From the IMG/VR virus record IMGVR_UViG_3300046683_000929, positions 34,181-98,180 of that record: a stretch of 64,000 nucleotides of DNA, one strand, 5' to 3'. Positions within the stretch are counted from its first letter, which is position 1. Every line of letters starts with the position of its first letter. This DNA comes from a virus. The notes below the pieces were generated by a model. The model was given only the letters and a program-made list of their open reading frames with translations, did not search any database and was not told where the DNA came from. Below are positions 1 through 64,000 of this stretch, piece after piece. Position numbers and translations under genes: made by a program.

Positions 1-841
1 TCGTTTGATAAACCCCAGCGCTACCATTCACTATTGTTCGCTGTGTTGGCAGATTATAATCATAATAAACAATATAAGATTTTGAAACATTCTGCCTTTC
101 CCTTATCAATGTTAATGTGTGTTGCCTGGGAATAAGACTGTCTGTTACATTTACTTTATATGTATTGGGATCTAACCCATATGCCTGATTAGGAATCATA
201 TGAAGGCTGTCTTCCATAAAAGCAATTACAGTACCTATAAAATCATTGTCTCCACTGGCTGCCGATAACGTTAAAGTATGAACATAATTTGAAAAGCCTT
301 TGGGCGATATAAAACCGACAAAGGAACCTGTATTAAGTGTGGATTTTACCGCATTAGTTACGGTGTCGAAAATCCAACTATTAGTAGCATCAACCCTTAC
401 TGGCATCTGTCCATTTATAAGTATTCCACCACTGGAAGATGGACTCCCTCCGTGAGCAAATCTTTTGAATGAATTAAATATTTGCAATTGAGTTGCTGAT
501 CCTGAAGCAAAGGCACTATCTTTTTGACTATCCGTATAGATAAACTGCCCATAAACTAATGGCTCTACAGGTAAATAATTATTTGAATTGTTGCCAGATG
601 CCGCCAATGTCTGCCCGCTTAATCCAATCGGCAGAGAAGGCCTGGCATTAATAAATTTATCGATTTGATACCTATCATAAAATCCGATATATGCATTAGG
701 CCCGCTACCTCCACCAATCCTTCTTAAAGTATCATCCCCTCTTTTTTGCCATTGAATAGTATTGCCAAACCCATACCATACCTGCGCATGGCCTAAACTT
801 GCGAAAAGCATCAATAATGCTACGAACGTTATTCTCTTCAT
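1..841 (-). CDS. Partial secreted or surface fibre-like protein with signal peptide
   Basis: The reading frame is open from the ATG at 841 to the window edge, so the C-terminus is missing. The protein begins MKRITFVALLMLFASLGHAQ: a basic start, a hydrophobic core and an AxA-like site, which is a convincing Sec signal peptide without a lipobox cysteine. The mature part is rich in Ser, Asn, Gly and Thr, as in fibre or surface proteins. The ATG overlaps the TGA stop of the gene before it (ATGA), so the two are translationally coupled. A phage virion protein would not normally carry a signal peptide. It may therefore be exported to the host surface, or be a fibre protein that passes through the envelope. 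No family was recognised. Confidence 0.75.
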   Translation of the reverse strand, partial: MKRITFVALLMLFASLGHAQVWYGFGNTIQWQKRGDDTLRRIGGGSGPNAYIGFYDRYQIDKFINARPSLPIGLSGQTLAASGNNSNNYLPVEPLVYGQFIYTDSQKDSAFASGSATQLQIFNSFKRFAHGGSPSSSGGILINGQMPVRVDATNSWIFDTVTNAVKSTLNTGSFVGFISPKGFSNYVHTLTLSAASGDNDFIGTVIAFMEDSLHMIPNQAYGLDPNTYKVNVTDSLIPRQHTLTLIRERQNVSKSYIVYYDYNLPTQRTIVNGSAGVYQT

Positions 842-1500
842 CATATTACTGTAACTATTATATCCTGTGGTGTACTTGTGTCAAACCCATAAAGACCGGC
901 AGGAGTAACAGATTTATCATACTGGGTATTTACACTCTTGCCATTTGACATTGTCAGAATAGGCCTCCTGTTCACCAGTAGGGCGTTCGGAAGGTAAAGA
1001 CTGCCAAAGCCATCATCCAATAAATTCGAAGCGGTAAAAGTCAAATCTACCGGGCCCGTTGTTGGAGGAATCCCGGAAGGTACCTGCCCGGATATTTGCA
1101 AGAAACCATTCGTGCCCCTGCTGAAGTCAAACGAAATACTCAGAATATCTTTTGTTTCGTCGTCATCCTCATAAGTAATATTTGGCACCGCACCGAAATC
1201 TCCCTGAGCTGGGCCGCCCGGCAAATCATAAATAAACAGCCAGGGATTGTTGCCGTAGAGAGGGTAGTAATTATCGTGGTAATTATCCAGAACTAAGCTC
1301 GGGCTATCATCTGTAGTTACAAAGGAGATCTTATCACTATTGAAATAAACTACACGATTTGCGATATTAAGAAATAAGTCAGCCAACTCCCACCAACAAT
1401 CTGTTTCATCCTGTAGACTTATGGAATTTGGTCGCGTTTTTATAAGTATTTTGGTTCTCACCCTTTCCTTATACGCGGCAATATCACTTGCTAAACTCAT
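841..1500 (-). CDS. Hypothetical protein, probable fibre-associated
   Basis: This is a 219-residue protein with no recognised family. The N-terminal third is probably helical (an ADLFLNIANRV segment). The rest is rich in aromatic, Asp and Gly residues with beta-type sequence, like small structural or receptor-binding phage proteins. It starts four bases after a TAAAATATTTTA palindrome and its stop overlaps the start of the signal-peptide protein. The pair is the last unit visible after the tRNA region. The link to fibres is inferred from composition and neighbours only. Confidence 0.7.
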   Translation of the reverse strand: MSLASDIAAYKERVRTKILIKTRPNSISLQDETDCWWELADLFLNIANRVVYFNSDKISFVTTDDSPSLVLDNYHDNYYPLYGNNPWLFIYDLPGGPAQGDFGAVPNITYEDDDETKDILSISFDFSRGTNGFLQISGQVPSGIPPTTGPVDLTFTASNLLDDGFGSLYLPNALLVNRRPILTMSNGKSVNTQYDKSVTPAGLYGFDTSTPQDIIVTVI

Positions 1501-1504
1501 TTCC

Positions 1505-1516
1505 TAAAATATTTTA
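1505..1516. promoter_or_regulatory. TAAAATATTTTA palindrome
   Basis: Exact copy of the 12-bp recurrent palindrome. Its TAA is the stop codon of the gene at 1514-1816, and the next ATG is four bases downstream on the minus strand. Confidence 0.7.
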
Positions 1517-1816
1517 TACGAAACTTTTAACCCACTGCTTAACATGGATATGTGCACCGCTGCAATTGGCACATTCATCCGCGCACTTTTGAAGATATTC
1601 CCACTGGTGTATATTGATTGTGCCGTATTCAATGCCTTCAAATTCAATGAAAAAACCTGTAACCATTTTGTATTTATTCTCTTGAGGATACCAGGCTCTT
1701 TCACTTTTTTCACCTATGACTTTGGCTGTATTGCAGTCCACGAAGAGTAAAACTGGACAAGGAAGTAATTCACCATCCTTATATATTATAGGGAATTCTA
1801 TTAATGCCTTAGCCAT
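1514..1816 (-). CDS. Hypothetical protein with Cys cluster
   Basis: A 100-residue protein with no recognised family. A CADECANCSG segment near residues 78-87 holds three closely spaced cysteines followed by HIHV, which could bind a metal. It is the first gene after the terminator at 1873-1905 and starts 36 bases after a copy of the recurrent palindrome, so that palindrome is the obvious candidate promoter for it. Confidence 0.6.
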   Translation of the reverse strand: MAKALIEFPIIYKDGELLPCPVLLFVDCNTAKVIGEKSERAWYPQENKYKMVTGFFIEFEGIEYGTINIHQWEYLQKCADECANCSGAHIHVKQWVKSFV

Positions 1817-1852
1817 ATAGGCATTAAAGATAAAACTTATTTTCGGATTCTC

Positions 1853-1864
1853 TAAAATATTTTA
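1853..1864. promoter_or_regulatory. TAAAATATTTTA palindrome
   Basis: Exact copy placed between a minus-strand terminator (1873-1905) and the next gene (start at 1816). There is no upstream coding frame here to explain the motif as a stop codon, so this copy argues for a promoter or operator role. Confidence 0.75.
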
Positions 1865-1872
1865 TTTAACGC

Positions 1873-1905
1873 AAAAAAGCCAGGATGCTTTTAACTATCC
1901 TGGCT
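1873..1905 (-). terminator. Intrinsic terminator
   Basis: On the minus strand a 9-bp stem (AGCCAGGAT with ATCCTGGCT) around a 10-base loop is followed by a run of six T. It ends the noncoding unit that begins near 2484. Confidence 0.85.
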
Positions 1906-2005
1906 TTTGCCCTCCGCATACCCAGTGCACTGATGTTAGCGGCAAAACAATTTATCAAAGTTTGTATCCTACCCCCTAAACGACCGCGTCACCCAATCAC
2001 AGATA

Positions 2006-2089
2006 CATAGCAGGCCGGGATCGAACCGGCGTCTCAAACTTTAATGTCCTAAGTACCATACCAGCAGTCTCTCAACTACTGGCTGCCTT
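2006..2089 (-). tRNA. tRNA-like gene, possibly tRNA-Leu(TAG), divergent
   Basis: The T arm is perfect: a GCCGG/CCGGC stem with the loop TTCGATC. A possible anticodon loop CTTAGGA gives TAG (Leu), and the 84-base length with an 11-base variable region fits a type II tRNA. The acceptor (AAGGCAG with CTGCTAT) has one mismatch and one wobble pair, and the anticodon stem is weak. It is either a fast-evolving functional tRNA or a decaying one. Confidence 0.45.
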
Positions 2090-2160
2090 CGCCGGGATAT
2101 CTGTCGCATTAGTTTTCTAATCCCTATAACACAACTTGCTAAAGCATTTTCCCTTTTGTT

Positions 2161-2183
2161 GGGGCCAGCGGTTTACTGGCCCC
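2161..2183. other. GC-rich hairpin inside the noncoding unit
   Basis: GGGGCCAG and CTGGCCCC form an 8-bp stem with a 7-base loop. No T run follows on the minus strand, so it is not a standard terminator for this unit. It may be structural or a processing site. Confidence 0.5.
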
Positions 2184-2258
2184 ATTTGCATCTACTCTGT
2201 TTCCGTAATAACGGGTTCTGTATATCGGGGTATGTTCTAACCATTCTTGAACTATTAG

Positions 2259-2346
2259 CCTAAACCAAACGGGGATCGAAACCCGTATCTTACCATCTTC
2301 TTGAAGCTGACTTATTAAGGATTACCCATGCAGCTATATGTTTTAG
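2259..2346 (-). tRNA. tRNA-like element, probably degenerate
   Basis: A T-arm-like hairpin (ACGGG/CCCGT) has an eight-base loop containing TTCGATC, one base longer than normal. Flanking segments CTAAAAC and GGTTTAG can pair as an acceptor with one mismatch. An AGCTG/CAGCT pair lies between them, but no standard anticodon arm is visible. I treat it as a tRNA relic or tRNA-like structure, not as a decoding tRNA. Confidence 0.3.
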
Positions 2347-2490
2347 CGAACTTAAAGAGAGTAATAAATTACCACGAACTTAAGCCGCTTTTTTTCATTT
2401 TAAGAAAGAGTAGCCAACCTCGCGTCAACTACCCTTCAACCTAAACCTTATCACAATTAATTACCTTGGCAGGTAATTCCTATTGAGACT

Positions 2491-2523
2491 CAAACATAAA
2501 GTTTATTTTTTAAAATAAAAAAT
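2491..2523 (-). promoter_or_regulatory. Bacteroidota-type promoter with upstream 19-mer
   Basis: On the minus strand TATGTTTG (2491-2498) matches the TAnnTTTG consensus of the Bacteroidota primary sigma factor. Immediately upstream is a 19-mer (2505-2523) built of ATTTTTT, ATTTT and AAAAAAT, found exactly once more, at the tRNA-operon promoter (3198-3216). It points at the noncoding unit. Confidence 0.65.
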
Positions 2524-2542
2524 ATAAATGAAAATAAATTTG

Positions 2543-2617
2543 TCCAATGGATAGGATTCGAACCTATTAAGCCGCAAAGCAATGGATTTACAGTCCATCC
2601 CAATTCACCGTCATTGG
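2543..2617 (-). tRNA. tRNA-Tyr(GTA)
   Basis: The anticodon arm is ATGGA/TCCAT around CTGTAAA, giving anticodon GTA. The T arm is ATAGG/CCTAT with TTCGAAT. The acceptor CCAATGA/CCATTGG has a mismatch at its base, and the discriminator is A. A 14-base variable region fits the type II form of bacterial tRNA-Tyr, but the D region is unusually short. No CCA is encoded. It is the last of the five-tRNA operon. Confidence 0.85.
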
Positions 2618-2636
2618 AGCCAAAGGATATTAAGAG

Positions 2637-2719
2637 CGGAGAGTATAGGACTCGAACCCTGCGCTTACACGCCGCGCCTGTTTTCAAGACAGGATGTTCA
2701 CCAATGAACGCTACTCTCC
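2637..2719 (-). tRNA. tRNA-Ser(TGA)
   Basis: The acceptor is GGAGAGT/ACTCTCC with discriminator G. The anticodon arm CCTGT/ACAGG surrounds CTTGAAA, giving anticodon TGA. The long GC-rich variable arm is typical of tRNA-Ser. No CCA is encoded. Confidence 0.92.
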
Positions 2720-2725
2720 AAGTTG

Positions 2726-2808
2726 CGGAAAATCTGGGATTCGAACCCAGGCAACCTTTCGGTTGTACAGATTAGCAATCTGCTGCCTTACCACTCAGCC
2801 AACTTTCC
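2726..2808 (-). tRNA. tRNA-Ser(GCT)
   Basis: The acceptor is GGAAAGT/ATTTTCC with discriminator G. The anticodon loop TTGCTAA gives GCT. The long variable arm (CAACC, GAAA, GGTTG) is typical of tRNA-Ser. It lies between the Leu(TAA) and Ser(TGA) tRNA genes. Confidence 0.93.
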
Positions 2809-2812
2809 TTTG

Positions 2813-2893
2813 TACCCCATCCCGGACTCGAACCGGGACGCCGAAGCATAAGATTTTAAGTCTTACGTGTCCTACCAATTTCACCAATGGGGC
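2813..2893 (-). tRNA. tRNA-Leu(TAA)
   Basis: The anticodon loop CTTAAAA gives TAA. The acceptor GCCCCAT/ATGGGGT ends in a G1-U72 wobble, with discriminator A. The T arm is CCCGG/CCGGG with TTCGAGT, and the variable arm has 11 bases. It starts only three bases after the first tRNA of the operon. Confidence 0.92.
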
Positions 2894-2896
2894 ATG

Positions 2897-2970
2897 TAGC
2901 CTGCCTCAGACTCGAACTGAGAACATCTTGATCCTAAATCAAGCGTGTCTGCCAATTGCGCCAGCAGGCC
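2897..2970 (-). tRNA. tRNA-Leu(TAG), short variable loop
   Basis: The anticodon arm CTTGA/TCAAG surrounds TTTAGGA, giving TAG, which reads CTN leucine codons. The acceptor GGCCTGC/GCAGGCT has a G1-U72 wobble and discriminator A, as in the neighbouring Leu tRNA. The variable loop is only five bases, so this is type I, although bacterial Leu tRNAs are normally type II. Its 5' end is three bases after the T run of the attenuator. Confidence 0.85.
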
Positions 2971-2972
2971 AT

Positions 2973-3004
2973 AAAAAAAGCCCCTTGATTTTGTCAAGAG
3001 GCTT
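2973..3004 (-). terminator. Attenuator terminator of the tRNA operon
   Basis: On the minus strand an 11-bp stem with a single G-U pair (AAGCCTCTTGA with TCAAGGGGCTT) and a five-base loop runs into a continuous run of seven T. It stands between the leader ORF and the first tRNA, so it must be read through for the tRNAs to be made. Its 5' arm (GCCTCTT, 2996-3002) can instead pair with AAGAGGC at 3041-3047 inside the leader ORF. That alternative would prevent the terminator from forming. Confidence 0.85.
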
Positions 3005-3026
3005 TTAAAAACTTTCATTTATAAAT

Positions 3027-3101
3027 CTAATCCATAGGATGCCTCTTTGCGTCGTATAACGAATAACTTAACAAGAGACTATATAGATTTTTATTTTTCA
3101 T
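3027..3101 (-). CDS. Leader peptide of the tRNA operon, Leu/Tyr/Ser run
   Basis: The 24-codon ORF begins MKNKN and continues with LYSLLLSYSLY, then DAKRHPMD and a TAG stop 22 bases before the terminator stem. The run of 11 uses Leu codons CTA, CTC, TTG and two TTA, Tyr codons TAT twice and TAC, and Ser codons AGT twice and TCG. The five downstream tRNAs carry Leu, Ser and Tyr and between them can read all of these. Segment GTCTCTT (3073-3079), inside the run, can pair with AAGAGGC (3041-3047), which can also pair with the terminator's 5' arm. This is the layout of classical leader-peptide attenuation. The ORF has no other likely role. Translation is inferred, not shown. Confidence 0.8.
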   Translation of the reverse strand: MKNKNLYSLLLSYSLYDAKRHPMD

Positions 3102-3184
3102 ATTAAAACATCAATGGCAACAAGCGATAGTATCTTTATTTTTCTACCAACGAAGTAAGGTACATCTACGGCACATCGATATCA

Positions 3185-3216
3185 CAAAAGTAAACTAATT
3201 TTTTAAAATAAAAAAT
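3185..3216 (-). promoter_or_regulatory. Promoter of the leader and tRNA operon
   Basis: TACTTTTG (3185-3192, minus strand) fits TAnnTTTG. The same 19-mer seen at the noncoding-unit promoter lies just upstream (3198-3216). The expected start is near 3178, giving a leader of about 75 bases before the leader ORF. A second short ORF beginning MYLTSL lies at 3136-3165. Confidence 0.65.
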
Positions 3217-3231
3217 GTAATTCAAAATAAA

Positions 3232-3257
3232 ACTGGCCGACATTAATGTCGGCCAGT
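3232..3257 (-). terminator. Intrinsic terminator
   Basis: A perfect 26-bp palindrome (a 10-11-bp stem of ACTGGCCGAC and its complement) is followed on the minus strand by TTTTATTTT. It closes the unit that includes the gene at 3399-3875 and insulates the tRNA promoter just beyond. Confidence 0.88.
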
Positions 3258-3398
3258 TAATTGCCGTGGTAAGGTGCTGCAATGGTTCCCATGTAGTACA
3301 TCCAGCCGCGCTCTCTTTAGCTACGCTCTCCAGTTAAAGTCTTAGGATTATGACGGCTTAGATGCATCTACTTATATATATGCATTGAGGTTACCACT
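3258..3398 (-). other. Untranslated 3' region, possibly structured
   Basis: These 141 bases between a stop codon and the terminator contain no gene. GCCGT and ACGGC near the two ends can pair, and short hairpins such as ATGG, GAA, CCAT lie between. It may be a structured 3' end or a small RNA released from the transcript. Nothing identifies a family. Confidence 0.3.
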
Positions 3399-3875
3399 TT
3401 AGCCAACAGATAAATCTTTTGCTTTCGAAACTTTACTTTTCGCCTCGACTCTTGCTTGTGTGGCAAGCTCCAAATAACGCTTTGCGTCATTAAGTAAATC
3501 ATCGGCCTCTTTTAATAACTGCTTCTTAATAGATATAAAGTCTTTCACATAGCCGAGTTTTTGATAAACTTCGTATTCATCAAGAAACATGAAATGATAT
3601 CCAGCTGGATTAGCCGAAAAATGAGTTACACTGCCCCTATCTTGCATAGGCCCATGATCTGGCACTATCTTAATGTTGGCACACACAGAACTCCATGGCC
3701 GGGTAATTAAAGCCACGCAAACATCGGCACCATTGCTTCGAGCAGCTGAATCATCTGGATTTGGAAAGAAAATGACAGTTTCGCCAAGTTTTGGCATGCG
3801 TTCGCTGAACGCTTGAGAATTATTTTCCACTTTTTTAATTTTAAAGTCCCCGCAACATCGCGGATATTTAGTCAA
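3399..3875 (-). CDS. Hypothetical protein with C-terminal coiled coil
   Basis: Up to 158 residues with no recognised family. The central part (VIFFPNPDD, ALITRPW, PAGYHFMFLDE) looks like a compact beta-rich domain. The last 45 residues (KKQLLKEADDLLNDAKRYLE and onward) are a likely coiled coil. The longest frame starts at a TTG five bases after a recurrent palindrome. A GTG about 15 codons in, or the ATG at 3797, are alternatives. The terminator at 3232-3257 follows. Confidence 0.65.
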   Translation of the reverse strand: MTKYPRCCGDFKIKKVENNSQAFSERMPKLGETVIFFPNPDDSAARSNGADVCVALITRPWSSVCANIKIVPDHGPMQDRGSVTHFSANPAGYHFMFLDEYEVYQKLGYVKDFISIKKQLLKEADDLLNDAKRYLELATQARVEAKSKVSKAKDLSVG

Positions 3876-3880
3876 ATATA

Positions 3881-3892
3881 TAAAATATTTTA
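3881..3892. promoter_or_regulatory. TAAAATATTTTA palindrome
   Basis: Exact copy; its TAA is the stop of the gene at 3890-4264. It lies five bases upstream of the TTG start of the next gene. Confidence 0.7.
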
Positions 3893-4264
3893 GTAATACG
3901 TATCAGCCTTTTCGTTGTCGTCTTTATAATCTGTTACTACAAACCCAGTCCATGTACCTCTTACCAGAAGCTTTCTTTTACATCCCTGGCAGTTCATTGT
4001 ATATTGCATTTCATGAGACTCTCCAACTTCTTGCTCACAAGTACAAATAGGGCATTTAAATATGGATGATACTGTAGAGATATGACATGCCACTTTTGGC
4101 TGCGCGATCCATTCGAATATTGACGAAAACCCGAATTTATGACAGATAATATCTGCCTGCTTTTGGTAGTCATCTTTACGAACTCCTTTAAACATCCCAG
4201 CCTTTTTTAAACCGGCAAAGTCAAAGTGCTGTTCCATGAAACTTTTTAATGCTATATCAACCAT
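3890..4264 (-). CDS. Zinc-ribbon hypothetical protein
   Basis: A 124-residue protein. Residues from about 70 to 98 contain CPIC and CQGC about 24 residues apart, a typical zinc ribbon, followed by a short beta-rich tail. The N-terminal half is helical with no known family. It follows the 3029-residue ejection protein at the end of that unit. Such small zinc proteins often contact nucleic acid, but no function can be given. Confidence 0.65.
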   Translation of the reverse strand: MVDIALKSFMEQHFDFAGLKKAGMFKGVRKDDYQKQADIICHKFGFSSIFEWIAQPKVACHISTVSSIFKCPICTCEQEVGESHEMQYTMNCQGCKRKLLVRGTWTGFVVTDYKDDNEKADTYY

Positions 4265-4321
4265 ATTTTAAAATTAAAGAAGGCGCTGATATAAGTATCG
4301 ATGCGCGATAAGCTAAAATAC

Positions 4322-7300
4322 TTACTTTTTCTTTTTAATTTCCTGCCCCTCAGCAACTATCTTTTGATAACTAAACTTTTCAATGAGTTTCTGTTTAGCA
4401 TATTGCGCTGCTACTGTAGCAGCTCGCTTCGGTGCCATTCCCCTCTTTTCAAGCTCCTGCTGTTTGGGCTCTTTTATCTGCTCGTAGTAGTCCTGGTGTT
4501 CTTGACTAAGCTCTATAACTTTACTTCCAACTTTTAGTGGAGTAGGCTGGCTAAGATCACGATAATTGGGCTCATGAAATTTACTGGCCAATCCATATTC
4601 TACTTGCTTCCGCAGCGCATCTACAGACCGGTTAAAGTCGGCATCATTTAAACCGGCAAAGGCGAGCATGTTTGATAACATACTACTCGCAATCACCGCT
4701 TTCTGATAAGGGGTAATATTAACTGGTACACCATATTTATCAGTGTTGTCGAAAATACGGTACGTGTCTTTGGCGATATCCCCCATGCCGTTAAATGCAG
4801 CCCCATACATACCATAATTGTTCGCTTCGGATATCTGTTGCCCTACTGATATATTTGGCTCATAGAAAAACTCACTATTGGTTAATTTATTGATTCCGCG
4901 CTGGGCCGCATCCTGTGGGGCGTTACCCAATCCGCCGAAAAAATAATTACCTAAAACGTTGGTATACCATTGCTGCAAGAAATTATCTCTTTTCTGCTGC
5001 AACTTAATATCTATTTTATCAAGCACATCTTTTTTCTCTTTATCGTCCCCAAAAATAGATGTAAGGCCATAAGCAAGCCCTTTAGTGACAAGTGCTGTTA
5101 TTCCATACCCAATTGATAGTTTAATCCCCTGGAAGAACGTTTCCTCTACCAAAGCACTCATTAACGATTTCGCAGCGACGCCGGCCTGGTTCTTTCTATA
5201 GTCAGCATCAACAAATGTGTCCTTACTGGCAATAGTTCTGAAATTTTCAGTCAACGTCTGAAATTTATGCATGTTGAAAGAGCCAAACGGGAATAACAAT
5301 GTTTTGGCCGCCATGTAGAAAGCATTGTTGGAATTAATCAACTTTGACCTGGCTGATTTTGAATTTTCATTCAGTTGCTTAGCGGTCATATTCTCTGCGT
5401 AGTCGGCAGCTTCCCTGTTTGGGGTTTCCGCTTCTTTTGCCCAGTCAATTGCTTTAAAATCTACCGCTTTCCCGTTTTTCATTAGATGATCAGCATAGTA
5501 GGTAACCCACGCCCATTCCCCTGTTTTTACGTCCCCATACTTTATAGGTTTCGCTATCTTTCTATCTACCGTTGTGCCGTCAGGATTTAATTGAAGTAAG
5601 TACTTGTCAATTACTGTTTCGGTGTGATCGAACATTTTTTTGATCACACCTTTCTCATCGTTCCCTTTTATCGTATTATCCTTATCGGCCAGCGCCTCGT
5701 CGCGCAGGGTATTCAGCGACGCCATGTTATCGCCACGCTCACTGATAGGATGTTTTTTTATCAGCGCCTTAACCTCATCGCTATTTAGCACGCTCGCGGC
5801 ATCACGCATTAGCTTCGCATCGCCGCCGATATTAACCAGGGTATTGAAGATGGTGGCAGATGCTTGTTTTACCAAAGCCGAATAACTCAACAACTGTTTA
5901 AATGTACCTAGTTTAGTGATGATGTTTAAGCCCTGCTTCATTAACCTCAGCTCCTTTTCGCCAACGCTATTATTCAGACCCATCTCATTCAGGACATTGT
6001 TGCGTACAGTCTCTTTATACATCTGGTGGTTTTCGTTCCCCAAAGCATCCCGCAGCGTACGATTTTTCAATGCCTCGTCAAAGATCTGCCGGCTTTTTAA
6101 AGTATGGATATCGCTGAGCTGATCTTTGATGTTCTGATTTTGCACGTCGAAGAAGTTAAGGTTTAAAACCTTTTGCTTTTCGCCCGATTTTGAAGCCAGC
6201 GGATCTCCTTTCACACGCTGCAGCGTCGCTACCGATCCGTTGGTAGTATTTTGCTCCATAGCAGTAAATCCGAGGCCCTCCCCACTTACTACATCCACCA
6301 AGCCGGTACCAAGAAACCTATAACCATCCCGCATGTGATTGCCCCATGCTTCATATGGCATGTTCAATTGACGCTTTACCACATCCTGGTGCGCAGGTCG
6401 TAGTTCATCATCCGCAGCACGATAAACATCATAAACTTTACGCTCACCAGGTTCCAGAAATTCAATCTGGCGAATCTGATCATAACTCAGGTTCTTTAAT
6501 TGATCGCCATCCGAAACATCAATTCCAGTTGCATCTTTGATTTTATCTGAAAACCCCTGCCAAATATCCCTTTCTATGGCAGCTTCGCTATTATCGTTTT
6601 TAAGGCCCTCGGCGGCTTTCAATTCAATATCCCGCTTGATTATATCAACCCTGCGAATAAGCTCGGCATTCTGCTGCTCTGGCGATGAGAACTCCCTATT
6701 TTGATTTATGTAGGAAAACAAAGAAAGGCGCTGGATTGACTCCGGGCTTTTTGCAATTGTCGGATTCTCTTTAAAAACAACCTCCAGTTTTTTACCTATT
6801 AATTCATCATACCTATGTTTCGCCTGTGCAAAGCCATTCCTAATTTCATCAAAGTGGCTACCGGTATTAAGCTTGCTGAGGAAATCAAAATCGTTATTGG
6901 CTATTCGGCTCATTATAACACTTAGGTTCGCCCCAACAGCCCGCAATTCACCGAGTTTAGTTTTAAACCTGGCACTTTTGCTTTTACGCCCTGTCTCTTC
7001 CAAGTAATTAGGTAATTTTAATGCCCCCTCGTCTCCATTACCAATGGCTTTCGCCTCGAAAATACCTATTCCACTATGATCGTCATTATTGATCACATTC
7101 TCCAATACGTTATTAAACAACCGAAGTGTATCAGCATCCTGCCCGGCCAGCGGCACCTCTTTAAGGATTTTCAAGCTTTCCTTCTGCTCTGGCGACATTG
7201 ATGTATCTATTTCGATTAGATCCTGTTTAGCCGAAGCAATATTCTCCAATGACTCCCGAAGCGTTTCTGAAAGTTCATTTGGCTTATCGTTGATGGTGTC

Positions 7301-10300
7301 AAGTATTTTATGAAAATCCTCCGCAGGTGTATCAGCCACGGAGTTACCTTCCGGATCAATACGAATACTGTCCTTTACCGATTGCTTGTAGATATCCAGC
7401 GCATCATTGATGTTATTTAACTTTTTAATCTTTTCATTGTAGGTGGTATCCGGATCACGAAGAACACGGCTTACGGTACTGGCTATTTCCGACCTATCCG
7501 GCAGCGTACTGAACTGCGTTTGCTTATAATTGAATAAATCATCTCCATAATAAAACTCCTGGTGGTTTTGAATTATATCGTCAGCCCTCGTAGTTAAATT
7601 ATGCTCTCTTTCCTCATTTATAAAATCATGGACTTCCTGCATAGGTACAGAACTGAATTCCTTCATCCTTTGCCCATTGTTGATGTCATCCAAAATTCTA
7701 TTTAATCGCTTTACATCTTTGGCATCATATGGGTTGATGGTAACCAAGTCCTTTATGGCATCTTTTATGTTTTGAGGAACAAAGGAGGCTTTTAATAATT
7801 GCCGGGCATCCTGTATCCCAGACCGGGCATCCTGTACATCGCGGATAACTTCGGCATCCTTTGCTGCCCGCGCAACGAAGTCACGAAACCGATCAAGGCC
7901 CCTCTCTGTCTTAACTGAGTTTAACTGATTGGCAAAGCCCAGCAATTGCTTATCACTGAATTTTATTTTACCAAATGCGCCAGACTTATTTAAGTCGACG
8001 ATGATATTCTTTATTTCCTTACGGATATTATTGAAATTGTCTTTAAGGGCCTTTGTCTGATCTTGGCGAAGTTGTTTTTCCTTGGCCAACCTTTCATCAT
8101 ACTTACCTTTTAGCTCTTTAAGTTTTGCTTTCTGCTTTTCTCCCTGGTCACGAACATACTCACCAAACTTCTCTTTGGTCAAATCGCGCTCCTTTTGTAA
8201 CCTGTCGGCAGCTACTTCTTTTTGATAGCGATCATATTCCAGGAACGCAGCTTTCTGCTCCAGTTGAGCAGCTTTAAACCCAGCATTAAAATCACGATTA
8301 GCCTTCGCAATTGTTTCGCGGACAGGGGCCAGGTTCTTTTTTAAATTCGCAAATGAAATATCGTCACCAGCAGCCTGCTTTTCTTTTATCCAATCCAAAA
8401 CCCGACCGGCATATTCGGCACTTGTTTCGCCGGCCTGGCGAAGAGGCCGTTGCTTTTGCTCGGAAACAGCATCCGAAAATTCCTTATTACCGATATCGCC
8501 GATCTTAACTTCGCTCAATAAGTATTTGGAGTTAATGGTATCCAAAAACTCATGCATGCTCATGTTCTTTATATTCTTGAACTTGCTGATATCATAGCCT
8601 GTTTTCTCCAATACATAACGCTGAAATTTAATCCAGCTATCATTGATGAATTTTGCCACAGTGCCGCGTGTGCCGCTGTTCTTTATAACTTCATTAAGCT
8701 TCCCTTCTCCATCGCGGCCCAGCATGGTAACAAAAGCCTCTTCACCCATCCTATTGCCAGATAACTCATATCCTTTTTGGCGAAGCTCAGCATGAACGCC
8801 GGCTGCATCATTGCCGATACGGATCATTCTATCCCATAAGCCAGGCGCGTTTTCTCTGGCCCACCTGGTTAAGATATGCCCAAACTCGTGAATCTGCGTG
8901 TCAGCATTTACTCTTTCAGGGTTAAAATGAATTATGTTCTTTGTATCTACGAAAGCGTTGGGTAAAGCGTCGCCTGTAGCCTCAATACCGACTTTCTTAG
9001 CCTCTCTTTCAAACGAATCAACATCGGAATGGAATTTCGTTTCGACGCTGGGGAAAACCTTCTCTAAAAGGTTCTGGATAGCCTTGGCGCGTTCCGGTGG
9101 AAGCTTATCGCCTTCCCCCAATTGAAATGGCAAGTCGCCTTCTTTTGGCGTTGGCCTTTCATCCAACCGACCCTCCTTTTCTTCCCGTTGCTCTAAAAAT
9201 GACCCTAAAGTAGTACCTAAACTTTGCAGGAATTTTTCTTTTTGCTCTGGCAATTCCTTGCCGCTTAGCACCTCTTTTAAGCCTAACTCTACCTTTTGAA
9301 TTTTGTTTATGCCCAAGACGTTTTTGACGGCGCTTAAAAGCTCATTATACCACGCTTTTGCTTTGCCAATCCATGTATTGCCAGCGTTAGAAGACTTAAT
9401 AAATGAATCAGCCGCATTTACAGCCCACCATTCCGATGGTGAAAAAAATTCATAGTAGCCATGTGGAACTACCCTGCTTCTAAAAATATCCTTTAACTCT
9501 TTACGGATCTCTTCCCTTTTGGCATAATCGTTTTCGGTTTGCATTTGATCTGCCAAAGTAAGATATCTAATAGCCTTGGATAATTTGGCTTTTTCTTTCT
9601 CATCTTTTGATGCATCTATCTTGTCTTCTAATAAAGACTTTTCTTTATGCAGGCTGTCACCCCACTCTTTTAAAATACCGTCCCTAATTTCAGTAGGTAA
9701 AAATCGCTCGGTGTGATGGAATATTTCATGAATTGCTGTGCTTTTTGAATTGTCCTTAAATAGAGTTATTAAAGCATCTTGGCTACTGTATTGCCCTGCG
9801 GCAAATTTGTCTTTTTTAAGCGTGATATTGATAGCTAAGTCTTTAAATAGCTCAGGGTTCTTATTTAATAACGCACTGGCCAAATCAGCTGATTCCTGGC
9901 TAATTTTCCCTGCCTTGACGCCCTGCGATATTCTTTTCGAAACAAATTCGACTCCGCGCCTCGATGGTTCAAGATCACGAACTGCTTTTTCAGCAATCTT
10001 TAGTGCTTTTTCAGCATTAATAATGTGCTGCGGGAACTTGCTTAACATATCCTCTATCGATTTTCCTTGTTTCATCAAGTACTTATAATCCCATTTTGGC
10101 TTTCCAGTAGCAAGCAATTTTTCAAGATAGGCTTTGTTTCTGTATACATTCCCTAATTCATTTTTAGCCCTTCTAAGTTTATAGTTAGCCTCTTCACGGG
10201 ACTTGTCTAATCCATAGTCGGCATCTTCCCCAGAATCGTCCTGGTAAGGCGATGATAGCTCATTAGTTATTTTTTCTGATCCGCCTGTTCCTTCTTGTGA

Positions 10301-13300
10301 GATAGCACCGCTACCTTCACCCGGACTTGCAAATTCTTCACCATTTGCATTATCTCCGGCTTTGTCATTGTTTTTTTCATCTAAAATATCGTTAACTATA
10401 GTTTTTAAATCCGCAGGCACCTCTTCTCCATTAAACACATCGTGCCAAATGTTGAACATATTCGATGGATCGTCAGCATAATCATTGAACTGATCGCGGA
10501 CGTTTTCTAAAACGTGTTCTGGGTCGTTTAATGACGGATCACTTAATTTGTCTTCTATGAACTTACTAACCTTGTCTTCGTTGGCCAACCCGTCGTATTC
10601 GTTTTGTATGGCACGGATCTCGCCCATGGTTACGTTGCCGTATTGCCTGGCAAGATTTTTTGCGAACCTATTACTAATTTCCTTACCGGTTAGTTCAGCA
10701 TATCTATCCGATATAGCTTTCAATTCAGCGTTGCCGGCAGCTGTGGTATAAGTTGCGGCACCTCCCGGATAGTTGATCATAAATTCTGCCAGGTCGTTCG
10801 CAGTTACCTTATCTTCTCCGTTAAAGGACTGGCGATTTATTTCATCGGCTTGATTATTTAAGTCAGCATCGCCGCCGTCTTTTCTAAAATAATTTAGACG
10901 GATACCACCGGTTTCATTATTAGGATCGTTCACTCGTCCAAACTCTTCCGAATTGGTGCGCGGGCCATAAGCCGCTATGGCTGCCTCAATACTGCCGGTA
11001 TCCTGAAGTTCTTTTACCTTATCGTCATACATGCGGGCAACCTCTTCCGGATTATCTGTACCATGAAGACGCGCTTCCTGCTCAGGGGCATCAAGTTTAT
11101 CAGTATCAAAACCAAATAGGCTTTTAATATCTTCTTTCGGCAGGGACATTTCTGTACCATCATCAAACTTGACATTGAACTCGCCCGCTTTACCTGGAGT
11201 AATATTTACTGGGTTGAATTCTTTGGACCTGTATTGAAATTCCCCTTCGTTAACGTTATTGTTATCGACTTGGCCGGTTCCTTGCTCGCCTCCGTTTCCG
11301 GGCAAACTTTCTCCAGCAACTGCATTAACTCCATTTCTTTCACTATCGACTGGTAGAGCCCCTTCGGCATTTCCTGTATTCGGAGATACGGTTTGAGCCC
11401 TTTCAATTGGAGTTGGTCGTTCTCCTGGCTCTTCAATATGTTGTTCTCCATGTATTTCGTCTGCTTTATTAAGTAAGTCAACCTGAATATCTGTCCTTTT
11501 TTCGACTAAATCAATTAAATTATCGACAGCTTCCGGATTAGCTACTGGATCCGATCCAGTAGGGGATGCCTGAATATTATCAATTTCAGAAGTTAAATTT
11601 TCTACATTATCCTTGTTGATATTTTGCTCAAGCTTTTTAGGATTCAATAAATTATCAATCTGATCAAATTTAGATATAAGTATCGCCTTGTCATCCGGCT
11701 TGATATCAGACTGAGCGATTGAGTGCACAAATCCATCTTTATCATTAATTATGGCATTAGCTACTCCTTTTGCATCAGATGCCCGCGCATAGGTTTTGGC
11801 CAACAAAATGAGCTGCGCTTTTTTATCGGGATCGGTTTCGAGCCGAGCCTGAGCAGCAACATCTAAAGCCTTCGCATTTAAATCACCGGAGGAAACCGGA
11901 CTATTGTATGCTTCTATAATTGCTTCAGGAGTAGCTCTATTAAAATTCTCTAAAGCGTCTGTCTGCCTGGCGTTCATATAGGTTTTGATTTCGTCGTTCG
12001 CGAAATTATTAGCCTTTACACCTGCGTATGCTTTCAAACCTCCAAATACCAAACCAGTGCCAATCCCAGATTCTATTTGACGCTTCAAATCCTCTTTATC
12101 AATTGGCTGTCCATCGATTAAAGCAGCGCCTCCAACCTGAACTATTGGCGCGGCACCAAATATCGTTGCATCCGACAAAATATCTACGCCGCCCTTTGTT
12201 ATTGCACCATTAGCTGTAACAAGCCCGCGTTTTACAAGCTGACTAAACCAAGCATCTGACATCTTGCCGGCAATTCCACCAAGCACACCAGCAGAGACTC
12301 CGCTTACCGCTCCTTGCCCTGCCCCTTTCGCAGCAGCAATAGCAGCATCAGGCTCATCTTCCCCATGCTGCTCTGCCTCGCCATATGACTGTAAAGCTCC
12401 TTTAGCGACCATCCATTTTGTAAATGGGTTCCATACGTATCGTCCAAGCGTGTTTAGTGCCGTAGGGATTTCTGCGGCTTTCGACTCAGGAAGCAATGCG
12501 GTTGCGGCGACATCGGGTAAGAAATCAGTCATATCTTTTGTGACACGACCTGCAATAGTATTCGGAAGCGGAAGGGCATTCATTACATAATCTGCTTTTT
12601 TTGTTTGCCCATCAAGACCAAGTATCATCTTACCTAATGGGTCGGTAGCCCCATCTTCTTCAACTATCTTTCCATACGGGCTTAAAGAACCATCTTCATT
12701 ATAGAGCTTTATAGCCGGTATTCCGTTAATATTATAATTTCTTGTCAGATTAACCAAACCAGAAAGTGTTTTGGTTACTGTACTAGAGGTTGCGCCAGCG
12801 AGTTGCGCCGGAACGTTTAGCCACGATTCTTCTTTGGTGTTTTCATGGATTCTCTTTTTAATATCCTCAGATATTTTCAAGTCCTCCTCTGCTGCATCTT
12901 GATAGGCAATATCACTGCCATATTGAGCTACGCGCCGTTGTTCCCTTCCAACAGGCGTGAGTTTATTATAAGACGCATTAGCGTTTAGTACCTGTTGTAA
13001 TGCGGCGCGAGACTCTGGCGTATCCTGGGTGGTTAAATGACCTATTAGGTCATCTGTTTTTTTATTCTCGGCAACAAGCCTTAATTGATCTTGTATAGCA
13101 AATTGCTTTACTGTATCATTATTGAAGTCAGACTGCTCTTTATCTGCTATACCATTTGCCTGAGTTACCGCAGCGTCTTTATCTTCTTGTTTTACAAAAG
13201 GTATAGGACTTGCTTTTTTAGAAAATGGCAGAACAGGAATGCCATTAACCAGGGAACTTTGGAAAGGTGCTAATCCAGAATCTGATGAGGATGAAGAAGG

Positions 13301-13411
13301 CGTACCATCGCTGCCACCGGGATTTTTTTTTTCACCGAGAATTCCCAGTGGATCAATTGCCGGTGCAGATGATTTCTTTAAGATGCCAAGTGGGTCGTGT
13401 GCGCCGTCCAT
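4322..13411 (-). CDS. Giant polyvalent ejection protein, 3029 residues, two HExxH motifs
   Basis: The longest gene of the window. The N-terminus repeats DPLGIL twice within 25 residues. A Gly/Ala-rich hydrophobic stretch near residue 370 and another near 2770 could cross a membrane. Two separate zincin-type motifs occur: HEIFHH near residue 1228 and HEFGH near 1508. Long charged coiled-coil regions follow (about 1650-1800). Giant multidomain proteins with peptidase motifs are known in phages as large polyvalent proteins and are injected with the DNA. Its place after two smaller membrane-active proteins (268 and 494 residues) matches the three-protein ejection cassettes of T7 and P22. I looked for RNA polymerase catalytic motifs (DxDGD type) and found none. 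The ejection role is inferred. Confidence 0.8.
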   Translation of the reverse strand: MDGAHDPLGILKKSSAPAIDPLGILGEKKNPGGSDGTPSSSSSDSGLAPFQSSLVNGIPVLPFSKKASPIPFVKQEDKDAAVTQANGIADKEQSDFNNDTVKQFAIQDQLRLVAENKKTDDLIGHLTTQDTPESRAALQQVLNANASYNKLTPVGREQRRVAQYGSDIAYQDAAEEDLKISEDIKKRIHENTKEESWLNVPAQLAGATSSTVTKTLSGLVNLTRNYNINGIPAIKLYNEDGSLSPYGKIVEEDGATDPLGKMILGLDGQTKKADYVMNALPLPNTIAGRVTKDMTDFLPDVAATALLPESKAAEIPTALNTLGRYVWNPFTKWMVAKGALQSYGEAEQHGEDEPDAAIAAAKGAGQGAVSGVSAGVLGGIAGKMSDAWFSQLVKRGLVTANGAITKGGVDILSDATIFGAAPIVQVGGAALIDGQPIDKEDLKRQIESGIGTGLVFGGLKAYAGVKANNFANDEIKTYMNARQTDALENFNRATPEAIIEAYNSPVSSGDLNAKALDVAAQARLETDPDKKAQLILLAKTYARASDAKGVANAIINDKDGFVHSIAQSDIKPDDKAILISKFDQIDNLLNPKKLEQNINKDNVENLTSEIDNIQASPTGSDPVANPEAVDNLIDLVEKRTDIQVDLLNKADEIHGEQHIEEPGERPTPIERAQTVSPNTGNAEGALPVDSERNGVNAVAGESLPGNGGEQGTGQVDNNNVNEGEFQYRSKEFNPVNITPGKAGEFNVKFDDGTEMSLPKEDIKSLFGFDTDKLDAPEQEARLHGTDNPEEVARMYDDKVKELQDTGSIEAAIAAYGPRTNSEEFGRVNDPNNETGGIRLNYFRKDGGDADLNNQADEINRQSFNGEDKVTANDLAEFMINYPGGAATYTTAAGNAELKAISDRYAELTGKEISNRFAKNLARQYGNVTMGEIRAIQNEYDGLANEDKVSKFIEDKLSDPSLNDPEHVLENVRDQFNDYADDPSNMFNIWHDVFNGEEVPADLKTIVNDILDEKNNDKAGDNANGEEFASPGEGSGAISQEGTGGSEKITNELSSPYQDDSGEDADYGLDKSREEANYKLRRAKNELGNVYRNKAYLEKLLATGKPKWDYKYLMKQGKSIEDMLSKFPQHIINAEKALKIAEKAVRDLEPSRRGVEFVSKRISQGVKAGKISQESADLASALLNKNPELFKDLAINITLKKDKFAAGQYSSQDALITLFKDNSKSTAIHEIFHHTERFLPTEIRDGILKEWGDSLHKEKSLLEDKIDASKDEKEKAKLSKAIRYLTLADQMQTENDYAKREEIRKELKDIFRSRVVPHGYYEFFSPSEWWAVNAADSFIKSSNAGNTWIGKAKAWYNELLSAVKNVLGINKIQKVELGLKEVLSGKELPEQKEKFLQSLGTTLGSFLEQREEKEGRLDERPTPKEGDLPFQLGEGDKLPPERAKAIQNLLEKVFPSVETKFHSDVDSFEREAKKVGIEATGDALPNAFVDTKNIIHFNPERVNADTQIHEFGHILTRWARENAPGLWDRMIRIGNDAAGVHAELRQKGYELSGNRMGEEAFVTMLGRDGEGKLNEVIKNSGTRGTVAKFINDSWIKFQRYVLEKTGYDISKFKNIKNMSMHEFLDTINSKYLLSEVKIGDIGNKEFSDAVSEQKQRPLRQAGETSAEYAGRVLDWIKEKQAAGDDISFANLKKNLAPVRETIAKANRDFNAGFKAAQLEQKAAFLEYDRYQKEVAADRLQKERDLTKEKFGEYVRDQGEKQKAKLKELKGKYDERLAKEKQLRQDQTKALKDNFNNIRKEIKNIIVDLNKSGAFGKIKFSDKQLLGFANQLNSVKTERGLDRFRDFVARAAKDAEVIRDVQDARSGIQDARQLLKASFVPQNIKDAIKDLVTINPYDAKDVKRLNRILDDINNGQRMKEFSSVPMQEVHDFINEEREHNLTTRADDIIQNHQEFYYGDDLFNYKQTQFSTLPDRSEIASTVSRVLRDPDTTYNEKIKKLNNINDALDIYKQSVKDSIRIDPEGNSVADTPAEDFHKILDTINDKPNELSETLRESLENIASAKQDLIEIDTSMSPEQKESLKILKEVPLAGQDADTLRLFNNVLENVINNDDHSGIGIFEAKAIGNGDEGALKLPNYLEETGRKSKSARFKTKLGELRAVGANLSVIMSRIANNDFDFLSKLNTGSHFDEIRNGFAQAKHRYDELIGKKLEVVFKENPTIAKSPESIQRLSLFSYINQNREFSSPEQQNAELIRRVDIIKRDIELKAAEGLKNDNSEAAIERDIWQGFSDKIKDATGIDVSDGDQLKNLSYDQIRQIEFLEPGERKVYDVYRAADDELRPAHQDVVKRQLNMPYEAWGNHMRDGYRFLGTGLVDVVSGEGLGFTAMEQNTTNGSVATLQRVKGDPLASKSGEKQKVLNLNFFDVQNQNIKDQLSDIHTLKSRQIFDEALKNRTLRDALGNENHQMYKETVRNNVLNEMGLNNSVGEKELRLMKQGLNIITKLGTFKQLLSYSALVKQASATIFNTLVNIGGDAKLMRDAASVLNSDEVKALIKKHPISERGDNMASLNTLRDEALADKDNTIKGNDEKGVIKKMFDHTETVIDKYLLQLNPDGTTVDRKIAKPIKYGDVKTGEWAWVTYYADHLMKNGKAVDFKAIDWAKEAETPNREAADYAENMTAKQLNENSKSARSKLINSNNAFYMAAKTLLFPFGSFNMHKFQTLTENFRTIASKDTFVDADYRKNQAGVAAKSLMSALVEETFFQGIKLSIGYGITALVTKGLAYGLTSIFGDDKEKKDVLDKIDIKLQQKRDNFLQQWYTNVLGNYFFGGLGNAPQDAAQRGINKLTNSEFFYEPNISVGQQISEANNYGMYGAAFNGMGDIAKDTYRIFDNTDKYGVPVNITPYQKAVIASSMLSNMLAFAGLNDADFNRSVDALRKQVEYGLASKFHEPNYRDLSQPTPLKVGSKVIELSQEHQDYYEQIKEPKQQELEKRGMAPKRAATVAAQYAKQKLIEKFSYQKIVAEGQEIKKKK

Positions 13412-13412
13412 G

Positions 13413-14897
13413 TTATTGTTTTAAATTTCCAAGACTAACTGCTTGCTGTATCTGATCTTCTGTATATCCAAGCTTAAGTAAGTCTGAATGGGTATAGGAG
13501 TTCCCGTTCGAGGCTTTAAAAGCTGCATTGGGATTTATCGCTGGGTTTTGAAGGCCGCCTTTAACATATCCCTTACCGTGGGCGCTTACTGCCTTACTCA
13601 AAGATACATGCTCTCCGGTTATGTCATTTAATAATTGATTTAAGCCAGCCTGGTATGTTTCTGGATTTGACGAATCCAGTCTTACTGCATGCTTTTCAAT
13701 GATATTGCCACCTACCGTCCTTTGAGGAATGATGAAAGTCTGGATATCCTTGTTCTTTTTATCGATATTTATTTCGAGCGGACCTCCAAATTGTTGATTG
13801 GCGGCAACAATAGCTTTAAGTTCTTCGCCCGCGCCAATACCCTTATCATTCTTAACACCTATCCTCGCCCTTTCAATTAAATCCTGGCGAACGGTCGGTG
13901 CATCATTAGGATCTTTTCCATCGGCTTTTAATCGTGCTATATTTAACGCATTTTGTCGATCAAGCTCTTTTTGTGCAGCTTCAAACCCCTGGCGCATGCC
14001 TTCCGTTTGGCGCTGTTGTGCCCCCTGCGCTTTTATCGTTGCAAACTGATCTTCATTTACATCTGACTTTTTAATTTCATCAAGAGGCATATGGAGTTTT
14101 GCTTCATCTATAACAAACTGATTATAGTCGTTATTGTGAAGGGCCTTAAGGCTGTCAGGCATATTGTCAAAAGCTTTACGCCTGGCCGATTCTAATCTTT
14201 GCCCGTATTGATCTACCCCGCTTACATTTTGGGCTAAGGCCATAAACTTTTTAGGGTCTACCTTTTCGCCTTCCTCTTTGGTGATATACTTCCCATCTGA
14301 TTTTGATGTGGCGTATTTATATTTTGACAATTCCCCTATCGTCTTATAAAAGGCATCCGGATTATAAACAAGGGGTGGTTGCAATGCAAAAGGACGGCGC
14401 TGAGAAATTGGCGCTGCGATAAACGCATCTATTTTTGCTTTATTTTCCGGCGTATTAAATTCCGGATGTTGATCAAGGAATTGTTGTTGTTTAGCTGCGT
14501 AGGTAGCATCCATTTGACTTTGGGCCAGGTTCTGACGAAATGCCCCTTCCCCTTGTTTTAGCTTTATAGCTTGCTGGGGATTACTCAATGGATTGCGGAT
14601 AACGCTAAAATTATTTGCCAGATCTTTGCCAACACTGGCATATTGCCCCATCAACGCTGTCTGGTCGGTGCCAAGAATTCCTTTTGTATCGATAGAGCCA
14701 TAGATATCCAGCGCAGCCTTCAAATTATCATCATGCTGTTTAAGTACATAATGATTGGCCTCTGCCTGCATATCGGCAGCATGTTGAAGATATCCAACCG
14801 TTGCCGCAGTATTTAATACAGGGTCAGCACCGCCATAGCCGCCTTGTGCATAATCTGCATCGCCTTTGGCGCTAAGAATCTCTGCTAATGATGGCAT
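13413..14897 (-). CDS. Probable internal virion (ejection) protein
   Basis: A 494-residue, Gln- and Ala-rich, mostly helical protein with Gly-rich patches at the N-terminus (YAQGGYGGADP) and a charged middle segment. It ends one base before the start of the 3029-residue protein and starts three bases after the smaller ejection candidate. Size, composition and position resemble the middle member of a T7/P22-type ejection set (gp15 or gp20). No enzymatic motif is visible. Confidence 0.65.
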   Translation of the reverse strand: MPSLAEILSAKGDADYAQGGYGGADPVLNTAATVGYLQHAADMQAEANHYVLKQHDDNLKAALDIYGSIDTKGILGTDQTALMGQYASVGKDLANNFSVIRNPLSNPQQAIKLKQGEGAFRQNLAQSQMDATYAAKQQQFLDQHPEFNTPENKAKIDAFIAAPISQRRPFALQPPLVYNPDAFYKTIGELSKYKYATSKSDGKYITKEEGEKVDPKKFMALAQNVSGVDQYGQRLESARRKAFDNMPDSLKALHNNDYNQFVIDEAKLHMPLDEIKKSDVNEDQFATIKAQGAQQRQTEGMRQGFEAAQKELDRQNALNIARLKADGKDPNDAPTVRQDLIERARIGVKNDKGIGAGEELKAIVAANQQFGGPLEINIDKKNKDIQTFIIPQRTVGGNIIEKHAVRLDSSNPETYQAGLNQLLNDITGEHVSLSKAVSAHGKGYVKGGLQNPAINPNAAFKASNGNSYTHSDLLKLGYTEDQIQQAVSLGNLKQ

Positions 14898-14900
14898 GGG

Positions 14901-15707
14901 TTACGCTGTTTGAAGGTAAGCGCTCAAGTCTGTACGATATGGGCTATTTTGGTAATTGCTCAATATTTTTTGCATTGCAGCCTGACGTGACTGATCATTG
15001 AAGGTCTGCAACTGATCATATGAGTTTGGAATATTTATATTGGGAATAGTTGCCTTGGATGGACCTTGTATGCGATCCGTAGGGCTTGACAAAGACGGAT
15101 CTATTGCCGTAAGAACACTCCCATCGGGGCCTTGTTTAATAGGACTAACATTATCTTTATAAAGTTGGCTTGTCGAATAAGCCGAAGCTGCGCTCCCTAA
15201 CGTATTTAAGCTATTATTCATTTCGCCGGCAGCTTGTGCCTTTTGCCCAGCTATTGATTTTGCCTCATCAAGATATGGCTGATATTTATCCAGCACCCAC
15301 TTTTGGGTTTTTTGATCAGCAAGATCTTTGTTCACCCCCATCAAATAACGAATGTTATCGACGTGTTGTTCTGAATCCTTTGCTGCGATAGCCATGTTAT
15401 TCTTATCGTAGCTATCATAAAGATGACTGATACTATTTATACCACCACCGGTTTGAAGCAGCGCACCTATACTGGAGCCCAAACCACGATCCGCCTGGCT
15501 TTGGTAGTAATTTTTGGATGCTTGGGTCATTCCACCCTGTGCCAGCCCTTCAGCAAGGTTCTGATTTTTATAATACTCGTCCTGGATATTAAAAGTAGGG
15601 CGGATGTTTAATCTGGCACGACGCTTTGCCGCAGCAGAATCATTGGCACTCTTTATTGCTTGATACCCTGCAATTCCGGCCAAAACTAAAGGAGCTACTA
15701 TCGCCAT
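14901..15707 (-). CDS. Probable internal virion protein with N-terminal membrane helix
   Basis: A 268-residue protein beginning with a hydrophobic helix (APLVLAGIAGYQAI) followed by Ala-, Gln- and Ser-rich helical sequence. This is the pattern of small ejection proteins such as T7 gp14 or P22 gp7, and it heads the three-gene ejection set in transcription order. The assignment rests on architecture and context. Confidence 0.6.
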   Translation of the reverse strand: MAIVAPLVLAGIAGYQAIKSANDSAAAKRRARLNIRPTFNIQDEYYKNQNLAEGLAQGGMTQASKNYYQSQADRGLGSSIGALLQTGGGINSISHLYDSYDKNNMAIAAKDSEQHVDNIRYLMGVNKDLADQKTQKWVLDKYQPYLDEAKSIAGQKAQAAGEMNNSLNTLGSAASAYSTSQLYKDNVSPIKQGPDGSVLTAIDPSLSSPTDRIQGPSKATIPNINIPNSYDQLQTFNDQSRQAAMQKILSNYQNSPYRTDLSAYLQTA

Positions 15708-15709
15708 TT

Positions 15710-16159
15710 CTACCCTTTATAATTAAACTTTAAAAGTATGCATTTACGTCCGTAATATTCAACTTTATTTTGGATAACAAACTCGTTCTTTATAAGATGA
15801 TTAAGTGCCTTAACATTCCATTCGTCAATGGCTATATAAATATCACTTTCAAATGAAGATTTGATCAAATCCCAGAATAATTTAACACATTCCGGGGTCC
15901 TAAAACCTTTCCTTAACAAGAACGCCTCCAGAACAGATACTTCGTTAATTGGTATTGCCTGGGCGAAATATCCGACCACCTGCCCATCATCATCTCTTAC
16001 AGAATAAAAATACGTTGTCTTCCCAATATTATTGACAATGTCATTCACGCATGCTTCAAGTCCCCCTGGATAGTTTTTTATTAACTCCAAATCAAGCGCA
16101 CATGAACTAAGAACGAATGGCCTTATATCTGTTTGTAATTCCTTTTTAAAGATCTCCAT
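15710..16159 (-). CDS. GNAT-like protein A
   Basis: A 149-residue protein. The pattern YFYSVRDDDGQVVGYFAQ, followed by LRKGFRTPECVKLFWDLIKSS and a late AIDEWNVKALNHLIKNEF segment, matches the core strands and helices of GNAT acyltransferases. The acyl-CoA loop (RxxGxG/A) is not clear, so it may be inactive. The gene at 16162-16527 is a paralogue (VFYKIEMPDGTLMGYF, LRKQFQTGEFDKLVADLIQSS). Both sit between the muzzle-like gene and the ejection genes. Confidence 0.5.
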   Translation of the reverse strand: MEIFKKELQTDIRPFVLSSCALDLELIKNYPGGLEACVNDIVNNIGKTTYFYSVRDDDGQVVGYFAQAIPINEVSVLEAFLLRKGFRTPECVKLFWDLIKSSFESDIYIAIDEWNVKALNHLIKNEFVIQNKVEYYGRKCILLKFNYKG

Positions 16160-16161
16160 TC

Positions 16162-16527
16162 CTATATAAAATTGGCAGCGCCAATACTTCTGTTGTAATT
16201 GTTTTGTATTGATGACTGAATCAAATCTGCCACTAATTTATCAAACTCTCCGGTTTGAAACTGCTTCCTTAAATAGGGGGCGCTGGCTGTCAAGGTCCCT
16301 TGATTTTCAAGCATAGTAAAATACCCCATCAAAGTTCCGTCCGGCATTTCGATCTTATAGAAGACGCTGCCAGGCTGAATGTTTTTTATTTTTGACTCCA
16401 CGCACAAATCTAAAGCCTTTCCGACATTAACGCCAAAAGTGCTCAATAGCGGAATATCATCGGAATACATGCCATATAATAGGGCCCTGTACTCATCAAC
16501 TAAAACTTTATGCAACAGTCCTGGCAT
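16162..16527 (-). CDS. GNAT-like protein B, shortened paralogue
   Basis: A 121-residue protein alignable with its downstream neighbour over most of its length: D-G-x-x-x-GYF, then LRK-F-T, then a helix ending LI-SS. It lacks the last 30 residues or so, where the neighbour has its final strand-helix-strand. It is probably the result of tandem duplication with loss of the C-terminal part. A structural role in the virion is as likely as catalysis. Confidence 0.5.
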   Translation of the reverse strand: MPGLLHKVLVDEYRALLYGMYSDDIPLLSTFGVNVGKALDLCVESKIKNIQPGSVFYKIEMPDGTLMGYFTMLENQGTLTASAPYLRKQFQTGEFDKLVADLIQSSIQNNYNRSIGAANFI

Positions 16528-16831
16528 TTTTAGCTTTCTCCCTGTTAACTAATTTACGATACGCATTCTGAGCGTTTAATGCTGGAATGTATTTGCAGCC
16601 GGGCCGCGTTACAAACTCAACATATTTTTTCCTATTGGTAAACAGAACTGCAGAATCTATTAATTCAACCGGCTGCACAATGCCGCCTGCAATATCAAGC
16701 TCAAATATCCTATGCCCTGGTTTAATATCGGTGATATCAATAGTACTGGTAACCTGTTTAATATTATCTACCTGGATAGATGTTTCCATCTTGTCCTGAT
16801 AAACCTGCTCCATCATTAATGCTTCTTTCAT
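16508..16831 (-). CDS. Hypothetical small virion-region protein
   Basis: A 107-residue protein with no family recognised. A central segment IFELDIAGGIVQPVELIDSA is beta-type, and the C-terminus is basic and helical (AYRKLVNREKAKNAR). It is the first gene after the palindrome at 16839 and overlaps the next gene by 20 bases, so it heads the ejection unit. Confidence 0.6.
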   Translation of the reverse strand: MKEALMMEQVYQDKMETSIQVDNIKQVTSTIDITDIKPGHRIFELDIAGGIVQPVELIDSAVLFTNRKKYVEFVTRPGCKYIPALNAQNAYRKLVNREKAKNARTVA

Positions 16832-16838
16832 TACAGTC

Positions 16839-16850
16839 TAAAATATTTTA
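16839..16850. promoter_or_regulatory. TAAAATATTTTA palindrome
   Basis: Exact copy in the short gap between the muzzle-like gene (ends 16875) and the next start at 16831. It is not part of any coding frame here. Confidence 0.75.
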
Positions 16851-16874
16851 TTCTCCCGAATAAAAGTAGCCAAT

Positions 16875-19800
16875 TTATTTCGCCTTTTCAAACCCAATAA
16901 ATTGCATAAATATTGCATCCACCTCATTGTACTCGTTCATTCGCTCTAAGTCACGGACAAACCTTACGATACAATATTCGCCTGAGATCTTAGCGCCACC
17001 ATCTAAAAGCATTGATACCACTGGATGAAGAGTATCCGGGTAAGAAGACATATCCCGCAGCACCGATGCGTACCAGGAATTATTTTTCCGCCGCCAGTGC
17101 GACGCCGGTATATAGCTGAACATGCGTGGGCGATTTGTCCTTATCCTATCCACAAAATATTTCAGGTCTGGACTTTGAACAATCAATGATTGATATGTTT
17201 TATCCTTATCTCCTGACGTAAATGGAATCTCAATAACCTGCGAATCCGAAACACCGTAGAATTGATTGAATGTATCAACATCTATGGAATTATGGAAGTA
17301 GGGGATGCCTGCCACAAAACTAATTAGCTCGTTTCCAGTAAATGATTTACGGAGCGTTCCATAAAATTCAGGGACAAATGTTTGGAATTGTGTCCACCGT
17401 TTCTGATCGAGACTAAAGGTAAATGTTTCCGGGGCCGTATAAAGCACGCCGCGCTCTGTATTGGCAAAGTATTGAGCGTCGCTTGTTAATTCATTGCGCG
17501 GCCTGAAAGACACATGTAGCTCCTTCATTTTATAATCAAAGGCCATTGACTTATCAAATAGATTACGTACGTACTTATCAGCAGCCAATAGCTGATTGTG
17601 CTGCCTTATCAAAGTAAATTTATTCGTAAAGTATGATTTGTTATCGATGTTTGAAATATCAACAGCATTCTTATAATCCATAGCCACAATGGCTTCGTTT
17701 TTTCCGTCGATCCAGAATACTACGCCATCCATGTCATTAATAACAACAGTGCCGGTGTCTTCAAGTGCACAACCGTACCGGTTATTTACTTTTTGAAATG
17801 GCTCCCCCAAAATCTGGTCTGGTGCTGGCACAATTAGTCCCTGATCAGAAACTTGTATTATATTTAAATCGTAATTGGCCATAAACCAATTATTCTCGCA
17901 AATAAATACAACCTGTTTATTCTGCGCATGAATAGCCACTATGCCGCCCATATCATGCACCTTATACTCTTTTCTGTTGGTTCCCCGAAATCTGCCCAGT
18001 CCATTTATCCTGCCTTCGTTTACAAACTCATCTGATTTTATAACATCGCCGGGGTACCATTTTTGAACTGCTTGGCTATCCTTTACGAGTTTCCTGCCAC
18101 AGCTGTCGCATCCCAAGCCAAAATAATCTGAAACAGATAAACTTGCAAAAGGATGTATAATGGCCTTTCCTGTACATTGCTTAATATGAAAGGCCCGGCT
18201 TTGATAATAGGTATCAAAAGTATCCAGGTTAAACACCTGAGCTGACAATCGATTATCTATGATCGGATAAGTTCCGATAATCTCACAATATCCATCAATC
18301 TGCGAAGTATCCTTTGGCGTTTGAATCTCGATCCAAAATCCGCAGCCGGCAAGTTCATTTGAATCGCTGCCATCTATGATATTATTTAAGGCAAGCAATC
18401 TTTTGTCAAATGGAATGATCAAAGTTTTACCATCGCCTGTATCTGTGGTTTTTGTAGTAGTGGTTGTAGTTGTGTTCGTCGCGGTATCTGTTTTTGCAAT
18501 AGATAAAGAACCCTCTGGAACGCTATCATTAAAGTTCGTGCCTAATACCAGGTAATCCATCAAGCCTCCGTTAGTCGGATCGAAAAGATTACCTTTGCCG
18601 TCATCATAAAACCTTACAATGTCCCCTTTCGAGAACTGATACGTAGCGGTAGTAGAAAAGTTATTGTTTGTGTTGAAATCCAACAAGGACTGAATGGTGA
18701 TACGGGCCCTTATTGCACCGGCACCAGTATTCGTAACTTCCCCATCCTTATCCAAAAACTCTATCTTATCACCTACCCACTGAATGTATTTTTGAAGCTT
18801 TTTATTTTTAGTTCTGAAAAAAGTAATGTATCTAGATGCATCATCGAAGACGATATCATTAAGCAATTCAACCTGCAGTCCAGGCAGCGTTATGCTTTTC
18901 TTTTCCATAAACGTAGGCACGTCTACCGAATTAAATTCCTGTATAAAGGTTGCCCGCCCAGCCAAATCAAAGACTGCACAGCCCACGCCATAACTCCCTC
19001 CATCCTTTAATGAATTTGAGGCGTCAACTACGGTTTTCATATTAACATTAAACTCAACGGGATATATTCTTGGCAAACATTTTACACACGGAGCCAATAA
19101 CATATCGTAATTAAATATGGTGCCGCAGCTTTCATTGTCTGGAATAATAAAGCAGCCATTACTGTTACCTGAATTAATATAAATCCTATCTTTTCTATCA
19201 CCCAGAGATCCCTCATGTACTATTAATTCATATGAACCATCGGTAGAAGAATAGGTTGTCGCACCACGCGTACTTGTAACCCCTACGCCAGAATAACCCA
19301 GTCCGGAAATTTGATTAATAATTTTACCCCTTATTTTAACTCGGTTACATTCCCCAAAGCCTCCCAGATTATCAAATAAGGACACATTGTACCTTGCATA
19401 GATAGTTACGTTTTTTCTGTTTATATGCGTTTCAGCTATTTTAGCGAAGGCGTTGCAATTTGCTATTCCGCTAAATATTACTTCCCCATTCATTGCGTGA
19501 CGTGCACCCATGTAAAGAAAATAAAAACCATTATGATCGGTTGTGAAACCATATCTTAAATATTGTGGCTGTCCATCATATCCATTCGGCTTTGAAATAT
19601 AGCCCAAGTTCTCAATAGGTACTGAGTTACCTTCCTTTTCGTAGACATAGCCATCAATAAACCGAATGTCCTTTCTTACTATTATTCCTTTTCCAAAAAG
19701 TCGTTGTGGAGCATATATGTAGAAATAGTTTTTATCTGGCGTAGTTAAGGAATCCCAATCCGAATTGCAAACATTGATTTCCATCTCCTTATCGACAGTG

Positions 19801-21590
19801 TCCAGCCTGCGATTTATCCTTCCTATTTCATTAGGATCGGTACCAGTTAAATCAACTCCTGAAACTCCATTTATTTTTACTTTACTCACAAGGCCCATCA
19901 CCCACGTGGATGTTTTCTCATATTCTGATTTATAATTGGCTTTGTGGCTGCATATTCTTGCTATGTATTTACCGGCCGGCACTATGAATTCAAATTTATG
20001 TAATACATAACCCAGTACACTTGCCGCATTTTTTATCAATGCTACTTGATCCCCTTTTTTTGCATCAACAACATCAATATTTAACAACGACCCATCGGAA
20101 TTCATAATGCATTGAGTGCTTACCGCTGTATATGGCGTACCTGCTAAATATGCTTGAAAGCCAGTATTTCCATCTATGAAATTTGCATTAAAAAAATCAG
20201 CATCTGGATGACTCAGCGTAATGTCCTGTGGTATATTTGATCCATTTGGAAAAGAATATAATACACCGCCAAATCGCACCTGGTCTTCCCCGTCTTTCCA
20301 GTTAAATTGGTTATAACTACCATCCATTGCTACATAGGCATAAATAGTTATCTTCCTGGTTTTAACAAGCGTATCCACCGATGCATCTACGACGGAAGCT
20401 TTAAATTTTGATATGTCCAGCTTCGGAAGGTTATTGTAATTATAAAGATTATCTCCAAGTATTATCGAATCGCCGGCGGCGCTCATTCCGATAGATATCA
20501 ATGGTAAATCACTCTGAAAGGAATTAAAATCATCCTGGTCCACAATATCCAGCTGCCTATCGCCACATATTTGATAAGATATGGTATTATCTACTTCATT
20601 GTATGAGTAATCGGCCCATTGGTCTTCCCTCAGCCAATAGGAATTATTTGTTGGGCCAGTGCCAAAGCGCTCAATAATATCATAAAGATACCAGTCTGCA
20701 CCACAGGGTTTCAGGAAAACCTTTATCCTTTCAACCAGCGCAGATCCAGCATTAAACTTTGCAGTATAACACCGTGGTTGGTTTGTGTTATTTGGATCGC
20801 AAACGTTTTGTTTTAACGCTATGGGGCTGCTATAGGGACTCGATGTGGTTGGTCGCCCATCAGTTAAAACATACTGGTAAGCCACCTGGATGCTTTTATC
20901 TATAAAATAGTTTGGCTTTCCAAAATCGGAAGGAACCGGCGGCACAGGGGATAGTTCCGGCGCGAACATCGGCGGACGAACGGCAAGTTGTAAAAGTTCT
21001 TCCCTGTCAAAATGTGGTGGGCGCAATTTCCAATATGGAAAGTCATCTGGATTGAATCCATTGCTTTTTACCGCAGCCTCCACATTAATAAATCCCTGCC
21101 ATTGATTTCCATCGGTATATATCAATGCTTTTTCATCAATTAACCTGGTATGGCTTGCATCCCTTTTATAGGTTACCCGGATAGATATTCTGTGAGCAGG
21201 TATTTTAAATGCAGGGTTATTGCTGAAATTCAATTTTGGATCAATGATAATAATGTCCGGCTTTAACGTTACCCCGTCGATACGATACCAGCCATGCATA
21301 TTATTTGAATTCCAGTTCGCAAAATAAATCTCATTGGTTTCTTCGCATTCATAAACCCCAATGGTCAAGTTATCTCCGGCAGGCAACGTAATTAAAGCGT
21401 ATTTCTTATTGGCCCGGTTTGGGGTGCCCTTGCCGAAATTACCTCCCTCAACCGGCGCACCCTCGGTTTTATTGGCATTGAACGTCGTCCTGTAATTTTT
21501 TAGATATAGCGCTTCATTTTCAGTTAGAAATTTTGCACTCCTATCCGTAACTACATATAGTGGTTTGTTCTTTGCTATTTGCTGGGCCAT
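16875..21590 (-). CDS. Large tail muzzle or stabilisation-like protein
   Basis: A 1571-residue protein rich in aromatic, Asn, Asp and Gly residues and dominated by beta-type sequence. The N-terminus (IAKNKPLYVVTDRSAKFL) and order of domains resemble the large tail proteins annotated as stabilisation or muzzle proteins in crAss-like phages. Many Cys residues (about 20) are spread through the middle, and a CDSCGRK site near residue 1158 may bind metal. A Thr run (about residues 1050-1060) is probably a linker. Its ATG overlaps the stop of the ring protein gene. The crAss-like assignment is from memory of the family and needs a profile search. Confidence 0.6.
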   Translation of the reverse strand: MAQQIAKNKPLYVVTDRSAKFLTENEALYLKNYRTTFNANKTEGAPVEGGNFGKGTPNRANKKYALITLPAGDNLTIGVYECEETNEIYFANWNSNNMHGWYRIDGVTLKPDIIIIDPKLNFSNNPAFKIPAHRISIRVTYKRDASHTRLIDEKALIYTDGNQWQGFINVEAAVKSNGFNPDDFPYWKLRPPHFDREELLQLAVRPPMFAPELSPVPPVPSDFGKPNYFIDKSIQVAYQYVLTDGRPTTSSPYSSPIALKQNVCDPNNTNQPRCYTAKFNAGSALVERIKVFLKPCGADWYLYDIIERFGTGPTNNSYWLREDQWADYSYNEVDNTISYQICGDRQLDIVDQDDFNSFQSDLPLISIGMSAAGDSIILGDNLYNYNNLPKLDISKFKASVVDASVDTLVKTRKITIYAYVAMDGSYNQFNWKDGEDQVRFGGVLYSFPNGSNIPQDITLSHPDADFFNANFIDGNTGFQAYLAGTPYTAVSTQCIMNSDGSLLNIDVVDAKKGDQVALIKNAASVLGYVLHKFEFIVPAGKYIARICSHKANYKSEYEKTSTWVMGLVSKVKINGVSGVDLTGTDPNEIGRINRRLDTVDKEMEINVCNSDWDSLTTPDKNYFYIYAPQRLFGKGIIVRKDIRFIDGYVYEKEGNSVPIENLGYISKPNGYDGQPQYLRYGFTTDHNGFYFLYMGARHAMNGEVIFSGIANCNAFAKIAETHINRKNVTIYARYNVSLFDNLGGFGECNRVKIRGKIINQISGLGYSGVGVTSTRGATTYSSTDGSYELIVHEGSLGDRKDRIYINSGNSNGCFIIPDNESCGTIFNYDMLLAPCVKCLPRIYPVEFNVNMKTVVDASNSLKDGGSYGVGCAVFDLAGRATFIQEFNSVDVPTFMEKKSITLPGLQVELLNDIVFDDASRYITFFRTKNKKLQKYIQWVGDKIEFLDKDGEVTNTGAGAIRARITIQSLLDFNTNNNFSTTATYQFSKGDIVRFYDDGKGNLFDPTNGGLMDYLVLGTNFNDSVPEGSLSIAKTDTATNTTTTTTTKTTDTGDGKTLIIPFDKRLLALNNIIDGSDSNELAGCGFWIEIQTPKDTSQIDGYCEIIGTYPIIDNRLSAQVFNLDTFDTYYQSRAFHIKQCTGKAIIHPFASLSVSDYFGLGCDSCGRKLVKDSQAVQKWYPGDVIKSDEFVNEGRINGLGRFRGTNRKEYKVHDMGGIVAIHAQNKQVVFICENNWFMANYDLNIIQVSDQGLIVPAPDQILGEPFQKVNNRYGCALEDTGTVVINDMDGVVFWIDGKNEAIVAMDYKNAVDISNIDNKSYFTNKFTLIRQHNQLLAADKYVRNLFDKSMAFDYKMKELHVSFRPRNELTSDAQYFANTERGVLYTAPETFTFSLDQKRWTQFQTFVPEFYGTLRKSFTGNELISFVAGIPYFHNSIDVDTFNQFYGVSDSQVIEIPFTSGDKDKTYQSLIVQSPDLKYFVDRIRTNRPRMFSYIPASHWRRKNNSWYASVLRDMSSYPDTLHPVVSMLLDGGAKISGEYCIVRFVRDLERMNEYNEVDAIFMQFIGFEKAK

Positions 21591-22660
21591 TATTGGTAGC
21601 TTTTATTGAAGTGGTCTCTGTTGTGGTCAAAGTAAATGCTCTGGGTAGAATTACGGGCAAAATAATACTCGTAAAATTCATTCAGCATGCATGCAGACAT
21701 CTTGTCGCGAAGGGCCCGGATAGCGTCGGTATATCTTTTCTTCCACTTGTTAATATTTCCCTGGGTCTCCTTTTTATCATAATCAGCAACCTCGAACTTA
21801 ATACCGGCCATGAGCGCCTTTTTAGCCATTCTTGGAACCAGAATATCCTTGGTTTTTTCAAATGCGTAATAACGAAGCAAAACCTTGTCAAAAGGGAAAT
21901 TAGACGGAAATATTATCCGCCTTCCATCGTTTGAAATATTATAAGTTTGGGACCGGGGATAGTATCGTGGCGACGGGCAACCCCATTCACATACCATGTC
22001 AATTTCCGGATGAAGCACCATGTTACTTGCATGCTTATCCCATAATGAGCGATTGTGCGGATTGTCTTTGACACAGCCGCACTCTTTTATATCCAGCCTA
22101 CATAATAAAGTTTCAGTGGTTTCTAAAACAGTTGAAGTATGTACCCTGTCTGTATATACCGCAGTTGGCTCATTAACCTGGACAAAAACAGAACCATCCT
22201 TTGCTATGCGCTTCCGAATGGTTTTTGTAAAGTATTGACGGGAGTCGTCCGGCATGATAGCCTCGACCTGCTCTTCGATCCCCTCATACTGGCGCTGATA
22301 GTTACACAATGCATCGGTGCACTCGCATTCACAATCCTTGTCCAGCCCCTGGTCAACAATGTCGTCGTTGATTTCTGAATTGAACACCAACGGCTCAATT
22401 CTGCCATCGCGATTAATTACAGATATGGTGGAAAATTTGTAATAATTATCGGGCAATACTATTCCATTTAAACGCCGGTCTAAAGTAAATAAGACGCGCT
22501 TCGTTTGTTTAATAGCCGAAAGGTTAAGTTCTGAAAAAACCTCTTTCGCCACTTCAAGATAGCGCCAGCGATAATTGCCAGTGACATCGCCTTCCCGGCT
22601 TAATATCGACTGCACAACCTCGTCAATGGTTTGAAATTGCCCGCTGTTAAAATCTTCCAT
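21590..22660 (-). CDS. Tail ring or adaptor protein candidate
   Basis: A 356-residue protein. Helical segments at both ends flank a beta-rich middle with a Cys-rich loop (CECECTDALC, near residues 110-119) and a second group (CGCVKD, CEWGC), probably a metal site or disulphide-like cluster. Size, helical frame and position directly before the muzzle-like gene suit a head-to-tail ring protein. I infer this from synteny with podovirus tails. Confidence 0.5.
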   Translation of the reverse strand: MEDFNSGQFQTIDEVVQSILSREGDVTGNYRWRYLEVAKEVFSELNLSAIKQTKRVLFTLDRRLNGIVLPDNYYKFSTISVINRDGRIEPLVFNSEINDDIVDQGLDKDCECECTDALCNYQRQYEGIEEQVEAIMPDDSRQYFTKTIRKRIAKDGSVFVQVNEPTAVYTDRVHTSTVLETTETLLCRLDIKECGCVKDNPHNRSLWDKHASNMVLHPEIDMVCEWGCPSPRYYPRSQTYNISNDGRRIIFPSNFPFDKVLLRYYAFEKTKDILVPRMAKKALMAGIKFEVADYDKKETQGNINKWKKRYTDAIRALRDKMSACMLNEFYEYYFARNSTQSIYFDHNRDHFNKSYQ

Positions 22661-22668
22661 TTGAATTG

Positions 22669-22881
22669 TTATTGCGCGGGAGCACCCTGCGCTCCTGCAG
22701 ATATTGCTTCAGCAAGAAGCTTCATTACAGACTGGCAGTCCCCAGCCTGTATAAACTGTGCTATCTGTGCAACAGCTTGTCCCGGAATCATAAGGTCCTG
22801 CATAGCCCCCTGTGGGGCAGCTGCCTCGGCACCTGCTTCCGGATCGCCGCCATTGTATTCCCGTTGAATATTAACTGCCAT
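22669..22881 (-). CDS. Small Ala/Gln/Gly-rich protein
   Basis: A 70-residue protein, about a quarter Ala, with a disordered N-terminal half and a helical C-terminal half (AVAQIAQFIQAG, VMKLLAEAIS). It fits exactly between two structural genes with gaps of a few bases, which supports a real gene. It may be a minor virion or assembly factor. Confidence 0.6.
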   Translation of the reverse strand: MAVNIQREYNGGDPEAGAEAAAPQGAMQDLMIPGQAVAQIAQFIQAGDCQSVMKLLAEAISAGAQGAPAQ

Positions 22882-22883
22882 TG

Positions 22884-23546
22884 TTATAGTGTTTGAGGTG
22901 AACTAATTTTTGAATTCATAGCCTGAACTACAGGGCTGCTATCGTCGCGCATGTCAACGGGCTTATCAATAACCCGCAGCACGACCAAAAGTACGTAATT
23001 AATAATCTCCCAAACGACATCTTCCGTGATATCTATATCGTCGTTGTCAAGAATGGCGACCATTTCCACCATTGAAACAGAATCATCTCCGAAAACCCTT
23101 ATTTGATCTGCATATGCTATATAAATCATAGCGCCAGTATCTTCCAGAAATTCGGTTGTGCAATATAGATGTTCAGAGCCCGCAGGCGCTTTTGTAAAAT
23201 TCCGATTGTAGTTTATTTTCCCTTCAGCATCAATAGCAGTCATTCGGAGTATGCCATCGCCATCTGGCATCCGCAGGATTTTATCGTTATCATAATCAAA
23301 CTCTACGGTTTTACGCCCCCTGGCATCTTTGATAACTTTATATTCTCCAGGCTTTGAATTGGCAGTCAAAAAATGATAGATACTTTCACTTCGCTGCTTT
23401 TCGTCAAAATAGAATTTACGCAGCACAGAGCCCTTGGCAGCTTTACACATCTGGAGGAAATCCCTACGGTCAAGCTTCTTGCTGGATCTTATAACACCAT
23501 TGTTATACAGCCCATTAAGAACATCTGCTACTACTATAATTTTCAT
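22884..23546 (-). CDS. Tail tube or ring protein candidate
   Basis: A 220-residue protein. The first 60 residues are helical with basic patches, the middle is beta-rich (YKVIKDARGRKTVEFDYD) and the C-terminus is helical (WEIINYVLLVVLRVID). This resembles small tail-tube proteins encoded in the same position in crAss-like phages. Confidence comes from position more than from motif. Confidence 0.45.
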   Translation of the reverse strand: MKIIVVADVLNGLYNNGVIRSSKKLDRRDFLQMCKAAKGSVLRKFYFDEKQRSESIYHFLTANSKPGEYKVIKDARGRKTVEFDYDNDKILRMPDGDGILRMTAIDAEGKINYNRNFTKAPAGSEHLYCTTEFLEDTGAMIYIAYADQIRVFGDDSVSMVEMVAILDNDDIDITEDVVWEIINYVLLVVLRVIDKPVDMRDDSSPVVQAMNSKISSPQTL

Positions 23547-24172
23547 TTGCGGGGCTTATATAACAAGTAATTAAGGTACGATAAGCAAAACACATTTGCA
23601 ATCCAAATCGCCATTATTTTTATATTGATTATTAAAAGAAAATTAGAATCTATTCCAAAAATCAAAGTGGCTGGAATTAAAAACGTAAATATGCTCCAGA
23701 ACGAAGCCATGCAAACAACGCAGGTGATAATTGGCTTGCGCAGGTATTTTGAAAATTTATAAACAGTTTCGTAACGATAAAAACTAACCGTATTTGAATG
23801 CTGATCATATTCAGTTTCCGCATTTAGATAAGCTGTTGCCCAAAGCTTCAGCGCATCCACCAGGGCAAACTCTTCATGGAAAACAAATGTATAGGCTCCC
23901 AGCGCATCGTTTTTAATTATAACTCCTTTTTTATAATACGTCGCCATCGGGTTATATTTCAATAGCTGTTCCCCAGTAAAGTAAATTTTTTCTGCCGTGT
24001 TCTGGTTTAAAAATTTATACAGTGGATAAAGAATCATTTCACTATCCGCATGTTTTCCATCGGGCAGTATATCCGTTCTCCCATAGGCTGATATATAAAT
24101 CCCATTTATTAATAATGCCTGGGGGAATAGATAAACTAAAAATAAGAGAATTGCGATCAATAAATCTATCAT
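23543..24172 (-). CDS. Integral membrane protein with CxxC motif
   Basis: A 209-residue protein with an N-terminal membrane helix (LLIAILLFLVYLFPQALLI) and two C-terminal ones (IFTFLIPATLIFG and IMAIWIANVFCLSYL). CVVCMASFW just before the second helix resembles the CxxCxxxW motif of small phage and prophage membrane proteins of unknown function. It overlaps both neighbours by four bases. A role in lysis or in envelope interaction during DNA entry is possible, but no holin signature is present. Confidence 0.65.
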   Translation of the reverse strand: MIDLLIAILLFLVYLFPQALLINGIYISAYGRTDILPDGKHADSEMILYPLYKFLNQNTAEKIYFTGEQLLKYNPMATYYKKGVIIKNDALGAYTFVFHEEFALVDALKLWATAYLNAETEYDQHSNTVSFYRYETVYKFSKYLRKPIITCVVCMASFWSIFTFLIPATLIFGIDSNFLLIINIKIMAIWIANVFCLSYLNYLLYKPRK

Positions 24173-24639
24173 TTTAATGGCTGCTTTAAATACCCTTCAT
24201 TGCCCTGCTTTTTCAATTCATTGAGCTTTACCCGAAGCATGTCTGAATCATTTTCGCCAAACAAAGGAACTTCTCCTGCCCCTACAAGATTCCTTTTTAG
24301 AATATCATTTATAGCCGGATCGTCTTTTGCCATTAATAACTCCATGTCTCCAGCATCTATTTTACCAGAAGGATACGTTCTGTAATATGGATGCGTGTTT
24401 TGGTCTGGCACTTTCTTTGCCCAACCACCATACCAATCAGCATAGGAATCAAAACTCATCCATGCCATTCCTGATTTGTTGGCTTTATCCATGTCTGCCT
24501 TTGTTATTTTTACGCCATGCTTCCCGATTACGACATTAGGGTCATCTGTTTTTTTATAATTAGGCGAAGTGGATGGAGCACCTGGCTCGGTTATAGGCCT
24601 TTTTAGTAGCGCTTTTTCATAATATTCCTTTGTAAGCAT
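24169..24639 (-). CDS. Hypothetical protein, virion region
   Basis: The frame extends upstream to 24720, but that part overlaps the preceding gene. The ATG at 24639, just after that gene's stop and a TAAAATTTTA element, is the better start and gives 156 residues beginning MLTKEYYEKALLKRP. The middle has MAWMSFDSYADWYGGW and the C-terminus is helical and charged. No family was recognised. Confidence 0.65.
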   Translation of the reverse strand: MLTKEYYEKALLKRPITEPGAPSTSPNYKKTDDPNVVIGKHGVKITKADMDKANKSGMAWMSFDSYADWYGGWAKKVPDQNTHPYYRTYPSGKIDAGDMELLMAKDDPAINDILKRNLVGAGEVPLFGENDSDMLRVKLNELKKQGNEGYLKQPLK

Positions 24640-24642
24640 AAC

Positions 24643-24652
24643 TAAAATTTTA
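24643..24652. promoter_or_regulatory. Shortened palindrome TAAAATTTTA
   Basis: A ten-base version of the recurrent palindrome, again supplying the TAA stop of the upstream gene and placed three bases before the next ATG. It may be a related site with a different centre, or chance. Confidence 0.3.
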
Positions 24653-25408
24653 GAATAATCCTTCTTTTTTGAGAACGGCCATAGCATTACCAAGCTCACC
24701 ATCACGAACATACATCGCATATAAAGTATTCATTGCTTTAAATAGCAAATCATCTGCATTAGTTCGCCATTCCGTTTCTACCGCACCTGGCATAGCTGGA
24801 TCATAGTAATAACTATCATCTGTATTTACCCCATAGCCATATCTGTATATTTTAGGCTGGCGGATGTAATGTAATTCAATGAATGGTATATCATAGGGGC
24901 ATACCTTAATGAAATCTGATTCAAAGATACACCCGATAGGAAATTCAAATGTTGGCGTTTTATAGGAGTGGTTGGTTATGTCGCTATACTCATCTTCCTC
25001 AACCATATCAACATCCCAGGATATTGCCTTACTTTTTTCCTGGGCATCCATTAACTGTTCTTTTGTAGGTGCTTTGTCCGGATCAAGCCCATCAATGACC
25101 ATGCATTCCTTGAAGTCTTTTTTTACAAAAATACTAGCCCCAGCATAATGACGATAATCATCCGGCAATTCTGCCTTTCCAAACTTGACCGGCAAAAGAA
25201 CTTGTTTTAAATACGGGCGAAGCAGATCCTTAATATATTGATTCTCTCCGAACACCTTTACTCCCTCAGTCAAGATAAACGAAGTCACAGCATTATAATG
25301 CGTATCAAACACGTTTGGCGGATAATACTGATTTTGCTCGGCATTAGCCTGGGCCAAAACCTGCCTTAACGTTCTGTCAAGTGTTTGATCGTTGGTTTTT
25401 GCTGCCAT
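24650..25408 (-). CDS. Tail adaptor or ring protein candidate
   Basis: A 252-residue protein. A helical N-terminus is followed by ELPDDYRHYAGASIFV and later IPFIELHYIRQPKIYRYGYG. Together they recall head-tail adaptor proteins, where a pilot strand (LPxDYR) and a closing IxYIRxP strand pair up. A C-terminal helix contains ALYAMYVRDGELGNAMAV. It lies between fibre genes and tail-ring genes, as expected for a connector. Confidence 0.5.
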   Translation of the reverse strand: MAAKTNDQTLDRTLRQVLAQANAEQNQYYPPNVFDTHYNAVTSFILTEGVKVFGENQYIKDLLRPYLKQVLLPVKFGKAELPDDYRHYAGASIFVKKDFKECMVIDGLDPDKAPTKEQLMDAQEKSKAISWDVDMVEEDEYSDITNHSYKTPTFEFPIGCIFESDFIKVCPYDIPFIELHYIRQPKIYRYGYGVNTDDSYYYDPAMPGAVETEWRTNADDLLFKAMNTLYAMYVRDGELGNAMAVLKKEGLF

Positions 25409-25409
25409 A

Positions 25410-26249
25410 TTAACTATCTATCTCTATGCTTATCAAATCCGGAGAATTAATTGGGCCAGTATTGGTAAGCGTATATGTCCCAGCTGCTGTTATAGTAACC
25501 TGGCTAATAATAGTTACCCCGTTTTTAACGAGTCTCAAATATATAGGATATGCAGGAACGGTACCCGTCAAGGTAGCGCTTATGGTGCCTGAGCTTAACG
25601 ATGCTGTATAATCGCTTTGAGTGCCAGCAATGGTCGCATTGTTAAATGAAGCTGGAATACCAGAGGCCGTTCCATTTCTTACATCGGTAAACACCATACC
25701 AAAAGAGGCATTCACACTGATATTGTTAGGCGTCGGACTTGGATTGTTTACCGTTACGGGCGATGTATATGCGCTGGCATATACTGGAGTAGTTGAGCTA
25801 TCGCATATTCCGCTTCCTGTAACCAGGTAATCTCCATATAATCCTGCAATCAATGGAATACTGAATGTCCCTGTTTGCGTACCAAAATCATGGAAGTATA
25901 GTGAATTGCCGCCATTGGGATCCTGGACATTAACATGGATCTTAGTTTGAGCTCCAGCCAAGGTAGCAGTAACAGATATATTGCTTCCGGATTTGATTGC
26001 CGTAAAACTAACGGGGGCAGTACAGCCTATCGTTTGGCCAGCAACCCATGGAGAAAAGGCACCATTGCTGCATAGGCTCCGGACTCCAACTTCATATTGC
26101 GCAGATGGAAGGCCATTGATATCAAATGGCAATTGGTCTGGCGTTTTTGTTAGTACAGTAAACGAAGCGCCAGAGCCCAATACGCGATACCTGATATGAA
26201 CCGAAACTGCGCCATCTACATCATTGGCCGCTATTGTAAGCTTTCCCAT
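25410..26249 (-). CDS. Fn3-like fibre or decoration protein
   Basis: A 279-residue beta protein. Residues 1-75 have the fibronectin type III pattern (VHIRYRVLGSGASF, FDINGLPSAQYEVGVRSLCSN, FSPW). At least two more Ig-like repeats follow, rich in Thr, Ser and Gly. Such domains decorate phage capsids or tails and may bind host glycans. The N-terminal domain is related to that of the gene at 26534-27541. Confidence 0.6.
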   Translation of the reverse strand: MGKLTIAANDVDGAVSVHIRYRVLGSGASFTVLTKTPDQLPFDINGLPSAQYEVGVRSLCSNGAFSPWVAGQTIGCTAPVSFTAIKSGSNISVTATLAGAQTKIHVNVQDPNGGNSLYFHDFGTQTGTFSIPLIAGLYGDYLVTGSGICDSSTTPVYASAYTSPVTVNNPSPTPNNISVNASFGMVFTDVRNGTASGIPASFNNATIAGTQSDYTASLSSGTISATLTGTVPAYPIYLRLVKNGVTIISQVTITAAGTYTLTNTGPINSPDLISIEIDS

Positions 26250-26261
26250 TTTAAATCAAAC

Positions 26262-26495
26262 TTAATGTGAAATTGTTTGCTGAGCTACAGCATCCTGGCA
26301 ATCGTTGCTAAAATATTTTACTATATAATCCGGCACATCCGGCACTCCGGTTATTGTTCCGGAAACAGTAGACCCAAACGGGCCGGTAAATGTTGTTTGC
26401 CCAATCGGCGTATTAGGAAATAAAGCATCATAGGCAACTGCCACATAATTGCCGGAATATCCTACTGCCGGTTGAAAGCTAATATTTAATGTCAT
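26262..26495 (-). CDS. Small beta-sandwich fibre protein
   Basis: A 77-residue protein, a single Ig/Fn3-like unit (YVAVAYDALF, GTITGVPDVPDYIVKYFSNDC). It may be a detached repeat of the neighbouring fibre genes. An exact copy of the 12-bp palindrome lies inside it (26309-26320) but encodes K-Y-F and may be chance. Confidence 0.55.
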   Translation of the reverse strand: MTLNISFQPAVGYSGNYVAVAYDALFPNTPIGQTTFTGPFGSTVSGTITGVPDVPDYIVKYFSNDCQDAVAQQTISH

Positions 26496-26533
26496 AATAA
26501 TTTACGTTAAAAATAAACATTTACTATCATATC

Positions 26534-27541
26534 TTAAAATGTCGTTTTGGTTAGCGTATTTGTCGAAACAACATAGTCAAGCTGTAGAACAGGTGAGCCT
26601 ATACCAATTCCTACTGTGCCATTCGCACCCGCAGTTACGTTAGTAGAATAGCTGGTTACACCCGGTGAAGACACAGCCGAAACGCCAGGTATCATCAACC
26701 CGCCGCCATAATCTCCCATTACCAAGTGACCCTGTGTAACATCTCTCAATGCATAGGATCCACTTACAGCCTTAATAGAGTCACTTCTTCCCCTTACGAT
26801 AAATGTAAAATGATCAATTGCGGGATATTGCGTAATAAAATACGCCATATTTACCCCAAATCTTCTTGTCGGAGGGCCGGATAGTTTATCAGAAGACAAC
26901 AGATAACAGTTCGCCGGATCACGTCCATCGTCTGGAAACCGAAGAGGTCCACCATTTGCGGTAGAAGATACTATATTACCTGTTTCGGCTACACCTATAG
27001 TATCACAATAAAGACAAAGATCCGCATATACATCAACCAGGTAATCGATTAGAAGTGTAGAAATTAAAGTATCATCAATACAGAAACCATGCGCATTGGC
27101 GTAATCCTGCCCATTTGCCGCTATATCAGCCAGGGCCTGATCGTTTGCATTTGCCAAACTTATTAGGCTACTATAGGTACTGGCAGGCACTACATAATCT
27201 ACTGCAGTTCCAGATTGCGGGGAAACACAATCATTTCTTGTAAAAACCTCGTGCTGTCTGTCATTATAATATACAGTAGGGGATGGCGTTGTATAATCGT
27301 GCGTTATGCTTGTGTTAGAACATGCTGCACTTACCCATACTGTATATTGGGTCCCAATCGCCAGCCCTGATATAACAACTGCAGGTACAAAATTACCGCT
27401 TGGAGACACCTGAAAATCGCCAACGTTTGTGTAGCTTCCGGCAATATCCGAATCAGATGTCACCCTGTACTTCACATTGACAAAAATATTTTGAACAACA
27501 GGATTGCCGAGAGTGACCGATGTTAAGGTTATTGCTGCCAT
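26534..27541 (-). CDS. Fn3-domain fibre protein
   Basis: A 335-residue protein. Residues 1-85 are an Fn3-like domain (NIFVNVKYRV, VISGLAIGTQYTVWVSAACSN), clearly paralogous to the start of the gene at 25410-26249. A helical Ala/Asn-rich segment and a Cys pair (CLYC) come in the middle, then a Gly-rich tip-like C-terminus (GDYGGGLMIPGVS). It is probably a tail or head fibre. The upstream gene's stop overlaps its start. Confidence 0.6.
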   Translation of the reverse strand: MAAITLTSVTLGNPVVQNIFVNVKYRVTSDSDIAGSYTNVGDFQVSPSGNFVPAVVISGLAIGTQYTVWVSAACSNTSITHDYTTPSPTVYYNDRQHEVFTRNDCVSPQSGTAVDYVVPASTYSSLISLANANDQALADIAANGQDYANAHGFCIDDTLISTLLIDYLVDVYADLCLYCDTIGVAETGNIVSSTANGGPLRFPDDGRDPANCYLLSSDKLSGPPTRRFGVNMAYFITQYPAIDHFTFIVRGRSDSIKAVSGSYALRDVTQGHLVMGDYGGGLMIPGVSAVSSPGVTSYSTNVTAGANGTVGIGIGSPVLQLDYVVSTNTLTKTTF

Positions 27542-29589
27542 TATGATACGGAACCCGTCATGTTAGTTACCGGCGCACAAGTGGCGCCAGCTGTAAATAC
27601 TCCCGAAACATTAGTTGGTGATGTACATGCCGGAGCTGTACATGCTGCCACGATAGCACAGAATTGGGCAGACAGCGTACTATCTCCCGAGATCGCACTC
27701 AGTATTATTTTTGCAATGTCAGGGAAATAAAACCGCGCACAAGAATCATTCTTTAGCCCAAACAGCCCATCGGTAGATATTACCGTAGCCGTGGATGGCA
27801 AAAATGAACTCTTATACATTTCGCAACCAACTACCACAGATGTTATCTTGTTAAACAAAGCACATTGCTGAGCTATGACGGTAGATAGCAAATCGGAAAC
27901 TGGAACGGTCGGATCAATAGCTGTCGTAACCACAGCACCGGTAGAATCAAATGAGCAGATGTTTTTCCCAGATAATCCAAACAAAACCTGAGTCGCATCA
28001 AGCGCACATATATAGTCCATTATCTGTGTAAGAATGCCAGACAAAGTGATACACGCTCTGTTAAATTGCCTGGTAACATATCCAGATCCAATTTGCAAGA
28101 CAAGATCCGTTATTACATTTGGATTTGCATTACTTACTATACTCACAGAAGTAGAGTCCGCATCCAGGTTAACTGTAAAAGTTCCCAAAGATAGGCCATT
28201 GAGCCATGCTGAAATACCGGCTGCATTTGTCAACAGCAGGGTTGACGGCGCGGCATAAACCGTGCCTGCAATTTTTATCGATGTTACGATTTTTCCTGCA
28301 GGTATCTGTTCTACTAAAAGGTAATCACAATTTGTTATCGTAACAATACAATTGCTTGTTATACCGCTTAAATCCACGCCAGAGCCAACAGACCCAATTA
28401 TTAGCTTTAATAATGCTGTTAGCTCTTCGCTATCCTGTATTTGCGTAAGCATAGTTAATGCCAACGCGGCATAATCAAATCCTATACTATAAATAGTCCC
28501 GTATTGAGAATCTACCCTTGTGATCGAAAAATTTGTATCATTAATGTCCTGTTTTGTGAATTGGAATATTTTTGATGATATAGTGTATTGCGTAACAGAA
28601 CCAGCCGTAGAGGCCGAGACAGTAACACCACCAGCCTGGACAATAGCAATGCTACTTCCATCACCGCCCGGAGTAATTCGAGTAGGCTCTAATAATATAG
28701 GAATACAATTGCAATCGCAGTCAAGAATTTGCTTTATTTCAGAAACTTCTTTCGATGCATCTTGGCCGAGCTTTTCTTTTACCAAGGCAACATCCAATGG
28801 TATCCCAACCCTATCCAGTTTATCCTTGGCATCAATGCCCCTTTCCGATTTCGGGGCCTTGTCATAAACCTGTTTAGCATCATAAATGCAGCATAACACG
28901 CTGGATAATGACGACTGGCAATCGACAGAAAATTTTAAATTAGTAAAATATTTTATTTCTACAAACACGCTGTCCTCAAGATCGTATCGTGCTGTAGAAA
29001 CGTTTTTAACCAAGTAGTCGCCGGTATATAAAACATCTACAACAAACGGCGTAAACTCAAATGGGACGTCACTGATTGTTCCTTGCGGATAAAACAGATT
29101 GCCAGATTTCGAGAAAGAAGCTGGCTGCTTTGATAGATAATTAAAAGGGGTCTGCTCACCTATTTTAATGGAAGGAGAATAGCAGTTTACGTCAGCATCC
29201 ATTATCCCATTAACATAACCTTTATCAGTCAGGCCGACTGGAGGGCAAATGTTTTTCTGAAGCGGGATACTATAATCATGCCCATCGGAATCGCGAATAA
29301 CGCCTGTTATATTCCACCAGCCAAAAGTATATTGCTGCGATGGTATATCAACATCTAAGGTTAATCCATCGGCAGGCACAATCGCAGGGTTTGTAAAATC
29401 GATATCCAATAACGTAATTCTTACAGGATCGGTTATCTTGAAACAAACGCCCTGGACATTCGTTAATCCACTTCCAATGAAAGTGGTTAAACCGGTTAGG
29501 TCAAAGGATATTTTTTTATCATAAAGCTTAAACACGGTAGTAAACCCAAAGGTTCCTATATTCGAGCTATTAATGTTTATTGGATTCAT
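27541..29589 (-). CDS. Large fibre or tail structural protein
   Basis: A 682-residue beta-rich protein with about 20 Cys residues, including CDCNC near residue 290 and CCIYD near 232. The N-terminal 120 residues look like a jelly-roll attachment domain and the C-terminus ends in a Cys- and Thr-rich tail. It is the first gene after the terminator at 29617-29658 and precedes three fibre genes. No enzyme motif is visible. An exact palindrome copy at 28944 falls in its K-Y-F codons. Confidence 0.55.
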   Translation of the reverse strand: MNPININSSNIGTFGFTTVFKLYDKKISFDLTGLTTFIGSGLTNVQGVCFKITDPVRITLLDIDFTNPAIVPADGLTLDVDIPSQQYTFGWWNITGVIRDSDGHDYSIPLQKNICPPVGLTDKGYVNGIMDADVNCYSPSIKIGEQTPFNYLSKQPASFSKSGNLFYPQGTISDVPFEFTPFVVDVLYTGDYLVKNVSTARYDLEDSVFVEIKYFTNLKFSVDCQSSLSSVLCCIYDAKQVYDKAPKSERGIDAKDKLDRVGIPLDVALVKEKLGQDASKEVSEIKQILDCDCNCIPILLEPTRITPGGDGSSIAIVQAGGVTVSASTAGSVTQYTISSKIFQFTKQDINDTNFSITRVDSQYGTIYSIGFDYAALALTMLTQIQDSEELTALLKLIIGSVGSGVDLSGITSNCIVTITNCDYLLVEQIPAGKIVTSIKIAGTVYAAPSTLLLTNAAGISAWLNGLSLGTFTVNLDADSTSVSIVSNANPNVITDLVLQIGSGYVTRQFNRACITLSGILTQIMDYICALDATQVLFGLSGKNICSFDSTGAVVTTAIDPTVPVSDLLSTVIAQQCALFNKITSVVVGCEMYKSSFLPSTATVISTDGLFGLKNDSCARFYFPDIAKIILSAISGDSTLSAQFCAIVAACTAPACTSPTNVSGVFTAGATCAPVTNMTGSVS

Positions 29590-29616
29590 CCTGGATAATT
29601 AAAAAAATATTAATTT

Positions 29617-29658
29617 AAAAAAAGGCATTGGTTCCGGAGTTACCCATCATCCAATGCC
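29617..29658 (-). terminator. Intrinsic terminator after the capsid unit
   Basis: On the minus strand GGCATTGG and CCAATGCC form an 8-bp stem around a 19-base loop, followed by seven T. It ends the scaffold and capsid transcript and separates it from the fibre genes. Confidence 0.85.
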
Positions 29659-29729
29659 CTCTGTTTGGGAGCAAATACTACCCGGCTGTAACGGATAGAT
29701 TCTTTGGCGTAATTTCTCCCATTAAACTC

Positions 29730-29804
29730 TTAACGTCCGCAGCCGCAGCCACCCCCGTTTTCGTCATCGTCGCCGCCATTTCTGAATTGTTTTTTCATGG
29801 CCAT
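29730..29804 (-). CDS. 24-residue Asp/Gly/Cys-rich mini-protein
   Basis: The ATG at 29804 opens a short frame beginning MAMKKQFRNGG, then DDDEN and ending GGGCGCGR. It lies in the gap between the decoration-like gene (29844-30632) and the terminator, with a second possible start two codons on. The C-x-C end resembles metal-binding or ribosomally made peptide tails. Translation is unproven. Confidence 0.4.
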   Translation of the reverse strand: MAMKKQFRNGGDDDENGGGCGCGR

Positions 29805-29843
29805 TATTTTAAGGGTTAAAAACCTTTTGTTAAAAACTCTCTA

Positions 29844-30632
29844 TTAAACCCCTTCCCTGTTTACGGTGATGGATATGCCAGTGGTGGTGGTAGTGGTAAG
29901 CAATATCTTGCCGCCCGCTGTCGACCATGTGCCATATGCGCCCAAAACCGCATCCGCAGTTGCTGCAGTTACAACGGCAGCTAAAGAAGCAGCGCCAGTA
30001 ATAGGCCCACCTACAGCATCCCCATCATGGAATACATCCATACCATAGGTCTGCCCGCCAGTTAATGCACCAGGTGCGTTCGATGAATAAACTCGGGCGG
30101 TTTCACCGGTGATGATATCATTGCCTTGTGGGAACGGATCTTTATATGCTGTGAAAACATACGTAGATACACCAGTGCCTGAATTATATCCCGAACGCTG
30201 GAATGTTGCATCAGAAATGATCCACTGTGAATATGCAAGCATGAAATCCTGCATAGCAGTTACCGAACCGTCATCCACCCTGGTAATAGTATATGTGGCC
30301 ACAATGGGATCTACCACTGACGGATAAACACCATCATAAACAGGAGTCACCTCTACCGGGTCGTCGCCGCAGCAGGCGCTCAGTGCCGTTGCAACCGAAT
30401 CCACCGTGCCATCCAATAATATACCTACACCATTTTCAGTAATCCAGGTGCCGGTTAAAGCATCTGATTTCAGAGGATCGACAAAGGTAAGTATCCAATA
30501 ACTGTAGCCATTCGGATAAATCCACGCTTGGCGCGGCTGCCCCGATACCAAATTACTATTAAAAATAGCTGCCGGGCATCCCCCAACGAATTCCTCGTTT
30601 TGGTATAATTTTTGAGCTGATATAAATGACAT
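29844..30632 (-). CDS. Head decoration or fibre protein candidate
   Basis: A 262-residue beta-type protein rich in Thr, Gly, Ala and Val, with a CPAAIF site near the N-terminus, a CCGDDP loop near residue 86 and a Thr run (LLTTTTTTG) near the C-terminus. It is encoded two genes after the major capsid protein in the same unit, a usual place for decoration or head-fibre proteins. Confidence 0.5.
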   Translation of the reverse strand: MSFISAQKLYQNEEFVGGCPAAIFNSNLVSGQPRQAWIYPNGYSYWILTFVDPLKSDALTGTWITENGVGILLDGTVDSVATALSACCGDDPVEVTPVYDGVYPSVVDPIVATYTITRVDDGSVTAMQDFMLAYSQWIISDATFQRSGYNSGTGVSTYVFTAYKDPFPQGNDIITGETARVYSSNAPGALTGGQTYGMDVFHDGDAVGGPITGAASLAAVVTAATADAVLGAYGTWSTAGGKILLTTTTTTGISITVNREGV

Positions 30633-30649
30633 CGTTTTAGTTTTTTAAA

Positions 30650-31591
30650 TTATTGTAAAAGTTCCAGTTGCTGTTCTGTTATTTCTAACACACGGGTATA
30701 AGCGGGATGGACTTCTGGCTCTAAGATATTGGCAACAAGATATGCAATCTTATCTGTATCTTTAATATCTTTTATTAAAAAATCAGAGGTTGTGCTGTCG
30801 CTTTTATCAAAAATTTCGCCGTCCGGGCCTTCAACTAAAATACGTTGATCAAACAGGGATTTTAACTGTACTTCAAAACGCGCTTTCGCATCGTTCACAA
30901 CAGTCAGGATATTTTTATAATTATCTCCAAGCTTCTCTAAGAGTTCGCTAAAGATAACTTCATCCTGGGCCTGCGGATCAATGTCAAACATTTTGGCAAG
31001 GATCATAAGTATTGCAGAATCGCCTTCTGCAGCAAATACAATATCCTCAGCTTTACGTTTTTCACGCATTCTATCCAACTCGCCTGTATTGATTTTCTTG
31101 GCATCATAGATTTCAAAATGAATCTCCCTGCTATTGGGATCGCGGGAAATATTACTCCCGTTATAAGTATGGTGCTGAAGGAACTCGATAAACATCGGGT
31201 CGGCCCTTGCAACATCAAAATCATTTATTCCAATATCCAGGTTGATATAGGCGTTCATGGTTTCCTCTTCCGGACTTAAATCTACCTTCAATACATTTTT
31301 CTGGTAGTTTTTATCCAACGAAGGTTGGCCCTGAATATATCTGATCGAAACTAAACGACCAGCCTTATCACCCCATTTTAAAAATTTCAATTCGCCGGTT
31401 GGCACCTTTGTTTTTGAATCAACAATTACCTCAGCCCAAACCTTTGAAAAGTTTGGAATCTGAACCGCGCCAACCTGTAATTTAATTTTGGATGTTCTAC
31501 CATCCGGTGCACCCGTTGTTGTGTTAAGATAGCCCTCCTCAGCTTGTGAGGGCTCCTTACCCATTACTTTAATAGTGAAATACTTATTCAT
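30650..31591 (-). CDS. Capsid-region protein of unknown function
   Basis: A 313-residue protein. The N-terminal half is beta-rich (KIKLQVGAVQIPNFSKVWAE, LKFLKWGDKAGRLVSIRYI). The C-terminal half is helical and acidic, with LLEKLGDNYKNILTVVNDAK. It lies directly after the capsid gene, separated by a strong hairpin. It may be a head-completion or inner capsid protein. The family was not recognised. Confidence 0.5.
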   Translation of the reverse strand: MNKYFTIKVMGKEPSQAEEGYLNTTTGAPDGRTSKIKLQVGAVQIPNFSKVWAEVIVDSKTKVPTGELKFLKWGDKAGRLVSIRYIQGQPSLDKNYQKNVLKVDLSPEEETMNAYINLDIGINDFDVARADPMFIEFLQHHTYNGSNISRDPNSREIHFEIYDAKKINTGELDRMREKRKAEDIVFAAEGDSAILMILAKMFDIDPQAQDEVIFSELLEKLGDNYKNILTVVNDAKARFEVQLKSLFDQRILVEGPDGEIFDKSDSTTSDFLIKDIKDTDKIAYLVANILEPEVHPAYTRVLEITEQQLELLQ

Positions 31592-31635
31592 ATTAATTTT
31601 TTACCGCTAATTGTATTTGCCCAAACATTATAAAG

Positions 31636-31661
31636 ATAGCGGCCCGGTTAAAGGCCGCTAT
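31636..31661 (-). other. Hairpin after the capsid gene
   Basis: ATAGCGGCC and GGCCGCTAT form a 9-bp GC-rich stem with an 8-base loop, six bases after the capsid stop. The following sequence has few T. It is more likely a partial terminator or an mRNA-stabilising 3' structure that raises capsid output over downstream genes. Confidence 0.6.
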
Positions 31662-31667
31662 TGTCAA

Positions 31668-33101
31668 TTAACACCTTGATCTTTTTACAGCACCCCATTT
31701 CTGAACACCATATTGCTCCATGCCATAAGCTGTTTTAACGTATACGTTAAAGTCACGGCAACCGCGTTTACGGGTATCGTCTGTAAAGATTTGGTTTTCT
31801 TTCGCAGACTCGGCAGCTTCAATATTGGTATAATTTACTGGTGCTACATCGTCTCCGTTGGTATCTTTCCAACGGCAAGCTGGCATCATCAATGCATAAG
31901 CTTCTTGGTAAGAACCATAGCGCCTGTCATCAAACACACCGATTTTTTTCGGAGTAAATGTAAATTCGTAAGCGTTAAAGGTTTTGAAGTCATACCAACT
32001 GATATTACGGTCACCTTCTCCACCCAAACCAAATAATTGATAGTTTTTGCCAATTTCAGTTTCTTTGATCAAAGCTGCGATAGCGGCACTCCAATCCATG
32101 CCAAACTCTGCATCATGCAATAACATGTATTCAGTACAGCCACGGATTTTACGCAATGATTTTATCATTGACCAAAGCATGGATTTTAAAGAAGCACCAT
32201 CAGATGGATCATAGAAGCGATTGAACATGCCTTCTGTTTCAGTAGTTGGCACTATCCCATTAAAGCCTGTTTGTGATACATCATCGCGTTGGCCCCATAA
32301 GGTATTGATTATTTTATTGTCCTTTAGGTTAGTCAGCAACTCTGAGGTAACAGGAACAATAGACCACATTTCAATACCTTTGCCAGTTACAGGATCAATA
32401 CCCTTAAACAGTTTGAACTCTTTACCGTAAGCATAACCATCAAGCTCATCTTCACCCAAAGGAATCATATCTTCCCATTTCTGAATCCAGCCCTTACGCA
32501 GGATAGGTGGATTTTTCACGATACCGTGCCCGGTGATACAGTTACGGTCGCCTTTTTTGTACATCTTCAATGGGTCAGAAACCAATGTGTAAGTAGAGAA
32601 CCTGGTAAGATCCAGAACTTCATTATTGATAGGGGTAAGGCCAATAGTATGTGAACCGGCAACTGTTTTAGTGATGCTGGTTATATTAACAACCTGGTTT
32701 AGCTCTTTAATGTAACCGCGATATCCTTTTTTAGGAACAGAGAACTTGCCGTTTTTAGAATAAGAGCTCCTGTCAAGCGACACAGTAACTTCTGCACCGG
32801 CAGCGCCAACAGCAGTGGCTTTTTGCAGTGAGGTAACCAGCGTTGTTGGCTCCTGGTATTCTGTCCAGTAATGCGGGTTGGTTTTAACCATATATTTACC
32901 CGGATTGATCAGCTGCTGCACTTCGGCGAACAAACCTTCAACATCCGAATCTTTATAGGTCATGATGGAGGTCTTCCTGAGCGACGGCTGCAACGCCATT
33001 TGCTTAAGCGGATCGTACCATACCAGTTCAGACTGGCCCTGCATAACGTCATCAATATTGAACGTTCCTGCATCTGTTGTAAATCTTTTTACTAAAGACA
33101 T
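31668..33101 (-). CDS. Major capsid protein
   Basis: A 477-residue protein following an acidic scaffold-like gene. It has the make-up of an HK97-fold capsid protein: an N-terminal arm, a long helical spine region (SLKSMLWSMIKSLRKIRGCTEYMLLHDAEFG) and a beta-rich P domain. The length is close to that of crAss-like major capsid proteins. It ends CRDFNVYVKTAYGMEQYGVQKWG. The hairpin just after the stop fits the need for high expression. The call comes from order, length and composition, not from a motif. Confidence 0.7.
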   Translation of the reverse strand: MSLVKRFTTDAGTFNIDDVMQGQSELVWYDPLKQMALQPSLRKTSIMTYKDSDVEGLFAEVQQLINPGKYMVKTNPHYWTEYQEPTTLVTSLQKATAVGAAGAEVTVSLDRSSYSKNGKFSVPKKGYRGYIKELNQVVNITSITKTVAGSHTIGLTPINNEVLDLTRFSTYTLVSDPLKMYKKGDRNCITGHGIVKNPPILRKGWIQKWEDMIPLGEDELDGYAYGKEFKLFKGIDPVTGKGIEMWSIVPVTSELLTNLKDNKIINTLWGQRDDVSQTGFNGIVPTTETEGMFNRFYDPSDGASLKSMLWSMIKSLRKIRGCTEYMLLHDAEFGMDWSAAIAALIKETEIGKNYQLFGLGGEGDRNISWYDFKTFNAYEFTFTPKKIGVFDDRRYGSYQEAYALMMPACRWKDTNGDDVAPVNYTNIEAAESAKENQIFTDDTRKRGCRDFNVYVKTAYGMEQYGVQKWGAVKRSRC

Positions 33102-33127
33102 TTGTTTAAGTTTTTAATAGTTTTAAA

Positions 33128-34342
33128 TTAAACCGAAGCGAATGATTGAGCTATCTTTTGGTTATCGGCATCGGAAATTTCAACTGACTTACTTTGTAGT
33201 ATGGTTTTACTTGGTTCGGTAAAACGCTGTTGACTACCTTGGGCCCCTATTTTTTTTCCGGCATCCTTACCAACGCTATATGCTGTCCTTTCGACATCTT
33301 TGTAATGACGATATACCAACTCTTTTTCAGCCGCTCTTGCAATCCGCTCCCTTTGTTCGGGGGTGCCATTACCTTTAACAAACTCTGAAAACTCCTTAGT
33401 ACCTATTTCATCAATCAAAGATTTCTCAATTGCTTTCTTGTCGGCTTTAGTAAGGTCGAAAGTAACCTTCTCTTCGCCTTCGCCAAACTCCCATTTATCC
33501 GGAATGGCCTTCTGTAGCACATCCTTCATCATGGCCTCGAAACCAGGGATAGCTTGGCGTTCTTTTACATCCTGGTCGAACTCGGCCTTAATGTCATCAT
33601 ACTTCTGTTGAAGTGGCCCCTTAATCGCATCGGCGCGAACCTTAATGTTTTTTTCGCCAAGGTCCTTAAGTGCTTTGGTTTCCGAATCAAGGTGATACAG
33701 TTCATTGAACTTATCTTTTATTTCTTCGCTGGTAACCGGGTCGGGGTTGCCGTCAATCTGGCGATCCTTATTTAATTCCTTGTATGAGGCCTCAAAATCT
33801 TTAAACACCAGATCATTGTCTGGCATCTTCATCATATTATGGTATCCTAACCAATCATTATTGGTGAATACTTTTTGCTCAATGGCAAATTTGGCCAGGT
33901 TTGCATTATATACTTCTGCTTTTTGGGCGCGTTGTTCTTCGCTTTCCGGGGCAGCTGGATTCAACTTGGCTTTTAACTCTTCTTCAGAGCTAACACCTAA
34001 ATCCTTTAGAAACTGCTGCCTCATTTCCTGCTTCATCGTTTCTGTTGCAGTAAGCTGGTCGGCTTTCGTTTTTTCGTCTGCTTCCAGCGTGGCTATTTCT
34101 TCAGGACTTTTGCCTGGGTATTTAGCTAAAAGTGCATCGGCGGCAACTTTTTCCGCATCGATTTGTTCTTGTGTTTTCTCGCCGGCTTTAGTAAGCTCTG
34201 CTTCTGCGGCAATTTCATCAGCAGTCTTTTCAACAGCACCATCGCCTTCCGGCACTTTGGTCCTTTCATCTACTATGATTTCTGCTCCAGTGGGCTCAGT
34301 TACAGCCTTCCCCACTTCTTCAAGTCCTTCTCCAAATATCAT
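33128..34342 (-). CDS. Scaffolding-like protein
   Basis: A 404-residue protein, highly charged (Glu, Lys, Asp), with almost continuous predicted helix. Several coiled-coil stretches are visible, and an Ala/Glu-rich N-terminus precedes them. It is the first gene of the capsid unit, directly before the major capsid protein, which is the usual place of a scaffold. There is no sign of a protease domain. The start has a plausible Shine-Dalgarno-like GGGAG, rare in this window. Confidence 0.65.
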   Translation of the reverse strand: MIFGEGLEEVGKAVTEPTGAEIIVDERTKVPEGDGAVEKTADEIAAEAELTKAGEKTQEQIDAEKVAADALLAKYPGKSPEEIATLEADEKTKADQLTATETMKQEMRQQFLKDLGVSSEEELKAKLNPAAPESEEQRAQKAEVYNANLAKFAIEQKVFTNNDWLGYHNMMKMPDNDLVFKDFEASYKELNKDRQIDGNPDPVTSEEIKDKFNELYHLDSETKALKDLGEKNIKVRADAIKGPLQQKYDDIKAEFDQDVKERQAIPGFEAMMKDVLQKAIPDKWEFGEGEEKVTFDLTKADKKAIEKSLIDEIGTKEFSEFVKGNGTPEQRERIARAAEKELVYRHYKDVERTAYSVGKDAGKKIGAQGSQQRFTEPSKTILQSKSVEISDADNQKIAQSFASV

Positions 34343-34357
34343 GTTGTCTCCCGTTAA

Positions 34358-34369
34358 TAAAATATTTTA
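34358..34369. promoter_or_regulatory. TAAAATATTTTA palindrome before the capsid unit
   Basis: Exact copy 15 bases upstream of the scaffold start, in the divergent gap where no minus-strand gene precedes it. Transcription of the capsid unit must start about here, so this copy strongly suggests a promoter element. Confidence 0.8.
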
Positions 34370-34386
34370 GACCAAATCTATCTTTA

Positions 34387-34419
34387 ATTTGCTGTTGTGA
34401 TATATAGCTTGTATATTTA
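34387..34419 (+). promoter_or_regulatory. Probable promoter of the plus-strand genes
   Basis: TTTG (34387-34390) and TATATTTA (34412-34419), 21 bases apart, match TTTG and TAnnTTTG with one mismatch. It overlaps the palindromic operator. Confidence 0.5.
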
Positions 34420-34444
34420 TTACACTAATTCCAGTGTAATAAAT
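34415..34444. promoter_or_regulatory. 12-bp inverted repeat operator
   Basis: ATTTATTACACT and AGTGTAATAAAT are perfect inverted arms with a 6-base spacer. The repeat covers the promoter's downstream element and runs into the ATG at 34443, ideal for repression of the two plus-strand genes. Confidence 0.65.
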
Positions 34445-34721
34445 GTCCAACAAGAACAATCCTGTATTAAAAACCGTTCACGGAGTTAAAATAAGGAGAT
34501 ATAACTACCCCCAAGTCATGTTCAATGAAGAGGCTTTCGAAAAGCTTATAGAGCAATCGCATGACACAGGACTTAGCATCCCGAAAATAATTGCGCACAA
34601 ATCATTGCCTTGCCAAAAATGCGGCTGCGACAATATTACTATTGTCCTTGAAAAGGATGGAAAAATCAACAAACAAGATACTGGCACTAACATCATAGAA
34701 AAAAATGCGCAAAGACACTAA
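34443..34721 (+). CDS. Hypothetical plus-strand protein with Cys motif
   Basis: A 92-residue protein. CQKCGC near residues 57-62 suggests half of a metal site, and the preceding helix (EEAFEKLIEQSHDTGLS) resembles a small DNA-binding or adaptor fold. It is expressed from the only visible plus-strand promoter, under a palindromic operator, and overlaps the next gene by 17 bases. An early regulatory role is possible but unproven. Confidence 0.6.
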   Translation: MSNKNNPVLKTVHGVKIRRYNYPQVMFNEEAFEKLIEQSHDTGLSIPKIIAHKSLPCQKCGCDNITIVLEKDGKINKQDTGTNIIEKNAQRH

Positions 34722-35424
34722 AGTTTTAGAAAAAGTAATGGTGCTTAAGCGTGACCTCGACGCTGACTGGACGGAAGAATTAAAAGGCTTAAATATCTGG
34801 ATTGATCTTGAGGGGTTCTATAAATACATTATGTATGACCGGAAAACCAATCGCCGGGTAGCCAATACTATATTTACCTACATCGTTTTAAACTACGACG
34901 CCTCTTCTGATTTTTTAGAGCCAAGCCGGGATCGAACAGTTACGACCAGAAAGGTTATGGTGATGCTCGCAGGCCAGGACTCTTTAAAAACTGAGATATA
35001 TCTTGAAGCATTATTGGGCGATGACCTTGAAACCGAGAATGGGAAAATTAAAGGCCCTATCAACAAAGTAAAAGGCTGGTATATTGACAGACAGAAAGAC
35101 TGGCGTTTTAGCGACGTGGTAAGCGGGTATGAATTCCATGCCAAAGCAACAATGCTACTTCGCGAGGCCGACTCGTCTGAAAAGATGAAGGAGGCTGCCC
35201 AAGTAATGGAAATGGGCAACAAGTTGCGTTTAAACGCCGATAAGCTCTTGCTTGAAATCCAAAAGGAATATTCCGACCTTGATAAGGTATTGGATGATGA
35301 AGGAACTACCCCATTAACAGACCGCCTGGAACAAGATCATTTGAGCTTTGAACTTTCCATACTCAAAAGAAACAACCAGGCAAAACGAGCCCTGGAATTA
35401 TCCAAGGCTCAATCAGCAAATTAA
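34705..35424 (+). CDS. Hypothetical plus-strand protein, helical
   Basis: A 239-residue protein. The N-terminal half contains LNIWIDLEGFYKYIMYDRKTNRRVANTIF; the C-terminal half is a long charged helix-rich region (LLREADSSEKMKEAAQVMEM, LLLEIQKEYSDLDKV). It resembles neither a known terminase small subunit nor a repressor that I can name. Its 3' end overlaps the convergent endolysin gene by four bases. Confidence 0.65.
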   Translation: MRKDTKVLEKVMVLKRDLDADWTEELKGLNIWIDLEGFYKYIMYDRKTNRRVANTIFTYIVLNYDASSDFLEPSRDRTVTTRKVMVMLAGQDSLKTEIYLEALLGDDLETENGKIKGPINKVKGWYIDRQKDWRFSDVVSGYEFHAKATMLLREADSSEKMKEAAQVMEMGNKLRLNADKLLLEIQKEYSDLDKVLDDEGTTPLTDRLEQDHLSFELSILKRNNQAKRALELSKAQSAN

Positions 35425-35840
35425 GATTTTAATTCGAAATGAGGAAAGTCAATTATCGTCCTCCAGTCACCACCCCAGGTGATGGGAATGCCTAATTTAG
35501 ATCCGGTTTCCTTTATGTGGGCGGCGATAATTTTCAGATCCTTTTCATCATCATATTTTACTTGTCCATTTACAAATGGGTATAAATCTACGGCATGCCC
35601 ATAGCCATCCGCTTTAACCTGGTGGTTTGATTTGTTTCTTACCCCGTCGGCGTTCGTAATAATCGGCCCTTTTTTAGTCCTGCCAGAGGCATAGTATTTT
35701 TGTTGCGTCGCCAACGACCTTACTCCTTCGTTGATCGTGAAATCAATAGGGCTATCAACTATAGCCGCAGTTAATACTTTAACCAGATTTGGATGAACAC
35801 CTGCCAGTGCTAATTTACTTTTTGATCCAAATGAATACAT
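35421..35840 (-). CDS. M15-family peptidoglycan peptidase (endolysin)
   Basis: A 139-residue single-domain enzyme. It has INEGVRSLATQQKYYASGRT near residues 37-56, then NHQVKADGYGHAVDL (the His of NH and the HxxD pair, zinc ligands) and a final PHFEL with the last zinc His. This is the Peptidase_M15_4 / VanY-like layout of phage L-Ala-D-Glu endopeptidases. There is no signal peptide, so export would need a holin, not identified here. The gene follows the portal by a few bases. Confidence 0.88.
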   Translation of the reverse strand: MYSFGSKSKLALAGVHPNLVKVLTAAIVDSPIDFTINEGVRSLATQQKYYASGRTKKGPIITNADGVRNKSNHQVKADGYGHAVDLYPFVNGQVKYDDEKDLKIIAAHIKETGSKLGIPITWGGDWRTIIDFPHFELKS

Positions 35841-35850
35841 AGCTTTTTAT

Positions 35851-38379
35851 TTAAGCGGCAGCCGTTGCCGGCTTGCCGTGATGTTGTTCTGAATCCAATA
35901 GTTTTTGCTGTAGATGATTTTCAATAATAGCCTGCTGTGTACGGTGATCATTAATAAGGTTCTTAGTGATAATCTGCCCATGTAATTTAAGCTGGTTATC
36001 TATTTGAACTATTTGCGCTTCCAGCTTACCTTGCATTTGTTTGATCTCTAACTCGCTCGCTTTAGCAGCCCTAACCTCGCTTATTTTAAGACTGGATGCA
36101 TATGCCTGGTCATCGCGCTGTTGCTGCCTTGATGCCTGTTGCGAATCAGCCATTTGCTTTTGTCCGAACCTAATCCAGATAGCCAGAATAGCATACGCGT
36201 ATTTTACATTATCAATCATTTTAAGGAAAAGAACCTGATCTGGCGAAATAATTTGCGCCTTCGCCATTTCTGTAGCAGTATCGATAATATCTTTTTTCTG
36301 CTCATCGGTCATTTGATTTTCCATGTGCATGTTAAGCCTATGCATAGGAATATCTTTGATGGATTGCGCCGCCATTGTATTGGCGTTTCCTATCATGTCT
36401 TTAAGTTCTTTAAACCTGTCGCTATCGCCCTCATCAACAACATTCTTGACATAGTACATTAATCCTTCTGAAAGCGTAAGATAGGTGCTGATAATGGATT
36501 CCTCCATTGTGTAGGTAGCATTTGTGCTGGCCATCATAGCCAAGTTAATACCCCCGAAGTTTTGACGTGGCTGCGGCGATTGGCCTTCAGCAATTTCATT
36601 GAAACCAAGAGACTTGGTCATCATCTCGTATAAAAGCGTGATGATGTTTAACCTTTCCATTGCCGTGCCCAGTGAGTTAAGTGTTACCTTTTCAAAGAGC
36701 TTAGCATCCTGCACGCCTTCCTCACCGAGTTCATTGGTAAAATCAGCGACAGCACTATTCGTTTGCCGAAGATATTTAAGCACCCTCATTTTCTTTGCAG
36801 CAAGCTCTTTACCAGACGCTCCTGTTTTACCGTCATCAATATATTTCATCATGCTATTGATCACGGAATTAGACCATATAACACCATCTGACATAGAAGA
36901 GGAAATATCATTTTGGAATAGCTGCCAAAGCTTTACAATTTCCGGCATGAAACTGTGTTCAATCTGGGCAAATGAAAAAGTGTTCAGGCGATATCCGCAG
37001 TAGGTGCTTTTCGCATAACGGAAGTCATCTCCTTCGCGTACCTGGTCTTGAATAGGCCCGAACTTAAAGATGTATTTTGCCTGTTCTTTAAATGCTGTGG
37101 TACCACGCACTTCATAAAGTGTATCCAGTGGAATATAATAATGGGAGTACCAGACATTATAGTGCTTTTCTACCCGCTTTGCCCCTTTTTTTATCTTGGC
37201 ATTCTCGGTAGGGGAGTAGTCTATTTTCTCTTCTTTGAATGCTTTATTTCCGGCACCATTGATATACTCGGCATAAACATCCATGTTCTGAGTCTCAAAC
37301 TCATGGTACCCCAGGCGGATCTTTGCTGAATTGCGCTGAAAGGTGGTCAGACCATCATAGTCGCCGGTAACCCCATGAAAGTTCCGGTTTTTAATAAAGA
37401 TTTCTTTGAGCATTTCATTGCTCAACTCACCACCGGCCATCTGCACGAACTGCCCAAAAGAGACATCAAACTCTTCAATCCAGATTGTATTGTCTGATAG
37501 GTCTGGTTTCACACATGGGCCTATCTTAACCTTGCCTGGGTCTTTATATTCAATAATCGGCCTGCCGGTTGTTGTGCTGGTATAAAACCGGCATAGGTGG
37601 GCATTTACGTTGCTGATGTCATCTATAATCCGGGGCTTTATTCCCTGGGAGAACTTATTGATGCTTTCAATATATTCTTTGATCGCAATCTCCATAGCTA
37701 CCTCAACTCCATCCTTGTAAAGGTATTGGTTGTATATGGCCAGCTGCTCATTGCTGAATATTTTGGATTTAATAGCCTCAATGGTATCCATTGGATTGGA
37801 AGTAGCCGGCGATTGCTGAGCGCCGCCCTGCTGGGCCTGTGCCTGGGCTTGTTGCCCCTGCTGCTCCATTTGATTGATAAATGCGAATGGATCCTCGTCT
37901 TCCCGTAGTTGGCGAACACCAAAGCTCGGGTTGATCTCATTTAGGAAGTTACGCATATACTGCGCACCGATTATCTTATCGTTGTCTTCCTGCTGTTTAA
38001 GTTTTGAGAATTCATCTGCAGCCTTTACGACAACATTGATCGGCATTTTTTTTAACTGTGCCTTTTTAATGTTCTCCAGGTGCATGTATATCGGGCATGT
38101 CTGCCAGTTTGCCTTAAAGAACTCAGCTTTGCCACCGGCACCATCCGGTGTAATCGGATCTATGAATTCCTTGTATTTTTTTTCATCGATCTTTCCTTTT
38201 TCTAAATCGCGGTAAAATTCCAGCTTCTCTCTATCTACATATGGCTCTGAAACCATTTTGTTGAAGTAAAGAACCTGTGCGGCCCATAGTTCGTTCTTGT
38301 CCGATTTGGGGACAAAGTGCAATTCATCGTAATAAAGCGTTCTTGATTCGCTATTACCTCTGGTTGGATCTAATGCCAC
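35851..38379 (-). CDS. Portal protein
   Basis: An 842-residue protein next to terminase and capsid genes, the right size for a large podovirus portal. It has a helical N-terminus, a Gln/Gly/Ala-rich loop (QQGQQAQAQAQQGGAQQ, near residue 180), a central mixed region, then a very long helical, Gln-rich C-terminus that could form the barrel. The start codon is GTG, 43 bases after a recurrent palindrome. No nearer motif than composition supports it, but position and size leave little else. Confidence 0.75.
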   Translation of the reverse strand: MALDPTRGNSESRTLYYDELHFVPKSDKNELWAAQVLYFNKMVSEPYVDREKLEFYRDLEKGKIDEKKYKEFIDPITPDGAGGKAEFFKANWQTCPIYMHLENIKKAQLKKMPINVVVKAADEFSKLKQQEDNDKIIGAQYMRNFLNEINPSFGVRQLREDEDPFAFINQMEQQGQQAQAQAQQGGAQQSPATSNPMDTIEAIKSKIFSNEQLAIYNQYLYKDGVEVAMEIAIKEYIESINKFSQGIKPRIIDDISNVNAHLCRFYTSTTTGRPIIEYKDPGKVKIGPCVKPDLSDNTIWIEEFDVSFGQFVQMAGGELSNEMLKEIFIKNRNFHGVTGDYDGLTTFQRNSAKIRLGYHEFETQNMDVYAEYINGAGNKAFKEEKIDYSPTENAKIKKGAKRVEKHYNVWYSHYYIPLDTLYEVRGTTAFKEQAKYIFKFGPIQDQVREGDDFRYAKSTYCGYRLNTFSFAQIEHSFMPEIVKLWQLFQNDISSSMSDGVIWSNSVINSMMKYIDDGKTGASGKELAAKKMRVLKYLRQTNSAVADFTNELGEEGVQDAKLFEKVTLNSLGTAMERLNIITLLYEMMTKSLGFNEIAEGQSPQPRQNFGGINLAMMASTNATYTMEESIISTYLTLSEGLMYYVKNVVDEGDSDRFKELKDMIGNANTMAAQSIKDIPMHRLNMHMENQMTDEQKKDIIDTATEMAKAQIISPDQVLFLKMIDNVKYAYAILAIWIRFGQKQMADSQQASRQQQRDDQAYASSLKISEVRAAKASELEIKQMQGKLEAQIVQIDNQLKLHGQIITKNLINDHRTQQAIIENHLQQKLLDSEQHHGKPATAAA

Positions 38380-38422
38380 TTTGAATTTTTCTTTAAAATT
38401 ATCAAAAATAAAACATCAATTC

Positions 38423-38434
38423 TAAAATATTTTA
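38423..38434. promoter_or_regulatory. TAAAATATTTTA palindrome
   Basis: Exact copy directly after the TAA stop of the double GroES-like gene, which makes tandem TAA codons. It is 43 bases upstream of the portal start. Confidence 0.7.
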
Positions 38435-39133
38435 TTACGGCAATTTACCGATGATATCACCATGCATGCAAATACTCACTACATCACCAGAAATTTCACG
38501 CTCATACAATGAAGCATAATCAACCACAACCATATCGCCAGGCTGCATAGGACTATCCGGATGAGAAAATAAAACCTGCCTTATAACCAACTCACCGGCT
38601 GTTGATGGAATTATCAGCCCGGAATCAGAACGATCAAATTCTCCCTCAAAATCTACATAGTTCATGAAAACATAAGGGAAGTTGGGTATAATTTCATTGC
38701 CCTTAATGACTCCAAATATGGTCGACGCATTTTTCAAGTCACCTTTGTTGTACTCGTTTACCTCAAATTTGGCAAACTTACTGGCAGACATGCGCTTGCT
38801 TTCCGTGTAGAACTCATTACGGGCCTCACAGCGAACTAATTTCTTTCCGCCAATATTAGATATCACTTTCCCGCCATCGGTGTCCACACTGTAATCTACA
38901 ACCACCTCATCGCCGGGTTTAATCCATGCAATACCATCACCAACTGCAACTATTCGGGCAATACTCACTCCCTGCTCATAGTGCTCATCGTATAATCCAG
39001 ATTCCGGCATAGCCAGCGACAACTTCATGGTTGCACCTGATGCTAACGTGATATCCTTATAGAATTTCCTGTCATGGTCATCTTTAAGAATTTCAACAAT
39101 AGCATAGCCGGGTATAGTTGTATACTCCTGCAT
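38435..39133 (-). CDS. Tandem double GroES-like protein
   Basis: A 232-residue protein with two GroES-like halves. In the first, YAIVEIL, ARIVAVGDGIAWIKPGDEVVVDY and KKLVRCEARNEFY correspond to the three main strands of Cpn10. In the second, YVFMNYV, SDSGLIIP (the place of the mobile loop), PMQPGDMVVVDY and SICMHGDIIGKL repeat the pattern. Double Cpn10 proteins are known from chloroplasts (Cpn20). It lies directly after another GroES-like gene and before the portal gene, with a full GroEL 4 kb upstream. It may cap the phage chaperonin in an asymmetric ring, or be a capsid-assembly factor of the same fold. Confidence 0.6.
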   Translation of the reverse strand: MQEYTTIPGYAIVEILKDDHDRKFYKDITLASGATMKLSLAMPESGLYDEHYEQGVSIARIVAVGDGIAWIKPGDEVVVDYSVDTDGGKVISNIGGKKLVRCEARNEFYTESKRMSASKFAKFEVNEYNKGDLKNASTIFGVIKGNEIIPNFPYVFMNYVDFEGEFDRSDSGLIIPSTAGELVIRQVLFSHPDSPMQPGDMVVVDYASLYEREISGDVVSICMHGDIIGKLP

Positions 39134-39591
39134 TATTGTTTGTTTTTATCCTGGCGGCTACGGTTATCAAATTGACCGGGGACGTATGGATCTTTATTTA
39201 TTTCTTCTGTACAACTATCATACAATGCTTTTTGCAATTCCAAAAAATCTTCATCTTCTTTTTTGTCGGGTACAAGCTTTGTGAATTTTTCAAATTCCTC
39301 TATAGCCATTGGCGGACGCGGAGAACCGGCATATATATCCCCTTCACGAAGTACAGTTACTTCCCTGCCACCAATCATTAATTCAAATCCGTAATCACGT
39401 CCAAAGATTATTTTTTGACCAGGGAAAACAGATTTACAGTCGGGTCCGGCAACTATGACAATACCCTTGTTAGGTTTTTCCTTTTCAGTTTCAGGAATAA
39501 TAACGCCCCCCGCTGTTTTATCTACAGTTTCGTCGCGTTCGATAAAAACCCTATCAAAAAAGGGCTCAAGTTCAAGTTTTGGTGTTTCCAT
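39133..39591 (-). CDS. groES: GroES-like co-chaperonin
   Basis: A 152-residue protein. PFFDRVFIERDE, DKTAGGVIIPETEKEKPNKG and IVIVAGPDCKSVFPGQKIIFGRDYG match in order the first strand, mobile loop and dome strand of Cpn10, which is about 97 residues long. About 50 extra residues at the C-terminus are charged and probably disordered. The mobile loop keeps the hydrophobic GGVIIP that inserts into GroEL. The ATG shares its base with the previous stop, so it is co-translated with its double-domain neighbour. Location between terminase and portal suggests a role in capsid assembly. Confidence 0.8.
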   Translation of the reverse strand: METPKLELEPFFDRVFIERDETVDKTAGGVIIPETEKEKPNKGIVIVAGPDCKSVFPGQKIIFGRDYGFELMIGGREVTVLREGDIYAGSPRPPMAIEEFEKFTKLVPDKKEDEDFLELQKALYDSCTEEINKDPYVPGQFDNRSRQDKNKQ

Positions 39592-39593
39592 GG

Positions 39594-41609
39594 TTATTTT
39601 AAAAATAAAGTGTTTAATGTATTATCAATGCCTAAATCCTCAAGCATTTCGTCAATCATATCTGTATAATTAATCCGTTCAAGGCCATGAACCATCATGG
39701 TATTAGCCATGAATAAATCTGATTTTTGAGTATTTGACGGATCGAATTCTTTCGCGGTTAAAAGCAAATCATCAAAAGGAATATCCTTTAACCTATCTAT
39801 TTCGCCGCTACCGACTTTTGGCCGTTTGATCAAACTCTGGAACCTGTCAACCCCGTTTTTAATTACTTTCTGCCGATTGTCTGTCCAGAGACCATGAACC
39901 CCGTTGTATTTCTGATCAAAGTCAAGTGCTTTCATTGCTTTGAGATACTTGTAAACGGCATCCACATTTCGTTCATGGGTACCTTTGAAACCCCAGTACA
40001 TGCAAGCTTTTAAATATTCGTAGTGGGCAGCATCCGGGTCTTCATCTCTTACATGGTACATGCCTGCATACATGCCCGCGCAGCTCCTGCCAGTTTTATC
40101 TACGTTACCGAAATAATCGAATTTGTAGGCGGCTATAATAGCTGACTTTGAAACATTATTTGAGGTAGTCTGCTTGTCGCCATAACGAACCGGGTCATAG
40201 CCTACAGCGCCCTCTGGGGATTTATTTAAGATTAGCTTATTGTCAAAGTCTTTGTACCAGCGATTGCTGCGGTCCTCATTATCGCGACGATTCTTTTTGG
40301 GATGTATCGCTACTAACCAGTCGCCATTATTTGTTGCCTCGAAGTGTATTTTATTATCGTTGGAGTCTGGATGAAACTTACCGACAGTATAAGGCTTTTC
40401 ACGGGTAGTTAATTTTGTAATTACATTAATTCGTTCTTGAAGCCGTATGTTATCAAAAGTAGTAGTGCCGGTGGCGGTAGACATGGCCTCTTCTTCAGTC
40501 AAAGGTTTTTTACGAACAGCGTAGGTCCACTGCATTGTCCCTTCTTCGTATTTTGCCCTGGCTTTTAATATTCTTTCTTCGGCTTGGGCAATATTTATTT
40601 TTCCAAAACGATCGCGAAGATCACGCTCTGCGTATGCTGCACTTACAAACCATTTCCATAAACCACTTTTTGTAAATCCATCGGCCCCAACATTTCGAGG
40701 ATCTGAATCTTGATATATTTTTATTCCGTCTGCAATTGCTTGCGCAACATCCTTGCTGTCTCCAAGCGTCGATAGAAGCGATATGGCACCTTTAAAAACA
40801 CCATCGTTCTCGAAGCAGGGAAGTTGTGTTTCGAGAAACTCAAGGGGGCTAATACCCTTCCATTTCCAGATTTCATCTCCCGTGATGTAGCTCATAAAAT
40901 AGGCATCGAAGGCGGAAACAACAGTAGGTGAAGTGATTAACCACCCATTTAAATATAACTTATCTAACTGAATGTCTAATACAGAATCCAAAGGCAACTC
41001 ATCAGAAGATAGAAGCAATTCTTCTTTTGGCTTACGGCCATTTGGCTTATAATATGCACCTGAAATCCAAGACGGCCTTTGTACGTATGAGTTTATAAAT
41101 GGATTAAAAAGTGATTTTTTGGTTTTCTTTTGTTCTATTGAGATGAACCCAACATGCCTATAAAAATCTTCTATTAAACGATGTGTTGCCTCTGTCAATT
41201 CACATGTAGTCTCCCCTACCCTTCGCCCTTTCGCTACAACAGATCCTTTACAAAATGGGCTTTCCCACCTTAGTTGCCTAAATAAAAAATCTTGTCTTTG
41301 ATGATCGAGATAAAACGGCTGTTTACCTTCGAATCGCATGTAATTCAGGTGGTCGTAAAAAAGATTGTTTATATAGGTCAATTCGCCATTTATCATGGCA
41401 TATACGCCTTCATGAAACCTTAGCCTTTCCTGGTCAATAAACTTAACCTGGTCTCGAATATGAGTTTTTTTAAAATTTGGAATAACCGTTGGTCGCCAAA
41501 ATTGATCTGCCTTCTTTTCTTTAATAAACAAAATGTCCTCTTCCCTTGATGGGGGAGGGGGACATTTAAATTCATATAGGCCGCCTTGAAGCTTAACTAT
41601 TTCTGACAT
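39594..41609 (-). CDS. terL: Terminase large subunit
   Basis: A 671-residue DNA-packaging motor. The ATPase has a variant Walker A, AKGRRVGETTC, near residue 130 and a Walker B-like FMSYITGDEIWKW near 245. The C-terminal nuclease part includes GYDPVRYGD near residue 467, a likely first catalytic Asp of the RNase-H-like fold, and later acidic residues around 600-650 (DDLLLTAKEFD). The gene starts the unit terminase, GroES-like, double GroES-like. No small subunit gene could be recognised. Confidence 0.85.
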   Translation of the reverse strand: MSEIVKLQGGLYEFKCPPPPSREEDILFIKEKKADQFWRPTVIPNFKKTHIRDQVKFIDQERLRFHEGVYAMINGELTYINNLFYDHLNYMRFEGKQPFYLDHQRQDFLFRQLRWESPFCKGSVVAKGRRVGETTCELTEATHRLIEDFYRHVGFISIEQKKTKKSLFNPFINSYVQRPSWISGAYYKPNGRKPKEELLLSSDELPLDSVLDIQLDKLYLNGWLITSPTVVSAFDAYFMSYITGDEIWKWKGISPLEFLETQLPCFENDGVFKGAISLLSTLGDSKDVAQAIADGIKIYQDSDPRNVGADGFTKSGLWKWFVSAAYAERDLRDRFGKINIAQAEERILKARAKYEEGTMQWTYAVRKKPLTEEEAMSTATGTTTFDNIRLQERINVITKLTTREKPYTVGKFHPDSNDNKIHFEATNNGDWLVAIHPKKNRRDNEDRSNRWYKDFDNKLILNKSPEGAVGYDPVRYGDKQTTSNNVSKSAIIAAYKFDYFGNVDKTGRSCAGMYAGMYHVRDEDPDAAHYEYLKACMYWGFKGTHERNVDAVYKYLKAMKALDFDQKYNGVHGLWTDNRQKVIKNGVDRFQSLIKRPKVGSGEIDRLKDIPFDDLLLTAKEFDPSNTQKSDLFMANTMMVHGLERINYTDMIDEMLEDLGIDNTLNTLFLK

Positions 41610-41631
41610 ACATTTCGCATAACGAATGTAC

Positions 41632-41643
41632 TAAAATATTTTA
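41632..41643. promoter_or_regulatory. TAAAATATTTTA palindrome
   Basis: Exact copy; its TAA is the stop of the exonuclease gene. It is 22 bases upstream of the terminase start. Confidence 0.75.
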
Positions 41644-42405
41644 GAAACCAAAGCTCTTCAAGAAGATATTGAGTTCCCTATTCCACCTACTATCATGCAA
41701 TGCTGAGTGTTCATTGCTTTGTTTTGGAAATAAAATATTCCCTGTTATTTTCTTTATCGCAAGATCTAATGGGATCTTATTCAAATCATTGTATATTCCC
41801 ATGGCGGGCTCTCCAATACATGCAATCATTTGCCCCCTAGTTGACATGGCGAACTCATCAAGGGTCTGTTTTAAATCAACACAGTACATAGGAAACCCTT
41901 CAGGCAAATCCATCATGGTGCCGAAGATAGTACATATCATTACCCAGTCGTAGTCGGCATAGTATGCTTTGAAAACAACTTCATTTTCTTTCTTCCATTT
42001 ATCAAGTCCTTGAGACAATAAACCACCAAATGGAGCAAGATCATTTATTTCATTAAATGGAATAACAAACTCTTTGATATCATGGCTTATTGTCTGGATA
42101 GACTTGTAAATTGGATTTGGCACATTACCCTCTGGCCAAGGATCTTTGTGAGTTGGCTCCGCCATTAACGTGCGCGAAGGAAGAAGAGGTAGCACATTCT
42201 CTTTAACCCAATGATTGCACCTGCTACGGCGGAAATTCTTATTTATCGCATAATACTCCCTCCCATCATCGGTTACTATACCTACGCTGATAAGCTCTAT
42301 GCTCCATTGGGGTTTATTAAATGATAGCCAGCCGGGCAACCATGATATAGGCTTGAAGAAGCCTTCGCTGAATTCTGTGTCGAGATAGTAGTTTCTTATT
42401 TTCAT
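41641..42405 (-). CDS. DEDDh 3'-5' exonuclease, Rv2179c-like
   Basis: A 254-residue protein. YLDTEF near residue 7 gives the first D/E pair, IELISVGIVTDDGREYYA is the following strand pair, YYADYDWV near 150 holds the third acidic residue, and NEHSALHDSRWN near 232 holds the final His and Asp. This is the order of Rv2179c-like exoribonucleases, a phage-rich DEDDh branch. It probably trims RNA or DNA 3' ends. It is the last gene of the chaperonin unit. Confidence 0.82.
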   Translation of the reverse strand: MKIRNYYLDTEFSEGFFKPISWLPGWLSFNKPQWSIELISVGIVTDDGREYYAINKNFRRSRCNHWVKENVLPLLPSRTLMAEPTHKDPWPEGNVPNPIYKSIQTISHDIKEFVIPFNEINDLAPFGGLLSQGLDKWKKENEVVFKAYYADYDWVMICTIFGTMMDLPEGFPMYCVDLKQTLDEFAMSTRGQMIACIGEPAMGIYNDLNKIPLDLAIKKITGNILFPKQSNEHSALHDSRWNRELNIFLKSFGF

Positions 42406-42629
42406 GACAGTCTTTTAAGTTGGCGTTTAAAATAGTTAGTTATTAGTTCTTTTTGATCCGGTGTTAACTCATCCATATCGGGCTCAATAACAGAAAGCAA
42501 TGTGCCGATAACACCCCATTGACGAACCTGTGACAAAGTGTTTAAGGACTCGACAATATCATCTATTGACAAATCCAGTTCAACAGTTTTCTTTACTTGT
42601 ACCTCAATGGTTATTTTCTTTTCTGGCAT
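42402..42629 (-). CDS. Hypothetical small protein
   Basis: A 75-residue protein: a beta strand (KITIEVQVKKTVELDLSIDDIVESL) followed by two helices and a basic end. It overlaps the exonuclease start by four bases. The family was not recognised. Confidence 0.6.
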   Translation of the reverse strand: MPEKKITIEVQVKKTVELDLSIDDIVESLNTLSQVRQWGVIGTLLSVIEPDMDELTPDQKELITNYFKRQLKRLS

Positions 42630-42638
42630 GATTTAAAT

Positions 42639-42827
42639 TTAATCTCGTTTTAAATCATAAGTCATTTTTTGCCCCGCAACAATAGCCCTCATCACATCTG
42701 CACATTTCAACCATAACACTATGGCCTCCATTTTTTCATCAAGTGTTTCGATATAAATATCATCAAAGCCGAACACTATTGTATCCGTAAGAAACACATC
42801 TCCATTATTCATTTGAACTTCAAACAT
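42639..42827 (-). CDS. Hypothetical small protein
   Basis: A 62-residue protein with an N-terminal strand pattern (VQMNNGDVFLTDTIVFGFDDIYIETL) and a helical C-terminus. It lies in a tight run of three small genes downstream of groEL. Confidence 0.55.
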   Translation of the reverse strand: MFEVQMNNGDVFLTDTIVFGFDDIYIETLDEKMEAIVLWLKCADVMRAIVAGQKMTYDLKRD

Positions 42828-42829
42828 TG

Positions 42830-43060
42830 CTACTCCTCCACTTTATCTAAAATTTTCCCAGTACCCGCAGCCAGCTTTATCACCACCTGCCGCCAGGCAT
42901 TCTTTTGATTTACATTAAGATCATCCCAAACTGGCATGTAGTTGCCAGGTGCATTCTTTTTTGAAATTGCAACCGCATAAGTCTCATACGCTATCTGGGC
43001 ATTTTTATTTATTTCTTCATTTGGTAAATACAAATGTTTTTTTCTATCTTTAGGTTTCAT
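42830..43060 (-). CDS. Hypothetical small protein
   Basis: A 76-residue basic helical protein (VWDDLNVNQKNAWRQVVIKLAAG). The WDDL, QKNAW pattern is common in small phage proteins of unknown role. It is the first gene after groEL. Confidence 0.6.
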   Translation of the reverse strand: MKPKDRKKHLYLPNEEINKNAQIAYETYAVAISKKNAPGNYMPVWDDLNVNQKNAWRQVVIKLAAGTGKILDKVEE

Positions 43061-43101
43061 AATTATTAGGCGGTTATTTTTAGGTTATTCATGGTGAATG
43101 G

Positions 43102-43126
43102 AAGGTGGACGTGATAAACCCACCTT
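43102..43126. other. Hairpin downstream of groEL
   Basis: AAGGTGG and CCACCTT form a 7-bp stem. The T run lies on the plus strand and the minus strand has an A run before the stem. It could stop plus-strand transcripts or protect the groEL mRNA end, but it is a poor minus-strand terminator. Confidence 0.45.
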
Positions 43127-43129
43127 TTT

Positions 43130-44701
43130 TTATTTTATATTGAGCAACAGGCACTCTGTAGTTAACATCAACCCGGCTATTGACGCTGCATTTTCCAACG
43201 CCTCTCGTACTACTTTTGTCGGATCAATAACGCCGGCAGCAATAAGGTTTTCATATTTATCGGTACGTGCATTGTAACCAAAGTCACTTTCACCTTCAAG
43301 TATCTTTTTGTGAACCTGGCTGCCGTTAATACCTGCATTTTCGCAAATCTGAAATAGGGGAGCCCGCAAAGAATTAATTATAACTTCAACGCCCTTAAAT
43401 TCATCTGAAGTATATTCTGATTTTAATTCTGCATACTGAAGTGCCCTTATATAAGCAATACCTCCACCGGCAACTATCCCCTCTTCAACTGCTGCCCTGG
43501 TAGCATGTACTGCATCGTCGATACGGTCCCTTTTTTCATTGGCCTCAATTTCGGTTGTGGCACCTACATATATTGTGGCTACGGATCCGTCCAGGTTAGA
43601 TACCCTGGCTTTTAACACTGATTTATCATCGTCGCCGTGCGCAGCTTCGATTGCCAGTTCAAGGTCCTTTACGCGGGCGCTGATTAGTTCCGGATTGCCT
43701 TTGCCGCCAATAATAGTTGTGCTATTCTGGTCAATGATAATCCGGTCGGCCTGGCCCAAGAAAGAAAAGTCAATCTTTTTTAATGCAACTTCATTTTCAT
43801 AGGCAACTTTACCTCCAGTTACATAGGCGATATCCTCCATGATGTGGTGACGAAGATCTCCGTAGCTGGGTGCGGTAACCGGCGCTATTTGCATGCCATC
43901 TTTTTTATTAACCGCAATTACATTCATAGCGGCAGGATCAAACTCATCGGCAATAATTACGATTGGTTTTCCTGAATTTAACACAAACTCCATGGTGCCA
44001 ATGAGCTGCTCCATGGTACGGACTTTTTTATCATATAGCAATATCCATGGGTTATCAAACTCGGCGGTTTGCTTTACCTGGTTGGTCATGAAGTGCTGAT
44101 GGATGAGACCCTTGTCAAACACAAAACCCTTTGAGAATTTAAGCTCTGTTTTTGAACTACTCGAATCCTCAACATGAATAGCGCCGTATTTTCCAACCTT
44201 ATGCATGGCTGCAGCTATCATTCCGCCAAGTTCTTTGTCGTTGTTGGTAGATACCATGGCCACGTTAAGCAGAGTTTCCTCATTGCCATCTACAGCGATG
44301 CTTTGAGATTTTATATGATCAACAACTGCGGCTACTGCCATATCAATGCCGCGCTTCAATGCCATTGGATTAATGCCGGCAGATATCTCTTTCAAGCCCT
44401 CTTCGAAGATAGCCTGGGCAAGCACCGTCGCCGTTGTGGTACCGTCGCCGGCGCTTTTAACCGTTTTTATGGCAACCCCTTTCATGAGCTGCACACCTAC
44501 ATTAACCAGGGGATCTGTTACCTCAACATTACTGGCCACCGTAACTCCATCCTTTGTAATCATTGGCCACCTGCCATCCCTGTCAATAACTACGTTACGC
44601 CCCTTTGGACCCAGTGTTACCTTTACCGCATTAGCTACAGTATCCACTCCCTGCTTTAATAAGTTGCGAGCGTCTTCGTTGTACCTTACTTCTTTGTTCA
44701 T
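43130..44701 (-). CDS. groEL: GroEL chaperonin
   Basis: A 523-residue full chaperonin. ATPase residues are intact: TKDGVTVA near residue 51, AGDGTTTAT near 86 and DDAVHATRAAVEEGIVAGGG near 397. The apical and intermediate domains look complete. It ends at LTTECLLLNIK, where cellular GroEL continues with about 25 residues and the Gly-Gly-Met tail, so this tail is absent. Phage GroELs are known from giant Pseudomonas phages. Two GroES-like proteins lie 4 kb downstream beside terminase and portal, so the phage probably folds its capsid or tail proteins with its own system. A hairpin stands just before the start. Confidence 0.97.
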   Translation of the reverse strand: MNKEVRYNEDARNLLKQGVDTVANAVKVTLGPKGRNVVIDRDGRWPMITKDGVTVASNVEVTDPLVNVGVQLMKGVAIKTVKSAGDGTTTATVLAQAIFEEGLKEISAGINPMALKRGIDMAVAAVVDHIKSQSIAVDGNEETLLNVAMVSTNNDKELGGMIAAAMHKVGKYGAIHVEDSSSSKTELKFSKGFVFDKGLIHQHFMTNQVKQTAEFDNPWILLYDKKVRTMEQLIGTMEFVLNSGKPIVIIADEFDPAAMNVIAVNKKDGMQIAPVTAPSYGDLRHHIMEDIAYVTGGKVAYENEVALKKIDFSFLGQADRIIIDQNSTTIIGGKGNPELISARVKDLELAIEAAHGDDDKSVLKARVSNLDGSVATIYVGATTEIEANEKRDRIDDAVHATRAAVEEGIVAGGGIAYIRALQYAELKSEYTSDEFKGVEVIINSLRAPLFQICENAGINGSQVHKKILEGESDFGYNARTDKYENLIAAGVIDPTKVVREALENAASIAGLMLTTECLLLNIK

Positions 44702-44714
44702 ATTATTTGTTGAA

Positions 44715-44745
44715 AAATGGAATAAGCTTTTTACTTATTCCATTT
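44715..44745 (-). terminator. 12-bp hairpin before groEL
   Basis: AAATGGAATAAG and CTTATTCCATTT form a 12-bp perfect stem with a 7-base loop, followed on the minus strand by a run of five T. It may end the transcript of the gene at 44774-44983, act as an attenuator for groEL, or be a temperature-sensitive leader hairpin: it lies 13 bases before the ATG. Confidence 0.6.
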
Positions 44746-44773
44746 GGTTAGATAAAATTAAGGTAAACTATAA

Positions 44774-44983
44774 TTACGCAGGCTCCAAATTGTCGTCAAA
44801 GTACTTTTTTGCAACATACCACTGATCTGCGTGGTTTTTGGGATTACGGGCAACATAGCCCCCCTCAAGACTGTCGAGTTTTTTATCCTCATCAGATACA
44901 CTAATACCTGATAAATCTTCACCTACTACATACGGCCTCATTTCAGATAAGCCTTTTCTTTTGTACTTTTTAAATGCATCCAT
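44774..44983 (-). CDS. Conserved small phage protein
   Basis: A 69-residue protein. EMRPYVVGEDLSGISVSDED and GGYVARNPKNHADQWYVAKKYF follow a pattern common to small phage proteins with unknown function. It is the first gene after the palindrome at 45014 and precedes groEL. Confidence 0.65.
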   Translation of the reverse strand: MDAFKKYKRKGLSEMRPYVVGEDLSGISVSDEDKKLDSLEGGYVARNPKNHADQWYVAKKYFDDNLEPA

Positions 44984-45013
44984 GATTTTTGTGTTTATAT
45001 TATTTGTTTGTAA

Positions 45014-45025
45014 TAAAATATTTTA
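45014..45025. promoter_or_regulatory. TAAAATATTTTA palindrome
   Basis: Exact copy; its TAA is the stop of the Tad2-like gene. It is 30 bases upstream of the next start. Confidence 0.7.
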
Positions 45026-45523
45026 GGAAACTACCGACCAATCTTCCGCTATTAAATCGGTTTGTGAAGGTACCCATCCATTTATGATACTGCCATCAAC
45101 AGATTTAAGGCAGAAATAAGCTTTGAAATCTATAAAATCTGAACTCGATGCAGCGAGATCGTCTTTTACAGACTGAGGCAATGATTTTACATTTGGAATA
45201 AAATCAACCCTTAAGTTATCAGCTGGCCGCATAAAGGCATACATCCCCTTTCCATTCCAACCTTCTCTAGCTACTTTCTTATTGGCCTTTAATGCTAAAA
45301 TCGCAAATTCGAAGCCTTTTAGACCATAGGTAATAGCCCAATCTTCGCGCATAATATAATGTGCGTGATTAGGTGAATCTAAAATATCGCCAGTCCTGGT
45401 AAATACCGATATTTGGCCATCTGTATTTTTGAACCAATGTCCAACCCACTCAGGAAGCTTTACATTTGCTCCGAGATCTAAGGCCTGCATTGCCTCTGAA
45501 TAATTCATTCCTTCTGTTTTCAT
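45023..45523 (-). CDS. Tandem Tad2-like (DUF2829) anti-Thoeris protein
   Basis: A 166-residue protein. Residues from about 72 fit the DUF2829 pattern: FAILALKANKKVAREGWNGKGMYAFM, then a strand pair, then GWVPSQTDLIAEDW. Residues 5-62 repeat it in looser form: EAMQALDLGANVKLPEWVGHWF to MREDW. Tad2 proteins of this family bind the cyclic ADP-ribose signal of Thoeris defence and so block host suicide. Most have one domain per chain, so this tandem form is unusual. Neighbours include DUF1643 and a DHH phosphodiesterase. Counter-defence is inferred from the family. Confidence 0.78.
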   Translation of the reverse strand: MKTEGMNYSEAMQALDLGANVKLPEWVGHWFKNTDGQISVFTRTGDILDSPNHAHYIMREDWAITYGLKGFEFAILALKANKKVAREGWNGKGMYAFMRPADNLRVDFIPNVKSLPQSVKDDLAASSSDFIDFKAYFCLKSVDGSIINGWVPSQTDLIAEDWSVVS

Positions 45524-45524
45524 A

Positions 45525-45992
45525 TTAAAATCTAATTAGTTGTGAATCTGACCGGCAATATAAAGGATGCTTTGGGCTGCCGTTTTTATTTATGTGAAGT
45601 GCCCATGCTTCAGGAAACATCTTTTTTAATTCGTTATCCCTTCCAAGGACATTAAAGTTACCCCAACAAAAGACAACCTTTTCAACAGAGTCGGCAGTCA
45701 TAGTTAACCACCAATCACTGTCTGGCAAATTACCTTCTTTAATATTTAATTTCTTGGGGTCGGTACTGATAAACGTAAATAAATTCATCATGTAAAACCC
45801 GCCGTAGCCCCAGCCTTTAACCATTGATCTTATTCTACGGATAGTCGGATCATCTGTTTCAGAATTGGCAGTTGAGGGATTAAGCCCTATAAACATTATC
45901 AGTGGCTTTTTTATATCCCATATACGCGCTAACATCATGCGATGTTTACCGCATGGACTGAAATGCGCAACACTATCTTCAAATAATCTCAT
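45525..45992 (-). CDS. DUF1643 family protein
   Basis: A 155-residue protein. The signature is clear: FIGLNPSTANSETDDPTIRRI near residue 35, GGFYMMNLFTFISTDP near 65 and a late PKHPLYCR. The family is widespread in phages and bacteria and its biochemistry is unknown. Conserved Asn, Asp and Arg residues suggest a nucleotide-related enzyme. It lies next to the Tad2-like gene. Confidence 0.85.
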   Translation of the reverse strand: MRLFEDSVAHFSPCGKHRMMLARIWDIKKPLIMFIGLNPSTANSETDDPTIRRIRSMVKGWGYGGFYMMNLFTFISTDPKKLNIKEGNLPDSDWWLTMTADSVEKVVFCWGNFNVLGRDNELKKMFPEAWALHINKNGSPKHPLYCRSDSQLIRF

Positions 45993-46005
45993 AGTTTATT
46001 ATTAT

Positions 46006-46710
46006 TTATTCACGATATGACCATTTCCTGCCAGCACATGTTTTATATATTCCTTTGATGCATTTTCTTATACTGCTTCTCGTCGCTCCTGTAGCAGATG
46101 CAGCCTCAGTGACAGAATCGAATATTTCACCTTTATCTGTCTGAACTTTTACTTTTCTGGCAGCAGATAATACTTTCATCTTTGCTAACCATTCTGGATT
46201 TTTAGCCAAATCCTGCAACATTTTTTTATTCTTTTCCTTATATTCTGGAGTATCACGTAGTATTTTTAGTTTCTCTTGAGCCTTTACGCCATTGATACCC
46301 CCTTGAATGCTTCTTTTAGCTCTCAATTCGTCTGTATATGATCTTATTAGGCCTTCATGATGCTTTTTCTTGACATATGGGTTTGTTATTGTATTGCCCC
46401 CTGTAGTTGATGCTGAAAGATTATAACAATTTTGCGGTTCAGCTTTTAAATAATAATCTAAGAATATTTTTTCCTGAGACTTTACATTTTTTTTATCATC
46501 AACCCTAACAATTATTTCAAAAAAGAAGAACTGCTCTCCGTATTTATTCCAAGATGCTTGAAGTAAGTCATTTTCATGTATACCTTTCCGAAGACGCTGC
46601 CAATGCTTGACCTTCCTACTGCTAAATGAAACAGAAGTGCCTCCAATATAGACCATTGCTGTAGCCCAACACTTTATCTTATAAACACCAAATCCATCCA
46701 ATGACTCCAT
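46006..46710 (-). CDS. GIY-YIG homing endonuclease with NUMOD domain
   Basis: A 234-residue free-standing homing endonuclease. GVYKI near residue 8 and MVYIGGTS near 20 are the GIY and YIG motifs, with a catalytic Arg-containing helix after them (SSRKVKHWQRL) and Glu in EIIV. The C-terminal 45 residues (VKVQTDKGEIFDSVTEAA to GRKWSYR) are a NUMOD1-type DNA-binding module. It sits alone between DUF1643 and the DHH gene and is probably a mobile insertion. Confidence 0.9.
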   Translation of the reverse strand: MESLDGFGVYKIKCWATAMVYIGGTSVSFSSRKVKHWQRLRKGIHENDLLQASWNKYGEQFFFFEIIVRVDDKKNVKSQEKIFLDYYLKAEPQNCYNLSASTTGGNTITNPYVKKKHHEGLIRSYTDELRAKRSIQGGINGVKAQEKLKILRDTPEYKEKNKKMLQDLAKNPEWLAKMKVLSAARKVKVQTDKGEIFDSVTEAASATGATRSSIRKCIKGIYKTCAGRKWSYRE

Positions 46711-46715
46711 TAAAA

Positions 46716-47585
46716 TTATCTAAAAAACAGTTCGTTAACCTGTAATAACGTAAGTGAATTTCCTGATGCTTGACGATGTCCGCCTCCGGAATATATTTTT
46801 GATAAGGCAGAGCAATCTATGTCTTTAGTGGTATATATTGACATTTTGCACTCTGATTTGGTTACTCTGAATGGTATCATCAAATCATGTTTAGCCTCGT
46901 TGTAAACGCTTTTAAAAGCGTTTGAATTAAAGGCTGCACCATTTATGCAAATTGCCCTATAGCCATGAAAATCTATCTCAAATGCCGACTTTGCCACAAA
47001 CTCATCAACCATTCCTTGATACTTCAAAATTGCATGGCCTTCCCGGACAACATCGCGAACAAATTCATTATCCCTTAAAATACTGTAAGGGAATGTTTCT
47101 GGTGATGAACAGTGAACCCTCATGCCATATTGGAAGGGCAGAATATCTGTTTGCCAAAAGTTTGTTTTTTCATTGCGCCAGGTATCATATTGACCCAATA
47201 AAGATATTGCCTCTGGCATGGTTCTGTCGGGAAAGAAATATTTCCAGGCTATTTCGCAAGCTGCTACACCATCTTCCAAAATAGCCTCAATATGATCATA
47301 TTCTTGAGACTTAAAGTTGGCGAAATCATTAATGGAAGTTTTGTGGTGATCTATCCAGGTGAACTTGTTTTTTGAATGCCGGGCAAGCCTATACATATCT
47401 GCCATAGGCAACGAAACGTCAAGCATAACAACTGGCTGATTAGGTTCTATAAAACCCCATGGGAACGGCTCGTCATAGTCGTACCCAATAAGTATTGGTT
47501 CACGGTTATTATCGCGTACCGCCATTGCAGCAATAGCGCCACTGGTGAAACCATCTAAGTCTCTCGAATGATATATGATGTACAT
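46716..47585 (-). CDS. DHH-family phosphodiesterase
   Basis: A 289-residue protein. HSRDLDG near residue 6 gives the first metal-binding Asp, VVMLDVS the next, WIDHHKT near 80 the DHH motif, and SGGGHRQASG near 270 the DHHA1 substrate-binding loop. DHH-DHHA1 enzymes cleave short RNAs (NrnA) or cyclic dinucleotide signals. The frame extends 16 codons further up, but the ATG at 47585 follows the previous stop and is the better start. It could recycle nanoRNA or destroy defence signals. Confidence 0.85.
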   Translation of the reverse strand: MYIIYHSRDLDGFTSGAIAAMAVRDNNREPILIGYDYDEPFPWGFIEPNQPVVMLDVSLPMADMYRLARHSKNKFTWIDHHKTSINDFANFKSQEYDHIEAILEDGVAACEIAWKYFFPDRTMPEAISLLGQYDTWRNEKTNFWQTDILPFQYGMRVHCSSPETFPYSILRDNEFVRDVVREGHAILKYQGMVDEFVAKSAFEIDFHGYRAICINGAAFNSNAFKSVYNEAKHDLMIPFRVTKSECKMSIYTTKDIDCSALSKIYSGGGHRQASGNSLTLLQVNELFFR

Positions 47586-47587
47586 AT

Positions 47588-47794
47588 TTAAAGTTTGTTT
47601 ATTTCGGCTTGTAAATTCTGGTAGTACTCCCAACCTAGTTCATGTACTCTGTAATCCGTTAGATCGCCATCGGCTTTAAACCCAGCAAGAGTAACAGGAA
47701 CTGAATCAGAAAAGTCAATCAAGATTATCTTCTCATTATCTACATTCTCTACCACCTTTGTTTGGGATATGAAGTCTGATAAGTTGCTATACAT
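47588..47794 (-). CDS. Hypothetical small protein
   Basis: A 68-residue protein with acidic residues spread along it (IILIDFSDSVPVTLAGFKADGDLTDY). It lies two bases before the DHH gene. The family was not recognised. Confidence 0.55.
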   Translation of the reverse strand: MYSNLSDFISQTKVVENVDNEKIILIDFSDSVPVTLAGFKADGDLTDYRVHELGWEYYQNLQAEINKL

Positions 47795-47797
47795 AAT

Positions 47798-48367
47798 TTA
47801 AGAAATTAGTTTTTTTAAAATAGTTGGATGGATAAGAGCCCTTTTAATTGGCTTGAAATCTGCTAATCCATAGGTCGGCTGCAACCAAAGGCCCGGAACC
47901 TCCCCGCATCCATCCTTATCTGCCCGCGAACTATACACATGAATTTCTCCAGAATGAGTACCATTGCTTTCTACAGCAGGATAGCAAGCACATCCCCAAT
48001 ACTCATTACGTTTTCGCCCGTAATTATTTGCTGGTGTCCAGTCCTTTTTTAGGACATATCCAAGATAAATGAATTGTTTACCATTGGTTAAAATCGTGCC
48101 TTCTTTATAGTTAACCTCATTATAACTGGATTCTTTTTTTACTGTATTTCGCTGATTTACAACAATCATATCATCTGTTAATCCGTGATATGAGGCTTTA
48201 AAATCTCCATCATTTTGCCAATCACGAATAGCGGCATTTACTGCATGCGTACGGAGATGGGCTTGATTTAATTTTGGCCTCAAAACTCTGCTTATCGCAA
48301 TGATAGAATCTATAAGTCCTACTATTATACCCTCTTCTGTTCTGCAATCTGTTTTTGTTGTTTCCAT
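47798..48367 (-). CDS. Hypothetical protein
   Basis: A 189-residue protein. A helical N-terminus (IIAISRVLRPKLNQAHLRTHAVNAAI) is followed by beta-rich sequence with YWGCACYP and CGEVPGLW. The family was not recognised. It overlaps the stop-start junction of the gene before it. Confidence 0.55.
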   Translation of the reverse strand: METTKTDCRTEEGIIVGLIDSIIAISRVLRPKLNQAHLRTHAVNAAIRDWQNDGDFKASYHGLTDDMIVVNQRNTVKKESSYNEVNYKEGTILTNGKQFIYLGYVLKKDWTPANNYGRKRNEYWGCACYPAVESNGTHSGEIHVYSSRADKDGCGEVPGLWLQPTYGLADFKPIKRALIHPTILKKLIS

Positions 48368-49167
48368 TAATAATTAAAGATTAGTTTATTCATAACCTTA
48401 GTTGCAAGCTCAATTCCTTTTGATGTAATAGTATATGCCAGTTTTTGCCTGACCCCTCTGCGCGATAGATACCCATCGTTATAAAGCTCTAAAAGGGCCC
48501 CTGACAAGTCCGCCCGGTTGCTTGTATATGCGTGCCGAAAGGCTATGCCATAAAAATCTTTACCAAACTGCTCTCCGCTGAAGAAATAAAACAATGCGTA
48601 TAGCTTAGGAACTGATAATTTAAAATCTATAATGACATCTTTTTTATGTCCTTCATAATGAGCAAACATGCGCATCAAGTTATTCAATGCACGGTAATAT
48701 TCCTTATATTTTGTTTCACGCTTAGATACTTTTTTAGGATGAGCCGCCTGGATTAAATTATTTATATCAGAGCATTTGACATGGGCCATATATTGCATCG
48801 CCTGCATTAACTCCTTATCGCCCTGTACGAATAATGAATGAACTCCCATTTCATCAAGAAGTTCACTATTCTTTAATCTACCTGCCTGGGCCTGTATAGC
48901 CGCCTTAAATTCTTTAGCTGAAACTCCACCATCTGGTGCCTCTGTTGCAATTATTATCTTATGCTTAAAACATACTGACAATAAATACATCTTTTCAGTA
49001 AAATTTAGCTTGTCAATAACATAGATTCCATTCTTGAATATCTTGAATTTCAGCTCACTTGGAATTAATTCAGATTGCTCTGGAGTAATTTTATTCAATA
49101 GCCCATATATATGATCATCGAAATTTGGTACATAAATATCAAGATTTCTAATGTTTCCGCCACGCAT
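48367..49167 (-). CDS. Hypothetical protein with winged-helix-like end
   Basis: A 266-residue protein. The last 45 residues (LSGALLELYNDGYLSRRGVRQKLAYTITSKGIELATKVM) have the helix-turn-helix and wing pattern of MarR/PadR-type DNA-binding domains. The N-terminal 200 residues are mostly helical with no known family. It begins a unit after a palindrome and an inverted repeat at 49191-49226, so autoregulation is possible. Confidence 0.5.
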   Translation of the reverse strand: MRGGNIRNLDIYVPNFDDHIYGLLNKITPEQSELIPSELKFKIFKNGIYVIDKLNFTEKMYLLSVCFKHKIIIATEAPDGGVSAKEFKAAIQAQAGRLKNSELLDEMGVHSLFVQGDKELMQAMQYMAHVKCSDINNLIQAAHPKKVSKRETKYKEYYRALNNLMRMFAHYEGHKKDVIIDFKLSVPKLYALFYFFSGEQFGKDFYGIAFRHAYTSNRADLSGALLELYNDGYLSRRGVRQKLAYTITSKGIELATKVMNKLIFNY

Positions 49168-49190
49168 AATTTGTATCTATTTGCTACACT

Positions 49191-49226
49191 AATTAATAAA
49201 ATTATGCTTGCCTAATTTTATTAATT
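49191..49226. promoter_or_regulatory. 14-bp perfect inverted repeat
   Basis: AATTAATAAAATTA and TAATTTTATTAATT flank an 8-base spacer, between the palindrome at 49234 and the start at 49167. It could be an operator for the winged-helix protein or a weak hairpin. Confidence 0.55.
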
Positions 49227-49233
49227 GCATAAG

Positions 49234-49245
49234 TAAAATATTTTA
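49234..49245. promoter_or_regulatory. TAAAATATTTTA palindrome
   Basis: Exact copy; its TAA is the stop of the SbcC-like gene. It is 66 bases before the next start, the widest spacing in the set. Confidence 0.7.
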
Positions 49246-50673
49246 TTCTGGGGTAGCCTCAATAATCTCCACCGCAAACTCTGCATCTGGAACTGTCATC
49301 TCCACCAGGTACTGCACATTGAACTTCTCGCAAGCTTTCCTTACCTCTTTTAACTTTGAACCTAAGTCCTGGGCATTAGGTATGATGATAAAGTTTCCCC
49401 CATTAGGATTAAGCGCCAGTTGTATTTCGGCAGTGATACGAATCTGTTCGCCGGTACTCAGGTTGTCAGCAGAGAACTCTCTGCCGTTGTACAGCACGAT
49501 TAAGCTTCCGCTCTTGTCTTGACCTATCGACAATTCTTTAAGTGGCAGAGCGGCCTTAAAAAAGGCATCGTTCTCTTCGCGCTTAGCTTTTATCTTAGCG
49601 TCAAGGTCGTTCCATTTGGCATCAAGCTCAAGCCACTCTTCATATGCATCAACTCCCTTTAAAAAGGCAGCCTTCTGAATACCGAACTCAATAATATCAT
49701 TAAGGGTATCAGTGTAAATTTTATCGGCCTCCAAAACTATTTTGGCATTTGCCTGTTCTATTTTGGCCAGGTCAGCAGTGACTTTATCGTATGCCTTTTT
49801 GGAAAGCAGTTTCTTTTCCTCCTGCTTTATCATACCCTTCGCTTCCGCTATTTCAGTTTTCTTTTCGCCTAATAGCTCTTGAAGTTTTTTTATCTGTTCT
49901 TCAATGTCAACTATTTCGGTTTCTGTCATTCTTATAGCTTGGTTTATAAGATCGATTTCAACAGTAGAATCAACGTGGGCATCCAGCTTTGCCTTAAGAT
50001 CGGCAACCGGCTTTTGGGTGTCCAGGTGTTTTTTCTTTGCATCCTCTGCCTCTTTTTGATCACGTTCCTTATCGAAGTATTCAGCACGCTCATCAACAGT
50101 ATCAAGATCAATGCTATTCCACAACTCTTTTTTAACCTCGCGTTGAGTGCCGATAGGGCCGCGCTCCTTTTCCCATTTGGTTATATCCTCCTGGTTCTTA
50201 TCAATAACATCGCCGCCAATGGCATCGCGCATGTACTGGTAGCGGGCAGTAGGGGATGCCCGCTTGTTGAAATACTCATTGAACTCAAATTTGCTATGAG
50301 TGAAAACATTATTGAACACATCGCTCATAATATTTTTTAGGCTGAGCTTGGAGTTATCCGGGCCGCGCACCTCAAACCTGCCATTATCAATGGTTCCGTC
50401 TTTCCTACGAAAGAACTTCCGGATTACAGTATATGTTTTGCCATTGGCTGCGGTATAATGAGATTTGGTAAAACCCTCATCCTTTCCGTCAGCTAATGGG
50501 TTTGTAGGATATCCTCCCTGGTCAATATGCGCAAGGATAGCTTTTGATAGCGTTGTTTTGCCAGTACCCGAATCACCGACAACAATCATTGACTCGCCAT
50601 TTGGATTGATTACTAGATGCTCGTGTATCCCGAAGTTAAAGAGCTCAATTCTTTGAAGTCCGATATTTTGCAT
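49243..50673 (-). CDS. SbcC/gp46-like recombination ATPase
   Basis: A 476-residue protein. The Walker A VVGDSGTGKTT lies near residue 31. A long coiled coil occupies about 190-390 (KKHLDTQKPVADLKAKLD, EQIKKLQELLGEKKTEI). The ABC signature LSTGEQIRI is near 406 and the D-loop region follows. This is the form of the SMC/Rad50-type ATPases used by phages for DNA-end processing. A nuclease partner (SbcD-like) was not seen in the window. Confidence 0.8.
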   Translation of the reverse strand: MQNIGLQRIELFNFGIHEHLVINPNGESMIVVGDSGTGKTTLSKAILAHIDQGGYPTNPLADGKDEGFTKSHYTAANGKTYTVIRKFFRRKDGTIDNGRFEVRGPDNSKLSLKNIMSDVFNNVFTHSKFEFNEYFNKRASPTARYQYMRDAIGGDVIDKNQEDITKWEKERGPIGTQREVKKELWNSIDLDTVDERAEYFDKERDQKEAEDAKKKHLDTQKPVADLKAKLDAHVDSTVEIDLINQAIRMTETEIVDIEEQIKKLQELLGEKKTEIAEAKGMIKQEEKKLLSKKAYDKVTADLAKIEQANAKIVLEADKIYTDTLNDIIEFGIQKAAFLKGVDAYEEWLELDAKWNDLDAKIKAKREENDAFFKAALPLKELSIGQDKSGSLIVLYNGREFSADNLSTGEQIRITAEIQLALNPNGGNFIIIPNAQDLGSKLKEVRKACEKFNVQYLVEMTVPDAEFAVEIIEATPE

Positions 50674-50684
50674 GGTTTTGGTGG

Positions 50685-51137
50685 TTATTTGTTTTCAGGA
50701 AAAATGATAGCATCAACGGCGGCCCAGTCAACATATGGGCGAGAAGAGAAATCAAGATTAAATAATAATGGGCAGCCCAAAGCTGCGTCGTCAATATAAG
50801 TATGGCAATAAGCTTTTGGCGATGAAGTCCATGCCTTTTGTGTTGGGTTTTCTTGAATTCCCCATAGTGGAATATCCCTGTCTGAAAACCATTTTATAGC
50901 ATGATCCAAGAAGCTATCGGCCCCGCATTTAATTAATGTAGGATCTTCTATAACCGGAGACTCTGTAGTATTACTACGCATCGTCCATAAAACAAGCTTA
51001 CCGCCTGCAGCGACTATCTTTTTTAGGACATCAACAGCGCCTGGACAATCTTCTCCCATTTCAGGAAACGCATGATTAACACAGGTACCATCGAAATCAA
51101 TGCCAAATATATGGCCGGGCTTAAATGAATGGTGCAT
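50685..51137 (-). CDS. HAD-family hydrolase
   Basis: A 150-residue protein. FGIDFDGT near residue 11 is HAD motif I, LVLWTMRS near 48 motif II, and TYIDDAALG near 113 the acidic motif IV. There is no kinase domain. Small HAD phosphatases of this type are common in Bacteroidota phages. The substrate is unknown, possibly a nucleotide or DNA 3'-phosphate. Confidence 0.82.
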   Translation of the reverse strand: MHHSFKPGHIFGIDFDGTCVNHAFPEMGEDCPGAVDVLKKIVAAGGKLVLWTMRSNTTESPVIEDPTLIKCGADSFLDHAIKWFSDRDIPLWGIQENPTQKAWTSSPKAYCHTYIDDAALGCPLLFNLDFSSRPYVDWAAVDAIIFPENK

Positions 51138-51142
51138 ATATT

Positions 51143-51619
51143 TTAGCTTAAGTTTTTTAGCATGTATTGCTTGTACTGATCCGCATACTGGAAAATCAAT
51201 TCAGGAGTAGCGTCATGGCGGTTGGCCCAATATTGAAGAGAATACCGCAGCGCAAGCTCACCTGGCGTGCCGGTTATTATCCTGGTAGTAGGGCTGGGAA
51301 CGTATTGATCTGGTGATGGGCTTTGAATATCTTGATAAGTAGCCTGTACGGGATTAACGGCGTTTACACCAAGGGTATGAAGGGTTTTCGATACGCTTTT
51401 AACTGTGATGTTAATGATATCGCCCTCAACAAAGGCCACATTTGTACTTGCACTGCATATCTGGCCATCATATTCCTCAAGATCATCAAGCTGAAAACGA
51501 ACATGGTGGCAGTACCACTGAACAGCTGGCGTAGTTCTTGTATTAAGATAAGAGTCAGCATTAAGCTTTAACTCAATTACGCTTACGTCGGCAGTAAAAC
51601 CCTTTAATAACGTCTCCAT
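51143..51619 (-). CDS. Hypothetical protein, possible OB fold
   Basis: A 158-residue protein. The first 80 residues alternate strands (VSVIELKLNADSYLNTR, WYCHHVRFQLDDL, GDIINITVKSVSKTLHTLGVNAV) in a way compatible with an OB fold. The C-terminus is helical, not the acidic tail typical of SSB. A single-stranded DNA-binding role next to SbcC- and AAA+-type ATPases is a guess. Confidence 0.45.
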   Translation of the reverse strand: METLLKGFTADVSVIELKLNADSYLNTRTTPAVQWYCHHVRFQLDDLEEYDGQICSASTNVAFVEGDIINITVKSVSKTLHTLGVNAVNPVQATYQDIQSPSPDQYVPSPTTRIITGTPGELALRYSLQYWANRHDATPELIFQYADQYKQYMLKNLS

Positions 51620-51822
51620 TACTTTGATTCGAAATGATTTTCAATGTCAAACTCTTTTGACCCTTTGGTCAGGATGATACTTAATATATCCCCTTTCTTT
51701 GGCTGTTTAACTCCTTTTGCAATAGCATATGCATTAAGTTTATTGCACAAGGTATTAAATGCTGATATAGCAGATGTGTTTACCTGCTGGCTTAATACTG
51801 CTGTTGTTTTTACTTCCGGCAT
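51619..51822 (-). CDS. Hypothetical small protein
   Basis: A 67-residue protein with a helical middle (SAISAFNTLCNKLNAYAIAKGV) and an acidic end. It shares one base with the next gene's start. The family was not recognised. Confidence 0.55.
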   Translation of the reverse strand: MPEVKTTAVLSQQVNTSAISAFNTLCNKLNAYAIAKGVKQPKKGDILSIILTKGSKEFDIENHFESK

Positions 51823-51885
51823 TTTTTTATTTTTTATTTATCAAATGTAATATTTATTTTTTTATTTCAAAATGCTTTTTAAAAA

Positions 51886-53625
51886 TTATTCTTCAAAAGA
51901 TGGTAAATATTCCTTGATGAAGTTGATCGACTCAACATTTATCTCTTCGCCATTTTTATAGTACTTGCTTAGCAGCTTGAGCGCATTACGCACATCACGG
52001 CCAGACATTGGAAACTTAGCTACAATTTCTTTAATGTTTGGAGCTGGCATATTAACTCCAAATGCGGGAATATGCGTTTGCCAAATTTTAACCAGGTTCT
52101 CAGGTGATGGATTATTGTAGGGTATAGCAACTGTTACCCTGGACATGATTGCCTCATCTACGATATTTTTCCTATTGGTGGTAAGAAATAAAATCCCATT
52201 GTAATATTCAAGCAGACGAAGAAAGGTACCAACAATGGCATTCTGGATCATATCCTGGCCGCGCTTGTAAACATAGGTATCCGCCTCATCAATCATTAAT
52301 ATACAACTCCACCTTTCAGCGCGGCGAAGAACCGCAGATAACTTCTTTTCTATATCATCAACATCTACTCCCAGTTGAGATGACTGGATCTGATATAGCG
52401 GCTTTTCTACATACTCAGAATATATTTCGCCGGTCAAAGTTTTACCGTTTCCAGGAGGGCCATATCCCAGAATAACGAGCCCTCCAGACTTGCCTTCAAT
52501 GATGTCCTTACCCTCCATTTGAACTTCCCCATCGACCAAAGAATTAATCAAGGTTTTAATACTATCATCAACTATTAATTCGGATAACAGCTTTTTATTA
52601 TAGACATACTTATCCAAAATAGAGATATGGCATGTCACATCCCGGTGCTTCGTGATATCATACATCTTAACATAAAGATGATAGGGCAGGTAGTTATAAC
52701 CGAACTGTGGGGAATTATATGTAATGGGAAAACCTTCGCCTGCCTTCTTAACTATAAACTCGTCGACAACAAGCTTACACATTTTCTTTTCATCATAAAA
52801 ATCAGTTGCCCTCGATGATGCATACCAAGTACTTCCGCTGGTAAATCCCTTACCCTCCGATGTATACTGATGTCCCACCTTTGTTAATTGAACATCTTGC
52901 CATAAATCATAGTGCTTAACGTAATCCTCTTTAAGGTCCTCGGTATTATAGAATATGAGTTTATTAAATAAAATAGCCCGCAGGCCCAAATACTCTTTCT
53001 TTTCAACCTTGTCCAATTCTTTCTTTTCACTCTCATCGGCATCAAGTTCACGCAGATCACTTTCATCAATGTCAAAATATCCCGATGTTTCAATATTTAC
53101 AGCTGCCCCTTTTTTAATAAAGTCTTTAGCATAAAATGATATATAAGTACTAGAACTCTTGCCTTCTCCATCACCTATTGCTCCATAGACAAGGTTTAAT
53201 CTAATATGCCGTGGACTATCTTTTCTCGCAGGAATATTCTCCACGCCATTTGCCAGGTAAGGCAATAAAACACCATCCGAACCATTTCTCCAAAACCATT
53301 TTGTCTTTTGCTGCATAATAAACCCTGTCAATGAAATCTTAAAGGAGTCTAATGTTTTAATTACTTCCTTTTCTGGATTTTCAGTAGCCTCAATATACCT
53401 GGTAATTTTATCTACAACTGATTTTGGAGCCAATGACCTAACCTTGAAATATAGGCTCTTAACTTCCACAACCTCCAATTCAGCAAGGTTCATTTTAAAA
53501 GTTTCGATATCATCCATAACGGATACCGGCGAACCAAGCTTACTTGATATACGCCAGTCACCTTTTATTAATTTCGTTTCTTTGAATAACCTTTTTGCCA
53601 GGCTCAGCTTAATGTTTACTATCAT
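51886..53625 (-). CDS. AAA+ ATPase
   Basis: A 579-residue protein. The C-terminal third is a standard AAA+ module: GYGPPGNGKT near residue 388, LMIDEAD near 443, FLTTNR sensor 1 near 477 and SGRDVRNAL near 550. The N-terminal 350 residues are a different, mostly beta-rich domain with a charged DESDLRELDADESEKKELDK loop. The AAA part resembles membrane-associated BCS1-type and clamp-loader-like ATPases. The role could be in replication or in DNA or protein remodelling. Confidence 0.8.
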   Translation of the reverse strand: MIVNIKLSLAKRLFKETKLIKGDWRISSKLGSPVSVMDDIETFKMNLAELEVVEVKSLYFKVRSLAPKSVVDKITRYIEATENPEKEVIKTLDSFKISLTGFIMQQKTKWFWRNGSDGVLLPYLANGVENIPARKDSPRHIRLNLVYGAIGDGEGKSSSTYISFYAKDFIKKGAAVNIETSGYFDIDESDLRELDADESEKKELDKVEKKEYLGLRAILFNKLIFYNTEDLKEDYVKHYDLWQDVQLTKVGHQYTSEGKGFTSGSTWYASSRATDFYDEKKMCKLVVDEFIVKKAGEGFPITYNSPQFGYNYLPYHLYVKMYDITKHRDVTCHISILDKYVYNKKLLSELIVDDSIKTLINSLVDGEVQMEGKDIIEGKSGGLVILGYGPPGNGKTLTGEIYSEYVEKPLYQIQSSQLGVDVDDIEKKLSAVLRRAERWSCILMIDEADTYVYKRGQDMIQNAIVGTFLRLLEYYNGILFLTTNRKNIVDEAIMSRVTVAIPYNNPSPENLVKIWQTHIPAFGVNMPAPNIKEIVAKFPMSGRDVRNALKLLSKYYKNGEEINVESINFIKEYLPSFEE

Positions 53626-53634
53626 GTGGTGGTT

Positions 53635-54048
53635 TTATTCTATTAATTTAAGGCCGGCAGCAATAGCCTGTTCCATACTCATTACATCATGAACTATGTG
53701 GTGGCAATGCCAGCATGTCGCCCGCCAGGTTGATTGAACTAAAAAATATTTTGAACGAGAAGCGCCGCTGTATAAATGATGGACGGCAGTCGATACACCT
53801 ACACACCCTTCAAGCTTTAACTGACACTCAGAGTTATCCTTTACAAATTGTTTAGCAGCGGGCTGGTAAACCTTGTTTTCCCGCTTGCGATTATCCGACT
53901 CATTAGCTATGGGAGTAGTTGATTTTTTAATTGGCTTACGCTCTTTGGGTTTCCATTCTCCAGATGCTATCGCAGCAGCACGCTTCTTGCTAACTTTAGG
54001 GATAACATATATCTTCTTTTTCTTTTCGGGCTGATCAGATTTAAGCAT
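53635..54048 (-). CDS. HNH/NinG-like zinc protein
   Basis: A 137-residue basic protein. A lysine-rich N-terminus (EKKKKIYVIPKVSKKRAAAI) is followed by ECQLKLEGCVGVSTAVHHLYSG and WRATCWHCHHIVHD, a Cys and His arrangement of HNH or NinG-type recombination proteins. It is likely to act on DNA, and it overlaps the next small gene by eight bases. Confidence 0.65.
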   Translation of the reverse strand: MLKSDQPEKKKKIYVIPKVSKKRAAAIASGEWKPKERKPIKKSTTPIANESDNRKRENKVYQPAAKQFVKDNSECQLKLEGCVGVSTAVHHLYSGASRSKYFLVQSTWRATCWHCHHIVHDVMSMEQAIAAGLKLIE

Positions 54049-54235
54049 GAGTAAGCAGGTGTTTTAACTTCTCTACTGTGTCGATATCATCATATTGCTC
54101 CAATGCGGCATAGCCCATAAAATATTTAAACCGGGTACCATCCATATAATATAATCTACCCTTTTTAAATGGCATAGATACTCCGTCGCCTTTTCGGTTT
54201 ACAAACCCAAGGCTTAAAACTATTTGTTCATTCAT
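54041..54235 (-). CDS. Hypothetical small protein
   Basis: A 64-residue protein (VNRKGDGVSMPFKKGRLYYM, MGYAALEQYDDIDTVEKL). Position between the methyltransferase and NinG-like genes supports it. The family was not recognised. Confidence 0.5.
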   Translation of the reverse strand: MNEQIVLSLGFVNRKGDGVSMPFKKGRLYYMDGTRFKYFMGYAALEQYDDIDTVEKLKHLLTHA

Positions 54236-54245
54236 GATAATTATT

Positions 54246-55715
54246 TTAAAACATTGTTAGTTGTGAATCCTTTAACTCCTGAATGTATTTTTCTCGGTTA
54301 GCTTTATTCTGCCAGTATTTTGTACGGCATTCTATGATGGGTATATACTCAGCCTCATTTTCAATTAGCACTATATCTACATCCTCGAATGCTGCAGCAC
54401 AACCGGAAGTGCCCGAGCCTGCAAATGGATCTAATGTGCGGCCACCTTTTGGAGTAACCAAGCGAATTAGCCAGCGCATGAGGGAAATTGGCTTTATTGT
54501 TGGGTGCGAGTTAGCTACTTGAATCTGAGCAGATGGATCATGCTTACAGTCGCCGCATTCACAAACTTGTAGTCTTAACCCAGAAGTGATGCAAACACCA
54601 TTGAAGCTCCTTCCCTTTTCATTTGCCACTCCGCCTTTCGCCGGAACCAGACTTTCACACCCAGCATTTCTCTCTTCTTGACTGGACTTAGCGCAGTAGA
54701 AGAACCTGGAAGCGCCGCCGCTATCACCAAATCCGGTCACCTCTTGCCCTGGCGCGTACTGCCCATAAATATTATTGCCAGCGGATCTCAAGCCGGAAGG
54801 CTTGCCGGAAGTTAACACACCGGTTTGCTCATCCATTACACTCCCCATGAATGGATCAAGAATAATATTAGCAGGGAATCGGCCCAAGGCATTAGCCTCA
54901 ATGTTTTTCCGCCCTGAAATAAGTTTACTACCAACATAATTTCCGCCCATAATATTGGTGCCAGTACCGTATGTTGCAGAAGCCAAATCATCCTGGCTAA
55001 CAAAGTCAATTCGGCATTCATCAATATTAATGCCGCCAGTACCATATTTCAAAACATTTTCGGCAACAGTTAACCCTTTTTGAATTGGCTTTCTGGCTAC
55101 ACATATAGGTTCACTGGCCGGCTTGAGCGCAGTGCCATATCCGTCCCATTGCTTAGCTGCATCTGTGGCTGCCTCGGTAATCTGTGGAACATATTCGCGC
55201 CCATTATCCTTAATCCAAGAACCTGTTTTATCTTGATCAGCACCAGGGATCATTCGCTTGACCGCCTTTCCTTCACTTACAACTTTTCTTTCAGCCCCCG
55301 CTTCCTTATCAAGGGCTTTAGATATATTTAGGCTTTTCGGAAAGCCACTGCCATATATCCAGCAAATCATATCTCGAATTTCAAAACCGGCAAGCCTAAT
55401 TGCCATAGTGCCCCAATCATAGGTCCGGGTACCAAAAAAAGACAACAGATACCCGCCCGGCTTAAGCACCCTGAATACTTCTTTCCAAAACATCGGTTGG
55501 GGCACAAATGAGTCCCATTTTTTACCCATAAAGCCAGAGCCCTTAACTTCCAAATACCCGTTATCAATCCACGCCCGCAACATATCTAAGGCCTTTGGCT
55601 CAGCACCAAAACCATAAGGACTATCTGTTACTACACTATCAAAGTAGTTGTCTGGGTACCCGCGTAGTACTTCGATGTTATCTCCGTACTTTATGATTAT
55701 TTCAGATGGCATCAA
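54246..55715 (-). CDS. DNA methyltransferase (N4-C/N6-A, beta class)
   Basis: A 489-residue protein. The catalytic motif is TDSPYG near residue 29 (DPPY family, with Ser in place of the first Pro). The SAM-binding motif DPFAGSGTSG is near 432, so the order is catalytic before cofactor, as in beta-class enzymes. FRVLKPGGYLLSFFG and IRDMICWIYGSGFPKS are typical. A long middle part may hold the target recogniser, and CECGDCKHD near 384 suggests a small metal site. No restriction partner lies nearby, so it probably protects phage DNA. Confidence 0.87.
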   Translation of the reverse strand: MMPSEIIIKYGDNIEVLRGYPDNYFDSVVTDSPYGFGAEPKALDMLRAWIDNGYLEVKGSGFMGKKWDSFVPQPMFWKEVFRVLKPGGYLLSFFGTRTYDWGTMAIRLAGFEIRDMICWIYGSGFPKSLNISKALDKEAGAERKVVSEGKAVKRMIPGADQDKTGSWIKDNGREYVPQITEAATDAAKQWDGYGTALKPASEPICVARKPIQKGLTVAENVLKYGTGGINIDECRIDFVSQDDLASATYGTGTNIMGGNYVGSKLISGRKNIEANALGRFPANIILDPFMGSVMDEQTGVLTSGKPSGLRSAGNNIYGQYAPGQEVTGFGDSGGASRFFYCAKSSQEERNAGCESLVPAKGGVANEKGRSFNGVCITSGLRLQVCECGDCKHDPSAQIQVANSHPTIKPISLMRWLIRLVTPKGGRTLDPFAGSGTSGCAAAFEDVDIVLIENEAEYIPIIECRTKYWQNKANREKYIQELKDSQLTMF

Positions 55716-55945
55716 TCTACTTTTTTAAGTTTATTAAGCGGCGGGAAGCAATACTCGTAACTTACCCATAGCTCTTTGTATTTATACATTTCTTGATCAT
55801 AAGGAATAGGCCACATCCTAATTGTTCCATTATCAAAGTCAACTGCTGTAATCAAACACTCTGTTCGTTCACCAGTTCTTTTGTTTACAACATCGTAAGG
55901 CATTGAATGCTTGAATGACCTACTCCTGAATTCCTGCTCAGTCAT
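55712..55945 (-). CDS. Hypothetical small protein
   Basis: A 77-residue beta-rich protein (FDNGTIRMWPIPYDQEMYKYKELWVSYEYCFPP). It overlaps the methyltransferase start by four bases. The family was not recognised. Confidence 0.55.
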   Translation of the reverse strand: MTEQEFRSRSFKHSMPYDVVNKRTGERTECLITAVDFDNGTIRMWPIPYDQEMYKYKELWVSYEYCFPPLNKLKKVD

Positions 55946-56201
55946 TTTTATTTATCCTATCAAGATATTCAACTGTTTTTTTTATAGCTATAGATGGTGA
56001 CAGTCCGCCGAAATCGATTAAATCAACCCCATCTTTAGCAATAAAAACATTCGTATTCCCTTCACCCCAAAACTGAATGCTTATTTCATATTTTCCAGCA
56101 TATACTAACATTTTATTATATGCTTCACGCTCTTTTAAAAGTTGATCGATATTTGAATACGCCTCATTAAGCATTCTTTCTGCTTGCCCTTTTATTGTCA
56201 T
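55938..56201 (-). CDS. Hypothetical small protein
   Basis: An 87-residue protein with an N-terminal helix (AERMLNEAYSNIDQLLKEREAYNKML) and a strand-rich end. It overlaps the next gene by eight bases. The family was not recognised. Confidence 0.55.
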   Translation of the reverse strand: MTIKGQAERMLNEAYSNIDQLLKEREAYNKMLVYAGKYEISIQFWGEGNTNVFIAKDGVDLIDFGGLSPSIAIKKTVEYLDRINKND

Positions 56202-56214
56202 GTCTTACTAATTA

Positions 56215-56403
56215 TTAAATCCCCGCAGTTTCGGGAACGGGTTGTACATTAATTAATTTCATCAGTATAGCTGTTTTAGCTTTTATATATTTTAGTTCTT
56301 CTTGTGGTGGGCATTTAAGCATCTCCAGGCGAGTTAATTCCTGACAGAAGAAACAGTTCTTCTTATCGCATAAGTGGTACTGGACGCTGCTTGTAGGTTC
56401 CAT
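56215..56403 (-). CDS. Small Cys-motif protein
   Basis: A 62-residue protein. HLCDKKNCFFCQE contains C-x4-C-x2-C with a preceding His, a plausible small zinc site, followed by a helix. Confidence 0.5.
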   Translation of the reverse strand: MEPTSSVQYHLCDKKNCFFCQELTRLEMLKCPPQEELKYIKAKTAILMKLINVQPVPETAGI

Positions 56404-56405
56404 GG

Positions 56406-56618
56406 CTAAAAGTCAAGTTGAAAGGGCATGCCCCTTTTATGAACATAAAGCATGCATGGTTTTGCGGCAGGATGAACAACAAAAAACACCTCATAGTATT
56501 CTGCTCTATCGTTTGTCCCAAGATCCAAACATTCACCTACTCTTGGCTGATTATCCAGAAGTATTGTACCCCCAGTATGCGAATCTGAATTTTTTATTAT
56601 AACTGTGTAATTTTTCAT
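56406..56618 (-). CDS. Hypothetical small protein
   Basis: A 70-residue protein, beta-rich (VIIKNSDSHTGGTILL, EYYEVFFVVHPAAKP). It starts four bases after a recurrent palindrome. The family was not recognised. Confidence 0.55.
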   Translation of the reverse strand: MKNYTVIIKNSDSHTGGTILLDNQPRVGECLDLGTNDRAEYYEVFFVVHPAAKPCMLYVHKRGMPFQLDF

Positions 56619-56622
56619 GGAG

Positions 56623-56634
56623 TAAAATATTTTA
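56623..56634. promoter_or_regulatory. TAAAATATTTTA palindrome
   Basis: Exact copy; its TAA is the stop of the DUF4326 gene. It is four bases upstream of the next ATG. Confidence 0.7.
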
Positions 56635-56991
56635 GACGTTAGCTATTTTAAGTAAGTAGTCAGCATGGCAAGAACAAGTTAAAGGACACCAGCAAGCCAG
56701 GTGCTTCCCACGAAGCAATGCTATGTTTTCACGCATCCAGATAGCCGCCGGCTCTTGTGAATAATATTGGTATGACATGAACAACTGTATTGACAACTCA
56801 CGATTAATAGTATCGCCACCGGCAATATATTTTGAATGCAATTCGCCAAGCGCATGTTCTGGAGGAACCTCGCTGATTTTTATACCAATTTTGAATGGGT
56901 TACCCCACTTAGATCCTCTACCTACATATACTGTGTTGCCAGGCATTCTCCATCCCTTGGATCTTTTACGTTGAATTCGTTGTGGGATCAT
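56632..56991 (-). CDS. DUF4326 family protein
   Basis: A 119-residue protein. VYVGRGSKWGNPFKIG near residue 21 and the end KHLACWCPLTCSCHADYLL with Cys, Cys and His are diagnostic of DUF4326. The function is unknown. It is common in phages of Gram-negative hosts. Confidence 0.85.
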   Translation of the reverse strand: MIPQRIQRKRSKGWRMPGNTVYVGRGSKWGNPFKIGIKISEVPPEHALGELHSKYIAGGDTINRELSIQLFMSYQYYSQEPAAIWMRENIALLRGKHLACWCPLTCSCHADYLLKIANV

Positions 56992-57497
56992 TTTAATTTA
57001 ATCAAAGGATACATAAACTTGGTAAGTTCAGCCGGGCCACCTGCCATTTCCTCTTTTAGCATCTGGGTTAATTGATCCCAGTGCTTAACCAAGTTATCCC
57101 AGATTTCTGACTTACCCACCATCAAAGATAATTTATCACGCAGTTCAGGCACCATCTCAAGCAGACCGTGACAGCGTTTAAAGTCGCCGGAATCATAGGG
57201 ATGGGCATAACTAAAATTAATAAGTGGATCACATAAAACATGATACATAAATTCTGACGATGACCCTCGTTCGCCATGGTTTAGCCAAAACAACTCTCGG
57301 TCTGTTTGGGACCTATATAATGGAATAGTAGGTTGCTCCCAAGTTTTAGGGCATGACTTATGAATTTTATTAAAGGCAGTGATCATTGCAGTCATAATAC
57401 TAATTTCTATTGGCAGAGCTATCGCTTGCTCTCCGCCACAATGGGTACAAAACAGTTTTTGGTTACGGAAGATGGTATGTTCAGTTTTCTTTGCCAT
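56988..57497 (-). CDS. Conserved phage protein with zinc motif
   Basis: A 169-residue protein. FCTHCGGEQ near residue 16 is half of a zinc site. Then RELFWLNHGERGSSSEFMYHVLCD and YDSGDFKRCHGLLEMVPE follow a pattern shared by many phage proteins of unknown function. It overlaps the next gene by four bases. Confidence 0.7.
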   Translation of the reverse strand: MAKKTEHTIFRNQKLFCTHCGGEQAIALPIEISIMTAMITAFNKIHKSCPKTWEQPTIPLYRSQTDRELFWLNHGERGSSSEFMYHVLCDPLINFSYAHPYDSGDFKRCHGLLEMVPELRDKLSLMVGKSEIWDNLVKHWDQLTQMLKEEMAGGPAELTKFMYPLIKLK

Positions 57498-57502
57498 GGT
57501 GA

Positions 57503-57718
57503 TTATATAAAATTATATCGTATTAAGCGTTCTCTTTTTTCTTGCCTTACGGCAGCACGGTAATCGTCAATACCTAAGCCCATAAATCTAAACCCCATTT
57601 CTGAAAACTTCTTAAAAGCACCCATTATACTATAGGGGTACTCAATTCCATTAATGAGTGGATGAGCCATGTCTGGATCATATGCCGGCAGTAGCAGAGT
57701 TTGCTTTTCCATCTTCAA
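57503..57718 (-). CDS. Hypothetical small protein
   Basis: Up to 71 residues. Starts at 57718, 57712 or 57667 (M18) are possible. The first two overlap the previous gene by 35-41 bases, the last removes the overlap and leaves 54 residues (MAHPLINGIEYPYSIMGAF). The family was not recognised. Confidence 0.5.
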   Translation of the reverse strand: MKMEKQTLLLPAYDPDMAHPLINGIEYPYSIMGAFKKFSEMGFRFMGLGIDDYRAAVRQEKRERLIRYNFI

Positions 57719-58289
57719 TTGGTTTTAAAAGTTCAACTTTAAGATCAGCATGTAGCTTAGTTAGCCATACATTGGCTGGGTGAGGATCAAGTACTATAAA
57801 AGACCACGGTTCAGTACAAAGGCCTTCAATTGCACCTTCTACCCTTCGGAGATCCAATCCTTTATCTACTTCATAAAATGGCAATGTTTCCTTTAGGGTG
57901 CCCATTTGGGCAACAAAGCTTTCCTGGGAATAACTATTATGCTGCACCAGGTTTAATTCATTGCGAAATACCTTTTGAAATGGCAGAAACTCGTGCCACT
58001 TTATATCACTATCCTCTTTCCACCATCGCCTAACGGCCTTCATAGTTTTCTTGATGTTGATATCCCCATTTCTATACGGCGACATATTTTTCATGAAGTA
58101 GTCGGCGCTGATGCTACATAAAAAACTATCCAGCGGTTGCCCCATTGCTCCCCAGTAATAAGCAAAATGATATTTAAGAACATAATTATCTACCAGTACT
58201 TTTCCTTTATTAACTCCCATATCCATAAGAATAACTCTGGTATCTCCTATACGGATTAACTCGGTTGTTTTATCTATCCTGGTTCTCAT
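57678..58289 (-). CDS. Hypothetical protein
   Basis: A 203-residue protein: a strand-rich start (TELIRIGDTRVILMDMG), then a helical, Trp- and Phe-rich middle (AVRRWWKEDSDIKWHEFLPF). The last 20 residues are hydrophilic. The family was not recognised. It overlaps both neighbours by a few bases. Confidence 0.6.
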   Translation of the reverse strand: MRTRIDKTTELIRIGDTRVILMDMGVNKGKVLVDNYVLKYHFAYYWGAMGQPLDSFLCSISADYFMKNMSPYRNGDINIKKTMKAVRRWWKEDSDIKWHEFLPFQKVFRNELNLVQHNSYSQESFVAQMGTLKETLPFYEVDKGLDLRRVEGAIEGLCTEPWSFIVLDPHPANVWLTKLHADLKVELLKPIEDGKANSATAGI

Positions 58290-58696
58290 GGCTGCTTAAG
58301 GGTTAACCTATCTAAAGTAAGTGCCAAGTATAATTGCTGAAGCTGATGAATAAAATATATATCAATTCCTACCATATAAAGATAAAATTCTACATGTCCA
58401 TCATTGAAAACCTCAAACCTCCCATCGAAAGCTTTATGTTCACATTCATACTCAATTATCCCTCTTTCACTATTCACATTACTGACTTTAAAACCCAATA
58501 GGGGCAGGTTTAATATAGTGATAGGAACTGGCCTAGTATTGGCCCACCTGACTTTAAATTTAGCCCCGTAGGTAACATTCCGCTGATTAAAAGTAATAAC
58601 TTCAAAAGCGCAGCCAGGACTTGCCCATTCATCTGTTATATAATTACCTACCATGATCTCATCCTGGCGTAGGCAACGTAAGTCTTTATTTGCCAT
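58286..58696 (-). CDS. Conserved Bacteroidota phage protein
   Basis: A 136-residue protein. The start at 58696 (MANKDLRCLRQDEIMVGNYI) reduces the overlap with the previous gene and is preferred over 58723. IHQLQQLYLALTLDRL at the C-terminus and the VPITILNLPLLGF strand match a family seen repeatedly in Bacteroidota phages and prophages, function unknown. Confidence 0.7.
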   Translation of the reverse strand: MANKDLRCLRQDEIMVGNYITDEWASPGCAFEVITFNQRNVTYGAKFKVRWANTRPVPITILNLPLLGFKVSNVNSERGIIEYECEHKAFDGRFEVFNDGHVEFYLYMVGIDIYFIHQLQQLYLALTLDRLTLKQP

Positions 58697-59123
58697 TGTG
58701 TGGAGACTGGTAAATGTTACCAACTATAGTGCACTCATCAAAATTAGGAATCCACCGAAACTTATCTCCTTTAGAAAGGCGTTTCAATATAAATCCTTGA
58801 CTATCAAAAATGACTTGACATTTTTTTATAGATACTTTGCCTCCACTCATTTTTTCATAGTGAGGAGCATCAACTATAAAATTCTCATATATCTCAACAC
58901 CGGCAGTATCTATCTCACCGATATATTGAATTTTATCAAACATTTGAATATCCAAAACCCTGGGATTAAATGGATCAAGACTATAGGCATCGGCGATTAG
59001 CTCCACAAAGCTCTTGTCAATAATATCCTCTAACGTATAAGCTGGGCCGATTGTAAATTCTTTGGATTTTTTGTCTGTAAATACAAACTTAAATTTTACT
59101 TCTCTTTTGGTAATTTGTTCCAT
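58686..59123 (-). CDS. Hypothetical protein
   Basis: A 145-residue beta-rich protein with a basic start (TKREVKFKFVFTDKKSKEF) and charged helices. The C-terminal part (GDKFRWIPNFDECTIVGNIY) resembles small regulatory beta domains. The family was not recognised. Confidence 0.55.
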   Translation of the reverse strand: MEQITKREVKFKFVFTDKKSKEFTIGPAYTLEDIIDKSFVELIADAYSLDPFNPRVLDIQMFDKIQYIGEIDTAGVEIYENFIVDAPHYEKMSGGKVSIKKCQVIFDSQGFILKRLSKGDKFRWIPNFDECTIVGNIYQSPHNGK

Positions 59124-59125
59124 GG

Positions 59126-59311
59126 TTATCTGGGTTTAATTATCAGCTTACATTCTTTGCCACATTCAGACTCAATTTTTGGAGTTGAATCGGTATGCTC
59201 ACCAACTATTTTATCTTTGGCAAGATGCTTAGCCGCATCTCTGTCTTCAGCCTCTATCATAATAAATCCAAAATAATGCTTGCAGCTATAATCGCATGTG
59301 TATTGTTTCAT
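59126..59311 (-). CDS. Small Cys-rich protein
   Basis: A 61-residue protein. Four Cys residues (CDYSC near the start, CGKEC near the end) with His residues between suggest a small zinc domain. It starts three bases before the next gene's stop. Confidence 0.55.
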   Translation of the reverse strand: MKQYTCDYSCKHYFGFIMIEAEDRDAAKHLAKDKIVGEHTDSTPKIESECGKECKLIIKPR

Positions 59312-59313
59312 GA

Positions 59314-59682
59314 TCAGCCGGCTATGAGTTCAATGTCAGTTAAATCATAATACTTTTTTACAGCCATCCTTTCATTGATATCATTCGCCAATGTCAGAAA
59401 ATCGGCCCCCTCCGCAAGGTCGGCAAGTTCACCGTCTTCATCCGCCACGTCCTCTTGTTCAGCAATCATCTCAACGATCATTTCCTTGATTTTTTCTGCG
59501 GATACAGTAAATGGATAACTCTCAAGGGTGAATAGGACAAGCGGCCCAGTAACTTGGTCTACTGCCTCAAAATGGTCTGTGGTTAATTTAGTAAGCTTAA
59601 TCATTTTCTGCTCATCAAGCTTACGGTAACCGGCGTATTTATAGCCCTGCTCAATGGCTTGATCTTTGGTAATTTGTTGCAT
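59314..59682 (-). CDS. Hypothetical acidic protein
   Basis: A 122-residue acidic protein with a strand-rich N-terminus (DHFEAVDQVTGPLVLFTLESYPF) and a helical acidic middle (IVEMIAEQEDVADEDGELADL). The family was not recognised. Confidence 0.55.
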   Translation of the reverse strand: MQQITKDQAIEQGYKYAGYRKLDEQKMIKLTKLTTDHFEAVDQVTGPLVLFTLESYPFTVSAEKIKEMIVEMIAEQEDVADEDGELADLAEGADFLTLANDINERMAVKKYYDLTDIELIAG

Positions 59683-59701
59683 GGTGTATTTATTATATTA
59701 A

Positions 59702-60133
59702 TTAATAATCATCGTCATTAAAATCGCTATATATTGGGAATCTGGCTTTAGCTTTGACAGTAGGTTCTGGTTTTTTATATGTAACTACTATCAAAAACAT
59801 TATTACTATAGTGACGAAACCCAACACAACCCGCCAAGTATTAGCCCAGTTATTGCGATCTATTTTCTTAAAAGTGATTGACCTACCAACTTCAAAATTG
59901 TAGTAGGTATTTTCATCAACAATTTCCCGAACAACTCCAGATGGATAACGAACTATAAGAATGAACTGCTCAGTAAAGTCCGTATATGATTTAGATTGTT
60001 GACCCTGTATGCTTTTATATTTGTCAATAATAGTACCGGTCCATTTTTTATAAAAATTAGCCGGCATATCCCAGCTTGAGTAAACACAGTAGGTCAAAAG
60101 GCAAATAAAGATGGTAAAGAATAGTTTTCGCAT
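59702..60133 (-). CDS. Small membrane protein
   Basis: A 143-residue protein with an N-terminal membrane helix (LFFTIFICLLTYCVYSS), a central domain that resembles a DUF3592-like beta domain (FILIVRYPSGVVREIVDE) and a C-terminal helix (VVLGFVTIVIMFLIVVTY) before an acidic tail. It may alter the host envelope during early infection. Function unknown. Confidence 0.65.
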   Translation of the reverse strand: MRKLFFTIFICLLTYCVYSSWDMPANFYKKWTGTIIDKYKSIQGQQSKSYTDFTEQFILIVRYPSGVVREIVDENTYYNFEVGRSITFKKIDRNNWANTWRVVLGFVTIVIMFLIVVTYKKPEPTVKAKARFPIYSDFNDDDY

Positions 60134-60147
60134 GGTTATATAGTTTT

Positions 60148-60513
60148 TTATTCGTAAAATTTATCAATATCTCTGCCCAACTCGGACATGTTTATTTGAA
60201 ATATAATTGGGTCTGCGATTAGACCATTGACATCAAGAATCATATCAAGCCCCAAGTCAACAAAGCTTTCAAAATCCTTACCGGCCATAAACCATTTTAT
60301 CAAATCACAACAGAATATTTGAAAATCGCACATAATTGTTACTTGATTAGATACAATACCAATGATATAATCTGACTTCTTATAATCAATTAAAACCTCT
60401 TGGTTTGACATGTTAAAAAAAGTCCCCTCTGAAGATTTTTTCCTTAAAATATCAAGAATGGTATAGATATCTTTTTTGTTTTTTTCAGTCATATCAGAAA
60501 GGTGGATCATCAT
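60148..60513 (-). CDS. Hypothetical protein
   Basis: A 121-residue protein, mostly helical at the ends with a beta core (VLIDYKKSDYIIGIVSNQVTIMCDF). It overlaps the dnaB start region by 20 bases and follows it in the unit. The family was not recognised. Confidence 0.55.
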   Translation of the reverse strand: MMIHLSDMTEKNKKDIYTILDILRKKSSEGTFFNMSNQEVLIDYKKSDYIIGIVSNQVTIMCDFQIFCCDLIKWFMAGKDFESFVDLGLDMILDVNGLIADPIIFQINMSELGRDIDKFYE

Positions 60514-62023
60514 CGTTACCGTCTCTTAAATGAGATGGGCGAATAATAAAATTTGAATTTGGATTAGGCGTGAAACTGACTGGTTGATTAAATGTTTCAG
60601 CATCAAAATTTGTTTCCAAATCATAAAATTTCATTATAGATAAATTAGCCCTGAGCTTAACAGTATCGCATATACCGCTTCTATGTTTAGCAGTGATTAT
60701 TTCAACCATCCCTTGTGTAGGCATACCATCCTCATCTTCGGTTAAGCCATAGTATTCCGGCCTGTAAAGGAACATGACAACATCTGCATCTTGTTCTATC
60801 GCGCCAGACTCACGCAGGTCAGAAAGCATTGGGCGCTTAGACCCACCTGGACGACTCTCAACAGCCCGGCTAAGTTGAGACAGTGCTATTACTGGAATAT
60901 CAAGAGTTTTGGCCAGTGATTTAAGACCAGCAGATATGGATGCAATTTCCTGCTCGCGCATTCCTTGCTTATTACTTACACCTTTCATTAATTGTAGGTA
61001 ATCTACAATGATCATATCCAACCCAAATTGTAACTTATGCCTCTTCGCCTTTGCACTCAATTCAAGTATTGATATAGCCGGTGTATCATCAATAAATAAC
61101 CGACCAGTAATTCCAAGATTAGCACCTTTTCGATCTAAAATTTCTATTTCGGTATCATCCAAATTGCCTTTTCTAATTTTTTCCAGAGGAATTTCTGTAT
61201 CAGCAGATATTAATCGTTGCGTTATTTGAACGGTTGACATTTCTAAGCTAAACACGAGGACTTTTTTATCAAAATCGATAGCAGCATTTCTACCGCAACA
61301 TAATGCAAATGCACTTTTACCCATCGATGGACGTGCCGCAACTATCACTAAATCAGGACTTTGAAACCCATTTGTCAATGCATCCAAGGCAATGTATCCA
61401 GATGCTACACCAAGTAATCCTTCTGGAGCCGGCAAGTATAATTTTTGTATTATTTCGGTAGTAACATCTCCAACATCCTTAATTGCTGCACCATGTATTC
61501 CTGACATTAAGGTTGCGAATTCAGAGCTATTTTTATCTACCGTTTGGAATACGTCTGACGTATCTTCATATGCCGCGTTAATTGTTTCCGTAGATATTCT
61601 AATTGCTTCCCGCTGAATATATTTTTCATAAACAATATGAACATGTTCAACAATGTTAGCTGCATTAGAAACTCTACTCGTTAGTTCTGTGATATAGTAA
61701 GCTCCACCGATCATCTCCAACTCTCCAGATTTTCTTAACTCAGCTGTTACCGTTAAAATATCAACCGGTTTGTTTTTTTCAAAAAGATGAACTATAGCCC
61801 GGCAAATCTTCTGATTATTATCGCGGTAAAATATGTCTGGATTTAATTTCTCCATAACAAAAAGTATAGCATCTTTTTGTAGCATTAAAGCGCCTAAGAT
61901 AGCCTCTTCAATATCAGTTGCCTGTGGTGGAAGCTTTCCAAGTCCTGAATACGTAGGGATTGCTGAAACCCTACCTCTCCGCTCTGATGGCTTATAGTTT
62001 TTATTTTCGTTTTCGAAACTCAT
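60494..62023 (-). CDS. dnaB: DnaB-type replicative helicase
   Basis: A 509-residue hexameric helicase. The N-terminal domain (PPQATDIEEAILGALMLQKDA) is followed by the RecA-like core: Walker A AARPSMGKSAF near residue 230, IIVDYLQLM near 341, the H3 motif ALSQLSRAVE near 377, and SDLRESGAIEQDADVVMFLYRP near 400. It is complete. The start codon is part of the recurrent palindrome at 62023-62034. The gene follows the replication protein in the same direction. Confidence 0.97.
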   Translation of the reverse strand: MSFENENKNYKPSERRGRVSAIPTYSGLGKLPPQATDIEEAILGALMLQKDAILFVMEKLNPDIFYRDNNQKICRAIVHLFEKNKPVDILTVTAELRKSGELEMIGGAYYITELTSRVSNAANIVEHVHIVYEKYIQREAIRISTETINAAYEDTSDVFQTVDKNSSEFATLMSGIHGAAIKDVGDVTTEIIQKLYLPAPEGLLGVASGYIALDALTNGFQSPDLVIVAARPSMGKSAFALCCGRNAAIDFDKKVLVFSLEMSTVQITQRLISADTEIPLEKIRKGNLDDTEIEILDRKGANLGITGRLFIDDTPAISILELSAKAKRHKLQFGLDMIIVDYLQLMKGVSNKQGMREQEIASISAGLKSLAKTLDIPVIALSQLSRAVESRPGGSKRPMLSDLRESGAIEQDADVVMFLYRPEYYGLTEDEDGMPTQGMVEIITAKHRSGICDTVKLRANLSIMKFYDLETNFDAETFNQPVSFTPNPNSNFIIRPSHLRDGNDDDPPF

Positions 62024-62034
62024 AAAATATTTTA
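62023..62034. promoter_or_regulatory. TAAAATATTTTA palindrome at the dnaB start
   Basis: Exact copy. Its TAA is the stop of the upstream gene and its last A is the first base of the dnaB ATG. If it is a promoter here, the dnaB message starts inside the coding region or is leaderless. Confidence 0.65.
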
Positions 62035-63087
62035 CTTAGGAAGATTTGAGTGATCTATTTTAAATCCTGTTCGGGTTTGGGGAACTGAAGAACCATTCCC
62101 ATTTCTATATCCAGAGGTAAGTTTGTCTGACCTAACTATTTTTATATAAGCTTTAAGCTTAATAAATATCCTAAAATCCAGCTTAACTCCATTGCCAGAA
62201 AGTTTTTCCAGAGCTTCTAAGACTTCCGGTTTCTTAGGTATAATACTATCAATCGGTTCAGAAAATAATTTACAGAACTGCTCGTAGTTAATTTGATAGC
62301 TAGAGTTTCTTAGATTAACAAAATCATTATCGATTTCCTCATTGAATACTCTAAAAGATTCAAACCACTTTTTGGATACATTGTCTTTGAAGGTGTCATT
62401 TTGAGTATCATAATTTAACTTGCAAAAATCACGAACTTCTGCCGTAGATACCATTCCGTATTTTGGTGAATCAACCTCAACGACTGATATCTCTGGTGGT
62501 TCATTGACAAATACCTGGGGGATTGGCGTAGGTTTTTTTGACTCTATAACAGCAGGTTCCTGTTTTTTTTCTGTCGGCTGCACCAACTGCTTTTCTGATA
62601 AGGAAGTTTTTTTGGCAGATCCAGGCACATCTACAGGATGGATTTCTTTTATAAGATTTCCTGTTTTATTATAAACAAAAAGATGATAGGAGCTAATATC
62701 AACACTTTTGATCATATATTCCTCAACTATTGTTACTCGTTTCCATCGGCTTGTAATCTGTAAATATCGCCGCTGTATTCCCTTAGAGGTAATAATATTG
62801 TGCGTTTCAAACATTTTCTTGTCGAATATTTTATAGTCGATACAAACTTTTAGCATCTCATAAAATTTCTCAACTGAAATAAAAGCTCTTTTTTTACAGT
62901 ATAGCGCTACCTCATCATCTTCTAGTTCCCAAAAAAGACTATTTGAATATATCTTACCCCAAAGCTTATAAACGAAAATTAAGCCAGAGTCCCCATACTT
63001 GCTTTCAAGTTTATCAAACTTGGGGGTATCGTATATATCAGTGTCCAACTGCATATACTTTAGTCCTTGATTAAACGGCCTTGCCAT
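62032..63087 (-). CDS. DUF4373 (Lin1244/Lin1753-type) replication protein
   Basis: A 351-residue protein. The first 110 residues (FNQGLKYMQLDTDIYDTPKFDKL to GLIFVYKLWGKIYSNSLFWELEDDEVALYCKK) match the N-terminal domain of phage replication initiators. The middle is Pro-, Ser- and Lys-rich, and the last third is helical. Initiators of this type usually work with a DnaC-like loader, which is not seen. It is followed by dnaB and preceded by a ribbon-helix-helix gene and iterons. Confidence 0.8.
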   Translation of the reverse strand: MARPFNQGLKYMQLDTDIYDTPKFDKLESKYGDSGLIFVYKLWGKIYSNSLFWELEDDEVALYCKKRAFISVEKFYEMLKVCIDYKIFDKKMFETHNIITSKGIQRRYLQITSRWKRVTIVEEYMIKSVDISSYHLFVYNKTGNLIKEIHPVDVPGSAKKTSLSEKQLVQPTEKKQEPAVIESKKPTPIPQVFVNEPPEISVVEVDSPKYGMVSTAEVRDFCKLNYDTQNDTFKDNVSKKWFESFRVFNEEIDNDFVNLRNSSYQINYEQFCKLFSEPIDSIIPKKPEVLEALEKLSGNGVKLDFRIFIKLKAYIKIVRSDKLTSGYRNGNGSSVPQTRTGFKIDHSNLPK

Positions 63088-63466
63088 TGATACTACATTC
63101 TATAATGAACAACATTAAATTTGCAGCAAACTCTTTAACTGTTTCTAAATCCAAGTCATTGATAAAATCAGGATCCAGTCCATTGCTCGTTATTACACGA
63201 AGCGTTTCGGCATATCCAGGTTCTTGACAGAGGTTTTTAAATTCTATACTTGATTGTTGCCTAACAATATCAAAATGTAAATATCTATTATCCAGGATCA
63301 TTTTTCGTATGGGCACATACTCAGTTAACAGTATACTAATTGTTTGGCTCATGCTTCGCCTTTCTTTTTTACAGAAACCCAATAAATCTTCCTCGATATT
63401 TAAGGGCACGCGGGTCCCTAATTGCCCGGAATTTTTTTTTTCAACAGATGATTCGATGTCACTCAT
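63071..63466 (-). CDS. Ribbon-helix-helix DNA-binding protein
   Basis: A 131-residue protein. GTRVPLNIEEDLLGFCKKERRSMSQTISILLTEYV (residues 17-51) fits a ribbon strand followed by two helices, typical of RHH regulators and partition proteins. The C-terminal 75 residues are helical and could mediate oligomers. It is the first gene downstream of the array of palindromic 15-mers and overlaps the initiator gene by 17 bases. It is the best candidate to bind the array, since RHH dimers favour short palindromes in phased repeats. Confidence 0.65.
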   Translation of the reverse strand: MSDIESSVEKKNSGQLGTRVPLNIEEDLLGFCKKERRSMSQTISILLTEYVPIRKMILDNRYLHFDIVRQQSSIEFKNLCQEPGYAETLRVITSNGLDPDFINDLDLETVKEFAANLMLFIIECSINGKAV

Positions 63467-63502
63467 AAAAATTTAAAAAATTGGTACTTTAACTACAGAG
63501 AA

Positions 63503-63532
63503 CAAACATAACAAAGATTTTCAACAAACAAA
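63503..63532 (-). promoter_or_regulatory. Bacteroidota promoter of the replication operon
   Basis: TATGTTTG (63503-63510) is a match to TAnnTTTG, and TTTG (63529-63532) lies 18 bases upstream. Spacing and both elements fit. The start of transcription should be near 63496, giving a short leader before the ATG at 63466. Confidence 0.8.
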
Positions 63533-63551
63533 ATAAATTATTGAAAAATAA

Positions 63552-63873
63552 TTAATGTAACATTAACTGCCATTAATGTTACATTAATTTTAATGCAGCA
63601 TTAACCACTATTAATGTAACATTAAATATAATTAATGTAACATTAACTACCATTAATGTAACATTAACCACTTTTTATGGGTTAATGTTACATTAACTAC
63701 CATTAATGTAACATTAATTATACCCACAAAAAAACTAAAATCAGTAAAAATCAAAATGTAACATTAACTGCCATTAATGTTACATTAACCATGGTTAATG
63801 CAGACATTAACTACCATTAATGTAACATTAACCACTTTTTAGGAGTTAATGTTACATTAACTACCATTAATGT
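63552..63873. repeat. Iteron array, about 14 copies of a 15-bp palindrome
   Basis: The unit is TTAATGTAACATTAA (centre A or T). Copies begin at 63552, 63573, 63590 (variant), 63611, 63632, 63653, 63682, 63703, 63753 (partial), 63774, 63795 (variant, one base longer), 63817, 63846 and 63867 (half). The commonest step is 21 bp, two turns of the helix, so all sites face one side. Phased iterons next to an initiator, a helicase and an RHH gene indicate a replication origin or a partition-type site. Confidence 0.85.
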
Positions 63874-63879
63874 GCGCAG

Positions 63880-63902
63880 TAGGATAGGATATGATAGGAT
63901 AG
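63880..63902. repeat. Short AGGAT direct repeats
   Basis: Four AGGAT-like units in 23 bases, just beyond the iteron array, followed to the window end by about 95 bases of very A+T-rich sequence that could act as an unwinding element. No gene is seen from 63904 to 64000. Confidence 0.5.
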
Positions 63903-64000
63903 TTATTCTCTATATAGATTATTTTAATAAGTATTTAGGGAGAGAGAATTTTTAAAAGAAAAAAGTTTGAAAAAAAAATTGCAAAATTGCTTGATTGGAT

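Follow-up and report, generated by a model that had tools for sequence, protein, structure and literature searches.

The question raised by this locus is whether a phage tRNA operon can sense a shortage of its own products. The DNA analysed, referred to here as the window, is a stretch of 64,000 nucleotides (positions 34,181 to 98,180) of the virus record IMGVR_UViG_3300046683_000929, which is 98,180 bp long. An earlier sequence-only reading of the window had interpreted a short open reading frame (ORF) ahead of five tRNA genes as the leader peptide of an attenuator that responds to the same tRNAs it controls. The comparisons described below, made on sequence, support this interpretation, and we consider it very probable that ribosome-mediated transcription attenuation makes phage tRNA operons respond to shortage of their own products.

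A candidate attenuator ahead of five tRNA genes

The features of the unit are listed in Table 1. The five tRNAs and anticodons named by the sequence-only reading (Leu-TAG, Leu-TAA, Ser-GCT, Ser-TGA and Tyr-GTA) were borne out, as was the 24-codon ORF with an 11-residue run made only of Leu, Tyr and Ser. Because an in-frame TGA lies four codons upstream, the ATG is the sole possible start of this ORF. Across the six frames of the 64-kb window, the run in the leader is the only Leu/Ser/Tyr run of at least nine residues. An intrinsic terminator, also part of the earlier interpretation, sits between the leader ORF and the first tRNA, directly before tRNA-Leu at 2970; its hairpin has a 9-bp stem with a dG of –12.2 kcal/mol and is followed by seven T. 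Regions 1 to 4, four segments proposed to pair alternatively, lie where they had been placed, and the 1:2, 2:3 and 3:4 pairings were all located accordingly. In the window, the 2:3 pairing (AAGAGGC/GCCUCUU) beats 500 shuffles (p=0.002) and the 1:2 pairing gives p=0.02. The unconstrained minimum free energy fold of the leader contains an extended 1:2 hairpin together with the 3:4 terminator.

Table 1. Coordinates of the leader, its predicted control elements and the tRNA genes in the window.
Feature	Position	Strand	Remarks
Intrinsic terminator isolating the unit from upstream transcription	3231..3258	–	12-bp stem, 7 GC pairs, T-rich tail
Promoter	3185..3216	–	AT palindrome ATTTTTTATTTTAAAAAAT at 3198-3216; –7 box TACTTTTG at 3185-3192
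Leader ORF MKNKNLYSLLLSYSLYDAKRHPMD	3027..3101	–	24 codons
Control-codon run LYSLLLSYSLY	3054..3086	–	CTA TAT AGT CTC TTG TTA AGT TAT TCG TTA TAC
Region 1, GTCTCTT	3073..3079	–	partner of region 2 in absence of translation
Region 2, AAGAGGC	3041..3047	–	would pair with region 3 on an earlier stall; otherwise under the passing ribosome
Attenuator terminator GCCTCTTGACAAAATCAAGGGGC	2973..3002	–	hairpin 2980-3002 (regions 3 and 4), T-run 2973-2979
Region 3, GCCTCTT	2996..3002	–	terminator 5' arm
Region 4, AAGGGGC	2980..2986	–	terminator 3' arm
tRNA-Leu (TAG)	2896..2970	–	first tRNA after the attenuator
tRNA-Leu (TAA)	2812..2893	–	
tRNA-Ser (GCT)	2725..2808	–	
tRNA-Ser (TGA)	2636..2719	–	
tRNA-Tyr (GTA)	2542..2626	–	

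The promoter and the isolating terminator that had been proposed are both present. With its TAnnTTTG –7 box, however, the promoter belongs to the Bacteroidota type and not to the sigma-70 type. This motif is the –7 box of flavobacterial sigma-A and occupies positions –12 to –5 (PMC9723704). In the window the closest box is 83 nt upstream of the leader ATG, which corresponds to a 5' UTR of about 80 nt. In most of the relatives described below the box is about 4 nt before the leader ATG, and this distance together with the –12 to –5 position places the ATG at +1. Most relatives' leader RNAs are thus predicted to be leaderless, unlike that of the window. The AT-rich palindrome ATTTTTTATTTTAAAAAATWA has two copies only in the window (2503-2523 and 3196-3216, minus strand), both immediately before a TAnnTTTG box, and the copy after the tRNA-Tyr gene may mark the start of another transcript.

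Two further RNA-like stretches with a tRNA-type T-arm occur on the minus strand of the window at 2225-2345 (ACGGGTTTCGATCCCCGT) and 2000-2100 (GCCGGTTCGATCCCGGC). Neither ARAGORN nor Rfam called a tRNA at these positions; they are possibly degenerate or D-arm-poor tRNAs.

Identity of the phage and its relatives

Neighbouring window proteins used alone as queries found no relatives, which were found instead through an alignment of TerL. The window TerL is distantly related, at about 22%, to those of Flavobacterium, Cellulophaga and Maribacter phages. The genes of the window phage are without Shine-Dalgarno sites, and this together with the TAnnTTTG –7 box and the TerL kinship points to a host that is probably a member of the Bacteroidota. 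One close relative, IMGVR_UViG_3300045391_004554 (hereafter G001), has collinear genes, with 49% identity in TerL, 69% in a probable capsid protein and 55-58% in a giant neighbouring protein. Scans of the giant-protein and probable-capsid alignments returned G001 only, and nothing among bacterial genomes. Another phage related through TerL is G022, and from its tRNA arrays we reached the cultured phages discussed below, which carry units of the same kind. When leader peptides were used in tblastn, copies were found only in the same phage groups or there was no match.

An N4-like origin, considered because of tRNA matches and the large ORF, was dropped since the giant protein has no Pfam or PHROG match and TerL is closest to Flavobacterium, Cellulophaga and Maribacter phages. 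The window phage encodes a full-length GroEL (43130-44701, minus strand; PHROG 5725, E about 1e-150) that shares 47% identity with the GroEL of a Bacteroides phage.

Leaders of related phages match their own tRNA sets

At the syntenic site G001 encodes tRNAs Pro(TGG), Leu(TAG) and Leu(TAA), and its leader ORF MKQISLLNLLGLPLPGIKGRSMD contains the run LLNLLGLPLP. The 5' arm of the G001 terminator is complementary to the leader ORF right after the run. From the window phage to G001 the design is retained, and the control residues change from L/Y/S to L/P along with the tRNAs.

Units of the same kind are found in the cultured Cellulophaga phages phi38:1, Calle_1, phi17:2 and phi4:1, in Maribacter phage Panino and in Tenacibaculum phage Gundel_1. 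We analysed 15 units, namely those of the window and G001 and 13 in phi38:1, phi17:2, Panino, Gundel_1 and G022, which carry up to three units per phage; in G022 a matching leader stands before every one of the three tRNA operons. Several of these phages divide the 20 amino acids over three tRNA operons. Leaders of the Pro/Glu/Gln/His/Leu/Arg(ACG) operons contain RLHTQLLEQPR, LLHQEPLEQLRLP, QRLHQELEQP and QRLHLQELEQP, those of the Tyr/Ser/Ser/Asn/Trp/Phe/Cys operons YNSFWYSFCNN, YNNFSWYSNCSFSSYN and NYCTYNNSNWSFSY, and those of the Ala/Lys/Ile/Gly/Met/Asp/Thr/Val/Arg(TCT) operons TIIDIATDIRTKGGK, IMNIATDIRTKGVK, AATGIAIIGRTKDK and TKTGITVIDKTKGARA. The match extends to rearrangements. In Gundel_1, tRNA-Asn is located in the Pro/Gln/Met/Leu operon, whose leader has NN..NN, and Asn is absent from the run of its Tyr/Ser/Trp/Phe/Cys leader. 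The match also extends to isoacceptors. Arg codons in the runs are CGN in operons with Arg-ACG and AGA in operons with Arg-TCT, the exception being G022a, where a second Arg is AGA beside CGN. Every relative that has a unit keeps a run, with its residues changed to suit its own tRNAs. This is the reverse of the outcome that the sequence-only reading had named as a refutation, namely relatives that retain the tRNAs and have lost the matching run or the pairing.

These patterns bear on whether the leader ORFs could be real small proteins, for instance tRNA-binding or tRNA-processing peptides, with the terminator acting solely as a spacing or processing signal. Some have entries as hypothetical proteins (phi38:1 gp066, Panino CDS0063 and CDS0064), and leaders of the same type are alike. 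However, leader composition tracks the tRNA set rather than a fold, one of two syntenic relatives has an L/Y/S run and the other an L/P run, the type of Arg codon follows the isoacceptor, which protein function would not require, and the terminator is complemented by region 2 within the ORF. We therefore regard small proteins as an extremely unlikely explanation.

The tRNA arrays of crAss001 and DAC16, like those of phages that infect other host phyla, do not have the device, and it is also absent from G004, G005, G006, G019, G020 and G025.

Some tRNAs in the arrays were missed by ARAGORN because of odd D-arms, and we identified these from their anticodon loops. Shortened or odd D-arms occur in tRNAs that were missed or left unassigned at L131 3485-3575, L128 14260-14346, L133 4006-4149 and L130 2700-2785, with anticodon loops of Arg-TCT, Trp-CCA, Tyr-GTA and Cys-GCA. 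The Panino array (L131 3737-4079) has an annotated tmRNA, adjoining tRNA-Thr and tRNA-Asp, that scores as a permuted tmRNA (62 bits vs a gathering score of 47). In G001 (L096 3900-6300), a tRNA-CAT at about 4501-4571 is accompanied by a TATATTTG box of its own. A non-coding stretch of G001 at about 5790-6020 looks structured and has no confident match in Rfam.

Statistical support for the leader–tRNA match

The simplest rival explanation is that an AT-rich spacer has by chance yielded a Leu/Ser/Tyr-rich short ORF ahead of an ordinary terminator. The spacer is indeed AT-rich, and Leu, Ser and Tyr codons are frequent in AT-rich non-coding frames. The sequence-only reading had put the chance of the window run at 1 in 5 million per position, which is roughly the right order, although a shuffle test is a safer statement. 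For this we generated 4000 dinucleotide shuffles of the 330-nt window leader and scored all three sense frames. The score of the window run was reached by none of the 4000 shuffles. With no reading frame chosen and with unit boundaries (terminator positions) set after inspection, the score of each leader for its own tRNA set gave p<0.01 in 12 of the 15 units, the remaining three being at 0.0155, 0.0185 and 0.057. A conservative combination over six representative units gave p about 1e-8; units of the same type share ancestry, so the 15 are not independent draws, and the more independent cases are the window type, the G001 type and the rearranged set of Gundel_1. In the three leader types, 39/42, 42/47 and 54/56 residues belong to the operon's own class. 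As a control, 31 tRNA clusters of other phages, including crAss001, were scored and none matches at p<0.01. Chance leaves these results unaccounted for, as it does the reappearance of the match, involving different amino acids, in G001 and 13 further units; the relatives already refute it, and we assign it a negligible probability.

RNA pairing and simulated ribosome position

The pairing scheme proposed for the window carries over to the relatives in part. The terminator is kept and the 2:3 pairing is significant in most units (p<=0.022 in 9 of 13 tested), with sequences that differ between units. In phi38:1-A, G022c, Panino-A and phi17:2-A it is not significant, as shuffles pair about equally well. 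By contrast, the 1:2 protector helix is significant in only 3 of the 13 units (window, G022b and Gundel-P), and the general design therefore needs just the competition of 2:3 with 3:4 and a ribosome over region 2. Region 2 starts at ORF nucleotide 47 to 58, near the end of the run, in 12 of 13 units measured, and the distance from stop codon to terminator is 18 to 40 nt in the units measured.

We also simulated the effect of ribosome position, using a footprint of 12 nt counted from the start of the A-site codon. In all 15 units, simulated 2:3 pairing was 0.56-0.97 with the A site in the run and 0-0.32 with the A site on the stop codon. The codon at which 2:3 is lost in the simulation is at most two codons from the last cognate codon in 14 of the 15 units; phi38:1-P differs by five codons owing to the way its run end was scored. 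This coincidence suggests that the run fills the codons where a stall could act as a signal. From the footprint simulation we infer a polarity in which a stall would lead to read-through and free passage to termination.

In 12 of the 15 units, region 2 resembles a Shine-Dalgarno site and lies no more than about 10 nt before an ATG or GTG, in phages that are mostly without such sites. In the window, region 2 is followed by an ATG at 3033-3035 (ATG GAT TAG). The combination exceeds a rough composition estimate (p about 1e-4), and the site could let ribosomes enter at a second point and lock region 2. This frequency speaks for a rival view in which the attenuator has another main input, be it entry at region 2, general ribosome slowing or failure of initiation on leaderless RNA. 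Also in keeping with such an input, leaders that lack a 1:2 helix would be read through when they are not translated. The rival view leaves unexplained, however, why each run matches the tRNAs of its operon even at the level of the isoacceptor, and we think it very unlikely that the main input is of this kind.

Proposed mechanism and significance

In the mechanism we favour, namely attenuation by ribosomes stalling on the operon's own codons, RNA polymerase would start at the TAnnTTTG promoter and produce a leader RNA with a short ORF. With enough charged tRNA the ribosome would clear the run and cover region 2, the 3:4 terminator would form and no tRNAs would be made. A cognate charged tRNA might run short because a defence nuclease cleaves host tRNAs, because of starvation or because the phage uses so much of it. 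The ribosome would then stall in the run, leaving region 2 free to pair with region 3 and allowing read-through into the tRNAs. An untranslated leader in the window phage would adopt the 1:2 and 3:4 pairings, and transcription would end there. In some related Bacteroidota phages up to three tRNA operons would share this design, each leader being tuned to its own set. Because the run codons are read by host tRNAs as well, the sensor would respond to the entire tRNA pool.

On balance we lean toward a further idea, that each operon monitors translation of its own codons. The phage would then replace only the tRNA groups lost or destroyed by the host, for instance through defence systems that cleave tRNAs, and up to three operons, each with a sensor of its own, would divide the 20 amino acids between them.

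If attenuation is correct, tRNA supply would be under feedback control through codon-specific ribosome stalling, and phage tRNA genes would gain a regulated, on-demand role. The purpose of phage tRNAs would become testable, with a boost for codon usage set against replacement of tRNAs cut by host defences. The leaders, which are mostly unannotated, would also provide natural reporters with which to follow the charging of tRNAs for each of the 20 amino acids. Since units are present in the cultured phages Cellulophaga phi38:1, Maribacter Panino and Tenacibaculum Gundel_1, they can be tested now.

Comparison with known systems

Ribosome-mediated attenuators control amino acid biosynthesis operons such as trp, his, leu, thr and ilv. 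The phage units share with these a short ORF that holds control codons, an antiterminator and a terminator that exclude each other and, as predicted here, read-through upon stalling. They differ in that the amino acid attenuators control enzymes, whereas the phage units would control tRNAs and their control codons name the products of the operon. In addition, a single phage leader can hold as many as nine amino acids, the device resides in a phage genome, and most phage leaders are predicted to be leaderless and are without a clear 1:2 helix. Leader-peptide attenuation of amino acid operons has been reported, as inferred, in Flavobacterium psychrophilum (PMC9723704), which belongs to the group that probably hosts these phages. 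For attenuation of tRNA operons, we found no description in the open-licence literature searched, the coverage of which is incomplete.

Two other systems respond to the state of tRNA. The T-box RNA binds uncharged tRNA directly and does not need translation; it shares with the proposed phage mechanism transcription termination governed by tRNA shortage or charging. A T-box riboswitch was rejected for the window, as an Rfam scan to E=1 gave no match to a T-box family in positions 1-6000. In Escherichia coli, the pheST operon for PheRS is controlled by an attenuator with the leader peptide pheM. Here too the level of charged tRNA acts via a leader peptide on a gene for tRNA charging, but this concerns one synthetase and one amino acid, whereas the phage units would act on the tRNAs themselves and on whole sets of them. 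Leader-peptide attenuation is thus a known form of control, and its proposed use on tRNA operons looks new.

Follow-up and report, generated by a model that had tools for sequence, protein, structure and literature searches.

A fourteen-site dyad iteron array upstream of a DUF4373/Lin1244 initiator operon as a probable phage replication origin

The window, i.e., the whole stretch of 64,000 nucleotides that was analysed, covers bases 34181 to 98180 of a viral record that is 98,180 bp long; the right ends of window and record coincide. Close to this end an array of dyad iterons is located next to an operon encoding a putative ribbon-helix-helix (RHH) protein, a DUF4373/Lin1244 replication initiator and a DnaB-type helicase (Table 1). 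The array is only about 130 bp away from the record end and its far side is partly cut off.

Table 1. Features of the array, its flanks and the adjoining operon (window coordinates).
Feature	Position	Strand	Remarks
Dyad iteron array, 14 sites	63552..63873	.	proposed initiator-binding part of the origin
Perfect 15-mers	starts at 63552, 63573, 63611, 63632, 63653, 63682, 63703, 63774, 63817, 63846		
Degraded array copies	63590, 63753		2 mismatches each
16-bp variant TTAATGCAGACATTAA	63795..63810	.	2-bp centre; identical to in-gene iterons of the DUF4373 loci L041 and L151
Terminal left half-site of the array	63867		
70-bp array unit	63640..63709	+	duplicated at 63804-63873, 97% identity
AGGAT direct repeats AGGATAGGATATGATAGGAT	63881..63900	+	in the place where relatives have AGTAAAGTAAAG; equivalence suggested by position
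A+T-rich flank to record end	63901..64000	.	candidate unwinding region
Operon promoter TTTG-N18-TATGTTTG	63503..63532	-	Bacteroidetes-type, by consensus match only
Putative ribbon-helix-helix protein, 131 aa	63071..63466	-	Pfam RHH_5, E=0.059, weak
DUF4373 / Lin1244_N (PF14297) replication initiator, 351 aa	62032..63087	-	Pfam E=2.1e-17
DnaB-type replicative helicase, 509 aa	60494..62023	-	Pfam E=7e-92

Within 322 bp the array contains 14 sites, i.e., ten perfect dyads of the form TTAATGT-W-ACATTAA (TTAATGTAACATTAA or its reverse complement), two degraded copies, one 16-bp form and one terminal half-site, which agrees with the about 14 copies in 320 bp that an earlier sequence-only reading of this DNA had counted. 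The sites follow each other at centre-to-centre steps of 21-21.5 bp in nine cases and of 29 bp in two, as was stated in that reading, and additional steps of 17 bp and 50 bp occur once each. The 29, 17 and 50 bp steps correspond to 2.76, 1.62 and 4.76 turns and rule out one continuous helix face for the array. A common helix face is kept within blocks of sites only, and the proposed phasing on one face is valid to this extent. The 97%-identical 70-bp duplication suggests how the array might have grown. Allowing for up to three mismatches, the array motif gives 32 matches compared to a mean of 7.3 in shuffled sequences, and one perfect dyad with 7-bp arms is present in 10 copies compared to at most one across 300 shuffles. 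No further copy with up to one mismatch exists anywhere in the 98,180-bp record, and no other dyad of the genome is repeated. The latter would also be in agreement with a parS-like cluster serving the ParB-like protein of this phage (396 aa; L012:1588-2778, genome 19088-20278; HTH_ParB E=1.7e-5), since ParB-family sites are dyads. However, the parB-like gene is about 20 kb off if the record ends join, no ParA was detected in the record, and a parS-like cluster leaves unexplained that the motif is common to DUF4373 genes, making it an extremely unlikely explanation.

The presence of a DUF4373 initiator and of DnaB next to the array, assumed from the sequence alone, was confirmed by Pfam. PF14297 is present in a single copy in the genome, the distance from its gene start to the array is 465 bp, and the PHROG families matching the protein carry the labels replication initiation and replisome organizer. 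A Foldseek search with the DUF4373 model resulted in no significant PDB match, and its significant named viral matches belong to its own family; a winged-helix fold thus finds no Foldseek support from the PDB or from outside the family. The best DnaB matches from 'Bacteriophage sp.' records resemble contigs of bacterial chromosomes and were rejected as phage relatives. Searches of viral and genome contigs via the RHH protein, DUF4373 alone, the terminase and pairs of 1-bp-centred motifs found no close phage relatives. For the 131-aa protein the proposed RHH assignment remains weak, with the low-scoring RHH_5 match, and RHH_1 gave no match; the AF2 model, run without an alignment, has a pLDDT of 40.

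RHH proteins bind tandem repeats in partition sites, and tandem sites adjoin the putative RHH gene here. The array was also considered as partition centromere, on which the RHH protein would act as a ParR/omega-like adaptor segregating the phage genome as a plasmid. However, no ParA-type ATPase was found in the possibly incomplete record (PF13614, PF01656), the RHH assignment is weak, and the half-site follows DUF4373 genes also in loci that have no detectable relative of the 131-aa protein. The centromere that the sequence-only reading had offered as an alternative or addition to an origin thus found no positive support and is regarded as very unlikely.

On the side facing the record end, the AGGAT repeats and the A+T-rich end described before are both present. 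AGGATAGGAT at 63881 occurs only once in the genome, and the flank with the AGGAT repeats has an A+T content of 75-78%, the array itself of 68-82%. On the other side of the array, the operon promoter follows at a distance of about 20 bp. This had been described as a strong promoter; a sigma-70 scan gave no fit, and what does fit is the Bacteroidetes form, read on the minus strand from 63532 to 63503. The terminase resembles terminases of Flavobacterium and Cellulophaga phages (22% identity), which together with this form of the promoter makes a host from the Bacteroidota likely.

In the genome the genes at about 28-98 kb are directed leftward with few exceptions, those at 1-28 kb rightward. A search for direct terminal repeats of the 98,180-bp record gave none; if the record ends join, the array sits at the divergent switch of these two gene blocks. 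The whole-genome GC-skew analysis suggested earlier placed the minimum of the cumulative skew, raw and detrended, at genome position 98015 within the array, and the detrended maximum at genome position 27848. The skew fits an origin; it serves as supporting evidence only, because it coincides with the switches in gene direction.

Several other features of the genome were recorded. A Pistol ribozyme (RF02679; 41.1 bits, gathering score 34.5) is encoded between early phage genes at L011:1994-2059 (genome 1994-2059, plus strand). A hammerhead-like core, CUGAUGAG ... CGAAAC, is found at L011:362-428 of the genome (plus strand), folding into a three-stem junction (z -2.27) and giving no match to an Rfam hammerhead; it is near the record start and, provided that the record ends join, also near the array. 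Judged from the translations, two phage genes in the neighbourhood of the terminase gene encode GroEL and a GroES-like protein (window 43130-44701 and 39133-39591). Moreover, four tRNA-like genes (Rfam tRNA) are clustered at window 2543-2970 on the minus strand, and a stand-alone response-regulator receiver domain is encoded at L012:11505-11903 (PF00072, E=7e-10).

For comparison, 167 DUF4373 loci were collected from phage records, viral contigs and genome contigs, which dereplication reduced to 131. In an unsupervised repeat search TTAATGTNNACATTAA was recovered from within DUF4373 genes, and TTAATGT-NN-ACATTAA is present between gene start and +600 in 78 of the 131 dereplicated loci with 152 copies, all of them with a 2-bp centre. 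Controls with permuted half-sites had a mean of 1.0, the sole high one (51) being the motif itself displaced by one base. The motif was not found in 244 kb covering the 2 kb upstream of DUF4373 genes and was found once in 231 kb downstream of them. A reciprocal, motif-first scan of viral contigs resulted in 14 close-pair loci. In 12 of them the pair falls within a DUF4373 gene, and the remaining two represent an 18-bp tandem repeat with the same half-site, ATATTAATGTATACATTA, in viral contigs that do not encode DUF4373 (L186:5717-5750 and L197:6703-6754). The genes carrying the in-gene element span phages of Bacillota and Bacteroidota. Within the domain, copies are found at codon 67; most copies are located in the linker following it, at +370 to +490; steps of 21 bp are most common (51 cases), followed by 33 bp (34 cases), and nearly all are multiples of three. 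In the Parapedobacter locus L136, which encodes the DnaB most similar to that of the window among the loci (47%), the DUF4373 gene directly precedes dnaB and contains, in DNA of 51% GC, the perfect copy TTAATGTAGACATTAA at +382 and another with one mismatch at +415.

Overall, the in-gene element is found 200-500 bp past the start codon, and this location bears on the question whether the array in the window might be an operator only, serving for repression of the operon by either the RHH protein or the initiator and having no origin function here. The short distance to the promoter would allow this, and in other systems replication genes are preceded by small genes for repressors, as orf904 is by orf56 in pRN1 (PMC4234260). 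However, the relatives have the element at this in-gene location, in our judgement 14 sites over 320 bp far exceed what an operator needs, and short repeats and the GC-skew minimum adjoin the array. A sole operator function is therefore considered very unlikely.

Most in-gene copies code for peptides resembling VNVDIN. Coding constraint as source of the motif was ruled out by silent-site tests: 72 of 93 VNx[DNYH]IN peptides have all four silent motif bases, compared to 2.9 expected from codon usage, and the conserved DYFPLD, for comparison, is written in 83 spellings among 121. The silent codon positions being held, the constraint on the in-gene iterons acts on the DNA. The same is true for a second element, AGTAAAGTAAAG, which is located 3' of the iterons and spells SKVK: serine is encoded by AGT in 81/81 cases (background 0.20), valine by GTA in 81/81 cases (background 0.27), and SKVKE has three spellings in 53. 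In its longer form, AGTAAAGTAAAG(GAA), the frozen silent positions were observed at about +430 to +530 of the DUF4373 genes L024-L183. This element perhaps supports strand opening.

The TTAATGT half-site is not universal, as 58 of 137 DUF4373 loci lack it. In 32 of these 58 a match of at least 13/16 was found at a lag of 21 in the same linker region, and no other lag tested gave more than 11, with TTAATTC, TTTCTTC, TTATTCC and AAAATGT as alternative half-sites. These differing half-sites at a constant lag suggest that the iteron sequence drifts between loci, while step and place stay. Dyads with a 1-bp centre on 21-bp steps are present in the DUF4373 genes of L159 (TTTCTGTTACAGAAA), L199 (TTTCTTCCGAAGAAA) and L122 (TTAATTCAGAATTAA), weakening the objection that arises from the 1-bp centres of the array; a relative having arrays of TTAATGT half-sites with a 1-bp centre was not found among the DUF4373 loci and in the contig scans.

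As a summary, the array very probably is a replication origin, consisting of the predicted binding iterons of the DUF4373/Lin1244 initiator, which seem to have left the gene and to have been expanded to 14. The origin reading made from the sequence alone is thus well supported, because the same half-site, the 21-bp step and adjoining short repeats are found inside DUF4373 initiator genes. As in iteron origins, similar sites at about helical spacing are accompanied by a nearby initiator gene, and the window shows a PF14297 initiator and TTAATGT dyads on 21-bp steps, as the DUF4373 loci do; it does not show the in-gene location and AGTAAAGTAAAG after the iterons, and a 2-bp centre is found in one copy only. 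The following points speak against an origin of this type: the initiator has 19-29% identity to its relatives over the full length, the centres are mostly 1 bp compared to 2 bp in all 152 copies of the relatives, the array is outside the gene, and AGGAT differs from AGTAAA. In a wider sense, it is likely that DUF4373 initiators of Bacillota and Bacteroidota phages use an in-gene two-part origin, composed of 21-bp-stepped dyad iterons followed by AGTAAA repeats, with an iteron sequence that drifts between lineages and a step and layout that stay, and that it was extracted here and amplified to a 14-site intergenic array adjoining the operon promoter.

By analogy to SPP1 gp38/oriL and lambda O, initiator dimers would bind to the 15-bp dyads, side by side at 21-bp steps, and wrap the DNA into a nucleoprotein complex. 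The AGGAT/A+T-rich flank might then open beside the array and allow loading of the phage DnaB, which is encoded by the next gene of the same operon, so that the origin would fire. In most relatives the origin element is found inside the initiator gene, with 1-4 iterons and AGTAAA repeats. In the window it would have been shifted into the intergenic DNA preceding the promoter of the operon, growing to 14 sites. No iteron was found in the DUF4373 gene of the window, the best site having four mismatches, and for this reason it seems that the origin left the gene and was not duplicated. With no reading frame to keep, the array could take steps of 29, 17 and 50 bp. Its distance to the promoter would also allow for feedback repression, i.e., initiator binding at the array could autoregulate the operon, and the RHH protein possibly acts as a second operon repressor.

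Proteins of the DUF4373/Lin1244 family are widely distributed among phages, prophages and phage-like plasmids. Their recognition site is seemingly undescribed in the open-access full text, where the family name was met in two unrelated papers only, and older papers on temperate Gram-positive phages may describe individual in-gene repeats. The comparison offers a testable recognition site and origin layout for this family and, with the AGTAAA element, a concrete candidate for strand opening. Moreover, one DNA element would be constrained within the coding sequence of many phages and freed outside the gene in another, suggesting that DNA recognition is separable from coding constraint.

Among known systems, the closest are the in-gene iterons of DUF4373/Lin1244 initiators, e.g., of Listeria phage B054, Bacillus phage Pavlov and Parapedobacter L136. 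These have in common with the window the TTAATGT/ACATTAA half-site, the dyad symmetry, the 21-bp step, the initiator family and short purine-rich repeats by the last iteron, and L136 in addition the adjacent DnaB. The array differs in its position outside the gene, in having 14 instead of 1-4 sites and mostly 1-bp instead of 2-bp centres, and in AGGAT replacing AGTAAA. With pRN1, an archaeal plasmid encoding another replication protein, the operon layout alone is compared: a small repressor gene (orf56) precedes the replication gene (orf904) in one operon (PMC4234260). In ori-lambda, initiator-bound iterons are combined with an A+T-rich region (PMC7466680); there, four iterons are located in the middle of gene O, and the likeness to the window is one of layout. 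Finally, gp38 of SPP1 binds to direct repeats of oriL beside an AT-rich unwinding element (PMC6316719). SPP1 differs by the location of oriL within gene 38 and by its separate loader gp39, and it resembles the window in having a phage DnaB-family helicase and, as is proposed for the array, an initiator that binds repeats beside an AT-rich unwinding element (PMC6316719).
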